A stretch of DNA of 38,393 nucleotides from an uncultured Clostridia bacterium (GTDB lineage Bacteria; Bacillota; Clostridia; Oscillospirales; Oscillospiraceae). The translations under genes were made by a program, and so were the position numbers. The stretch spans positions 1 to 38,393 of the forward strand of contig CAMGRL010000016.1 in assembly GCA_946061515.1 (NCBI GenBank), given 5' to 3'. Below, one piece after another: positions 1 through 38,393 of the stretch. The notes under the pieces were generated by a model, which saw only the letters and a program-made list of their open reading frames with translations, ran no database searches and had not been told where the DNA came from. Every line of letters begins with the position of its first letter. Within the stretch, counting starts at the first letter, position 1.

Positions 1-712
1 AGGGGTAGTCAAAGGCAGCGGTGAAGCAAACCCCTCCGCCTCACCGCGTTCGGCACCTCCCCTGTCAGGCGAGGCTTGAAAGGTGCGCAGCAAATCAGCG
101 GTCATCCTGAGCGCGGCGAAGGATCCCGTTCGGTGACGCTGGGCGCTTTTCGGTGCGCCCGCTAAAGGCTCCCCTTGTCAGGGGAGCTGTCACGCATAGC
201 GTGACTGAGGGGTAGTCAAAGGGTGCGGTGAAGCAAACCCCTCCGCCTCACTGCGTTCGGCACCTCCCCTGTCAGGGGAGGCTTGAAAGGCGCGCAGCAA
301 ATCAGCGGTCATCCTGAGCGCAGCGGAGGATCCCGTTCGGTGACGCTGGGCGCTTCTCGATGCGCCCGCATAAGGCTCCCCTTGTCAGGGGAGCTGTCAC
401 GCATAGCGTGACTGAGGGGTAGTCAAAGGGTGCGGTGAAGCAAACCCCTCCGCCTCACTGCGTTCGGCACCTCCCCTGTCAGGGGAGGCTTGAAAGGCGC
501 GCAGCAAATCAGCGGTCATCCTGAGCGCAGCGAAGGATCCCGTTCGGTGACGCTGGGCGCTTCTCGATGCGCCCGCTAAAGGCTCCCCTTGTCAGGGGAG
601 CTGTCACGCATAGCGTGACTGAGGGGTAGTCAAAGGCAGCGGTGAAGCAAACCCCTCCGCCTCACCGCGTTCGGCATCTCCCCTGTCAGGGGAGGCTTGA
701 AAGGTGCGCAGA
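1..712. repeat. 207-bp tandem repeat, about 3.4 copies
   Basis: The unit starting AGGGGTAGTCAAAG begins at 1, 208, 415 and 622, so the period is exactly 207 bp for three full units, with a partial fourth ending near 712. Units differ at only a few positions (for example GGCAGCGG versus GGGTGCGG). Each unit combines two smaller modules. One is a segment bounded by hairpins of CTCCCCT-GTC-AGGGGAG type. The other is a TCATCCTGAGCG...GAAGGATCCCG half-element followed by a short TGGGCGC...GCGCCC hairpin. A diverged single copy lies at 3891-4110. No convincing coding frame runs through it. It continues past the left window edge, so total copy number is unknown. Confidence 0.9.
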
Positions 713-794
713 TTCGAGAAGAAAGCCGCCCGTCTGCGGTTCAGAATGACCGGCCTTCGTCGTTTCCCTCCTCTGGATGACTCTCCGATAATAG

Positions 795-870
795 TAAAAC
801 AATCGGGCTGACTGCTTAACGCATTCAGCCCGGTTGCCGTCTGCCTGTCCGCTTTCGCGAACAGGCAGAC
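795..870 (-). terminator. cysK terminator region with two hairpins
   Basis: Downstream of cysK on the minus strand lie two stem-loops: a 10-bp stem (839-848 with 861-870) and an 8-bp stem (804-811 with 825-832). The second is followed on the minus strand by a T-rich stretch (ATTGTTTTAC). That second hairpin is the better intrinsic terminator; the first may be a dispersed palindrome. Confidence 0.55.
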
Positions 871-924
871 ATTGTAGGGAAAAGAGGATTTTATGAAGAA
901 TTGTGGCTTTTGTTTTTTTAAGCG

Positions 925-1857
925 TTAATCGGCAAACAGCGGGGTGGACAGGTACCTGTCGCCGGTGTCGGGCAGGAGGACTACGATGGTCTTGCCCTCG
1001 TTCTCCGGGCGCTTTGCCAGCTCAACGCCGGCCCAGACGGCAGCGCCGGAGGAGATGCCCACCAGAACGCCCTCTTTCTTGCCTACCAACTTGCCGGTGG
1101 CAAAGGCGTCCTCGTTGGAAACGGTGATGATCTCGTCATACACCTTGGTGTTCAGCACATCGGGCACAAAGCCTGCGCCGATGCCCTGGATCTTATGTGC
1201 GCCGGCCACGCCGGTGGACAAAACAGCGGAAGAAGCGGGCTCAACGGCAACGACCTTGACCTCGGGCTTTTTGCTCTTCAGGTATTCGCCAACGCCGGTG
1301 ACGGTGCCGCCGGTGCCGACGCCGGCCACGAAGATATCCACTGCGCCGTCGGTATCCGCGAAGATTTCGGGACCGGTGGTCTCAAAGTGGGCTTTGGGGT
1401 TTGCGGGGTTGGTGAACTGGCCAGGAATGAAGCTGTTGGGGATTTCCTTTGCCAGCTCCTCCGCCTTGGCAATGGCGCCCTTCATGCCCTTTGCGCCTTC
1501 CGTGAGCACCAGCTCCGCGCCATAGGCCTTCATCAGCTGGCGGCGCTCAACGGACATGGTCTCGGGCATGACGATGATGATGCGGTAGCCTCTTGCAGCG
1601 GCCACGGCGGCCAGGCCGATGCCGGTGTTGCCGGAGGTAGGCTCGATAATGGTGGCGCCGGCCTTCAGCTTGCCGGAGCTCTCCGCGTCGTCGATCATAG
1701 CCTTGGCGATACGGTCTTTCACGGAACCGGCGGGGTTGAAGTACTCTAACTTTGCCAGGACTTTTGCCTTCAGGCCAAGTTCTTTTTCGATATGGGTGAG
1801 CTCAAGCAGAGGGGTCTTTCCAATAAGCTGATCGGCAGATGTATAAATAGCAGACAT
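925..1857 (-). CDS. cysK: Cysteine synthase A (O-acetylserine sulfhydrylase)
   Basis: A 310-residue PLP enzyme that makes L-cysteine from O-acetylserine and sulfide in the cytoplasm. The PLP lysine is K47 in the motif GSVKDR. The substrate-binding loop [12 protein letters not shown] follows at about 72-83, and the PLP phosphate loop GTGGTVTG at about 182. The C-terminal SSGA and LLPDTGDRY motifs are typical of CysK, and the length fits the family. The start is set by AAAGGAG a few bases upstream of ATG 1857. It stands alone with its own promoter (2016-2044), a palindromic site just downstream of that promoter, and a tiny upstream ORF ending in Cys-stop. No cysE is in the window. The assignment is firm; CysK versus CysM is judged from the motifs and the short C-terminus. 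Confidence 0.97.
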
Positions 1858-1918
1858 GATTTTTTCTCCTTTAACAAATTATTTTATGGATGGATAATCG
1901 GTCAATCTATTCAGCGGG

Positions 1919-1963
1919 TCAACATCGGAAAGCTCCGGTGCTGTAATATTCTTTGAAAAACAT
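1919..1963 (-). CDS. Possible 14-residue leader peptide upstream of cysK
   Basis: In the cysK 5' leader, ATG 1961-1963 opens a 14-codon ORF with sequence MFFKEYYSTGAFRC, stopping at TGA 1919-1921. A good Shine-Dalgarno GAGGAG sits 8 nt before the ATG. The only Cys codon is the last one, directly before the stop. That would suit ribosome stalling when charged tRNA-Cys is scarce, but I see no clear terminator/antiterminator pair between this ORF and cysK. It may be a chance ORF. Confidence 0.35.
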   Translation of the reverse strand: MFFKEYYSTGAFRC

Positions 1964-1990
1964 ATTCACAGCTCCTCTGTGATCATATTC

Positions 1991-2044
1991 CCTACTTCCC
2001 TGGTAGGTTGTTTGTATAATATCCCTTCAAGCCTGATTTGTCAA
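1991..2044 (-). promoter_or_regulatory. cysK promoter with an overlapping palindromic operator
   Basis: On the minus strand TTGACA (2039-2044) and TATTAT (2016-2021) are separated by 17 bp, a near-consensus sigma-70/SigA promoter. Just downstream lies the inverted repeat CCTAC-N7-GTAGG (2003-2007 with 1991-1995), covering about +3 to +19. Its position and half-sites suit a repressor of the Rrf2 family (CymR/IscR type), which controls cysteine genes in Firmicutes. The regulator identity is inference. Confidence 0.7.
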
Positions 2045-2054
2045 TACCTTTTTG

Positions 2055-2096
2055 TAAAAAATTTTGACCGCCAGGGCCTGCGGCCTTTGGCGGTCA
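2055..2096 (-). terminator. Terminator of the DUF1836 gene
   Basis: On the minus strand a 9-bp stem (2088-2096 with 2065-2073) starts within the TGA stop codon and is followed by AAAATTTTTTAC. It separates this gene from the cysK promoter immediately downstream. Confidence 0.75.
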
Positions 2097-2618
2097 TTCC
2101 TTTTCCTTCTCCGCTTTCAAAGCGGCGAAGTACATATCCAGATACATCTTATGGGCAAAGGTGATAACCGCCTTTCGCAGCAGGAACTTCCGCTCCGTGT
2201 CCTCCACGCCCACATTGTCCAGCTTATCCTTAAAGCCGAAAACATAGTCCAGCACATTTTTCAGCTCCTTGCGGAAATACTCGTAGGCCGTTTCCGTGGG
2301 GTAAGAGTCCTGCTGGATCTGCAGCATCAGGTTGATGTTGTCAATAGAGACGGAGACTTTGGCAATACTGATATAGATCAGGTAAGAGATCTGTTCCCTT
2401 AAATACTGCTTTTTGACAGGGTTGGACACAAGCCCCTTTTTCACATAGTTGCTGACCATGGAGGCCGTCAGCTCCATATCGGGAAAAGGCGCGAAGTATC
2501 CGTTGATATATTTTACCGTCTGCTCCAGGTACAGCCCCACGTTCGGGATCTCATTGTAGGCCGGCAGGCAAAAATCTTTTATCCCGGCGGCAAAGCCGGA
2601 TCGCATCAAATCACTCAT
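2094..2618 (-). CDS. DUF1836 family protein
   Basis: A 174-residue protein. The N-terminal stretch FCLPAYNEIPNVGLYLEQTVKYIN and the following helical region match the DUF1836 family, a Firmicutes group with a winged-helix-like N-terminal half thought to act in transcriptional control; its function is not established. Start ATG 2616-2618 is chosen because the family pattern begins just after it. A much longer upstream extension of the frame has an antisense-like composition (it lies opposite degV) and was rejected. The start is poorly supported: no Shine-Dalgarno precedes it, and a truncated degV begins 9 bp away on the other strand. The native promoter and leader may therefore have been lost in the same deletion that truncated degV. 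An alternative start is the Met at residue 5. Confidence 0.75.
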   Translation of the reverse strand: MSDLMRSGFAAGIKDFCLPAYNEIPNVGLYLEQTVKYINGYFAPFPDMELTASMVSNYVKKGLVSNPVKKQYLREQISYLIYISIAKVSVSIDNINLMLQIQQDSYPTETAYEYFRKELKNVLDYVFGFKDKLDNVGVEDTERKFLLRKAVITFAHKMYLDMYFAALKAEKEKE

Positions 2619-2627
2619 GGATGTATT

Positions 2628-3059
2628 ATAGTTCCGCTGAAGGTTCTGGCCGGGGACAGGGAGTATGTGGATGACAGCCGTCTGGATGTGCCGCAGATGC
2701 TCAAAGAGCTGAAGGAATACAAGGGCAAGTCCAGCACCGCCTGCCCCAGCGTGGGCGACTGGCTGGAGGCCTTCGGAGACGCGGATATTGTTTACGGCAG
2801 CGCCATCACCAGCCATCTCTCCGGTTGCTACAATGCCGCCGCCATCGCCGCGGATGAGTACCGGGGCCGCTACCCGGGCCGGAAAGTCTTCATCCTGGAC
2901 ACCCTCTCCACCGGACCGGAGATGGAGCTGATCACGGAGAAATACCGGGAGCTGATCCGGGGCGAATACCCTGATTGTGACCTGAAAATCGGCCCCAACC
3001 GCGGCCTCTGCTGCTACTACGCCGAGGAGGGCGGCTTCCTGGTGGGCTTTGAAACCTGA
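2628..3059 (+). pseudogene. degV-family remnant, 5'-truncated and internally deleted
   Basis: The frame reads VPLKVLAGDREYVDD near its start, then STACPSVGDWLEAF and VYGSAITSHLSGCYNAA, and ends with RGLCCYYAEEGGFLVGFE. These are the N-proximal and C-terminal motifs of DegV-type fatty-acid-binding proteins (FakB), which are about 280 residues long. The first residues, including any start codon, are missing. The frame also jumps from the helix EKYREL, after VFILDTLSTGPEM, straight to EYPDCDLKIGP, losing roughly 130 internal residues without breaking frame. It is therefore almost certainly non-functional. It lies head-to-head with the DUF1836 gene, 9 bp away. Confidence 0.85.
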
Positions 3060-3061
3060 AA

Positions 3062-3087
3062 AAAAGCGCCGGAGGGTTTTCCGGCGC
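3062..3087 (-). terminator. Terminator of the pseudouridine synthase gene
   Basis: An inverted repeat (GCGCCGGA...TCCGGCGC) directly after the TAA stop is followed on the minus strand by seven T residues. It also lies just after the degV remnant on the plus strand, where no T tract follows. Confidence 0.85.
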
Positions 3088-3711
3088 TTAAAAGAGGTTC
3101 CAGGGAAAAATGTCCGGCGGTGGGGCCGTGAAGCGTAATTCCCTGCTGTCCGTCGGGTGGACAAAGCTCAGCATGTGAGACCAGAGGGCGATGGGGCAGC
3201 CGTCCTCAAGGAGGCTGTATTTCCGGTCGCCCACCAGGGGCAGGCCCCGGGAGGAGAACTGGCAGCGGATCTGATGGGTGCGGCCGGTGATGAGCCGGAT
3301 TTTCACCAGGCTCAGGCCCTCCGCCCGCCCCAGGGTCTCATAGCGCAAGATGGCCTGCTGCACGCCCTTGCCCGGCGCTTCTGCCACATAGGTCTTGCGC
3401 TCTGCCTTGTCCCGGGCCAGCAGATCAACCATCTCACCCCGAGGCAAAGTCTCGCCGTGGACCACGGCCAGATAGTCCTTGTCAAAGCCGCCCTCCCGGA
3501 TCTGGCGGGACAGCTCGGAGGCCGCGGCGGCGTTCCGGGCCAGCACCATCAGCCCGCTGACCACCCGGTCCAGCCGGTGGACGGTGCGGATATCCTTTGT
3601 ACAAAGTTCGGCGCGCAAAAGCTCCGGCAGTCCCCCCGGCTCATCCGTGGAGAGCACCCCGGCGGGCTTCAGGCATACAATAATGTCCTTGTCGGAGTAA
3701 AGAATGTCCAT
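3088..3711 (-). CDS. RluA-family pseudouridine synthase
   Basis: A 207-residue RNA pseudouridine synthase. The catalytic motif is TVHRLDRVVSGLMVLARN with Asp48 as nucleophile; ITGRTHQIRCQF and GDRKYS are the other family motifs. It lacks the N-terminal S4 RNA-binding domain, so it is of the short RluA/TruC-like type that acts on tRNA or 23S rRNA. The exact target cannot be told from sequence. The start ATG 3711 is preceded by AAAGGAAAGGAA at normal spacing. It is monocistronic, with a terminator immediately after the stop. The upstream side is a repeat cluster, and no clear promoter was found there. Confidence 0.92.
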   Translation of the reverse strand: MDILYSDKDIIVCLKPAGVLSTDEPGGLPELLRAELCTKDIRTVHRLDRVVSGLMVLARNAAAASELSRQIREGGFDKDYLAVVHGETLPRGEMVDLLARDKAERKTYVAEAPGKGVQQAILRYETLGRAEGLSLVKIRLITGRTHQIRCQFSSRGLPLVGDRKYSLLEDGCPIALWSHMLSFVHPTDSRELRFTAPPPDIFPWNLF

Positions 3712-3725
3712 AAAATTCCTTTCCT

Positions 3726-3870
3726 TTATGTCATCCTGAGCGTTTGCGAAGGATCCCGTCCGATAACACTGGGAGTCCTGATCACAGGATTCTTCGTTAC
3801 TTCGTTCCTCAGAATGACAGCATGCTTTTGGCGCAACTGGTGGGCGATTCGTGAATCGCCCCTACGAATG
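3726..3870. repeat. Foldback repeat plus short hairpin repeat
   Basis: 3726-3818 is an imperfect foldback. It starts TCATCCTGAGCGTTTGCGAA with GGATCCCG following, and ends with GGATTCTTCG...CTCAGAATGACA, the reverse complement of its start. Next comes a short palindromic module (3840-3866) of the form GGGCGATTCGTGAATCGCCC followed by CTACG. Both types recur elsewhere in the window (4057-4152, 20458-20549, 22239-22331; 22503-22535). Confidence 0.85.
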
Positions 3871-3890
3871 GGTTCTGGGGACGGTTGTAT

Positions 3891-4152
3891 GGGCGCTTTA
3901 CGATGCGCCCGCAAAAGGCTCCCCTTGTCAGGGGAGCTGTCACGCATAGCGTGACTGAGGGGTAGTCAAAGGCAGCGATGAAGCAAACCCTTCCGCCTCA
4001 CTGCGTTCGGCACCTCCCCTGTCAGGGGAGGCTTGAACAGCGCGCAGCTAACCAGCGGTCATCCTGAGCGTTTGCGAAGGATCCCGTCCGGTGACGCTGG
4101 GTACTTCTATCCACGGGATTCTTCGCCGCTTCGCAGCTCAGAATGACAGCTT
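3891..4152. repeat. Diverged copy of the 207-bp unit followed by a foldback repeat
   Basis: 3891-4035 carries the hairpin-bounded module of the 207-bp tandem unit: a CTCCCCTTGTCAGGGGAG end, then ACGCATAGCGTGACTGAGGG, then a CTCCCCTGTCAGGGGAGG end. 4057-4152 is the TCATCCTGAGC...CAGAATGACA foldback. A further perfect 13-bp stem with a 5-nt loop lies at 4197-4227. This 450-bp gap holds no gene that I can support. Confidence 0.85.
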
Positions 4153-4332
4153 TAGAATGACAGCTTTATTATGCGCGCTTCGGAGCGAACCCCCTTCGCC
4201 GTCAAAGGCTTCCAGCCTTTGACGGCGAGAGTATTTTACCACATTTCCACATGCTTTCTCAACAGCTTTGGCACAAAAGAGGTGGAGTTTGGGCGAAATC
4301 TGTGGTATGCTATGCTTGAGGTGTTATTGGGA

Positions 4333-5490
4333 ATGAACGAGATCGAAAAAAACGGCTGTCCTCAGCGCCGCGCCTGCGGCGGCTGCCAGCTCCAGAACAT
4401 GAGCTATGCCGAACAGCTTTTGTATAAGCAGAAAAAAGAGGTCTCCCTGCTGGGCCGCTTCGGACATGTGGAAGAGATCATGGGCATGGACCATCCCCTG
4501 CATTACCGGAACAAGGTCCACGCCGCCTTCGGCCTGGACAGGAACCGGCGGGTGGTCTCCGGCATCTACCAGCCGGGCAGCCACGCCATCGTGCCGGTGG
4601 ACGCGTGCATGATCGAGGATGAGCTGGCGGACAAAATCATCGTCAGCATACGAAAGCTGCTGCCTGCGTTTAAAATACAGGTCTATGACGAGCGCAGCGG
4701 CAGCGGCTGGCTGCGGCATGTGCTGGTGCGCCGGGGCTTTGCCACAGGCCAGGTCATGGTGGTGCTGGTGGCGGTCTCCCCCATTTTTAAGCTGCAAAAA
4801 CCCTTTCTGGCAAAGCTTTTAACGCTTCACCCGGAGATCAGCACCGTGGTGCTGAACATCAACGACCGCTTCGGCCCGGTGGTGCTGGGCCGGCGGGACA
4901 AGGTGATCTATGGCCCGGGGTATATTGAGGATGTCCTCTGCGGCAAGCGCTACCGCATCTCACCCAGCTCCTTTTACCAGATCAACCCGGCGCAGACGGA
5001 AAAGCTCTATTCCGCGGCGGTGGAATTTGCGGGTCTGACGGGAAAGGAGACGGTGCTGGACGCCTACTGCGGCATCGGCACCATCGGCCTGACGGCAAGC
5101 GACCGGGCAAAGCAGGTCATCGGCGTGGAGTTAAACGGCGACGCGGTGAAGGACGCCATTGTCAACGCCCGGCTCAACGGGGTGAAAAACTGCTGGTTTA
5201 CCCAGGGGGACGCGGGTAAATACATGGAGCAAATGGTCTCTGACGGCCACCGGCCCGACGTGGTGTTCATGGACCCACCCCGCTCCGGCAGCGACGAGCG
5301 CTTCATCGGCTCTCTGCTGAAAGCAGCGCCCAAGCGCATTGTCTACGTCTCCTGCAATCCGGAGACCCTTGCCCGGGACCTGGACATGATCTGCCAGGGC
5401 GGCTACCGTGTACAGCGCATCCAGCCGGTGGATATGTTCCCTTATACCAACCATGTGGAGACGGTATGTCTTCTGTCACGAAACAAGTAA
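4333..5490 (+). CDS. 23S rRNA (uracil-5-)-methyltransferase, RumA/RlmD/RlmCD type
   Basis: A 385-residue SAM-dependent enzyme that makes 5-methyluridine in 23S rRNA. The N-terminal [4Fe-4S] ligands are C9, C15 and C18 (C-x5-C-x2-C) and C92. The SAM site is DAYCGIGTIGL, then MDPPRSG, and the catalytic cysteine is C341 in YVSCNPETLARD. It lacks the N-terminal TRAM domain of longer homologues. The frame is open back to 4171, but that extension covers repeat DNA. ATG 4333 is preceded by GAGGTG, and the protein begins with the cluster motif as expected. A weak extended -10 (TGGTATGCT, about 4307-4315) lies just upstream. The last codons (NHVETVCLLSRNK) are the site where an island appears to be integrated; degenerate copies of this tail lie at 8661-8794 and 9527-9691. 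Confidence 0.93.
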   Translation: MNEIEKNGCPQRRACGGCQLQNMSYAEQLLYKQKKEVSLLGRFGHVEEIMGMDHPLHYRNKVHAAFGLDRNRRVVSGIYQPGSHAIVPVDACMIEDELADKIIVSIRKLLPAFKIQVYDERSGSGWLRHVLVRRGFATGQVMVVLVAVSPIFKLQKPFLAKLLTLHPEISTVVLNINDRFGPVVLGRRDKVIYGPGYIEDVLCGKRYRISPSSFYQINPAQTEKLYSAAVEFAGLTGKETVLDAYCGIGTIGLTASDRAKQVIGVELNGDAVKDAIVNARLNGVKNCWFTQGDAGKYMEQMVSDGHRPDVVFMDPPRSGSDERFIGSLLKAAPKRIVYVSCNPETLARDLDMICQGGYRVQRIQPVDMFPYTNHVETVCLLSRNK

Positions 5491-5511
5491 AAAAGTACAG
5501 AAATAGGCTTA

Positions 5512-5570
5512 AAATAAGGGATTCCGAGAGATTTGCCGCATTTGGCAGTCTCTTGGAATCCCTTTTTTCG
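5512..5570 (+). terminator. Terminator downstream of the methyltransferase gene
   Basis: AAGGGATTCC...GGAATCCC forms a long stem, extended by AGAGA...TCTCT and an inner GCC/GGC pair, and is followed by TTTTTT. It is an intrinsic terminator about 25 bp after the stop. Confidence 0.85.
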
Positions 5571-5648
5571 TGTTTTGACAATAGCGTCATAGTCTGCCAT
5601 TTGACAGGTTGAGACAAGAAACTGCTTTTTTGCCTGTTGAGGCAATAG

Positions 5649-5801
5649 GACTATAGTGCATTGTTAGAACCGGGAATTCGACCTAAAGCACAGCCAGGCA
5701 TCGAATCAGTAACAAAACAATACCTTTATCAATTAGCGTATCAGAAATTCATTCATGATCACAATTTTACATATATCTCTTTGCAAGATCAATCTAATTA
5801 G
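5649..5801 (+). pseudogene. Fragment resembling a McrC/LlaJI-type restriction protein
   Basis: The frame with codons starting at 5649 contains PGIESVTKQYLYQLAYQKFI and then HDHNFTYIS, stopping at TAG 5799-5801. From memory, a proline-glycine followed by D/E-V-x-KQYLYQLAY-x-FI is characteristic of the nuclease region of McrC/LlaJI-like 5-methylcytosine restriction subunits. Only about 50 codons remain, with no start or flanking domain, so it is a relic. The composition is AT-rich, like the rest of the island. Homology is judged by eye only. Confidence 0.4.
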
Positions 5802-5882
5802 TATGAAATTTCCATATGTGATTTCTTAAATGAAATATAAAATAGCTGCTTGTAAAAATAGATTCAATGAGCATGGTACGGT

Positions 5883-6230
5883 AACAATGATTATGTTGTC
5901 AACTGGAGCAAATCCCATGAATTTTTCTTTGATGTAAAAGGATCTTGCGCTTTCCCGGATGATAAAACATATTATCCGCTAATTGCATTACTGAAGCTCC
6001 GTACCCTTTATGGCGAAAAGCATAGCCGATTTCAGGAACTGGAGGTACTCATCCAGGAGAAGAATGACACGAGGGAAATTCTCACAAACTTCATCACCAA
6101 GCTACAGGATTTGACCGGAGAACAGACAGAGTTCCGGGAAGAACTGTGGGGCGGTTTGGTGGATCACATCCGCATCGATGAGAAAAGTAGCACGGTAGTC
6201 TTCCGAGGTAGCATTGAGATTACTATTTAA
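5883..6230 (+). pseudogene. C-terminal remnant of a serine recombinase, joined to an unrecognised fragment
   Basis: The frame ending at TAA 6228-6230 reads QELEVLIQEKNDTREILTNF, then FREELWGGLVDHIRI and VVFRGSIEITI. This matches the coiled-coil plus C-terminal tail of large serine recombinases, where F-x-E-x-LW-x-x-LVD...F-x-DG-x-EI is usual. The preceding 40 codons (NWSKSHEFFFDVKGSCAFPD and on) do not look like recombinase and are not recognised. No catalytic resolvase domain is present. It is plausibly what is left of the enzyme that inserted an element at the rumA end. Confidence 0.55.
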
Positions 6231-6321
6231 TATGTAGAAACACGATTCGAAAGGGGTATCTGGTTTGTTGAAAGACCAGGTGCCTTTTTCTTTGTATGCG
6301 AACGGAGTCCGGCTATTTAAA

Positions 6322-6350
6322 TTGACTTTTGCGCCATCTATCGTTATAAT
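6322..6350 (+). promoter_or_regulatory. Promoter of the GTPase/zinc-ribbon operon
   Basis: TTGACT (6322-6327), a 17-bp spacer and a perfect TATAAT (6345-6350) lie about 90 bp before the GTPase start. It is a strong SigA-type promoter inside the island. Confidence 0.8.
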
Positions 6351-6443
6351 TGTATTTGGATAAGTATGTCTATCTGTATGTAAGTATGGATTCGCATAAT
6401 TTACAAGTCCTGTTATGTATAAAGAAAAGAAAGGACTTTTGCC

Positions 6444-7790
6444 ATGAAAGATGAAAAAATGAAAATCGAACAGCGAATGCAGAATATGAAAAAATTTTAC
6501 ATCAAGGCTGGAAACCTTATCGACAATTTGCCAGATGCAATTCCTGACAAAGCCAGGGAATCCCTTAAAGATGCAATCTTAGGCGATGCAGAATTAAAGA
6601 AATTGATGGAAGGCATAGATTCCCACAGACCGCCGAGAATTTTTCTGATCGGTCGTACTGGCGTTGGAAAAAGCAGTTTGATAAATGCACTATGCGGTTC
6701 TTATGTAGCAAGTGTAAGTGATACCAGAAGTTGTACTGAAGGTGCTGAAATCTATCAGTGCAAAGACGGCGATAGAGTTCTGATGGAAATCTGCGATACC
6801 AGAGGAATAGCAGAGTCTGAGAGCCTGAACAGCGAAGTATCAGCTGAGGATATACTCATCGACCAGATCAATGAATTCTCTCCGGATGTTGCAATACTGA
6901 TGCTGAATTGTACCCACAGAGACGATGTCGATACGGATGTCAACTTCCTCAAGAAGTTAGCAAAGTCTTATGCAGCAGTCAACAGTATGAGACTGCCGAT
7001 TGTCGTTGTTGTAAATAAGTGCGATGAGATGGCTCCCACACGATTTAAGAGTCCAAAAGAATATCCTCAGAACAAGATTTCAAAAATTAACGAGGTCGTT
7101 CAATACTATAAGGGCATCATTGTTCGTAATGGTCTGAAGATAGATAATATTATTGCTGTTTCTTCTCTGATTGATTGGATGACCCCGGACGGAATGGAAA
7201 TCGATGTCGAGAGTATTGATAACCTTCCAACATACGATATTGAAAACTTGCAGATTGCTTTTGACGGTAGATATCAGATTGAGGAATTACTTGATATATT
7301 GGAATCAGCCATTCAAGACTTTGAGGCACAGATGGGTTTGAGAATGGCTGCAAGATTGACCGAAGTGGTGCATAGACTTGCAAGACATCTGAACCGTATT
7401 TTCTCTGGGATAGCCGCAACCGTTGCATTAACGCCTATTCCGGTATCCGATATTTATGTGTTACTCATTTTGCAGTGTGTGCTGGTTAGTCTGATCGCTT
7501 CGTTGAGCGGTAGAGACATTTCGCTGGAAACCGCAAGAGAGTTTATCTTCAGCATGGGAGGCATTGCAGGTGCCGGATATGTGTTTAAACTGATTGCTCA
7601 GCAGGGGGCTAAATTCTTGAATGCTGTTTGGCCCGGTGCTGGTTCTGCGGTTAGCTCTGGTGTGGCAGCAGTTGGAACAAGTGCGATCGGCAAGGCTGCG
7701 ATTGCCTATTACATTGAAGAAACATCGATAAAGGAAGCAAAGGCACAATTTGACAAAGCAAAAAACGAAGGAAGTGTTACGGAAGAGTAA
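6444..7790 (+). CDS. Era-like P-loop GTPase with C-terminal membrane domain (DUF697-like)
   Basis: A 448-residue GTPase. G1 is GRTGVGKS at 70-77, a switch-region threonine lies in RSCTEG, G3 is DTRG at 118-121, G4 is NKCD at 191-194, and G5 is probably the SS at 240-241. A helical N-terminal extension of about 65 residues precedes the G domain. The C-terminal 130 residues hold hydrophobic helices (about 320-360 and 370-430) resembling the DUF697/YcjF-type membrane region. AAAGGAC precedes the ATG. It is followed 13 bp later by a zinc-ribbon membrane protein, so the two are probably co-transcribed from 6322-6350. It is AT-rich relative to the chromosome and is cargo of the island. The function is not established; membrane stress or phage defence is conceivable. 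Confidence 0.8.
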   Translation: MKDEKMKIEQRMQNMKKFYIKAGNLIDNLPDAIPDKARESLKDAILGDAELKKLMEGIDSHRPPRIFLIGRTGVGKSSLINALCGSYVASVSDTRSCTEGAEIYQCKDGDRVLMEICDTRGIAESESLNSEVSAEDILIDQINEFSPDVAILMLNCTHRDDVDTDVNFLKKLAKSYAAVNSMRLPIVVVVNKCDEMAPTRFKSPKEYPQNKISKINEVVQYYKGIIVRNGLKIDNIIAVSSLIDWMTPDGMEIDVESIDNLPTYDIENLQIAFDGRYQIEELLDILESAIQDFEAQMGLRMAARLTEVVHRLARHLNRIFSGIAATVALTPIPVSDIYVLLILQCVLVSLIASLSGRDISLETAREFIFSMGGIAGAGYVFKLIAQQGAKFLNAVWPGAGSAVSSGVAAVGTSAIGKAAIAYYIEETSIKEAKAQFDKAKNEGSVTEE

Positions 7791-7803
7791 CTGAGGTATA
7801 GAT

Positions 7804-8499
7804 ATGGGAATTCAATTTGTATCAGTAAAATGCCCAGAATGTGGTGCGGCACTCAACATTGAAGAGGGGCGTGAGCAGATTTTCTGTTCTTATTGTGGCA
7901 CGAAAATAATGGTTCATAATGATAACGAGCATATTTATCGTCACATTGATGAGGCAGGAATAAAACAGGCTGAGACCGAGCGCATTGTTAAAATGAAGCA
8001 GATGGAACTCGCCGAGAAGAAGAGACTTGCGTCAGAAAAAATGACAAAGACAAAAATCAAGATTTCTTTGATACTTGCAGTTGTAGGTATCCTTATGATG
8101 AGCCTTGGATATCTTGCAGGATCGGCAACTGGTGACTCGGACTCAGGATTCTATATGATATCTATGATTGGTTTCTTCCCACTCATGGGTGCTGCGTACA
8201 TATGGCTCTTTTCCAAGGATAAAGAGGATGAAGACGATTTTGAGGATAAAGCAAAAGTACCGTCATCCATTTCTGATTACCAGAGCAAGAACTATTCTGC
8301 AATTGAAGCCATGCTATCGAGTGCGGGTTTCACTAACATAAAATGTGTTCCTCTGAATGATCTGTCGACTGGTTGGATAAAAAAACCTGATACAGTTGAA
8401 TCAATTACAATTAACGGTCATGAAGTAACTTCTGGAGGCAGAAAGTTCCCAAGAGATTCTGCAGTAGTTATTTCGTACCACAGCTTTTCGAGGAGATAA
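7804..8499 (+). CDS. Zinc-ribbon membrane protein with PASTA-like C-terminus
   Basis: A 231-residue protein. An N-terminal zinc ribbon (CPECG at 10-14, CSYCG at 28-32) is followed by a charged helix of about 50 residues rich in K, E and M. Two transmembrane segments come next (about 88-107 and 118-136), then an acidic linker (DKEDEDDFEDK). The C-terminal domain begins IEAMLSSAGFTNIKCVPLND. It has the length and the helix-strand-'G-V-x-I-NG' pattern of PASTA-like modules, which bind ligands outside the cell or mediate protein contacts. It sits in an operon with the upstream GTPase and before a strong terminator. The function is unknown; a partner role for the GTPase is inferred from context. 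Confidence 0.75.
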   Translation: MGIQFVSVKCPECGAALNIEEGREQIFCSYCGTKIMVHNDNEHIYRHIDEAGIKQAETERIVKMKQMELAEKKRLASEKMTKTKIKISLILAVVGILMMSLGYLAGSATGDSDSGFYMISMIGFFPLMGAAYIWLFSKDKEDEDDFEDKAKVPSSISDYQSKNYSAIEAMLSSAGFTNIKCVPLNDLSTGWIKKPDTVESITINGHEVTSGGRKFPRDSAVVISYHSFSRR

Positions 8500-8505
8500 C
8501 GAACC

Positions 8506-8542
8506 AAAGCGGACAGTTGAATAATCAGTTGTCCGCTTTTTT
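8506..8542 (+). terminator. Terminator of the GTPase/zinc-ribbon operon
   Basis: AAAGCGGACA...TGTCCGCTTTTTT forms a clean stem-loop with a six-T tract, 7 bp after the stop codon. Confidence 0.9.
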
Positions 8543-8660
8543 GATGCAAAAAAGGGGGGTGCATTAGGGGGTGCAACCGTTTCATTGTATCAAAATGGTG
8601 GTTGCGATGAACCACTGCAAATGCGTCTGGCACGGTCGCCCCAGCGGTCACTGTATAGAC

Positions 8661-8794
8661 CTGATTTGTTCCCCCATTCACCGGCATATGATTTGTTCCC
8701 GTGTACTGTGGACATTCAAGCCATTGTCTCGTCCCACGTTGAGACAGTGGTATTGATGTCAAGAATACACAATACAAAAAGAGGATTGTTATGA
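8661..8794 (+). other. Degenerate rumA 3'-end remnants (att-like array 1)
   Basis: Two successive pieces contain GATTTGTTCCC (8668 and 8689 regions), which mimics the codons for the D-[LM]-F-P motif near the methyltransferase C-terminus. They are followed by CACGTTGAGACAGTGGTATTG (8735 on), which encodes HVETVVLMSR and ends at TGA 8794. The true gene has GTG GAT ATG TTC CCT...CAT GTG GAG ACG GTA at 5429-5468. The array therefore looks like stacked, decayed copies of the gene's tail left by integration events. Its stop overlaps the start of the next gene (ATGA). Confidence 0.55.
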
Positions 8795-9453
8795 GATTTG
8801 TATCTATAATGGGGGATTCAATCAGCACTTATTCAGGTTTTAATCCACAGGGATACAGTGTGTTTTATGATGATTACAATTCATCCAGAAATGGCATATC
8901 GAGCGTTTACGATACATGGTGGGCAAAGGTAAATCAGTTCTTGCATGCTTACCTTTGTGTAAATAACTCATTTTCAGGCAGTAAAGTGACCGGTGAGAAT
9001 TTTCCAAGTGCAAATTGTGAAGAACGTATATCCCTTCTACATACTGACCTATACAGACCAGATTTGATCCTTATCTATATCGGTTTCAATGATTTTGGGA
9101 ACGGTATTAAGATTACTTCAGATCAGTCTGATGGTGCTTCTTTTTTTGAATCTTATTGCAATATGCTAAGAAAAATTAAGAAGCATTATCCCCAAAGCAG
9201 AATCATCTGCGGTACGCTGATGGAAGGGTTTATTAGAGATAATGATAACTGGGTATTTCCACATAAATGGGCGGGAATATCAATATACGAGTATAATGCC
9301 GCTATAAAAATTGCTGCAAAACTGTCTGGAGTTGAGTTGGCAGATTTAGCATCATTAAATATGCATTATGAAACATTGGATGGAACGCATCCAACAAAAA
9401 AGGGACACAATACAATAGCACAAGCGTGGATTCGCTGTTTGAAGGAATTATAA
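8791..9453 (+). CDS. SGNH/GDSL-type hydrolase
   Basis: A 220-residue hydrolase of the SGNH superfamily (esterase/lipase or carbohydrate-ester deacetylase). Block I is MGDSIS with the nucleophile Ser10, the oxyanion Gly is in NSFSGSKV, block III is YIGFNDFG, and the block V dyad is D197 and H200 in LDGTHPTKKGH. No signal peptide is present, so it should be cytoplasmic. The start ATG 8791 follows AAAGAGGA. It is AT-rich and flanked by rumA-tail remnants on both sides, which marks it as a separately acquired piece of cargo. The substrate cannot be predicted. Confidence 0.88.
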   Translation: MRFVSIMGDSISTYSGFNPQGYSVFYDDYNSSRNGISSVYDTWWAKVNQFLHAYLCVNNSFSGSKVTGENFPSANCEERISLLHTDLYRPDLILIYIGFNDFGNGIKITSDQSDGASFFESYCNMLRKIKKHYPQSRIICGTLMEGFIRDNDNWVFPHKWAGISIYEYNAAIKIAAKLSGVELADLASLNMHYETLDGTHPTKKGHNTIAQAWIRCLKEL

Positions 9454-9526
9454 AGTCGTTCATTTCTCTATGTCACCAGGGACGGTTCTTGTTGACACCC
9501 GAAGTTGTGCTTTCATAGCAGGAATT

Positions 9527-9691
9527 GGACAGACTTGCTTCCACGAACAGACACTTGTGATGGATATGTTCCCACGAAGCCACTTAATGGCGGTTTTGGG
9601 GTAGATCTCTTCCCACAGACGAACTGACATTTACGCTGTCTTCTCGACCCATATCGAAACCGTGGTTTTATTGGTAAAGGCCGGAAAATGA
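9527..9691 (+). other. Degenerate rumA 3'-end remnants (att-like array 2)
   Basis: At least three units resemble the tail of the methyltransferase gene. GATATGTTCCCACGAAGCCAC (9563 on) and GATCTCTTCCCACAGACGAAC (9604 on) mimic the D-M/L-F-P-x-T-N-H codons. The frame from 9650 encodes HIETVVLLVKAGK and stops at TGA 9691. A weaker unit (GACTTGCTTCCACGAACAG, about 9532) precedes them. This is the distal edge of the island, and the last unit may be the displaced original 3' end of the gene or of an older integrant. Confidence 0.55.
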
Positions 9692-9737
9692 GACCGGTTC
9701 GGCGTCTTTTGGCGGACTGCCGTCCGCGGGGGCCGGC

Positions 9738-9765
9738 TTTACAAAAAAGCAAAATCGTGTATACT
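9738..9765 (+). promoter_or_regulatory. Promoter of the NTPase-DUF364-sfsA operon
   Basis: TTTACA (9738-9743), a 16-bp spacer and TATACT (9760-9765) lie about 30 bp upstream of the NTPase ATG. Confidence 0.65.
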
Positions 9766-9795
9766 GGATTCATCTGAAAACAAGGGGAAATTGCC

Positions 9796-10383
9796 ATGAA
9801 AAAGCATTTGTTTCTGTGCGGCCCGGCGGGCTGCGGAAAATCCAGGCTTTTACGGGAAGAGCTGGGCGCCGCCCTGGCCATGGCCGGGGGCTATGTGACG
9901 GAGGCTGTGCGGGACGAAAGCGGAAAAATCTCGGGCGTAGACCTGCTTCCGGCGGCGGCCGCCGCCGGGATTGAGGGCTTCGAGGCCCTGCGCTTTCTGG
10001 ACATGACAACTGTCCCGCCCAAAAGGGACAACGAGGTCTTTCGCGGTCCCGCGGCGCAGCTTTTGCAGGAGGCCGAATACTACCCCTTCTCCGTCATTGA
10101 CGAGTTCGGCGGCTTTGAGATGGTCATTCCCCAGTACCGGCAGCAGCTTGCGGAATTTCTGTCATCAAGCCAGCCCTGCGTGGGCGTGCTGAAAACCCTG
10201 GAGGAGGCCCAAAAGGCCCATGAGCAGTTCGGCCTGGGCGAAAAATACACCATGCTCATCCAAAACCTCCACCAGGTTCTGGCCCAGGACAGCGACACGG
10301 TGCTGCTGAAAACCAGCGGCTACGGCGACGAAACCGCCCGCCGCATTCTCCGCCAGTGGATAAAGGAGTATGTCAATGGCTGA
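9796..10383 (+). CDS. THEP1-like nucleoside-triphosphatase
   Basis: A 195-residue P-loop NTPase. Walker A is GPAGCGKS at 9-16 and Walker B is FSVIDEFGGFE near 98-108, equivalent to the V-I-DE-[IF]-G-x-[FM]-E motif of the THEP1 family (PF03266). These small enzymes hydrolyse NTPs slowly, and their role is unsettled. The Shine-Dalgarno AAGGGGAAA precedes ATG 9796. Its end overlaps the next gene by 8 bp, so the two are translationally coupled. The association with a DUF364 protein suggests a joint role in metal or cofactor handling, but that is inference only. Confidence 0.82.
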   Translation: MKKHLFLCGPAGCGKSRLLREELGAALAMAGGYVTEAVRDESGKISGVDLLPAAAAAGIEGFEALRFLDMTTVPPKRDNEVFRGPAAQLLQEAEYYPFSVIDEFGGFEMVIPQYRQQLAEFLSSSQPCVGVLKTLEEAQKAHEQFGLGEKYTMLIQNLHQVLAQDSDTVLLKTSGYGDETARRILRQWIKEYVNG

Positions 10384-11110
10384 TTTTTTCTCCCTCTATG
10401 AGGGCATTATTGACGCCGTGCCCCGGGGGCCCCGGGTGACGGAGACCTGCCGGGGCGAGCGCTGGTCCATGGCTTTCAGCGAACAAAACGCCGCCGTGGG
10501 CATGTTCACCCCGGGCAGCAGCATCCCTCCCCTGTTCCCGCAGGGCTTGAACGGCCTGGAGGTCCGCCGGGCGGCGGAGGGCATCAAAAGCTGGAACTTT
10601 GAGGAGGCCAGCATGGCCCTGGCCGCCGTCAATTCAGCGCTGAACACGGAGGAACGGGTAAATGCCCTCCACGCGGAGGACAGCATGGACCGCTACTACA
10701 CCCACGGGCTGGATTTCAAGGGCAAGACCGTGGGTCTGATTGGCCATTTAAACGGCCCGCCGGAGATGCGCCGGGACGCCAAAACAATTTACACCCTGGA
10801 AAAAGCGCCCCAGGAGGGGGACTATCCGGACTCCGCCTGTGATCTGCTCCTCCCCCGCTGTGATATTGTGATCATCACCGGCAGCACCCTCATCAACAAG
10901 ACTCTGCCCCATCTTCTGGACCTGTGCCGGGGAGCTTATACCATCCTCACCGGCCCCTCTGTTCCCCTGTGCCCGGCGCTGCTGGAGCAGGGCCTTGACC
11001 GGATCGCCGGGATGGTGGTGACGGACCGCGAGGGCATGAAAAACAGCGTCCTGACCGGCCAGCGGGGCAGCCCCTACCGCTACGGAAAACCTTTTTTGCT
11101 GGTGAAGTGA
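10376..11110 (+). CDS. DUF364/DUF4213-type putative heavy-metal-chelation protein
   Basis: A 244-residue protein. The N-terminal third (enolase-N-like DUF4213, with the SEQNAAVGMFTPG segment) and the C-terminal Rossmann-like DUF364 domain match the family described structurally as a putative metal-chelating protein. The latter contains KTVGLIGHLNG, then CDIVIITGSTLINKTLPHLL and TILTGPSVPLCP. Of the ATGs at 10370 and 10376, the second is preferred because AAGGAG lies 7 nt before it but only 1 nt before the first. It overlaps the NTPase gene and directly abuts sfsA (TGA then ATG). Relatives often sit beside iron/siderophore ABC transporters; none is here. Confidence 0.8.
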   Translation: MADFFSLYEGIIDAVPRGPRVTETCRGERWSMAFSEQNAAVGMFTPGSSIPPLFPQGLNGLEVRRAAEGIKSWNFEEASMALAAVNSALNTEERVNALHAEDSMDRYYTHGLDFKGKTVGLIGHLNGPPEMRRDAKTIYTLEKAPQEGDYPDSACDLLLPRCDIVIITGSTLINKTLPHLLDLCRGAYTILTGPSVPLCPALLEQGLDRIAGMVVTDREGMKNSVLTGQRGSPYRYGKPFLLVK

Positions 11111-11791
11111 ATGACATACGACAACATCCATGAGGCGGTCTTTCTTGACCGCCCCAACCGCTTTATCGCCCATATTCTGCTTAACGGGCAGACGCAGGTC
11201 TGCCATGTGAAAAACACCGGGCGCTGCAAAGAGCTGCTCTTGCCTGGGGCGGAAATATTTGTGCAGCACTCCGCAAACCCGGCGCGAAAAACCGCCTATG
11301 ACCTGATCGCCGTCCGCAAGGGCGAACGGCTCATCAACATGGACGCCGTCGCGCCCAATAAGGTCTTCGGTGAGTGGCTCAGCGCCGGCGGACCGGGCTA
11401 TGTGCCGGAGCTGATCCGGCCGGAGCGGGTCCACGGGGACTCCCGCTTCGACTTCTATTTTGAGCTTGGCGGCAGAAAGGCCTTTGCGGAGGTAAAGGGC
11501 GTGACCCTGGAGGACAACGGCGTGGTCCGCTTTCCCGACGCGCCCACGGAGCGGGGCGTAAAGCACCTGCACGGGCTGATCCGCTGCGTGCAGGAGGGCT
11601 TTGAGGCTTACGCTGTGTTCATTATCCAGATGAAGGGCGTGAAATACTTCGAGCCCAACCGGGCCACCCACCCGGAATTTGCCGAGGCCCTGTGTCAGGC
11701 CGCTCAGGCGGGCGTAAAGCTCATCGCCCTGGACTGCGACGTGGAGAAAGACAGCCTGCGCGCCGGGGACCTGGTGGAAATTCATCTGTAG
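11111..11791 (+). CDS. sfsA: SfsA family DNA/RNA nuclease-like protein
   Basis: 226 residues with the full set of SfsA motifs: HVKNTGRCKELL, SRFDFYFE, FAEVKGVTLE, FPDAPTERGVKHL and FIIQMKGVKYFEPN. The family was named for sugar-fermentation stimulation in E. coli; it has a PD-(D/E)xK nuclease-like core, with the D and E-x-K residues present here in SRFDF and AEVKG. Its start directly follows the stop of the DUF364 gene, making it the third gene of the operon. No clear terminator follows before the next promoter. Confidence 0.93.
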   Translation: MTYDNIHEAVFLDRPNRFIAHILLNGQTQVCHVKNTGRCKELLLPGAEIFVQHSANPARKTAYDLIAVRKGERLINMDAVAPNKVFGEWLSAGGPGYVPELIRPERVHGDSRFDFYFELGGRKAFAEVKGVTLEDNGVVRFPDAPTERGVKHLHGLIRCVQEGFEAYAVFIIQMKGVKYFEPNRATHPEFAEALCQAAQAGVKLIALDCDVEKDSLRAGDLVEIHL

Positions 11792-11840
11792 TACTATTTT
11801 GATAAAAACCAGACACTTTTTATGAAACTGTCGTATGACT

Positions 11841-11885
11841 TATCCCCCCAGGGGGCTTGTTTTCGGGTCTGAATTGCGGTATTAT
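11841..11885 (+). promoter_or_regulatory. Promoter and CsoR-type operator of the metal-sensor gene
   Basis: TTGTTT (11857-11862), 17 bp, then TATTAT (11880-11885) form the promoter. Abutting the -35 is TATCCCCCCAGGGGGCT (11841-11857), a C-tract/G-tract inverted repeat of the kind bound by CsoR/RcnR-family repressors. This suggests autoregulation by the gene product. Confidence 0.65.
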
Positions 11886-11919
11886 TTTAACATGATAAAC
11901 CGCTAAATTGGAGGCTGCC

Positions 11920-12276
11920 ATGCATATACCGGAAGAAGAGATATTGCTCCACGATCACGGCGACGGCGTGGTACACAGCCACAGCCACAGCCACGACCAC
12001 GGCGACGGACACAGCCATACCCACACCCAGACCAAGGCGGTGATCAACCGTCTCTCCCGGGCCATCGGCCATCTGGAGTCGGTCAAGCGCATGGTGGAGG
12101 ACGGGCGGGACTGCACGGAGGTGCTGGTCCAGCTTGCCGCCGTCCGCTCGGCGCTGAACAGCACGGCCAAGGTCATCCTCAAGGACCATCTGGAGCACTG
12201 CATCAACAGTGCCGGTGAGGGCGACCTGGATCAGCTCCAGGCCTTGAATGAGGCTATCGACAAATTCATGAGCTGA
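11920..12276 (+). CDS. CsoR/RcnR-family metal-sensing repressor with His-rich N-terminus
   Basis: 118 residues. Residues 40-118 are the all-helical DUF156 repressor fold (AVINRLSRAIGHLESVKRMVE and on). The metal-ligand positions are C65, H90 and C94, the Cys-His-Cys pattern of CsoR-type Cu(I) sensors rather than the formaldehyde or nickel patterns. The first 38 residues add ten histidines in HSHSHSHDHG-like runs, a metal-binding tail more typical of metal transporters and chaperones. ATG 11920 is chosen because TTGGAGG lies before it; a TTG four codons earlier is an alternative. A C/G-tract palindrome overlaps its own promoter. No transporter is in the same transcription unit, so its regulon must lie elsewhere or be only itself. 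Confidence 0.88.
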   Translation: MHIPEEEILLHDHGDGVVHSHSHSHDHGDGHSHTHTQTKAVINRLSRAIGHLESVKRMVEDGRDCTEVLVQLAAVRSALNSTAKVILKDHLEHCINSAGEGDLDQLQALNEAIDKFMS

Positions 12277-12322
12277 CAGTATCGTCAGTCAAAACACAGT
12301 CCGCCGCGGGATGTATAAATGA

Positions 12323-12372
12323 AGAGAGCGCAGAAAAAGGGCTTTTCGTCCTCTTTCCGCGCTCTCTTTTTG
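12323..12372 (+). terminator. Terminator of the metal-sensor gene
   Basis: GAGAGCGC...GCGCTCTC forms a long stem (extended by GAAAAAGG...CCTCTTTC), followed by TTTTT. It lies between two convergent genes and may also serve the ABC exporter on the minus strand, although the T tract there is weak. Confidence 0.8.
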
Positions 12373-12418
12373 CTATTCAATGCAGTATTTTGAAAGGCGG
12401 AGCTGTGCTCAACTCCGC

Positions 12419-14284
12419 TCAGTTCAGCTCGAACATGCCGGTATAGAGCTGGTAATACCTGCCCTTCTGCTCCAGTAGGGCCTGGTGGTCGCCCCGCTCG
12501 ATGATCCTGCCGTCCTCCAGCACCAAAATGGCGTCGGCATTGCGCACGGTGGACAGCCGGTGGGCGATGACAAACACAGTCCTGCCCCGCATCAGCGCGT
12601 CCATGCCCCGCTCGATGAGCATTTCCGTGCGGGTGTCCACAGAGCTGGTGGCCTCGTCCAGAATCAGCACCGGCGGGTCGGACACTGCCGCCCGGGCAAT
12701 GGCCAGCAGCTGCCGCTGTCCCTGGGACAGGTTCGTGCCCCCGGCGATCAGCTCCGTGTCATAGCCCTGGGACAGGTGGGAGATAAAATAGTGGGCGTTG
12801 GCGATCTTCGCCGCCTCAATGCACTCCTCATCCGTAGCGTCCAGACGGCCATAGCGGATATTCTCCATGACAGAGCCGGAAAACAGGTGGGTATCCTGCA
12901 AAACCATGCCCAGAGAGCGGCGCAGGTCCGCCTTTCGGATCTCCTTCACGTCGATGCCGTCATAGGTGATCCGGCCCTTTTCAATGTCGTAAAAGCGGTT
13001 AATCAGATTGGTGACGGTGGTCTTGCCCGCGCCGGTGGAGCCCACAAAGGCGATCTTCTGGCCCGGCTTTGCGTAGAGGGAGACCTCCTTCAACACCTCC
13101 CGCTCCCCGTCATAGGAGAAGCTGACCTTTTCAAAGCGCACCTCCCCTTTCAGGGGCACAATGCTGCCGTCGGGCCCTTTCCAGCCCCAGCTTCCGGTCC
13201 GCGCCGCGCACTCCCGGCCCTCGCTGTCCAGGTTGATGAGCACGGTTTTGCCCTCATCGGTCTCCGGCTGGGCGTCAATGACGGAAAAGACCCGCTCCGC
13301 CCCGGCCAGGGCCAGCATGATGAAGTTAAACTGGTCGGAGATCTGGGAGACCCGGTTGGCAAACTGGCGGATATACTGCAAAAAGGCGATGAGCACGCCG
13401 CCCACGCCCTCTCCGGTGAGCCAGAGCACACCCACCACGGTGGTGATGGCGTAAAAGATGTGGGACAGGTTATTCATCATGGGCCCCATGATGCTGCCCA
13501 GGGTGGCGGCGGTGACGGAGCGCTTTCTCAGCTCCTCGTTCAGGGGGACGAAGTTTTCCATGACCTGCTCTTCGTGGTTAAAGACCTTCACGTCCTTCTG
13601 GCCGCTGATCATCTCCTCCACATAGGCGTTCACGTCGGCCACGGCCTTCTGCCGGCCCTTGTAATTTTTCCGGGTCCGGGAGGTGACCAGGCGCACCAGC
13701 ACCGTCACCACCACGGCCATCAGCAGCATGATGAGAAACAGCCTGCCGGACAGGGCCAGCATCATGCCCACAATGCCCACCAGGGAGATGGTGGAAATCA
13801 GCAGCTGGGTGATGCCGCTTCGCACCAGGTCCCGGGCCGCGTCGGTGTCGTTGGTGTAGTAGCTCATCAGCTCCCCGTGGGGATGGGTGTCGAAATAGGC
13901 AATGGGCAGGTCCTGTATCTTCACGAACATGTCCCGGCGCAGGGCCTCCAGCATCACTGCCGAGCACTTCATCATCAGCAGGTTCAACAGGTAGTTTGTG
14001 ACCGCCGACAGCACATACAGCCCCGCCATGCCCACCAGAAGGGCGATGCAGCCGGCGTAGGCCTCATTCTGGGTGATACCGCTGACCTCCAGCAGGTTCA
14101 CAAAGGGCTTCATCAGATAGGAGGCGTAGACCGTGGCGCAGGAGTACACCAGCACCGACAGCAGCGCCGCGATGAACATGCTCCGGCAGTGCCGGAAATA
14201 GCCCATCAGCCGCCACAGGGTGCGCCAGGCGTTTTCCGGGCGCTTGTTGGCGTTGACCCGGTTCATCCGTTCTTCACCGCGCAT
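12419..14284 (-). CDS. ABC exporter half-transporter with intact NBD
   Basis: A 621-residue type I exporter subunit: six transmembrane helices (about 25-310), then a nucleotide-binding domain. Walker A is GSTGAGKT, the Q-loop is LQDTHLFSGS, the signature is LSQGQRQLL, Walker B is VLILDEATSS and the H-loop is IAHRLST. Its ATPase residues are all canonical, unlike those of the partner. The start is ATG 14284 (after AGGTGA), which overlaps the stop of the upstream gene by 11 bp; ATG 14266 is an alternative. The frame extends further upstream, but inside the neighbour. With the preceding gene it forms a heterodimer of BmrC/BmrD or TM287/TM288 type, usually multidrug or lipid exporters. The substrate is unknown. 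Confidence 0.92.
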   Translation of the reverse strand: MRGEERMNRVNANKRPENAWRTLWRLMGYFRHCRSMFIAALLSVLVYSCATVYASYLMKPFVNLLEVSGITQNEAYAGCIALLVGMAGLYVLSAVTNYLLNLLMMKCSAVMLEALRRDMFVKIQDLPIAYFDTHPHGELMSYYTNDTDAARDLVRSGITQLLISTISLVGIVGMMLALSGRLFLIMLLMAVVVTVLVRLVTSRTRKNYKGRQKAVADVNAYVEEMISGQKDVKVFNHEEQVMENFVPLNEELRKRSVTAATLGSIMGPMMNNLSHIFYAITTVVGVLWLTGEGVGGVLIAFLQYIRQFANRVSQISDQFNFIMLALAGAERVFSVIDAQPETDEGKTVLINLDSEGRECAARTGSWGWKGPDGSIVPLKGEVRFEKVSFSYDGEREVLKEVSLYAKPGQKIAFVGSTGAGKTTVTNLINRFYDIEKGRITYDGIDVKEIRKADLRRSLGMVLQDTHLFSGSVMENIRYGRLDATDEECIEAAKIANAHYFISHLSQGYDTELIAGGTNLSQGQRQLLAIARAAVSDPPVLILDEATSSVDTRTEMLIERGMDALMRGRTVFVIAHRLSTVRNADAILVLEDGRIIERGDHQALLEQKGRYYQLYTGMFELN

Positions 14285-16094
14285 ATGCTTCACCTGCCTT
14301 CTCCTCCCGGCCCTTCTGCTGGGAGTCATAGATATCCCGGTAGATGGAGCAGCGCTCCATCAGCTCGTCGTGGCTGCCCACATCGGCCACACAGCCGTGG
14401 GACAGCACCACGATCCGGTCCGCGTCCATCACCGAGGCGATGCGCTGGGCGATAATGATCTTGGTGGCCCCGGGCAGGGCGTGGCGGAGGGCAGCGCGGA
14501 TGCGGATGTCGGTGGCGTTGTCCACGGCGGAGGTGCAGTCGTCCAGAATGAGGATCTTCGGCTTTTTCAGCAGGGCTCTGGCGATGCGCAGCCGCTGCTT
14601 CTGGCCGCCGGACAGATTCACGCCCCCCTGGCCCAGCACGGTGTCGTAGCCCTGGGGCATTTTGTCGATAAACTCGTCGGCACAGGCGGCGGCGCAGGCG
14701 GCGCGAAGCTCGCCGTCCGCTGCGTTTTCGTCGCTCCAGCGCAGGTTTTCCGCGATGGTGCCGGAAAAAAGGGAGCCGTTTTGCAGCACCATGGACACGC
14801 CCTGGCGCAGCGCATGCAGGCGGTAGTCCTTCACATCCCGGCCACCCACCAGGACCCGGCCCGCAATGGGGTCGTAAAAGCGGGGGATCAGGCTCACCAG
14901 GGTGGATTTGCCCTCCCCAGTGCCGCCGATGACGCCCACAGTCTCGCCGGAGGCGATATCCAGGTCGATGTGCTCCAGGGCCAGATTGTTCGGGTCACCG
15001 GTGTAGCTGAAGCTGACGTTTTCAAAGCGTACAGAACCGTCGGCCACGGGAAAGTCCCCTTCCCCGTCCCGGATGTCGGTCTCCTCGTCCAGCACCTCGT
15101 TGATGCGCTTTAAGGACTCGGCGGTGCGGGCCAGGTTCAGCACCATAAAGGACACCATGGACAGGGCGTTGATGACCTGGCCGGTGTAGGTGACGATGCT
15201 GATCAGCTCCCCGGCCTGGAGGCTGCTGCGGCCAAAGATGATGTTGCTGCCGCCCACATAGAGGATAACCACGGTGCAGAGCCACATGGTCAGCATCTGT
15301 ATGGGGCCGGAGAGCATGAAGATCTTCTCCGAATTGACCTGGGCGATGCGCAGCTGGTGGTTGGTTTTGGTGAAGCGCTCCTTTTCAAAGTCTTCCCGGA
15401 CAAAGGCCTTGACCTCCCGCTGGGCGATGAGTCCCTCCCGCACCCGGGCGTTCAGATCGTCGTAGCGGCCCAGCACCAGCTTGAAGCGCCGGCGGCCGGT
15501 GGAGACGATCAGGGCGATGGTCACAAAAAGCACCGGCAGGCACACCACAAAGATCCAGGCCAGCTGAGAGTCGATGGAAAAGGACATGATAATGGCAAAA
15601 ATCATCATCATAGGCGCCCGGACCATGTTCCGGATCAATTCCTGAAAGCTGGACTGCATACTGTTCACGTCGCTGGTGCAGCGCATGACCAGGGAGGCGG
15701 GGGTAAAGCGGTCGGTGTTGGCAAAGGAAAAGCTCTGAATCTTTTTCAGGAGCTTTGCTCTCAGGTTGGCGGCAAAGCCCATGCTGGCCACGGCGGAAAA
15801 GCGGGCCGACAGGCAGCCGAAGGCGAAAGAAAACAGGGCCGCCAGGATCATAATGCAGCCCACAGTGATGACAAAGCGGTTTCTGTCCGCGATCAAAGCG
15901 GCGGAGAAGAAGGGCTTGAGCTTGAATTCCTCCGCCCGGTACAGTCCGCCGTCCACAATGGTGGCCATCAGCAGGGGGATGAACACCTCCAGCAGGGCCT
16001 CCAGAGAGATGGTGACCGGGCTGAGGATGGTCGCGGGGACGCAGTCCTTCAGACAGCCGCCCATGTTCCGTAAAATTGGTTTTTTCTTTCCCAT
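14274..16094 (-). CDS. ABC exporter half-transporter with degenerate ATPase site
   Basis: A 606-residue type I exporter subunit. The transmembrane domain (about 20-330) precedes an NBD with Walker A GGTGEGKST, Q-loop LQNGSLFSGT and signature LSGGQKQRL. Walker B is ILILDDCTSAVD, with Asp in place of the catalytic Glu, and the H-loop is IIAQRIAS, with Gln in place of the switch His. These two changes are the marks of the degenerate-site subunit of heterodimeric exporters. It is translated ahead of the intact partner with an 11-bp overlap. The Shine-Dalgarno (GGGAGA) is unusually far, 12 nt from ATG 16094. Confidence 0.92.
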   Translation of the reverse strand: MGKKKPILRNMGGCLKDCVPATILSPVTISLEALLEVFIPLLMATIVDGGLYRAEEFKLKPFFSAALIADRNRFVITVGCIMILAALFSFAFGCLSARFSAVASMGFAANLRAKLLKKIQSFSFANTDRFTPASLVMRCTSDVNSMQSSFQELIRNMVRAPMMMIFAIIMSFSIDSQLAWIFVVCLPVLFVTIALIVSTGRRRFKLVLGRYDDLNARVREGLIAQREVKAFVREDFEKERFTKTNHQLRIAQVNSEKIFMLSGPIQMLTMWLCTVVILYVGGSNIIFGRSSLQAGELISIVTYTGQVINALSMVSFMVLNLARTAESLKRINEVLDEETDIRDGEGDFPVADGSVRFENVSFSYTGDPNNLALEHIDLDIASGETVGVIGGTGEGKSTLVSLIPRFYDPIAGRVLVGGRDVKDYRLHALRQGVSMVLQNGSLFSGTIAENLRWSDENAADGELRAACAAACADEFIDKMPQGYDTVLGQGGVNLSGGQKQRLRIARALLKKPKILILDDCTSAVDNATDIRIRAALRHALPGATKIIIAQRIASVMDADRIVVLSHGCVADVGSHDELMERCSIYRDIYDSQQKGREEKAGEAYAR

Positions 16095-16132
16095 CAGATC
16101 AAAAATTCTCCCATTTTCACATTTGTTTATTA

Positions 16133-16161
16133 ATTATAGTCACTCCGCGGGAAAAATGCAA
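16133..16161 (-). promoter_or_regulatory. Promoter of the heterodimeric ABC exporter operon
   Basis: On the minus strand TTGCAT (16156-16161), 17 bp and a perfect TATAAT (16133-16138) lie about 40 bp before the ATG. Confidence 0.75.
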
Positions 16162-16231
16162 GTGCGCCGGGATGCAGCTGTCCCCCGCCCTTCTTCACCG
16201 CATCCGCGCCACAAATGGCGTCCTCACAACG

Positions 16232-16268
16232 AAAACCCGCTCCGGAAAAATCCGGAGCGGGTCTTTTT
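16232..16268. terminator. Bidirectional terminator
   Basis: A perfect 12-bp stem (16235-16246 with 16251-16262) with a 4-nt loop is flanked by CTTTTTT on the plus strand and TTTTCGTT on the minus strand. It ends the BceAB-like operon on the minus strand. Confidence 0.85.
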
Positions 16269-16277
16269 TGATTATTC

Positions 16278-18314
16278 TCACTCTCTGCTCTCGCCGCTGA
16301 CGATGCGGTAGTACACCCTTGCGGTCAAGAGGTACACCAGCGCGTAGATCAGGGCAAAGACCAGGAAGCTGCCCACGGTGCACCAGGCGGTGAGGGCGGC
16401 GTTATTCAGCCCGAAGAGCACCAGCATCAGCCGCACCATGTTGAAGTCGAAGGCCACATGGACCCCCGCCACCACCAGGGGCGCGAAAAACACGATCAGG
16501 ATCTGCACATTGATGCTGCGGCGGATCTCCCGCTTTTCCAGGCCCACCTGCTGCATGATGCGAAAGCGCTCCCGGTCCTCGTAGCCCTCGGAGATCTGCT
16601 TGTAATAGATGATGAGCACCGTGGCCATCAAAAACACGATCCCCAGGAACACGCCAAGGAAGAAAAAGCCGCCGTTCATGGTGTAGAAGTCCTGCCGGTT
16701 CTCCGCCTGGGTCTCCAGGCGATACAGCTCCCACTGGATATCCTCGTCCCCGTTAAAGCCGCAGAGGTCCGGGTCGGCGACCTGCTGGCCCCACTGGGCT
16801 ATCTGCTGGTCGCTGCCATCGGTGTTGATCTCACAGAACCAGGACAGCGTGCGTTCGTCCTCCCCCAGGGCAAACGCGCAGTTGTTTTCCACTTCCTTCA
16901 GCGTGTCCAGATCCGGCAGGATGATGTAGTCCACCATGCCAAGATACACGTCCCCGCTGCTCATGCTGAACTTTTCGGCCGTGGGCGCGGCGGTAAAGTT
17001 CATCACCCGCTCGCCGCTCTCCCCCCGGAAGACAAAGCGCACATCGCCCACAAGGCTGTCGCTGCCGGAGATCAGCATCTGATCCTTGGCAAGGCTCACG
17101 TTCTGGCCGGAGAGCTTATTGTAGTCCTCCGCCGTCAGCAAAACCAGGATCCGGTCGCCGTTTACGTTGTACACGTCGTCCTGAATGATAAAGCTGCTGC
17201 CGTCAAGGGCGGCGGGCTGATCGGTGCTGGTGTAGCTCAGGGAGCCGATCACGGTGGCGCCCTGTTCCTCCAGCGCCTCTGTCAGCTTCTGCTCGGCCCT
17301 GTCCGTGTCAAAGGGCCTGTCCGTCCAGTACCAGACCTCCGCGTTCAGGTCCCCGGGGTAGCGGGTGGTGATGGCGTCCTCGGTGCCCAGAAACAGGGCA
17401 AGGGTGGCGGAGATCATCACCAGCACCATGGTGGACAGGATGCAGATGTTGGCCAGTCCCACGGCGTTGCGGTTCATGCGGTGGAGCATACCGGAGACGC
17501 CGATGAAGTTGCCTGTGCGGTAGAAAAAGCACTTGTTCTTCCGCAGGGCTTTCAGCAGAACCACGCTGACGGCGGAAAACAGGCAGTAGGTGCCGATAAT
17601 CACCAGAAACACCGCCACAAAGTACACGCCGATGGCCTGAACGGAGTTGTGGGTGCTGACGGCGATATAATAGCCGCCGCCCAGGCTGAGAAGGCCCAGA
17701 ATGGTCAGCAGCCAGCGGGTTCTGGGCTCACGCTCGCCCACGTTCCCCTGCCGCAGCAGCTCCACGGGCTTTTGCACACGGAGCCGGCCCAGGTTCAAAA
17801 GCAGCGTCACAAAGAGCACCGCGCCGAAAAAGATCGCCGTGACGGCGATGCCGTAGACGGAGATAAAAAATTCATACTTCACGTCGATGCGCAGCATTCT
17901 GGTGACCAGCATGGTGATGAGCCGCTGCAGCAGCATCCCCAGCAGGATGCCCCCGCCCACGCCGATGAGCCAGGTGTACAGGGTCTCATAGCACAGCACC
18001 ACGCCGATGTTTCCCTTGCCCATACCCAGAATGTTGTACAGCGCCAGCTCCTTGCCCCGGCGCTTCATGAGGAAGCTGTTGGTATAGATCAGGAAAATGA
18101 TGAAGAACAGGCCCAGCACAAAGGTGCCGATGAGCATGAACATGCTCAGGTAGAAATAGCGCTGCAGCTCCGGCAGGGAGCCGGTCTGGGACAGGGCCAG
18201 AACGATGTAGAAGGCGGCGGAGCTGAAAATCACCGTCAGCAGGTAGGGGAAGTAGAACTTGCCGTTTTTGATGCAGTTCTGGGCGGCAAGCCGGGGATAA
18301 AAGGCTTTATGCAT
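16278..18314 (-). CDS. BceB-like ABC transporter permease (FtsX family)
   Basis: A 678-residue permease with the ten-helix layout of peptide-sensing/detoxifying BceB transporters. One helix (about 20-42) comes first, then helix groups near 55-80, 105-185, 200-260 and 285-310, an extracellular domain of about 220 residues between 310 and 535, and a final group (545-670). The FtsX-type segments (KRRGKELALYNILGMGKGNI and RERFRIMQQVGLEKREI) are present. It overlaps the upstream ATPase gene by 8 bp. Such transporters confer resistance to cell-wall-active peptides such as bacitracin or lantibiotics and signal through a BceS kinase. No kinase gene is adjacent here. Confidence 0.9.
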   Translation of the reverse strand: MHKAFYPRLAAQNCIKNGKFYFPYLLTVIFSSAAFYIVLALSQTGSLPELQRYFYLSMFMLIGTFVLGLFFIIFLIYTNSFLMKRRGKELALYNILGMGKGNIGVVLCYETLYTWLIGVGGGILLGMLLQRLITMLVTRMLRIDVKYEFFISVYGIAVTAIFFGAVLFVTLLLNLGRLRVQKPVELLRQGNVGEREPRTRWLLTILGLLSLGGGYYIAVSTHNSVQAIGVYFVAVFLVIIGTYCLFSAVSVVLLKALRKNKCFFYRTGNFIGVSGMLHRMNRNAVGLANICILSTMVLVMISATLALFLGTEDAITTRYPGDLNAEVWYWTDRPFDTDRAEQKLTEALEEQGATVIGSLSYTSTDQPAALDGSSFIIQDDVYNVNGDRILVLLTAEDYNKLSGQNVSLAKDQMLISGSDSLVGDVRFVFRGESGERVMNFTAAPTAEKFSMSSGDVYLGMVDYIILPDLDTLKEVENNCAFALGEDERTLSWFCEINTDGSDQQIAQWGQQVADPDLCGFNGDEDIQWELYRLETQAENRQDFYTMNGGFFFLGVFLGIVFLMATVLIIYYKQISEGYEDRERFRIMQQVGLEKREIRRSINVQILIVFFAPLVVAGVHVAFDFNMVRLMLVLFGLNNAALTAWCTVGSFLVFALIYALVYLLTARVYYRIVSGESRE

Positions 18315-19071
18315 TGCGGCCGCCTTTCTGCAGGAGGGTCAGGGTGTCAGCGATCTTGCCGTACATCTCGTCCTCGGTCATGTTGGCCCGGTACAGCTGG
18401 TGGAAGACCTCGCCATCCTTGATAAACAGCACCCGCCTGGCGTGGGAGGCGGCCTTGACGGAGTGAGTCACCATCAGAATGGTCTGGCCATCGGCGTTGA
18501 TCTCCTCGAAGAGCTTCAGCAGCCGGTCGGTGGCCTTGGAATCCAGCGCCCCGGTGGGCTCGTCGGCCAGGATCAGCTGGGGATCGGTGATCAGGGCCCG
18601 GGCCACGGCGGTGCGCTGCTTCTGGCCGCCGGAGATCTCGTAGGGATATTTATTCAGAATGTCCCGGATGCCCAATTTGGTGGCGATGGGCTGGAGCCGG
18701 CGGCTCATCTCGTCGAAGCTTTTGCCGGCAAGCACCAGGGGCAGGAAGATGTTGTCCTGAACGGAGAAGGTGTCCAGCAGGTTAAAGTCCTGAAACACGA
18801 AGCCCAGGTTGTCCCGGCGGAAGGCGGAGATGTCTTTTTCCCGGATCTCCACGATGTTGCGGCCGTTTAAGAGCACCTCGCCGGAGCTAGGCTTGTCCAG
18901 GGCGGCCAGGATGTTCAGCAGGGTGGTTTTGCCGCTGCCGCTCTCGCCCATGATGGCCACATACTCCCCCTGCTCCACGGTGAAGCAGACGTTGGTCAGG
19001 GCCTGGACATTGTTGCCGCCGAAACGGGTGGTGTATATCTTTTTCAGGTTGTTCACTTCAAGCATTGCCAT
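18307..19071 (-). CDS. BceA-like ABC transporter ATP-binding protein
   Basis: A 254-residue ATPase of the MacB/BceA type. Walker A is GESGSGKTT, the Q-loop is [10 protein letters not shown], the signature is [15 protein letters not shown], Walker B is [13 protein letters not shown] and the H-loop is VTHS. GAAGGAG lies 10 nt before ATG 19071; a second ATG two codons later is possible. It is the first gene of a two-gene operon with the large permease. Its promoter has a good -10 (TATACT, 19106-19111) but a poor -35 (TGGCAG, 19129-19134), which suits activation by a response regulator at the site at 19154-19189. Confidence 0.93.
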
Positions 19072-19105
19072 AAGAAACTCGCTCCTTCTTTCGGTTTACA
19101 GCCAA

Positions 19106-19189
19106 AGTATACCGCGTCCGCCCCGCGCCTGCCATTTCTTTGCCTTACAATTGGCGGCGGTATCTTACAAAAGTGTAAGATACCGCCGC
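19106..19189 (-). promoter_or_regulatory. bceAB-like promoter with BceR-type inverted repeat
   Basis: A perfect 16-bp stem (19154-19169 with 19174-19189) contains TTACA-AAAG-TGTAA at 19165-19178, matching the TNACA-N4-TGTAA form described for BceR-like response regulators. A further half-site (AATTGTAAGG on the minus strand) lies next to it. It is upstream of a weak -35 (19129-19134) and a TATACT -10 (19106-19111). The stem may additionally act as a 3' hairpin for the upstream radical SAM gene; no T tract follows it. Confidence 0.6.
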
Positions 19190-19203
19190 ATTACCGCCGT
19201 GTA

Positions 19204-20298
19204 TCAGGCTTCCGTTGCTTCCAGCAGCCGGAACGACTCCGCCGCAAAACGGCACATATATTCGGGCACGCCGTTATAGTCCCCGGTCTCCAGCAGTGCG
19301 CTGGCCGCGCAGGTGCGGCACAGGGGCCGCAGGGCGCAGGCTGCGCACTTTTCGTTCAGCTGGATCTGCCCCATCCGGGCGGAGACCTCTTTCCACGCCG
19401 CGGCAAAGCCCTTTTCAAACACTGGGACCGCAGGTTCGGTCATCACCACGCAGGGGCGCAGCTCTCCCTGCCAGTTGACGGTGAAGGAGCAGTTGCCCGC
19501 CATGCACGTCACATGCCGGGAGGACTTCTCCCCCGCCCTGACGCGCTCCAGACTCTGCCTGACATACTGGGACCAGAGCGCCGGCCCCATCTCCTCCCGG
19601 AGGGACTGTATTCTGGCCAGGGCCGCCTCCTCCGGCGACAGGCGGGCCTGCTCATTGAAGGGCCGGCCCCGTTCCCGCACACCGGGCATCATGTAAGTGT
19701 CCATCCTTACCGGCACATCCAGCTCCCGGCCGATTGCCAAAATCCGGTCCAGATCGGCCAGATTGCTTTTGGTGACGCTGCCGCCGATCTTCACATCCAC
19801 GCCCCGCGCCCGCAGCAGGCGGACGGCGTTCACCGTCTTTTCAAAGCCGCCGGGGTAATGGCACAGCTCTCTATAGGCCCGCTCATCCGCGCCATAGAGG
19901 GTGATGTTTATCCGGCGGGGCTTGTGGCGGGCGAAGAAATCCGCCCACGCCTCGTCAAGGAGGGTGCCGTTGGTGTTGATGGTCAGGATCATGCCCATGC
20001 GCTTCAGGGCCAGATACAGCTCCTTAAAGTCCGGGTACAGCAGCGGCTCGCCGCCGGTGAGCAGGAGAAAGAGCACCCCGGCCTCCGCCATCTGGCGGCC
20101 CAGGTCTGTCCACTCTGCCAGCGTGCGCAGCCTGCCCCGCTTTTCCATCTCCTCCCGGCTCATGCGGACATAGCACATATCGCAGTTCATATTGCACAGG
20201 GGCAGCAGCTCGATGCTGCCGTTGACCGGCACTTTTTGTTCTCTGGCCCTTTCGATCAGCGCCCGTTCCACGCCGTTCATGGCCTCCATGGCTTCCAT
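19204..20298 (-). CDS. Radical SAM/SPASM domain protein
   Basis: 364 residues. The radical SAM cluster ligands are C35, C39 and C42 in LCNMNCDMCY, followed by LLTGGEPLLYPDF and the INTNGTLLDE strand. The C-terminal SPASM region has CMAGNCSFTVNWQGELRPC and CAACALRPLCRTC plus a last Cys, providing ligands for auxiliary Fe-S clusters. Such enzymes typically modify ribosomal peptides (thioether or C-C links) or act as anaerobic sulfatase-maturase-like activators. No RRE (PqqD-like) domain is visible at the N-terminus. The start ATG 20298 follows GGGAGG. The next gene upstream on the same strand encodes a Cys-containing protein that could be its substrate, but a terminator and a repeat lie between them, so linkage is by proximity only. 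Confidence 0.9.
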   Translation of the reverse strand: MEAMEAMNGVERALIERAREQKVPVNGSIELLPLCNMNCDMCYVRMSREEMEKRGRLRTLAEWTDLGRQMAEAGVLFLLLTGGEPLLYPDFKELYLALKRMGMILTINTNGTLLDEAWADFFARHKPRRINITLYGADERAYRELCHYPGGFEKTVNAVRLLRARGVDVKIGGSVTKSNLADLDRILAIGRELDVPVRMDTYMMPGVRERGRPFNEQARLSPEEAALARIQSLREEMGPALWSQYVRQSLERVRAGEKSSRHVTCMAGNCSFTVNWQGELRPCVVMTEPAVPVFEKGFAAAWKEVSARMGQIQLNEKCAACALRPLCRTCAASALLETGDYNGVPEYMCRFAAESFRLLEATEA

Positions 20299-20344
20299 AT
20301 GCTTTTCCTCCCGGTTGGTTTGATGATGAAAAAGTGCTCCTTGG

Positions 20345-20549
20345 AAGGCACCCGGGCGGCCACGCAGGGCCGCCCCTACGGCCTACCATCAGATTGCCGT
20401 TGAAGTTGTAGGGGCCGCCCTGTGTGGCGGCCCGCGAAAAGATTCCCAAAAACACCTGTCATTCTGATCCGCGCAGCGGCGAAGGATCCCGTAAAAAGAC
20501 GCTTCAGCGTAACCGGACGGGATCCTTCGCTCCGCTCAGGATGACAGCA
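20345..20549. repeat. Paired GGCCGCCC hairpin repeats and a foldback repeat
   Basis: 20354-20384 (GGGCGGCCACGCAGGGCCGCCC followed by CTAC) and 20408-20436 (GTAGGGGCCGCCCTGTGTGGCGGCCC) are the ends of one inverted unit. 20458-20549 is a foldback that starts TCATTCTGATCCGCG, has central GGATCCCG and CGGGATCC segments, and ends CGCTCAGGATGACAG. This is the same family as at 3726 and 22239. The gap between 20299 and 20630 otherwise holds only a terminator. Confidence 0.85.
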
Positions 20550-20571
20550 AGGGGAAAATATTCGTGTGCCG

Positions 20572-20604
20572 AAAAAACGGACCGGAGCCACAGGCTCCGG
20601 TCCG
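20572..20604 (-). terminator. Terminator of the Cys-rich protein gene
   Basis: A 12-bp stem (20578-20589 with 20593-20604) with a 3-nt loop is followed on the minus strand by six T residues. It is strong, and would limit read-through into the radical SAM gene. Confidence 0.9.
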
Positions 20605-20630
20605 CTCGATCGGTTCATATTATTTGATTT

Positions 20631-21035
20631 TCAGGACTTGGCGGTAGCCCAGCTGTTAATATCCAAATTCGTTGTGCAATGGGTATTATCATTGTTGGCT
20701 CCACGCCAAACGATAACAGGGGTAACATTTCTGCCTTCTACATAATATCCATTCAAGAAAGCGTCTGTGCTCTCCGCTTCATGGGTTGCACCACAGGCAT
20801 GGTAAGAACTGAGAAATGTATCTCCAGAAATCTGATTCCAAGGAGGAATCAGACTATATTGGGGAGCCTGAAAACCAGGTTCTCCATTTGTCTCAAGGTA
20901 AACATTTCCCGAAGTTCCTCCGCCGGCGTCACAGGTAAACAGATATGTCGTTCCACTATCGCCGCAGGCAGCTACATACTCGTTGGGTACGAACTGCTCA
21001 ACAACGATCTTCGGCATGTCAAAAGCCTTTTTCAT
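20631..21035 (-). CDS. Small Cys-containing protein, possible RiPP-precursor-like
   Basis: 134 residues with no signal peptide or membrane segment. The N-terminus MKKAFDMPKIVVEQFVPNEY is followed by VAACGDSGTTYLF and TCDAGGG. The C-terminal part has YHACGATHEAE, then VTPVIVWRGANNDNTHCTTN. Cysteines are at 24, 35, 81 and 120. I recall the NEYVAACGDSG pattern from many clostridial proteins of unknown function. The short charged leader-like N-terminus followed by Cys/Gly-rich sequence resembles a peptide-modification substrate. The same-strand neighbour downstream is a radical SAM/SPASM enzyme. An exceptionally strong promoter (21174-21201) and a strong terminator flank it, so it is probably expressed at a high level. 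GGGGGAAG precedes the ATG. Alternatives are a metal-binding or structural protein. Confidence 0.7.
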   Translation of the reverse strand: MKKAFDMPKIVVEQFVPNEYVAACGDSGTTYLFTCDAGGGTSGNVYLETNGEPGFQAPQYSLIPPWNQISGDTFLSSYHACGATHEAESTDAFLNGYYVEGRNVTPVIVWRGANNDNTHCTTNLDINSWATAKS

Positions 21036-21173
21036 TTTGTTCTTCCCCCTATTATTTTTTGATGCTTCCCTCTCCCGAAAAGGAAAGCACTTGCTGCCTG
21101 ATAGAAGAGCAACATAAAAAAGCTTTATGTCACCCCATAAAAAAGATATTACAGGCGTTTTGATTCATTAATG

Positions 21174-21201
21174 ATTATAGCACAGAAAAAGCACTTGTCA
21201 A
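21174..21201 (-). promoter_or_regulatory. Consensus promoter of the Cys-rich protein gene
   Basis: On the minus strand TTGACA (21196-21201), a 16-bp spacer ending TGC (extended -10) and TATAAT (21174-21179) give two perfect hexamers. The 5' leader is about 135 nt, and contains a small ACATAAA/TTTATGT inverted repeat near 21105-21125. Confidence 0.85.
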
Positions 21202-21418
21202 TTGGTTTCCATAATATAATGTTGTAAATATGTTAGATTTTTTTCGCTGTTTTTTGTTCATTCTGCTGTATTTCTCATTTTATGGAAAAAGTCTCGTCAG
21301 CCAGAGCCGGAATGCCCGGTTTTCCCTCTTTCCGGCCGGCCGGTCCGCCCCTGCGGGAGGGCCGCGCAAGCCCCCCGCGCCCGCTGCCGCAGGTTCCTTA
21401 TTTTTCTAATTTCTTCCC

Positions 21419-21447
21419 TTGCAAAGACTGTCTGTTTATGCTATTAT
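21419..21447 (+). promoter_or_regulatory. Promoter of the tyrosine-phosphatase gene
   Basis: TTGCAA (21419-21424), 17 bp ending ATGC, then TATTAT (21442-21447) lie about 45 bp before the ATG. The window shows no terminator between this cassette's genes, but repeats occupy 22231-22620. Confidence 0.7.
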
Positions 21448-21492
21448 TTTTTATTATTGAAGCTGATTTTTTCTGCATTGGTAGGTGTTCTC

Positions 21493-22230
21493 ATGGTCGA
21501 TATTCACTGCCACATACTGCCCAATTCCGATGACGGGGCGGACTCCATGGACACCGCGCTGCTCATGGCCCGCATGGCGGCGGACAGCGGCGTGACCACG
21601 ATCATTGCCACCCCACACAGCAACCTGCCCCGGGCAAAAGAAAAGAACTTCCGTGACGCGCCCCTGGCCATGCGCTTTGTGGAGCTGATCCAGCGTGTGC
21701 GGGACGCGGGCATCCCGCTGGAGATTCTGCCCGGCGCGGAGGTCATGTGTATGCCCGACACCATCGGGCTGCTGCGCGAAAAGCAGCTGGTGACCCTGGC
21801 CCGGACGGACTATCTGCTGGTGGAATTTTTCTTTGATGAACGCCTTGAATATATGGACGATATGCTGGACGCCATTGCCGCGGAGGGAATACACCCCGTT
21901 GTTGCCCATCCGGAGCGCTATGAGGCCATTCAGCAATCTCCCGGATTCATCGCCCAGTGGTTTGCCAAGGGCTATATCATTCAGTTGAACAAGGGCAGCA
22001 TCCTGGGCCGTCTGGGTCGGAGTGCGCAAAAGGCCGCCGCCGGGATCTTATCCAGAGGTCTGGCCCATGTTGTGGCCAGTGACGCCCACGACACGCTTGC
22101 ACGCACCCCGGGCTTCAATGGCCTGCAGCAATATCTGGAGGATAACTACGGTTTTGATTACGCCCGGGTCCTGCTGGAGCTGAATCCGGAGCGGATCTGC
22201 CGGAATCAGCCCATTATCCGGGCCGACTGA
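21493..22230 (+). CDS. PHP-domain protein-tyrosine phosphatase, CpsB/YwqE type
   Basis: A 245-residue metal-dependent phosphatase. The PHP-fold ligands are visible in order: DIHCHILPNSDDG, ATPHSN, GAEVM, VVAHPERY and VVASDAHD. CpsB/YwqE enzymes use Mn to dephosphorylate bacterial tyrosine kinases of the CpsD type. Two such kinases lie 1.2 and 2.7 kb downstream, which supports this role. ATG 21493 is chosen over a TTG twelve codons earlier because the family begins directly with M-x-DIHCH, and GGTAGGTG lies upstream. The 390-bp gap to the next gene is full of repeats. Confidence 0.92.
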   Translation: MVDIHCHILPNSDDGADSMDTALLMARMAADSGVTTIIATPHSNLPRAKEKNFRDAPLAMRFVELIQRVRDAGIPLEILPGAEVMCMPDTIGLLREKQLVTLARTDYLLVEFFFDERLEYMDDMLDAIAAEGIHPVVAHPERYEAIQQSPGFIAQWFAKGYIIQLNKGSILGRLGRSAQKAAAGILSRGLAHVVASDAHDTLARTPGFNGLQQYLEDNYGFDYARVLLELNPERICRNQPIIRAD

Positions 22231-22238
22231 GCCGGTCT

Positions 22239-22331
22239 CCTGTCATTCTGAACCGCGAAGCGGTGAAGAATCCCGTGAAGAGAACGCCATGCGTTACCAT
22301 ACGGGCTCCTTCGCTTGCGCTCAGGATGACC
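22239..22331. repeat. Foldback intergenic repeat
   Basis: It starts TGTCATTCTGAACCGCGAAG and ends CGCTTGCGCTCAGGATGAC, with central GAATCCCG and CGGGCTCC segments. It is the same family as at 3726, 4057 and 20458. Confidence 0.8.
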
Positions 22332-22373
22332 GTTGGGCAGTGAAGATTGAAGAAGTAAATCTAACGGACACTT

Positions 22374-22422
22374 ATTCACTATTCACTATTCACTATTCAC
22401 TATTCACTATTCACTATTCACT
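22374..22422. repeat. Heptanucleotide tandem repeat, seven copies of ATTCACT
   Basis: Seven perfect copies of ATTCACT run from 22374 to 22422, followed by a degenerate ATTACTT. They lie between a foldback repeat and a hairpin-bounded repeat, about 200 bp upstream of the Ig-like gene and outside its frame. Confidence 0.95.
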
Positions 22423-22585
22423 ATTACTTTGACTACCCCTCCGCCGCCTATGGCGGCACCTCCCCTGACAAGGGGAGGCCTGTAAGGCGCCCTTGTTCTG
22501 GCTTCCTGGCGGGCGATTCGTGAATCGCCCCTACGGCCGCACCGCAAAACATGCTTGTAGGGGCGCATCACGATGCGCCCGCGAA
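22423..22585. repeat. Hairpin-bounded repeat and two short GC hairpins
   Basis: TTTGACTACCCCTCCGCC...CACCTCCCCTGACAAGGGGAGG is a shortened relative of the 207-bp unit. It is followed by GGGCGATTCGTGAATCGCCC (22503-22522) and by GTAGGGGCGCATCACGATGC plus GCCC (22557-22580). Confidence 0.8.
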
Positions 22586-22622
22586 ATGTCGCGGCACCGA
22601 TCAATTCACCCAGAGAGGTTCT

Positions 22623-23423
22623 GTTATGAAAATTCTTCAACGTGTTACCGTGATCCTTTTTATCGTCGTCCTTGCGGCCTATATTGGGATCAACGCATAC
22701 ACCCGTGCGGCGGTAGACTCCACCCCGCCGCAGATTTCCTGCGATACGGGCACCATTGAGGTCTCTGTTTCCGACCCGGAAAGCGTTCTGCTCCAGGGCG
22801 TCACCGCTAAAGATAACCGGGACGGCGATCTGACTTCTTCCATTATGATCAAGGGCGTGACCAACCTGTTGAGCGGCAACACCGCCCGGGTGTCCTATAT
22901 CGTTTTTGACTCCTCCAACAACATGGCCACCTGCCAGCGCACCATCCGCTACACCGATTATGAAAAGCCCCGCTTTTCCTTAAGCGAGCCTCTCATCTAC
23001 CCTGTGGAGGGTCCGGTGATGGTTCTTGGCCGGCTCAACGCCACGGACTCGGCCGGGGAGGACATCTCCGGCAACATCAGCATTGTCTCCCAGAACGTGA
23101 ATATGTACGCCGCCGGCACCTATTTTATTACCGCCCAGGTCACCAACAGCCAGGGCGACATCGAATCGGTAACGCTGCCGCTGATCATCTCCTCCACGAA
23201 AAAGCAGCTGGTGGAGCTGAAAGAATATCTGGTCTACCTGGACCAGGGGGCAAACTTCAATTCCGGCAGCTATGTCTCCTCCGTGACGGACAGCGCCGGC
23301 GCGGTCTACGATCCGTCTCATGTGAGCGTGGAAGGACAGGTCGACACCGCTGTCCCGGGTACTTACTATGTGTCTTATTCTTTCCAGACCTGTACGGTGA
23401 TCCTCACCGTCGTCGTCAGGTAA
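22623..23423 (+). CDS. Membrane-anchored Ig-like (cadherin/HYR-type) surface protein
   Basis: 266 residues. An uncleaved-looking N-terminal hydrophobic segment (about 5-24, VTVILFIVVLAAYIGINAY) is followed by three beta-sandwich-like segments. The first has the D-R-DGD-L-T-S-x-I motif of bacterial Ig-like domains (AKDNRDGDLTSSIMI). The second ends with a TYFITAQVTNSQGD strand, and the third with GTYYVSYSFQ. ATG 22623 follows GAGAGG. It precedes a Wzz-kinase fusion by 10 bp and so is probably co-transcribed with it. An outer-surface role linked to the polysaccharide/kinase system is inferred from this context. Confidence 0.75.
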   Translation, partial: VMKILQRVTVILFIVVLAAYIGINAYTRAAVDSTPPQISCDTGTIEVSVSDPESVLLQGVTAKDNRDGDLTSSIMIKGVTNLLSGNTARVSYIVFDSSNNMATCQRTIRYTDYEKPRFSLSEPLIYPVEGPVMVLGRLNATDSAGEDISGNISIVSQNVNMYAAGTYFITAQVTNSQGDIESVTLPLIISSTKKQLVELKEYLVYLDQGANFNSGSYVSSVTDSAGAVYDPSHVSVEGQVDTAVPGTYYVSYSFQTCTVILTVVVR

Positions 23424-23433
23424 GGGGGAAACC

Positions 23434-24876
23434 ATGAACAATAAAACGGATTTCTTCAAATGGTCTGAGATCGAGCCCCTGTGCCTTATCCGGCTCCTCC
23501 TGCGCAAGCTCTGGCTGCTGGTGCTGGCCTTTTTGATCGGATATATGAGCATATCCATCGTTCTGGGCAACCTGGTCTCCCGTTCCTTCAGCTGCAGCGC
23601 CACCTTCGCCGTCACCTCCAATTCCAACGGCAGCTACTACAGCAACAGCTCCGCCGCCTCTGATGTGGTCAACATCTACTCCCAGCTGCTTCAGGGCCGT
23701 TTCATGGATGACCTGATCCTGAAGGATCTGGGCAGCAGCGTCAGCGGCTCCATCAACGCCACTCAGCTGGGCGACACCAACCTGATCAGTCTGACGGTCA
23801 GCTCTGACTCCCCCAAGGACGCCCTGCTCATCATGCAGTCCATTATGCGCAACTACAAGGAGCTGTCGGAATACGTCTCCTCCTCTGTTGTGCTGAACCA
23901 GCTGAACACCCCCAATGTGTCCATCTCCGTCAACCAGGTATACAATGTAAGAGACCTGGGCAAAAAGACGGGGCTGGTTCTGGCCCTGGTCATGGCCTGC
24001 GCCATCATCTATATGGAGATCTCCCGGGGCGCCATTCAGAACATGTCCGCCGCGAAAAACCGGCTGGACGGACGGATCATCGGCTCTGTCCCCCACGAGT
24101 CGGCCAGGGGTTCGGGTAAGTCCCCCTTCCGGCGGCGCAAGCGGAGAGATCTGCACATCTCCTCCTCTGCCATCAGCTTCGCCTTTACCGAGTCTGTCCA
24201 CAATATTGCCTCACGGGTGGAGCATGAGCAAAGCAAAGGCAAACAGGTGTTCCTGTTCACCAGCGTTACCGAAGGCGAAGGAAAATCCACCATCGCGGCC
24301 AACACCGCGCTGACCCTGGCCACCAACAATGGCTCCGTGCTGTTTATTGACCTGGACCTGCGCCGCCCGGTGCAGACCGACATTTTCAACGTTAAGCCCG
24401 CCAAAAACGCCTCTTTCGGCGATCTGTTGGTCTCCGGGGCCGACCCACGGACAATTCTGAACTCCACCATTGCCGACCCCTCCTCCGGCATGGAAATGCT
24501 GCTGAGCAACCGCTCCTATACCGACACCATTGACCTTCTTTCTTCCCCTTTGCTGGCCCAGGTGATCGCGCTGGCCCGGACAAGGTTCGATTTTATCGTC
24601 ATCGACTCTCCCCCGCTGGGTTATTTTGCCGACAGTGAAGTGCTCAGCGATTTGGCGGACGGAACGCTGCTGGTGATCCGGCAGAATATCGTCCCCGCGC
24701 CGGAGATCAACGACGCTATCGACTCGCTCAAAGCCTGCAAAGCGGATTTTCTCGGCTGCATTCTCAACGATATGCAGCATCTCTCCCGCCACCTGAGATA
24801 CGGCTATGGCTATCATTACGGCTATGGCTATGGCAGCAAATACGGGTACGGATACGGAAAAAGTGCGAAGAAATAA
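23434..24876 (+). CDS. Wzz-domain / BY-tyrosine kinase fusion, copy 1
   Basis: 480 residues. Two transmembrane segments (about 25-47 and 180-196) frame an extracytoplasmic chain-length-determinant (Wzz) domain. The cytoplasmic kinase domain has Walker A SVTEGEGKST at 277-286, Walker A' VLFIDLDLRRP at 302-312 and Walker B FIVIDSPP at 387-394. The C-terminal autophosphorylation cluster (455-475) has nine tyrosines in Tyr-Gly alternation. In most Firmicutes the Wzz part (CpsC) and the kinase (CpsD) are separate proteins; here they are fused, as in Proteobacterial Wzc. It controls polysaccharide polymerisation or export in known systems. Its dedicated phosphatase is probably the CpsB-type gene upstream. 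Confidence 0.9.
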   Translation: MNNKTDFFKWSEIEPLCLIRLLLRKLWLLVLAFLIGYMSISIVLGNLVSRSFSCSATFAVTSNSNGSYYSNSSAASDVVNIYSQLLQGRFMDDLILKDLGSSVSGSINATQLGDTNLISLTVSSDSPKDALLIMQSIMRNYKELSEYVSSSVVLNQLNTPNVSISVNQVYNVRDLGKKTGLVLALVMACAIIYMEISRGAIQNMSAAKNRLDGRIIGSVPHESARGSGKSPFRRRKRRDLHISSSAISFAFTESVHNIASRVEHEQSKGKQVFLFTSVTEGEGKSTIAANTALTLATNNGSVLFIDLDLRRPVQTDIFNVKPAKNASFGDLLVSGADPRTILNSTIADPSSGMEMLLSNRSYTDTIDLLSSPLLAQVIALARTRFDFIVIDSPPLGYFADSEVLSDLADGTLLVIRQNIVPAPEINDAIDSLKACKADFLGCILNDMQHLSRHLRYGYGYHYGYGYGSKYGYGYGKSAKK

Positions 24877-24896
24877 GCCGCGTTTTGAGGTCAACT

Positions 24897-26399
24897 ATGG
24901 AAGAAAAAGAAAAAGAACAAGAAAAAAAACAAGAAGAGCAGAATCAGATCGACATTACTGTGCTTCTGCACAACTTCCTGCCCTTCCTGCGCCGTTTCTG
25001 GGTGCTGGTGCTGGCTTTCGCGGTGCTGTGCGGCGCCTATAAATATGTGCGCCTGCGCCGTAGCTTTACGCCCATGTACCGCTCGGAGGCCATCTTCTCC
25101 GTCAGCGTGGGCTCCTCCACCAGCAATTCCGACCTGTACTCCAACGGCTTTTACTACGACAACGCCGCGGCCAAGCAGGCTGTCTCCACCTTCCCCTATC
25201 TGCTGGGCTCGGACGTGATGCGGGATCTGTTGCTGCAGGAGCTGGGTACTTCCTCTGTCAACGGAAGCATCAGTGCCTCCACCATATCCGGCACCAACTT
25301 CATGGTGCTGACCGTCACCAGCGCGGACGCCCAGGCCGCCTGCGATGTGGCCAGGGCGGTCATTACGGTCTACCCGCAGATCGGGCAGAAGGTCATCGGT
25401 GATATCCAGCTTGTGGTCAATCAGGAGCCAACCGTGGCTCTGGAGCCCTACAACAGCTTTGTCTGGCACAGCAGTGTGGCCAAAAGCGCCGCCATGGGCC
25501 TTGTCGCGGGCCTTGCCGTTCTGCTTCTGCTGGCGGCTATGCGCCGCACGGTGCTCAACGCCGACGACATCAAAAAACGGGTGAATCTCCCCTGTCTGGC
25601 CCATGTCCCCTCCGTCAGCGTCAAGCAGCGCAAGCAAAACAAGTCCGCCGGTCTGCTCATCACCCGGCAGGACTCCGCCTCCGCCTTCTGCGAATCCTTC
25701 CGGCTGCTCCGGCTGAAACTGGTCCGTACCCTGGACGAACAGGACAAGGTCATCACCTTCACCAGCTCTGTCCCCTCTGAGGGCAAGAGCTCCCTGGCGG
25801 CCAACACGGCCCTCTCCCTGGCCCAGGAGGGCAAACAGGTCCTTCTGATCGACGGCGACCTGCGCAGCCCCAGCATCAAGGGTCTGCTGGGCCTGAGCGC
25901 TCCCTCCGAAGGTCTGGGCGAATACCTGGCGGACAAGTCCAGCAAGGAGGGCATCGACTGTCTGCGCTTCAAGGATACAAACCTTGTGGTTTTGGCCGGG
26001 ACCAAGTCTTTCAGCAATCCCGCCGCCCTTCTGCGCAGCAAAAAGCTGGACGCCACCATTCAGCGGGCCCGCAATATCTTCGATTATATCATCATCGACA
26101 CGCCCCCCTGCGTTATGGCTGACGCCTCGGTGTTCGCCGCGCTGTCTGACAAGGTGGTCTATGTCGTCCGCCGGGATTTTGCCTCCCGTTCTCAGGTGCT
26201 GGATTGTATACAGTCCCTGCGCGACAGCGGCGCAAATATCTGCGGTTTCGTTCTTAACTGTGCCAAAAGCGGCGGAAACGGAAAAGGCGGCAGTTACGGT
26301 TACGGCTACGGCTATGGTTATGGCTACGGCTATGGCTACGGCCGGAAGAAAAGTGCTTACGGCTACGGCAGCAGCCGCAGATCCGCTGAAAAGGAATAA
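24897..26399 (+). CDS. Wzz-domain / BY-tyrosine kinase fusion, copy 2
   Basis: 500 residues, paralogous to the preceding gene. A Lys/Glu/Gln-rich start (residues 1-17) precedes transmembrane segment 1 (about 32-50). A Wzz-type extracytoplasmic domain and transmembrane segment 2 (about 195-217) follow. The kinase has Walker A SVPSEGKSS, Walker A' VLLIDGDLRSP and Walker B YIIIDTPP. The tail has eight consecutive Tyr-Gly pairs and then AYGYG, ten tyrosines in all. ATG 24897 follows GAGGTC, 20 bp after the previous stop; a TTG four codons upstream is less likely. Divergence from copy 1 is large outside the motifs, so the duplication is old. Confidence 0.9.
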   Translation: MEEKEKEQEKKQEEQNQIDITVLLHNFLPFLRRFWVLVLAFAVLCGAYKYVRLRRSFTPMYRSEAIFSVSVGSSTSNSDLYSNGFYYDNAAAKQAVSTFPYLLGSDVMRDLLLQELGTSSVNGSISASTISGTNFMVLTVTSADAQAACDVARAVITVYPQIGQKVIGDIQLVVNQEPTVALEPYNSFVWHSSVAKSAAMGLVAGLAVLLLLAAMRRTVLNADDIKKRVNLPCLAHVPSVSVKQRKQNKSAGLLITRQDSASAFCESFRLLRLKLVRTLDEQDKVITFTSSVPSEGKSSLAANTALSLAQEGKQVLLIDGDLRSPSIKGLLGLSAPSEGLGEYLADKSSKEGIDCLRFKDTNLVVLAGTKSFSNPAALLRSKKLDATIQRARNIFDYIIIDTPPCVMADASVFAALSDKVVYVVRRDFASRSQVLDCIQSLRDSGANICGFVLNCAKSGGNGKGGSYGYGYGYGYGYGYGYGRKKSAYGYGSSRRSAEKE

Positions 26400-26414
26400 G
26401 GAAATCGCTGCCTT

Positions 26415-26519
26415 ATGGCAGATATGAAAAAAGCACCAGTCAATGCGAGGCGTTCAAAAACAGTTACAGCCACAGTAGTTTGCTCTGCTGTGGCTGTTCT
26501 TGCAATTTATACTATGTGA
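26415..26519 (+). CDS. Possible 34-residue single-span membrane peptide
   Basis: ATG 26415, 15 bp after the kinase stop, opens a 34-codon frame. Its polar basic start (MADMKKAPVNARRSK) is followed by one hydrophobic span (TVTATVVCSAVAVLAIYTM), then TGA. The weak Shine-Dalgarno AAGGAA overlaps the end of the kinase gene. It could be a genuine small membrane protein of the kinase operon or the start of a longer gene cut by the repeat at 26580. An inverted repeat (ACAGCCACAG...CTGTGGCTGT) lies within it, without a T tract. Confidence 0.35.
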   Translation: MADMKKAPVNARRSKTVTATVVCSAVAVLAIYTM

Positions 26520-26579
26520 AAATACAAACCAAACGGAACAGTAAATCGGGCTTTACCGGGGTGTTTCGGTTTTGTACCA

Positions 26580-26750
26580 CACCAGAGCCTCCCTTGTGTA
26601 AAGGGAGGTGGGCCGCCTATAGGCGGCTCGGAGGGATTGTGCGGCAGGCATTTGCATTTTGAACACGCTTTCGGCGAAGTCGTACTGCGCAGACAATCCC
26701 TCAGTCAGCTTCGCTGACAGCTCCCTTTACACAAGGGAGCCTTTCCAAAA
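26580..26750. repeat. Long inverted repeat (MITE-like)
   Basis: The left end GAGCCTCCCTTGTGTAAAGG with GAGG following is matched by the right end CTCCCTTTACACAAGGGAGC. Inner segments GGAGGGATTGTGC and GACAATCCCTC also pair. The two arms carry different internal hairpins (GCCGCCTATAGGCGGC left; GTCAGCTTCGCTGAC right). The stretch 26520-26840 has no gene apart from the terminator at its end. Confidence 0.85.
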
Positions 26751-26763
26751 CCAGTACATATTA

Positions 26764-26798
26764 CAAAAACTGACCTGTGAGCAAATCGCAGGTCAGTT
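26764..26798 (-). terminator. Terminator of the J-domain gene operon
   Basis: A 9-bp stem (ACTGACCTG at 26769-26777 with CAGGTCAGT at 26789-26797) is followed on the minus strand by TTTTTGT. Confidence 0.8.
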
Positions 26799-26840
26799 TA
26801 ACTGTTTTATGATCACCGCCATAAGCCGGAGGGGCCTTTT

Positions 26841-27509
26841 TCAGCAGCAGCAGATGCGCCAGCCGCACATGGGGCCCAGGCACATATTGGCCGCGCAAAG
26901 GGTCAGGATCAGCCTGTCGGGGGAAATGCCGTGCTGGTAATGGACCGTGTAATTGTCATAGAAATCTCCGCCGCTTTGCAGCTGCTCCAAAAGCCGCCGG
27001 TACTCTTCGTTGCCCGGCTCGATCTCACAGGCCTTTTTGGCCGCGTCCAGGGCGGCGATCTTGTTGCCCATGTACATGTTGGCTCCGGCGCAGAGATAGT
27101 ACCACTTGCCGTCCCGCTCCGGGACGGGCACGCCGTTGAGGGCGTTCAGCGCTTCGCGGTACATGCCGTTGCGGATATAGTTCTTGGCCGCGGTGTACTC
27201 GCTGCGCTCATACTGCTGCTGTTGCTGCTGGCCGCCCCACTGGCTCCAGCCGCCCCAGCCGTAGGCGCTCTGTCCGCCGTAGGAGTTGTAGCCGCCGTAG
27301 CCGCTCTGCCCGTAGGCGTTCTGCTGGGCTGTGCCGTTTTTGATCTGGTCGTAGGCGGCGTTGATCTCGTTCATCTTCCTGGCCGCCTCGGGGTTGTCGG
27401 GGTTGCGGTCCGGGTGATACTTCTTTGCCAGGTCTCTGTATGCTTTTTTGATCTCTTCGTCGCTGGCGTCCGGCGAGACGCCCAGAACTTTATACGGATC
27501 CTGTACCAT
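26841..27509 (-). CDS. J-domain protein with Gly/Tyr/Gln-rich linker and Cys-rich tail
   Basis: 222 residues. The N-terminal J-domain (residues 1-60) has HPD at 32-34, so it can stimulate an Hsp70 (DnaK). A low-complexity linker (about 65-105) follows, rich in Gly, Tyr, Trp and Gln with a run of six Gln. A helical TPR-like region (about 110-190) comes next, with [20 protein letters not shown] and [20 protein letters not shown], and the tail ends CGWRICCC. It lacks the zinc-finger and C-terminal domains of DnaJ, so it is a class C co-chaperone. ATG 27509 (after AAAGGA) is preferred; it overlaps the DUF5685 gene by 20 bp. It is third in an operon with a membrane zinc-ribbon protein and DUF5685. 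Confidence 0.88.
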
Positions 27510-28335
27510 CTGAGGGTCCTTTCTTCTTGCTGAATTTCTGATTAAACTCTGTCCATAAGCCCACACAGAGTATGTTTTTCAGGATATCCACGTCCTGCAC
27601 CAGGGGCAGCCGGTCAAATTCCCTGACGCAGTCGCCCAGGAGCATTTTCAAAATCTCCCGGAAGCGCTGCTCGTTGTCCAGCCCGTAGTAACGGCGGAAG
27701 GGATTGTAGCGGTTAAAGAGGGTGTCGCTGTCCAGGTCCATGCAGGCGTCCATCACATAGATGAAGCGGCCCAGGGACTGGCCGGTTCGGCGCAGTGTGG
27801 TGCTCCAGTAGTCCTCCCTAGGGGCAAAGATTTCCCCCATCAGCATGGCGAAGCAGTCCGCCGCCCGGTCCGGTGACTCGTCCCCTGCCTTCTCCAGTTG
27901 CCGCAGGTCCCGGATGGACAGATCCATGGCCTCACACTGGCGGGGATATTGGGCGCTGATCTGCTGATAGGCGCTTTTCAGCATGGCGGCCTCAGCCCGG
28001 GCGATGGGGTTGGAGTCGTCCTCCCAGTCGTCCGTACATTTCAGATAGGCCAGAGCCACGTTCATGTCCGCCGCGTAATCGGTAAAAGCCGTGCGCCACC
28101 AGGGTCTTGCCTCCACCAGGTGGGCAATGCACTTGCCCGTCTCCCGCTGCTCCTCCGGCTCGTACAGGGAGCCCAAAAGCAGCACCAGAAAGGTCATGTC
28201 AAAGTTCAATGTTAAGCGGCTGAGCTGGCCGTGCCGCTCCTTCAGACTGCGGCAGAGCCCGCAGTAACAGGCTTTGTATCGCTGCTGCTGCTCTTCGTCC
28301 AGCAGCTCCGTATTTGCCACCAGATAGCCGAACAT
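27490..28335 (-). CDS. DUF5685 family protein
   Basis: 281 residues. The N-terminus [20 protein letters not shown] with [27 protein letters not shown] and GSLYEP is the family pattern. Conserved Cys residues near the start (CYCGLC) and a mostly helical body (with [12 protein letters not shown] and [14 protein letters not shown]) resemble an isoprenoid-synthase-like all-alpha fold with DxxDD-like acidic pairs, but this is by eye. The function is unknown. It is the second gene of an operon. Its start lies 1 bp after the stop of the zinc-ribbon gene, and its end overlaps the J-domain gene, so the three are translationally coupled. Confidence 0.75.
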
Positions 28336-28336
28336 C

Positions 28337-28741
28337 TCAGGACTTTCCGGTGAAGGAGCTGCCGCACTTGCGGCAGACGATCTTGATCTTGCCGTGTCCC
28401 CGGGGCACCCGCAGGGTGGTGTGGCAGGAAGGGCAGGTAAAGAACTTGTAGTCCTTGCGCTGCACCCAGCGCTCGCGCCTTACCCGAAGCCATGCGGACA
28501 CCTTGTATTTCACCCGCATGAATTTTCCGTTCTCTTCCCGCCTGCGGTACAGATTGCGGGAGAGCATGCGGAAATAGATAAGCACCAGCAGGACAAGGAC
28601 AAGAATATAAATTATTGCCCCGGCTTTTCCGCCGGCGATGGTGCCGATAAGCACCAGAATAATGTCGATCACAAGCAGGAAAACGTTAAGCTGATCGTTT
28701 CCGTTCCTGCCCGCCATAAATTGTGCCAGACGCTGTCTCAT
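28337..28741 (-). CDS. Membrane protein with C-terminal zinc ribbon
   Basis: 134 residues. RQRLAQFMAGRNGNDQLN precedes two hydrophobic spans (about 19-36 and 40-57). A basic cytoplasmic stretch follows, then a zinc ribbon FFTCPSCHTTLRVPRGHGKI with CRKCG after it. Short proteins of this layout are widespread in clostridia, next to DUF5685 and J-domain genes. ATG 28741 is chosen for its family-like start and the GGGTGAG upstream; the frame opens nine codons earlier. It is the first gene of a three-gene operon. A TACAAT -10 lies about 45 bp upstream with no good -35. Confidence 0.75.
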   Translation of the reverse strand: MRQRLAQFMAGRNGNDQLNVFLLVIDIILVLIGTIAGGKAGAIIYILVLVLLVLIYFRMLSRNLYRRREENGKFMRVKYKVSAWLRVRRERWVQRKDYKFFTCPSCHTTLRVPRGHGKIKIVCRKCGSSFTGKS

Positions 28742-28812
28742 GCTCTCACCCAAATAACTGAATTTCAATTTATGATTGTATCACAACGTCCGGCCAATAC
28801 ATCAAAAAATTG

Positions 28813-29883
28813 TTAACAACGCTCTTTTTTTCGCTGTTCAAGGGAAAGTTCCACTATCTTTTCGCAGAGCTGTGCATAGCTCAGTCCCTCGATGGCCGCG
28901 GCCTTGGGAATCAGGCTGGCGGGGGTCATGCCGGGCAGATTGTTGACCTCCAGGCACCAGGCCCGGCCCTCTTTGTCCAGGATAAAGTCGGTGCGGGAAT
29001 AGACAGACAGGCCCAGGGCCCTGTGCAGCTTCAGTGCAGCCTCTCCTACCAGCCGGTGCTCCTCTTCCGTAATGGGGGCCGGACAGAGCTCCTGAGCGGC
29101 CAGCGCGCCGCCCTGGTACTTTGCCACATAGTCAAAGGTCATGCCCTCCGGCGGGACGATCTCAATGGTGCTGAGGTAGCGGTCCCCCAGCACGGGCTGG
29201 GTCAGCTCCCGGCCCTGAATTTTTTCCTCCACGATGACCCGGTTTCCGTACTGCAGGATATCCCGCAGGGCAGATTCAAGCTCATCCCTGGTGTCGGGCA
29301 GGGCCACGCCGATGGAGGAGCCGCCGCCCACCACCTTGACGGCGCAGGGCACAGGCAGGCTCGCTCTCAGCGCGGGGATATCCGCCTCAGTGTATGTGAT
29401 CTCGCTCCATTTGGGGGTCAGCACGCCGCAGGACTCCATAATGCGCTTGGACACAGCCTTGTCGGCGGCCATGGCGCTGCTCAGGCAGTTGGAGCCGGTA
29501 TAGGGCACGCCCAGCAGATCCAGGGCGGCCTGAATTTTGCCGTCCTCCCCGTCCGCGCCGTGGAGGCCAAGAAATACGCAGTCGGCCAGGGCGCAGACCG
29601 CCAGCACGTTCTTTCCCAGGCGGCTGGGGCTTTTATCCTTCCGGGAAGCTTTCACCGCCTCCAGGTCCGGGGCCTCCTTTTCGATGGCAACGCTGCCGCA
29701 GAAGCCGTCGGGCGCGTCAAAGGCCGCTTCCAGACTGCCCTCATAGTCCTCCAGGCCCAAAAACATATCCACAAATATGGCCTTGTGCCCCAGAGAGCGG
29801 AGGGCCTTGCACACGGAGGTGCCGGACACAAGGGCGACATGGCGTTCGGTGCTGATACCGCCGCCCAAAACAACAATTTTCAT
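28813..29883 (-). CDS. ddl: D-alanine--D-alanine ligase
   Basis: A 356-residue ATP-grasp ligase that joins two D-Ala for peptidoglycan precursors. The motifs are GGGISTERHVALVSG at the N-terminus, FLGLHGADGEDGKIQAALDL and GVPYTGSN, the ATP-grasp loop VVGGGSSIGVA, VEEKIQGRELTQPVL, the omega-loop YVAKYQGG, and the metal site CLEVNNLPGMTPASL. The Lys-Tyr of the omega-loop is that of D-Ala-D-Ala rather than D-Ala-D-Lac enzymes. ATG 29883 suits the AAAGGA spacing better than ATG 29889. It is single, transcribed away from the EFR1 gene, with no mur genes nearby. Confidence 0.93.
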   Translation of the reverse strand: MKIVVLGGGISTERHVALVSGTSVCKALRSLGHKAIFVDMFLGLEDYEGSLEAAFDAPDGFCGSVAIEKEAPDLEAVKASRKDKSPSRLGKNVLAVCALADCVFLGLHGADGEDGKIQAALDLLGVPYTGSNCLSSAMAADKAVSKRIMESCGVLTPKWSEITYTEADIPALRASLPVPCAVKVVGGGSSIGVALPDTRDELESALRDILQYGNRVIVEEKIQGRELTQPVLGDRYLSTIEIVPPEGMTFDYVAKYQGGALAAQELCPAPITEEEHRLVGEAALKLHRALGLSVYSRTDFILDKEGRAWCLEVNNLPGMTPASLIPKAAAIEGLSYAQLCEKIVELSLEQRKKERC

Positions 29884-30148
29884 ATGCATTGATCCTTTCG
29901 CTTGCTATTTTATTAAGATACCACCTGCCGGGTCAAAGCACAAGAAAAAGATGAAAAAAATGCTTGCCTTTTTGCTGTTTCCTTTTCTGGCAATAACTGC
30001 CTTCGGTTCCATCACGGAACCGGGGAAAACTATGGCCAGGCGTTCTCTTTCCCGCTCTTTCCTGTCCTTTATCATCGCCGGTCAATGCCTGCCGGTCTGT
30101 TTTCGGCGCATTCCCTTTGTTTTTCTCCCCTCTGCTTCCCTTCTCCGC

Positions 30149-30177
30149 TTGCTGTCCCGAAAAAAGTATGCTACAAT
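30149..30177 (+). promoter_or_regulatory. Promoter of the EFR1-type ferredoxin gene
   Basis: TTGCTG (30149-30154), a 17-bp spacer ending in an extended TATGC, and TACAAT (30172-30177) lie about 35 bp before the ATG. The rest of 29890-30213 holds only a weak hairpin (30004-30022) and an unsupported ORF. Confidence 0.7.
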
Positions 30178-30213
30178 ATTTAAAATAATTTAACCAAATC
30201 GGGAGGCAGAGCC

Positions 30214-30999
30214 ATGATTCTTTACTTCTCCGGCACCGGAAACAGCCGCTACGCCGCCAGCCTGATCGCGTCCCAGACAGGGGACGAGCTGATGAGCATG
30301 AACGATATTCTCCGCGCCAGGATACGGGGCGATGCGGACGCCCGGTACGACTTTCACTCGGACAGTCCCTTTGTGTTCGTCTGCCCCACCTACTGCTGGC
30401 GCATGCCCCATGTGGTGGAGGACTTTCTCCGGAAGAGCCGCTTTTCCGGGGACATGCGGGCCTATTTTGTGCTGACCTGCGGCAAGAGCACCGGCCCCTC
30501 GGCAAAACACGCGGAGCTGCTCTGCGGCGAGCTGGGTTTCAAATTCATGGGTCTGTCCTCCGTGATCATGCCCGAAAACTATATTGCCCTGTTCGACTCC
30601 GCCAGCTATGACGACGCCCTGGCCATGATCCGCGCCGCCGTTGCCCCTATTGAGAGCACAGGCAGAATGATCGCCTGCGGCAGGACCATTGAAGACCCCA
30701 ACGGCGGCTACACCCGCTCCCTGCACACCAAAATGAACGAGACCTTCTATAAGCTGCATATCAGCGACAAACCCTACCGGGTCACGGAGGACTGCATCGG
30801 CTGCGGACAATGCGAGACGATCTGCCCCCTGGCCAACATTCGCCTGGAGGAGGGCCGGCCCGTCTGGGACGGCAACTGCACCCAGTGCATGGCCTGTATC
30901 AGCATATGCCCCAGAGACGCCATCGAATATGGCCTGAAAACCCGGGGCAAGCGTCGCTACTATCTCCGCGCAGACGGCTCCCAGCTGAAGAAGGATTGA
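30214..30999 (+). CDS. EFR1-type flavodoxin/ferredoxin fusion protein
   Basis: 261 residues. The N-terminal flavodoxin-like domain begins MILYFSGTGNSRYAA, whose SGTGNS loop binds the FMN phosphate, and extends to about 170. The C-terminal part is a two-[4Fe-4S] ferredoxin with CIGCGQCETICPLANI and CTQCMACISICPRDAI motifs. This is the EFR1-family layout, a soluble electron carrier or oxidoreductase common in anaerobes; its partner is unknown. GGGAGG precedes the ATG. It is monocistronic. Confidence 0.92.
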   Translation: MILYFSGTGNSRYAASLIASQTGDELMSMNDILRARIRGDADARYDFHSDSPFVFVCPTYCWRMPHVVEDFLRKSRFSGDMRAYFVLTCGKSTGPSAKHAELLCGELGFKFMGLSSVIMPENYIALFDSASYDDALAMIRAAVAPIESTGRMIACGRTIEDPNGGYTRSLHTKMNETFYKLHISDKPYRVTEDCIGCGQCETICPLANIRLEEGRPVWDGNCTQCMACISICPRDAIEYGLKTRGKRRYYLRADGSQLKKD

Positions 31000-31074
31000 T
31001 TAACAAACTGTTAAAGTTCCGAAATCCAGACAAAAGCGCCCTTTTGCGTCTTGAGCACAGGATGATTTTGTGAT

Positions 31075-31213
31075 ATCTTAAGATTATCTTAAGATTTCCC
31101 CCCCAGTTTACCGCCAATCTGAGAATTGCGGGCCGCCACACAGGGCGGCCCCTACAACACCAACACAAATCCGGCGGGAGGCCGTAGGGGCGGCCCTGTG
31201 TGGCCGCCCGCGT
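31075..31213. repeat. 11-bp palindromic direct repeat and paired GGCCGCC hairpins
   Basis: ATCTTAAGATT occurs twice in tandem (31075-31085, 31086-31096); each copy is itself palindromic, and the 11-bp period is that of OmpR-type regulator sites. 31129-31155 and 31180-31213 are inverted copies of the CCGCCACACAGGGCGG/CCGCCCTGTGTGGCGG repeat also seen at 20354-20436. No gene lies in 31000-31265. Confidence 0.75.
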
Positions 31214-31265
31214 ACCCGCACCGTTATTTTCCCCAAGAAGAAAAACAGAAAGAGGGATTTTTCCG

Positions 31266-32069
31266 TTGAAGCAAAGAGTAATATCCGGCGCAATTTTGCT
31301 GATCATCACCTTTACCTGCATCGCCGTCTCCGAAGTGACAAGAGTTTTGTTTTTCGCCGCGGCGGGCATTCTCTGCGCCTATGAGCTGAGCCGCAATCTG
31401 GAAAAGCTGGAGGTGTACTGCTGCGCCTGGGTCATGTATGTCTACATCTCGGTCCAGGCCCTGCTGGCGCTGTTTCACGCCGGGGCCACGGCCTACATTG
31501 CCGCCATGGCCGGCGCCATCTATCTGGCCCTGTTCTCCGGCATTCTGCACCGGAAGGTCTCCGGCAACGGCGCCATGTACACCCTGGCCGGTGTGTGCTA
31601 TCCCTGCTTTCTCTTTGCGCTGCTGATGGTCATCAGCGTCAGCGACATCTGGCTGGAGACTTTGGCCCTGGCGGCCAGCGCCACCTGGATCTGCGACAGC
31701 TTCGCCCTTTTCGGCGGCATGCTCTTCGGCAAGCACAAGGTGGCCCCCCATGTGAGTCCCAACAAGACCATCGAGGGCTGCCTCTGCGGCGCTCTTTCCT
31801 CCATTTTGACAGGCGTTTTGATGTTTTATATCTTCCGTAACGTCTCAGCCATCCCCTTCTGGGTTTGCGTCATCACCTGCTTTGTGTCCTCCACCCTGGG
31901 CCAGCTGGGCGATCTGGCCGAGTCCCTGGTCAAGCGCATGATCGGCGTGAAGGATTTTTCCAACCTGATCCCCGGCCACGGCGGCATGTTCGACCGGGCG
32001 GACAGCCTGCTTTTCTCCATCCCTACCGCCTACCTCTGCCTGTACATCGCCGGGGCAGTGCTGGCATAA
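31266..32069 (+). CDS. cdsA: Phosphatidate cytidylyltransferase
   Basis: 267-residue membrane enzyme that makes CDP-diacylglycerol from phosphatidate and CTP. There are about seven to eight hydrophobic spans. The family signature runs from LGQLGDLAESLVKRMIGVKD to NLIPGHGGMFDRADSLLFS near the C-terminus. The start is taken as TTG 31266 (KQRVISGAILL follows at once, and GAGGGA lies about 10 nt upstream). The frame is open back into the repeat at 31200, which is unlikely to be coding. It lies 30 bp upstream of the diacylglycerol-kinase-family gene, forming a phospholipid pair. The isoprenoid-cycle genes often next to cdsA are absent. Confidence 0.92.
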   Translation: MKQRVISGAILLIITFTCIAVSEVTRVLFFAAAGILCAYELSRNLEKLEVYCCAWVMYVYISVQALLALFHAGATAYIAAMAGAIYLALFSGILHRKVSGNGAMYTLAGVCYPCFLFALLMVISVSDIWLETLALAASATWICDSFALFGGMLFGKHKVAPHVSPNKTIEGCLCGALSSILTGVLMFYIFRNVSAIPFWVCVITCFVSSTLGQLGDLAESLVKRMIGVKDFSNLIPGHGGMFDRADSLLFSIPTAYLCLYIAGAVLA

Positions 32070-32099
32070 GAACACCCCTATCCCTGGAAAGGAGCCGTC

Positions 32100-33017
32100 A
32101 TGGACAGCCTTGACAACAGCAAACTGAACACCGGACTGAAACCGGCCATGCTCATCATCAACCCCGTCTCCGGCAAGAAGCTGGCCCTGCGCTACATCCC
32201 CCAGATGATCCGCGCCCTGATGGACGGGGGCTATCTGGTGACTACGGTGGTCACCGCCAAGCGGGGCGACGCCACCGAGTTTGCCGCCCTCTACGGCGGG
32301 CAGTATGAGCTGATCTGCTGCACCGGCGGCGACGGCACACTGAACGAGACCCTAACCGGCATTGCCCGAGCGGGCATCGACGTGCCCCTGGGCTACATCC
32401 CCTGCGGCAGCACCAACGACTTTGCCGCCTCCCACAAGCTCTCCACGGACATCCTGACCGCCGCGAAGAACATCGCCTCCGGACGGGTGACGCGCTACGA
32501 TATCGGCAAGTTCGGGAAGCAGTATTTTTCCTATGTGGCGGCCTTCGGGGCCTTCTCCTGGCTGTCCTACACCACGGACCAGAACCTGAAAAACATGCTG
32601 GGCCACACGGCCTACATTCTGGACGGCATCAAGGACCTGCCCAAGATCAAGCCCTATCAGGTGAAGCTCACCGCCGACGGCATTGTCCACGAGGACAGCT
32701 ACATTTTCGGCGCTATCTGCAACTCCACCTCCATTGCCGGCACCATCGAGCTGCCGGAGAGCGTGGTGAACACCTGCGACGGCATTTTCGAGGTGCTGCT
32801 GATCAAAAATCCCAAGACCTTAGTGGAGCTGGATCAGATCGTCCGCTCCCTGCTGATGCAGGATTACACCTGCCCCTATGTGGAATTTTTCCAGGCCAGA
32901 AACATCTGCGTGGAAAATCCCCCCGATATGAACTGGTCCCTGGATGGGGAGTGCTCCGACCACTGCGAAAAGGCCCATGTGACGCCCATCCCCGGATTTT
33001 TAAAACTGCAAGGATGA
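32100..33017 (+). CDS. Diacylglycerol kinase family lipid kinase (YegS/BmrU type)
   Basis: A 305-residue kinase of the DAGK catalytic family. NPVSG at 21-25 and the nucleotide loop CTGGDGTLNET with GGDGT at 76-80 are present, followed by GYIPCGSTNDFA and the late LDGE motif (SLDGECSD). DgkB-like members phosphorylate diacylglycerol to phosphatidate, which would feed the cdsA product just upstream; some relatives act on other lipids. AAAGGAG precedes ATG 32100. It ends in a strong terminator into which an insertion sequence abuts. Confidence 0.92.
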   Translation: MDSLDNSKLNTGLKPAMLIINPVSGKKLALRYIPQMIRALMDGGYLVTTVVTAKRGDATEFAALYGGQYELICCTGGDGTLNETLTGIARAGIDVPLGYIPCGSTNDFAASHKLSTDILTAAKNIASGRVTRYDIGKFGKQYFSYVAAFGAFSWLSYTTDQNLKNMLGHTAYILDGIKDLPKIKPYQVKLTADGIVHEDSYIFGAICNSTSIAGTIELPESVVNTCDGIFEVLLIKNPKTLVELDQIVRSLLMQDYTCPYVEFFQARNICVENPPDMNWSLDGECSDHCEKAHVTPIPGFLKLQG

Positions 33018-33042
33018 AAAAGCACCCGAAAGGGTGCTTTTC
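33018..33042 (+). terminator. Terminator of the cdsA/lipid kinase operon
   Basis: AAAAGCACCC-GAAA-GGGTGCTTTT is a perfect stem-loop (10-bp stem, 4-nt loop) beginning right after the stop codon. The IS left end follows directly at 33041. Confidence 0.9.
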
Positions 33043-34610
33043 AGTCTGTCGAGAAACCCGGCTGCGCATTAAGCGGCAGCCGGGTTTCTGGTGCAAATAA
33101 CGGGAAAAAGCCGGTAAAACGAGAGAAGAAAATGCTCCTTCCACTTCCAACTGGCCAGCTTTTTCAGATTCATGGCAGCAAACTTAAGCTTCACCCAGTT
33201 TGTCACCTGGGCCAAGCCTCTGTATTGTGTATAACGCATAGCGTGCTTTTCTTTGGCGTCCGCAAAGACGCGCTCAATGGTCTCTTTCCGCTGCTTGTAA
33301 AGATCCCGGTGCTTCGGTGTATAACGGGCGTCGTCCGCCAGGTCCTCGTAATCCTTCCAGACATGCCTCTGTACGGTCTTTACACAGTCCTTGGAATGAG
33401 TGCAAAGCTCTCTGGTGGGACAATTTGCGCAAATCCTTGGATCGCTCTTGTATTCCCTGTAACCGTCCCGGTTTGTGGTGGCATATTTGAGAATCTGGTA
33501 TTCCGGGCAAATCACACAGTCATAGAATTCATCATAGACATATTTCCACCACTCATGGCCACCCTTCATCGTCTGCGGGCGCTTGTAAGCCGTAGAGAGC
33601 ACTCTGCCGTCATCAAAAACCTTCTTGCAGATATGGGGCGTCTTGTAAGCGGAATCGGCAACAATGCTTTCCACATCGGGAAAGGCTTCTGTTACCTTGT
33701 CATATACCTCGTCAAAAGCTACGCTGTCATGGACATTTCCGGCTGTGACCACCGTTTCCAACACAAAGCCATGACTGTCACAGGCCGTATGAGCCTCATA
33801 CGCAAACTGCCGCTTATGGCTGCCCTTTACGAACAGACCGCAGTCCGGGTCAGTCACGCTTTTCGTGACCATACGAGTCTTGTCTTTCTTCCGGCGAGCC
33901 AGTTTCTTTCGGGAGGTGTTGTCCTTTCGCTTCTTTGGTGGCATTGGCGGCTCGTCATCGTCATCGAAAGGTTTCTTGCCATGAGCTTCCCGGTCCGCGT
34001 TGACCTCCGCCATCAGCTCTTGGGCATAATGTTTCGATGCTGCCGGTATCTCGGCCTTTACCTGTTTCTTTGTGTTGGCATTGGCTTTGATGTGGGTGCC
34101 GTCAATGAAGACCGCCTTGGGAGACAGGTATCCCGCTTCCGCCACTTCCTCCAGGATCCATGCAAAGACCTGGTCTACCGTTTCTGTCGTAAAGCGGTGA
34201 CGGAAATTATAACTCACCGTGGAAAAGTGCGGCGTTTCTTCTTGGAGCGTATAGCCCAGAAACCAGCGGTAGGCTACGTTCAGGTTGACTTCTTCCGCCG
34301 TCCGCCGCAGGGAAGGCAGCCCATACAGGTGCTGGATCAGTACCATCTTGAACAGCACCACCGGATCCACACTGGGCCGTCCGTTATCTTCACTGTACAG
34401 TGGCGCTACCATTTCATAAATGCGGTTAAAATCCACTGCCGCGTCTACTTTCCGTAGTAAATGTTCGGCGGGGACAAGGCTTTCTGTGTCTACGATTTCC
34501 ACTACGCCGCGATCCAGTTTACCACGTTCCAACATCTTTCATCACCCACTTTATTTTACCTCATATATGCAAAAAAGCCCAGCATAAACTGGACTTTTTC
34601 GACAGACTGA
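33041..34610 (-). mobile_element. IS1182-family insertion sequence, complete
   Basis: It is about 1,570 bp, bounded by imperfect inverted repeats TCAGTCTGTCGAGAAA (33041-33056) and, reversed, TCAGTCTGTCGAAAAA (34610-34595). One transposase gene fills it. The flanks (...TTTT and CCGG...) show no target duplication. It sits between two palindromes, the terminator at 33018-33042 and the CCGGCGCGGG...CCCGCGCCGG hairpin at 34611-34637. Confidence 0.88.
33069..34535 (-). CDS. IS1182-family DDE transposase
   Basis: 488 residues. The N-terminal DUF772 region (with GRPSVDPVVLFKMVLIQHLY and LPSLRRTAEEVNLNVAYRWF) is followed by the RNase-H-like catalytic domain. The first Asp is in VFIDGTHIKANANTKK and the second in VADSAYKT. 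The last acidic residue is in the RKETIERVFADAKEKHAMRY block. A charged insert (about 185-215, rich in K, D and P) and a cysteine cluster (CANCPTRELC) are typical of the family. It is intact, so the element may be active. Confidence 0.93.
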   Translation of the reverse strand: MLERGKLDRGVVEIVDTESLVPAEHLLRKVDAAVDFNRIYEMVAPLYSEDNGRPSVDPVVLFKMVLIQHLYGLPSLRRTAEEVNLNVAYRWFLGYTLQEETPHFSTVSYNFRHRFTTETVDQVFAWILEEVAEAGYLSPKAVFIDGTHIKANANTKKQVKAEIPAASKHYAQELMAEVNADREAHGKKPFDDDDEPPMPPKKRKDNTSRKKLARRKKDKTRMVTKSVTDPDCGLFVKGSHKRQFAYEAHTACDSHGFVLETVVTAGNVHDSVAFDEVYDKVTEAFPDVESIVADSAYKTPHICKKVFDDGRVLSTAYKRPQTMKGGHEWWKYVYDEFYDCVICPEYQILKYATTNRDGYREYKSDPRICANCPTRELCTHSKDCVKTVQRHVWKDYEDLADDARYTPKHRDLYKQRKETIERVFADAKEKHAMRYTQYRGLAQVTNWVKLKFAAMNLKKLASWKWKEHFLLSFYRLFPVICTRNPAAA

Positions 34611-34637
34611 CCGGCGCGGGAGAATATCCCGCGCCGG
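34611..34637. other. GC hairpin next to the IS right end
   Basis: CCGGCGCGGG...CCCGCGCCGG forms a 10-bp stem directly adjacent to the IS. It lies 33 bp downstream of the immunity-like gene (minus strand), but without a T tract; the IS end follows instead. It may be a terminator that lost its T tract to the insertion, or part of the IS target. Confidence 0.55.
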
Positions 34638-34670
34638 TCCGTTTATTGCTTTATTGGGTTTTCAGCCCTT

Positions 34671-35138
34671 TTATTTCTTCCAGAATGCCCAGGGGCTTTT
34701 CTTCTCGTTCATCTGCGGCGTATCCTTTTTTCTCTCCTCCAAAATCCATGCTCTGAGTACATCATTCTGGCTCAGGTCAGATTCAGCAGGACATACAGGC
34801 TCATATTTGTAATACGCATCCAGAGAATTGTTTTTCACCAAATAGTGAAGCCTGATCTCGGTAGGCGCGGGCTTGCCGTATTGCTTGCACAGCTTGTTGA
34901 ACTTATCGACATCTTCGGTTCCTATCAACAAAAGGTCTCTCTGTAAACTGGGCGGAAAAAGCTGGTCAATGGTTTTTATCTGCCCCTTTACCCGGCAGAA
35001 GGTATGGAACATATGGCAAGTCGCTTCGTTTGAGATATAAATAAAAATCTCATCCGCAATTCCTTCCATCGCCTCCATGCACAGCGAAACATAATCCGCC
35101 TGCAGATCCATGAATTCATCTTCAAAAATCTTTGCCAT
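34671..35138 (-). CDS. Putative immunity protein for the adjacent toxin
   Basis: 155 residues; no family recognised with certainty. It begins MAKIFEDEFMDLQADYVSLC, is acidic in its first half, and ends in a basic stretch (NEKKSPWAFWKK). The secondary structure looks mixed alpha/beta with no signal or membrane segment, as expected of a cytoplasmic inhibitor. It starts 17 bp after the stop of a toxin-like gene and has AGGAGA before the ATG, so it is co-expressed with it. The immunity role is inferred from that position only. Confidence 0.6.
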   Translation of the reverse strand: MAKIFEDEFMDLQADYVSLCMEAMEGIADEIFIYISNEATCHMFHTFCRVKGQIKTIDQLFPPSLQRDLLLIGTEDVDKFNKLCKQYGKPAPTEIRLHYLVKNNSLDAYYKYEPVCPAESDLSQNDVLRAWILEERKKDTPQMNEKKSPWAFWKK

Positions 35139-35155
35139 AAGTTATTCTCCTGTTT

Positions 35156-37453
35156 TCAATTATAGATTGTTTTTATACTGGTCAAGCCGTTTATCGAATA
35201 ATATATTGTGAATTTCGAAGGTCGGGAACTTCCCGTATCATAACTGATTCTGATCTCAGCGGATACTTTCTGCTTATTGTTCAGCGCAGCTTCCCACTCT
35301 CTTTCAATTTTTCTGAATTCCTTTCGATTGACCTCCCTCGCCTGGGACACCAAGTTGTCCAGTTTGGGCGATCCGCCGAATAGGTCTCCGAAAAGATGCC
35401 CCGCATCATCTCCGGCCAGCTTTCCGGGGGTATTGCGGGAATGGGGGAGCCTTTGATCGTGTTCTTTTAATTGCAGCTCATCCACTCTGGCGTATTCGAT
35501 CAGTCCCTCGCTGTTTGTCACATAGATATAGTCGTGTTCACCGGTCGTATATGTACAGTTGGGCTTCAGCTTACCTCTATATATATGGCTGCCGTCGCTT
35601 ATGATGTTTGACCGGTCCAGAGGATAATCTGACGGCATTGTATCATGTTGATTGGCATTCTGCAAGGAATTGTTGCCGACATAGGGTGAATCGTCAGGGT
35701 TTTTCCAGTCCTGATTGAGGGCCAGTTTGGTTTCCGGGTTCAGCGTTTCCAGATCGCCCGGGTCGGCGGGAAAATTTGTCCCTTCCTGCGGCCGGATAAC
35801 ACTGTTTTCGTTCTCCATGAGGTTCTGATCATTCACATCGACTTTGGCCGGTACCTGGAGCGCCCGCCGGACAGCCTCCGCGCTGATCTGACCTGCGCCC
35901 AATATGCTGTTGATGATGAACGCATCCTTGGCCTCTTCTTTCATCAGCTCCGGGTTGATGATCGCATTGGGGTTTTCATTGGAGTATATGGGAACATCGT
36001 CGGAATAAACGGTTTTCAGTCCCCGCTCTAATATGCCCTGCAAACCTTCCTCGAAGATTTCGCTGCCTGTGCTTTTTACCCACGGTAAGAAAAAACCGCT
36101 GTCGCCCTGTTTTGCGAGGGCCTGAATCTGCTCAGGGAGCGCCTGAATACCGCCTAAATCATCGACTACGCCACCCACCTCTATCGTCGCATTATTCCAC
36201 CCGGTGGCCAATGCGTACAGCGACGCCAGCTCTTCTGAAGCTCCGTCGGCCAGGGCAGCTTCATAGTTGGAGCCTACGGTTCGGAAGATACTATTCAACC
36301 AGTTGGGGGACTTCATCATATTGACCGTTGCGTTTGCAATGGATTTTATCTTTTGGGCAAGTTCTCCGCTCTGCGCAATATTTGAGGCAATCTGAAGGCT
36401 CCTGGTTGTATCCTGCGCACTTGTGCTCATGCCCATTGTCAGAAAGGCTAAGACAGCGTCCGGCAAAACGGAAAAGGCCATTGGTCCATATTTGTTCACC
36501 AGCTCCGCTGCCTTATTTCCGCTCGCGTTCGCCTCATAGTATTCCGCCTCTCTGCGATTGGTCTCACGTACCCATTCAGCCAATGCGGTTATGGGGTTGG
36601 TCGTCTCTCCCACGACTTGCTTGCCTGCCACAGCGTTCACAGTTTCTCCGAGCAAAGTCCAAAGCTCTTGCGTAAAGCCTCCGAAAAGCGCGTTTGCCGA
36701 ATCGGTATAACTCTGCACCGTCTGACCGGCCCCCTGCTCTATCGTGCCGCCGATCAGTTGGGCGATATTCACTTTTTTAGAAGAAGGGCGAACCTTTTCC
36801 AGTTTGCTCTTCAGCTCCTTTATTCGGGCTTGTTCCTCCTCTATCTGTCTGCCGTAATTGAAGATCTGTTCAGGCGTTTCTGCGTAAGCGTAATCTATCT
36901 TCAGCGTTTTGAGCCGGCTTTCCGCATAGTCAAGATCCTGTTGGATCTGGTCGGCTCTGCCGTCCCGGCCGCCTCCGCCCCCGGAAAAGCCTCCGCCGCC
37001 CTTGCCACTGCCGTTGCCGAAGCCGCTTTCACTATTTTGGCTGTTCTGACTTTCCGGCTTTGCAAAGCTCCCGCTTGTGCCGGAAAAGCCGCCGCTGTTC
37101 ACTATGGCGCCGCCGGGGCTGCTCTGCGGCGCGGGCTGATTCCTGTTATGCCACGGCGCCATGATTCCCGCCAGTGCGCCGTAGTTCTCCCCGCCGGAAG
37201 GCTCCCCTGAAAGGGGAGCTGTCGGCGCAGCCGGCTGAGGGGTCCAGGGCTCCCCGGTGGGGGAGCCTTGGGGGCGGGCGACCGCAAGGGTCGCCCCTAC
37301 ATCATTGGGGGAAGTCCGGCGGGAAACCGCAGGAAAAGAAACAATGTCGAATATCTCCTCCTGCCGGGTGCGCGGTGCAGGGCTGGCCGGGCTGCTTTGT
37401 TCGCCCCAGCATATGCCGAGAATGCTGTATATTTCGTTTTGCCGTGATACCAT
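35156..37453 (-). CDS. Polymorphic toxin-like protein with NS_2-type nuclease C-terminus
   Basis: 765 residues. A low-complexity N-terminus (1-170; Ser/Gly/Pro-rich) precedes a coiled coil (about 170-225). A long Ala-rich helical region (230-560) follows, with a hydrophobic stretch around FSVLPDAVLAFLTMGM. The C-terminal 130 residues carry YIYVTNSEGLIEYARVDEL, GDDAGHLFGDLFGGSP with the catalytic-type His686, NLVSQAREVNRKEF and the RPSKFTIYYSI strand. This is the pattern of the DNA/RNA non-specific endonuclease NS_2 toxins carried by secreted polymorphic effectors. AAGGAAAG precedes ATG 37453. It lies in an operon with a 5'-truncated phage-like gene and an immunity-like gene. No signal peptide is seen. 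Residues about 51-85 are encoded by a dispersed genomic repeat. Confidence 0.75.
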   Translation of the reverse strand: MVSRQNEIYSILGICWGEQSSPASPAPRTRQEEIFDIVSFPAVSRRTSPNDVGATLAVARPQGSPTGEPWTPQPAAPTAPLSGEPSGGENYGALAGIMAPWHNRNQPAPQSSPGGAIVNSGGFSGTSGSFAKPESQNSQNSESGFGNGSGKGGGGFSGGGGGRDGRADQIQQDLDYAESRLKTLKIDYAYAETPEQIFNYGRQIEEEQARIKELKSKLEKVRPSSKKVNIAQLIGGTIEQGAGQTVQSYTDSANALFGGFTQELWTLLGETVNAVAGKQVVGETTNPITALAEWVRETNRREAEYYEANASGNKAAELVNKYGPMAFSVLPDAVLAFLTMGMSTSAQDTTRSLQIASNIAQSGELAQKIKSIANATVNMMKSPNWLNSIFRTVGSNYEAALADGASEELASLYALATGWNNATIEVGGVVDDLGGIQALPEQIQALAKQGDSGFFLPWVKSTGSEIFEEGLQGILERGLKTVYSDDVPIYSNENPNAIINPELMKEEAKDAFIINSILGAGQISAEAVRRALQVPAKVDVNDQNLMENENSVIRPQEGTNFPADPGDLETLNPETKLALNQDWKNPDDSPYVGNNSLQNANQHDTMPSDYPLDRSNIISDGSHIYRGKLKPNCTYTTGEHDYIYVTNSEGLIEYARVDELQLKEHDQRLPHSRNTPGKLAGDDAGHLFGDLFGGSPKLDNLVSQAREVNRKEFRKIEREWEAALNNKQKVSAEIRISYDTGSSRPSKFTIYYSINGLTSIKTIYN
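37199..37303. repeat. Dispersed hairpin repeat inside the toxin gene
   Basis: GGCTCCCCTGAAAGGGGAGC with a GTCGGCGCAGCCGGCTGAGG tail (37200-37240), then GGGCTCCCCGGTGGGGGAGCC (37245-37266) and GGGCGACCGCAAGGGTCGCCC with CTAC (37277-37302). These are the same module types as in the intergenic repeats at 1-712, 3840 and 20354. Here they lie in frame within a coding sequence. Confidence 0.85.
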
Positions 37454-37462
37454 GCACTTTCC

Positions 37463-38249
37463 TTACCCCAGACTGTATTTCTTATCGTTCAATTGCTGCT
37501 TGAACAGGGCGTACTGTGTTTCGCTCATGTTTTTCAGCGCATTGCTCTGCGCGATCTGCTTTACCACATTGCTCAGGCTGTCCCTGTCTCCGGCGTTTCG
37601 CACCCAGCTCAGGATCGTAGACATGCCCCTTGTATCCAGACCTTTTCCTTCAGGTTCAGGATCGGGCTCAGGCTGCGGCGTATACGCCGGCTGATACCCT
37701 TTCGGGTACTTCCCGGTGATGGCCTTATACTCCTCGGCGCTCATTCTGCCGGTGTTGTAGGCCAGGTCCGGGTTCTGGGCCTTCCAGAGGGCGGCCATGT
37801 TGGCCGCCGTCTCCTGGCCGTAAAGCCCGGCGTAGCCGGAGAAATCCCCATAGGCCGCAAGGGTCTTGGCCGTGTTCAGGTCCCGGGTGTAGCCGTTGTT
37901 GTACTCATTCAGCAGCGCCTGGGCACGCTGGTAGTCGTTGTCCGCGATGGCGGAGGACACGTTTGCCTGATACTGCCGCTCCAGCTCCGCGATGCCCCTG
38001 TCCGCCTCCGTCATCGCGTCGGCCTGAGAAGTGCGCAGATTGCCCATGTCCCGCTGATACGCGCTGTTCTGGGCCAGCGCCGCCTGGCTGGCCGTGCCGC
38101 TGTTCAGCCCCGCGCCCGCCGCCTGAAGGTTGAAATTCCGGCGGTTTCTCTCGTACTGGGCGGACAGATCGTTGGCCTGCTGCTGATACTGCCCCGGCAG
38201 CTTGTCCCGGGCTGCCTCCGCCTTGCTGGCCCCTACCGTTCTGTTTCAG
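37463..38249 (-). pseudogene. 5'-truncated phage-like structural gene
   Basis: The frame is open from about 38249 to the stop at 37463 and contains ARDKLPGQYQQQANDLSAQY, RRNFNLQAAGAGLNSGTASQ, YQRAQALLNEYNNGY and the Pro/Glu-rich YTPQPEPDPEPEG. This is the Ala/Gln/Tyr-rich helical style of hypothetical proteins in clostridial prophages that precede portal or toxin-like proteins. The longest ATG-initiated piece begins at 38047, but similarity continues upstream of it to where TGA closes the frame. The 5' end is therefore missing, probably cut by whatever lies at 38240-38393. It precedes the toxin gene by 9 bp. Confidence 0.6.
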
Positions 38250-38263
38250 TCGGGAAATGGGCG

Positions 38264-38310
38264 CAAAAATGCCCCCTGATGAGGAGAAATCCGCATCAGG
38301 GGGGCATTCA
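38264..38310 (-). terminator. Terminator near the right edge
   Basis: ATGCCCCCTGATG...CATCAGGGGGGCAT forms a strong stem, followed on the minus strand by TTTTTGCG. It would end a gene entering from beyond the right edge. Confidence 0.75.
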
Positions 38311-38356
38311 TCTGGTTATCGCTTATATTTACTTTTTACTTTTGCGAAGCGCTTTA

Positions 38357-38393
38357 CTATCTCAGAAACGCAAATCCGGATTCAATCAGGTTC
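38357..38393 (-). CDS. Possible C-terminal end of a gene entering from the right
   Basis: On the minus strand the frame NLIESGFAFLR followed by TAG (38357-38359) lies about 50 bp before the terminator. Eleven codons are too few to identify a product. Confidence 0.25.
   Translation of the reverse strand, partial: NLIESGFAFLR

Follow-up and report, generated by a model that had tools for sequence, protein, structure and literature searches.

In integrons (attI, attC and IntI) small cassettes are lined up facing one way, with the entry site at one end; they are the textbook case of ordered single-gene capture and rest on tyrosine recombinases. Elements of the SCC type stack in tandem. The rumA-specific serine integrases exchange 3' ends with rumA, and ICEs and IMEs that target this gene (streptococcal ICEs; CTn5 of Clostridioides difficile) share with the loci treated here the target, an att site inside the integrase gene and a reciprocal swap of C-termini (available part of PMC4701971); they are large and autonomous, whereas the arrays described below are rows of small units without a recombinase. 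CIMEs (classical, 1.2–13 kb; gene-free microCIMEs, 130–220 bp) and accretion at rpsI, rpmG, fda and tRNA-Lys likewise show att ends, no recombinase and tandem placement at one gene; CIMEs differ in being described as decayed ICEs or IMEs, and no single-gene cassette of uniform type with a conserved 3' site is mentioned in the available part of PMC7563491. At rlmH, SCCmec and the enterococcus cassette chromosome (CcrAB) also combine large serine recombinases, the 3' region of an rRNA methyltransferase gene and variable cargo, and differ in being islands that bring ccr genes along (one such island measures 32 kb), at another target gene and not made of single-gene units (excerpt of PMC6222049); here the target is rumA, not rlmH, and the contig gave no match to PF07508. 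No account of such rumA cassette arrays was found in the literature searched.

The window is the whole stretch of 38,393 nucleotides that was analysed (contig CAMGRL010000016.1, GCA_946061515.1; uncultured Clostridia bacterium, Oscillospiraceae). It is read, with a probability of about 0.7, as containing a short, partly decayed gene-cassette array that entered at the 3' end of rumA, and the best reading is a degenerate array of two units, a GTPase unit of 3.2 kb followed by an SGNH-hydrolase cassette. The features are:

4324–5490, + strand: rumA-type 23S rRNA (uracil-5-)methyltransferase gene, the host target (PF05958, E 1.7e-24)
5431–5490, + strand: putative attachment site, the rumA 3' end; DxFP arm 5431–5441, tail from 5452 (profile 33.5 bits; homology stop 5465)
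5491–8734, + strand: unit 1, a composite of 3.2 kb in partial decay, between the tail matches at 5452 and 8735
5512–5568, + strand: terminator-like hairpin immediately 3' of rumA (arms 5512–5531 and 5549–5568, 90% complementary, then a T run)
5937–6230, + strand: open frame, candidate serine-recombinase C-terminus (no Pfam match)
6444–7790, + strand: GTPase gene of unit 1 (MMR_HSR1 plus DUF697; Pfam)
7804–8499, + strand: unit 1 gene, possible zinc ribbon (zinc-ribbon matches below Pfam cut-offs)
8663–8734, + strand: putative attachment arm 1, GATTTGTTCCC motif present twice at a spacing of 27 bp, followed by ACATTCAAGCCATTGTCTCGTCC (motif search; R1 match 8665–8752)
8735–8794, + strand: tail copy 1 (HVETVVLMSRIHNTKRGLL, then stop), 5' end of the next unit
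8791–9453, + strand: cassette gene, SGNH/GDSL hydrolase (PF13472, E 8.5e-15)
9532–9649, + strand: putative attachment arm 2, DxFP degenerate at 9532, good at 9563 and 9604, then ACATTTACGCTGTCTTCTCGACC (motif search)
9650–9691, + strand: tail copy 2 (HIETVVLLVKAGK, then stop)
9721–11791, + strand: right-hand chromosomal block (NTPase, DUF364, SfsA), at a different locus in both nearest relatives

A tail profile of 10 residues was built from 91 rumA-type tails, of which two are the copies found in the window itself, with some relatives entered twice. At a threshold of at least 12 bits it gave exactly three matches in all six frames of the window: 5452 (the real gene), 33.5 bits; 8735, 33.9 bits; 9650, 32.7 bits; the minus strand gave none at this threshold, and the best chance score in 300 first-order Markov simulations of 5491–9720 was 13.6. 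The earlier note had described a rumA tail with decayed tail copies downstream, and the three regions (rumA tail, about 8735, about 9650) do match by this profile. The SGNH gene starts at 8791, its ATG sharing bases with the stop of tail copy 1 (8792–8794). Homology of the window to rumA of the nearest relative (88.5%) extends over 4213 to 5465 and ends inside the tail, which supports the proposal that the rumA 3' end is a repeatedly used integration site with the tails as unit boundaries; the rumA tail past about the E codon probably derives from inserted DNA. By tail profile and relative alignment, the junctions fall inside the rumA 3' end, as for a rumA-specific serine-integrase element.

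The motif GAYHTSTTCCC, selected after the DxFP pieces had been seen, has 6 occurrences in the window where 0.24 would be expected, and none of 100 shuffles reached 6, the chance test for this strict pattern covering the window only; of five of the six sites, one is in the rumA tail (5431), two precede tail 1 (8663 and 8690) and two precede tail 2 (9563 and 9604). The pieces reported before both tail copies exceed chance, and the coordinates given in the earlier note are correct within a few bases; its description needs correction in that some of these pieces are out of frame with the HVETV piece behind them. From the last DxFP piece to the H codon of the tail copy there are 45 and 46 bases in the window's two arms, against 21 in rumA itself and 20–21 in seven other arms; a distant clostridial MAG (L055) has a DxFP piece at 45 bases and a looser one 27 bases upstream, like 8663/8690. 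Because of this distance the window's pieces were separated from the 21-base arms and rejected as copies of the rumA arm, and the difference in spacing counts against reading the window as a cassette array. Since the spacing before the tails is fixed (20–21 or 45–46 bases), the clusters need not be remnants of lost rumA copies. As a general marker downstream of rumA the motif was discarded as weak (loose pattern, 15 forward vs 9 reverse). Scanning of 5400–9800 with the site model R1 of the relatives' cassettes gave arm 1 as the best match (8665–8752, 11.8 bits, E 0.02), a second match elsewhere (9.1 bits) and none for arm 2 on the + strand; the link of the window to the common cassette site is weak.

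Relatives, many of them draft MAGs, carry head-to-tail units of 0.5–1.5 kb, usually with one forward gene, behind rumA or a second rumA-type gene; each unit terminates in an attachment arm, and a copy of the rumA tail comes next. Array loci (37; 368,071 bp) were chosen by the site model, and because they were selected for carrying the site, counts on them are not prevalences; the genus loci L188, L189 and L193 (weak matches) and the loci of G077 and G080 (genus) and G160 and G370 (family) fall outside the set. Tail matches of at least 14 bits: 79 forward, 0 reverse, native rumA tails included; units between consecutive tails: 41, median 713 bp, 40 under 1.5 kb, one (L230) enclosing rumA itself; forward ORF of at least 60 aa in 39 of the units, none in 2, some units holding two genes. 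Contents, annotated on genes taken by eye from the 39 with near-copies omitted, are rich in GNATs and include a CAT-family gene and an immunity-like protein. In the L174, L176 and L236 rows no rumA-type gene was found within the fetched flank, which counts against the array reading, as does the draft state of most of the genomes.

Site model R1 was matched in 19/102 genomes of the genus at E 0.01 (7 of 29 matches under 32 bits; seed sites from 4 of the 19 genomes) and in 14/102 at 45 bits or more; in the family, in 20/300 genomes at E 0.001 (6 of 27 matches under 38 bits) and in 15/300 at 43 bits or more, the matches of at least 43 bits showing a shared cassette 3' end across 13 genera. A separate survey of 102 loci for tails downstream of the native gene gave 14 positives, 11 loci having too little downstream DNA; the positives include the native gene re-read (L030), the end of a recombinase-like fragment (L029) and matches at most 50 bases from the gene end (L060 and the first of L053). 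The window is negative in this survey because its tails lie beyond 2.5 kb.

One GNAT cassette occurs in three contexts, behind an LSR gene (L180), behind rumA2 (L187) and behind another cassette (L190), and its homology begins inside the tail. The same cassette and tail behind unlike left neighbours make the tail the downstream junction half together with the 5' end of the next unit; the reading of the tails as excision scars is not supported, and of the layered record of integration and excision proposed earlier, repeated integration is supported. On sorting of the junctions by right-hand end, 22 of 78 were assignable: types R1 and R3 each stand behind three clear left-arm classes and one unclassed arm, R4 behind two classes, R2 behind one class and one unclassed arm; R5 was found once.

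Against this pattern the window's units were compared. Both have flanking tails on each side, and one of the two has a single forward gene. Unit 1 has the look of a degraded larger element. It is longer than a typical cassette and includes about 950 bp without a clear gene; its GTPase has no relative among 300 family genomes; the SGNH hydrolase has distant relatives (41–46%) in 4 of these, with no tail beside any of the four. The length of unit 1, its stretch without a clear gene and these searches for relatives count against the array, and with close relatives absent from the 300 genomes the two genes were rejected as shared cassettes. The sole other copy found of a large part of the segment is a GTPase gene of L104, a distant MAG, with 72.9% identity, and it also lies directly behind rumA; the segment was not seen at unrelated loci. 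The frame at 5937–6230, a candidate serine-recombinase C-terminus, gave no Pfam match and only weak, partial matches in 5 other genomes of the 102 of the genus, so it was dropped as evidence.

Ordinary accretion, in which no dedicated cassette system exists and decayed ICE or IME leftovers (CIMEs) stack at rumA as a known site, is considered unlikely. In its favour, unit 1 resembles a degraded larger element, and the fit of the window's arms to the common site is only weak. As in a CIME, tails flank the units on both sides, and their three main genes include no recombinase or transfer gene (Pfam). Unit 1 may have arisen from an ICE or IME by deletion; for the small cassettes no sign of such an origin was seen. 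Streptococci are an established case of CIMEs and of tandem accretion (PMC7563491, available part), and rumA is already known as a serine-integrase site (PMC4701971, available part). Unrelated decay would, however, not be expected to give the similar sizes and the mostly single forward genes of the relatives' units, a 3' end shared in 13 genera, or the same cassette behind different neighbours. Exchange by homologous recombination or transposition between repeated ends, shuffling genes behind rumA without site-specific recombination, is highly improbable: the cassettes resemble one another over 60 bp at their 3' ends (further by eye), which is sufficient length, and neighbouring cassettes sometimes travel together (L174, L236), but whether the left arm is that of an LSR, of rumA or of a cassette, the boundary is at the same codons, and these unlike left sides share few bases.

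For the cassette array as preferred here, rumA-targeting serine recombinases are the likely enzymes. In relatives L180, L228 and L238, which share the layout of rumA-targeting ICEs and IMEs, a large serine integrase gene holds attR and ends in tail-like residues at the cassette boundary, so that recombinase genes are joined to cassettes at the common boundary. The PF07508 scan of the window's contig gave neither such a gene nor an intact recombinase domain, which counts against the array; the genome's three Recombinase-domain genes sit on other contigs. The common left arm of the cassettes, TTATTCACGCTATTGTCCCAAGG, does not resemble GTTTGGACAACGAT, the left arm of the LSR elements, so a different enzyme may be at work. 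The site has an imperfect dyad immediately before the unit boundary; 45 aligned sites (44 distinct) gave no excess covariation (score reached by 184/500 shuffles), and the folding z of five sites ranged unevenly from −2.60 to +0.60 (the window's two, −0.34 and −0.02), on which a folded attC-like site was rejected. A true integron variant, with attC-like single-strand folds moved by a tyrosine integron integrase, is hardly credible, for the small cassettes in one orientation, the single-end entry, the dyad and the similar contents (GNATs, CAT and immunity-like proteins) are outweighed by TIGR02249 above cut-off in 0/102 genus genomes (matches below it were of a kind also given by 13 of 14 control genomes), by the covariation result, by entry inside a housekeeping gene and by serine recombinase genes that share the cassette boundary.

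The cassette array would form as follows. A circular unit would bear a left arm adjoining a rumA-tail copy; site-specific recombination at the tail start, near the V-E codons of HVETV, would insert it into rumA, supplying a new, working C-terminus and shifting the old tail downstream, behind the unit's left arm. Because each insertion would restore a rumA-like tail, the site would be reusable and units would stack next to rumA; tail copy 2 may be the rumA end that this lineage had originally, now displaced. A resident ICE or IME would probably supply the recombinase in trans, in the form of a large serine recombinase that targets rumA. Cassette genes would lie just behind the tail, and read-through expression from rumA may occur. 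The window's units would be members of this system, an integron-like arrangement that probably depends on serine recombinases.

More broadly, and at somewhat less than even odds, we propose a serine-recombinase counterpart of the integron, in which small, mostly single-gene cassettes move among gut Oscillospiraceae-type genera and rumA-type 3' ends capture them in order and in a single orientation, these ends serving as entry site, perhaps as promoter, and having the C-terminus rebuilt at each capture. If true, a second, unrelated route of capture (serine recombinases and a conserved rRNA-methyltransferase gene) would revise the view of gene capture in gut Firmicutes, provide a simple test of whether arrays need folded sites at all, and explain variation at the very end of rumA-type genes. 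With cargo such as acetyltransferases, an immunity-like protein and a gene of the chloramphenicol acetyltransferase family, the arrays may matter for commensal gene flow.

Phage or plasmid carriers of the arrays were rejected: viral contigs gave 0 exact matches of the common arm, and plasmids matched an L232 query (7600–9800) only in its CAT gene (83.1%, Selenomonas plasmid). Overlap of an ATG with the tail stop is mildly enriched (13/71 tails vs 10/142 control frames), whereas a start within 25 bases of the tail is not (27/71 vs 51/142); translational coupling to rumA was discarded as a rule and is a possibility only. Tail copy 2 is similar by eye to the native tail of the nearest relative.

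A profile of the rumA tail (the 3' end of the 23S rRNA (uracil-5-)methyltransferase gene, encoding HVETV; built from 91 rumA-type tails, including two copies of the window's own) matched the window at 5452, 8735 and 9650 (33.5, 33.9 and 32.7 bits); no match was found on its minus strand, and simulated DNA of the same make-up scored at best 13.6 (300 trials). The DxFP motif GAYHTSTTCCC, a pattern picked after inspection of the pieces, occurred six times where 0.24 occurrences would be expected, and five of the six lay at the rumA tail and ahead of the two tail copies. Because the matches beat the simulations and the motif exceeded expectation, the earlier note was right in reading decayed tail copies behind rumA. 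The region is read here, with a probability of about 0.7, as a short, partly decayed cassette array entering at the rumA 3' end, with two units between its tails:

4324-5490, plus strand: rumA, intact gene
5491-8734: unit 1; terminator-like hairpin, about 950 bp without clear gene, GTPase gene, possible zinc-ribbon gene
8735-9649: unit 2, compact; tail copy 1, then SGNH hydrolase gene, then second arm

The ATG of the SGNH hydrolase gene overlaps the stop codon of tail copy 1, and a chromosomal block stands behind tail 2.

In rumA the DxFP motif lies 21 bases ahead of the tail's H codon; the same distance was found in five cassette-type attachment arms, left of the tail copies (loci L179, L183, L190 at 768, L229 and L240), and a distance of 20 in two (L235, L053). 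The window's two arms carry the motif at 45 and 46, with extra copies at 72 and 87, and are a class of their own by this spacing; they resemble the arm of L055 (45, looser copy at 72) and, by eye, share an arm motif with L008. The recurrence of such motifs at set spacings ahead of the tails suits a recognition motif in the arm better than random gene debris. The two or three copies per arm in the window may be stacked arms from successive insertions, a reading close to that of the earlier note.

Among relatives, 102 rumA loci were gathered, 91 with enough downstream DNA; a second tail of at least 18 bits within 2.5 kb was found in 14/91 on the coding strand and in 0/91 on the opposite strand, four of the 14 carrying caveats (L030 is a re-read native gene, L029 ends a recombinase-like fragment, L060 and the first L053 match lie at most 50 bases from the gene end). 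Some tails form rows with about 600 bp spacing; in L028/L128 they stand at 543, 1177 and 1818, each unit with one short forward gene. L053 (Caproiciproducens galactitolivorans BS-1) has two more tail copies 45 and 173 bases past the gene end (18.3 and 28.5 bits).

A common site, derived from six unit ends, consists of an arm ending TTTTATTCACGCTATTGTCCCAAGG followed by CAyGTGGAGAC, which is the rumA tail. Its covariance model gave, in the genus set (E 0.01), 29 matches in 19/102 genomes, seven of them under 32 bits; 14 genomes reached at least 45 bits, four of these being the source of seed sites. The family set (E 0.001) gave 27 matches in 20/300 genomes and 14/106 genera, with at least 43 bits in 15 genomes of 13 genera. 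Many matches lie behind rumA or a second rumA-type gene; others have no rumA-type gene within the fetched flank. Over 368,071 bp, the 37 array loci chosen by this model held 79 tail matches in forward and none in reverse orientation, native tails included. The 41 units between successive tails had a median length of 713 bp (40 under 1.5 kb); 39 carried a forward ORF of at least 60 aa, and a few had two genes. A domain scan of 31 genes (28 from arrays, three from the window) gave PF00583 (GNAT) in nine; others matched CAT, a chloramphenicol phosphotransferase-like family, HAD, CDP-alcohol transferase and an immunity-like family.

L174, L176 and L236 carry the same first cassette beside different genes (L174 and L236 share the next ones too), with no rumA-type gene in the fetched flank, and their left end carries, by eye, a sigma-70-like promoter; arrays may thus occur at sites other than rumA-type genes. 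A sequence of 200-290 bp is common to L174 (10089-10296), L176 (2838-3045) and L181 (5310-5517), where it follows a site match in L174 and in L181 and stands about 1 kb past the site in L176; it is possibly a common right-hand flank. The last tail of L175, L179 and L182 opens, by eye, into a near-perfect palindrome around GAGACAGTCG TT CGACTGTCTC; palindromes occur in some further tails as well (KLIRQ type). L232 has a long gene row (7613-14000) behind a rumA-type gene, with a CAT-family gene; a later gene presumably resembles a CatB/Vat-type acetyltransferase.

One GNAT cassette was found in three settings, behind a serine-recombinase gene (L180), rumA2 (L187) and a further cassette (L190), its copies being 94.8% and about 89% identical; the alignment extends rightward from the tail and breaks down left of it. 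Of 78 distinct junctions, 22 were sortable by right-hand end: R1 and R3 each stood behind three clear left-arm classes (set by hand-made patterns) and one unclassed arm, R4 behind two classes, R2 behind one and one unclassed arm, and R5 once only. The switch from left-linked to right-linked letters lies, by eye, around the E codon in HVETV; rumA's last residues would thus come from the first cassette. ATG-stop overlaps were found at 13/71 tails versus 10/142 control frames, and starts within 25 bases at 27/71 versus 51/142, the same in both; a coupling of cassette genes to rumA is weakly supported.

A large serine recombinase gene lies directly ahead of three cassette rows (L180, L228, L238), with Resolvase, Recombinase and zinc-ribbon domains (in L238 the N-terminal part is missing from the frame as read), and all three genes terminate in codons for tail-like residues at the boundary shared with the cassettes. 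This layout matches that of streptococcal rumA ICEs, for which Ambroset and colleagues (PMC4701971) describe one att site inside the integrase gene and exchanged 3' ends. Such recombinases would move cassettes in trans; the left arm of their elements is unlike the cassettes' common arm, which counts against a simple enzyme match. The window's contig has no Recombinase-domain gene; the genome's three (PF07508) are on other contigs, G000:C13 and G000:C27 (loci L132-L134).

Integrons differ in that no integron integrase above cut-off was found in the 102 genus genomes, and pair counts over 45 sites gave no sign of selection for site folding. A serine-recombinase counterpart of the integron, capturing small cassettes at rumA-type 3' ends, is a tentative proposal, on evidence mostly from draft assemblies. 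Both it and the array reading of the window are weakened, and ordinary accretion of decayed ICE/IME leftovers (CIMEs) at rumA gains, in view of a DxFP spacing in the window unlike that of rumA and of the weak support for coupling to rumA; such accretion is considered unlikely. The common-site model matched window arm 1 weakly and arm 2, on its strand, not at all; the window would therefore be assigned to the cassette system by its tails, its arm motifs and its compact SGNH unit rather than by any shared cassette. Open-access papers (preprints and most subscription journals excepted) gave reports on rumA ICEs, CIMEs, SCC-type islands and classical integrons, and none on rows of single-gene cassettes at rumA. 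Att-flanked elements stacked at one gene are a known kind, and there is a fair chance that the arrays are a new class.

The nearest relative, G012 (locus on the same contig as L075), has 88.5% homology over window 4213-5465, ending within the tail. For the right-hand block, homology to near relatives begins at 9721 or 9727; the block lies at another locus in both G075 and G012, which means either a rearrangement in the window's strain or two loci fused in the draft assembly. Window 1-720, 3729-4149, 20448-20548 and 22238-22330 hold dispersed repeats some 100 bp long, several of these stretches matching repeats in G012; a 488-aa ORF at 33069-34535 is transposase-like by eye.
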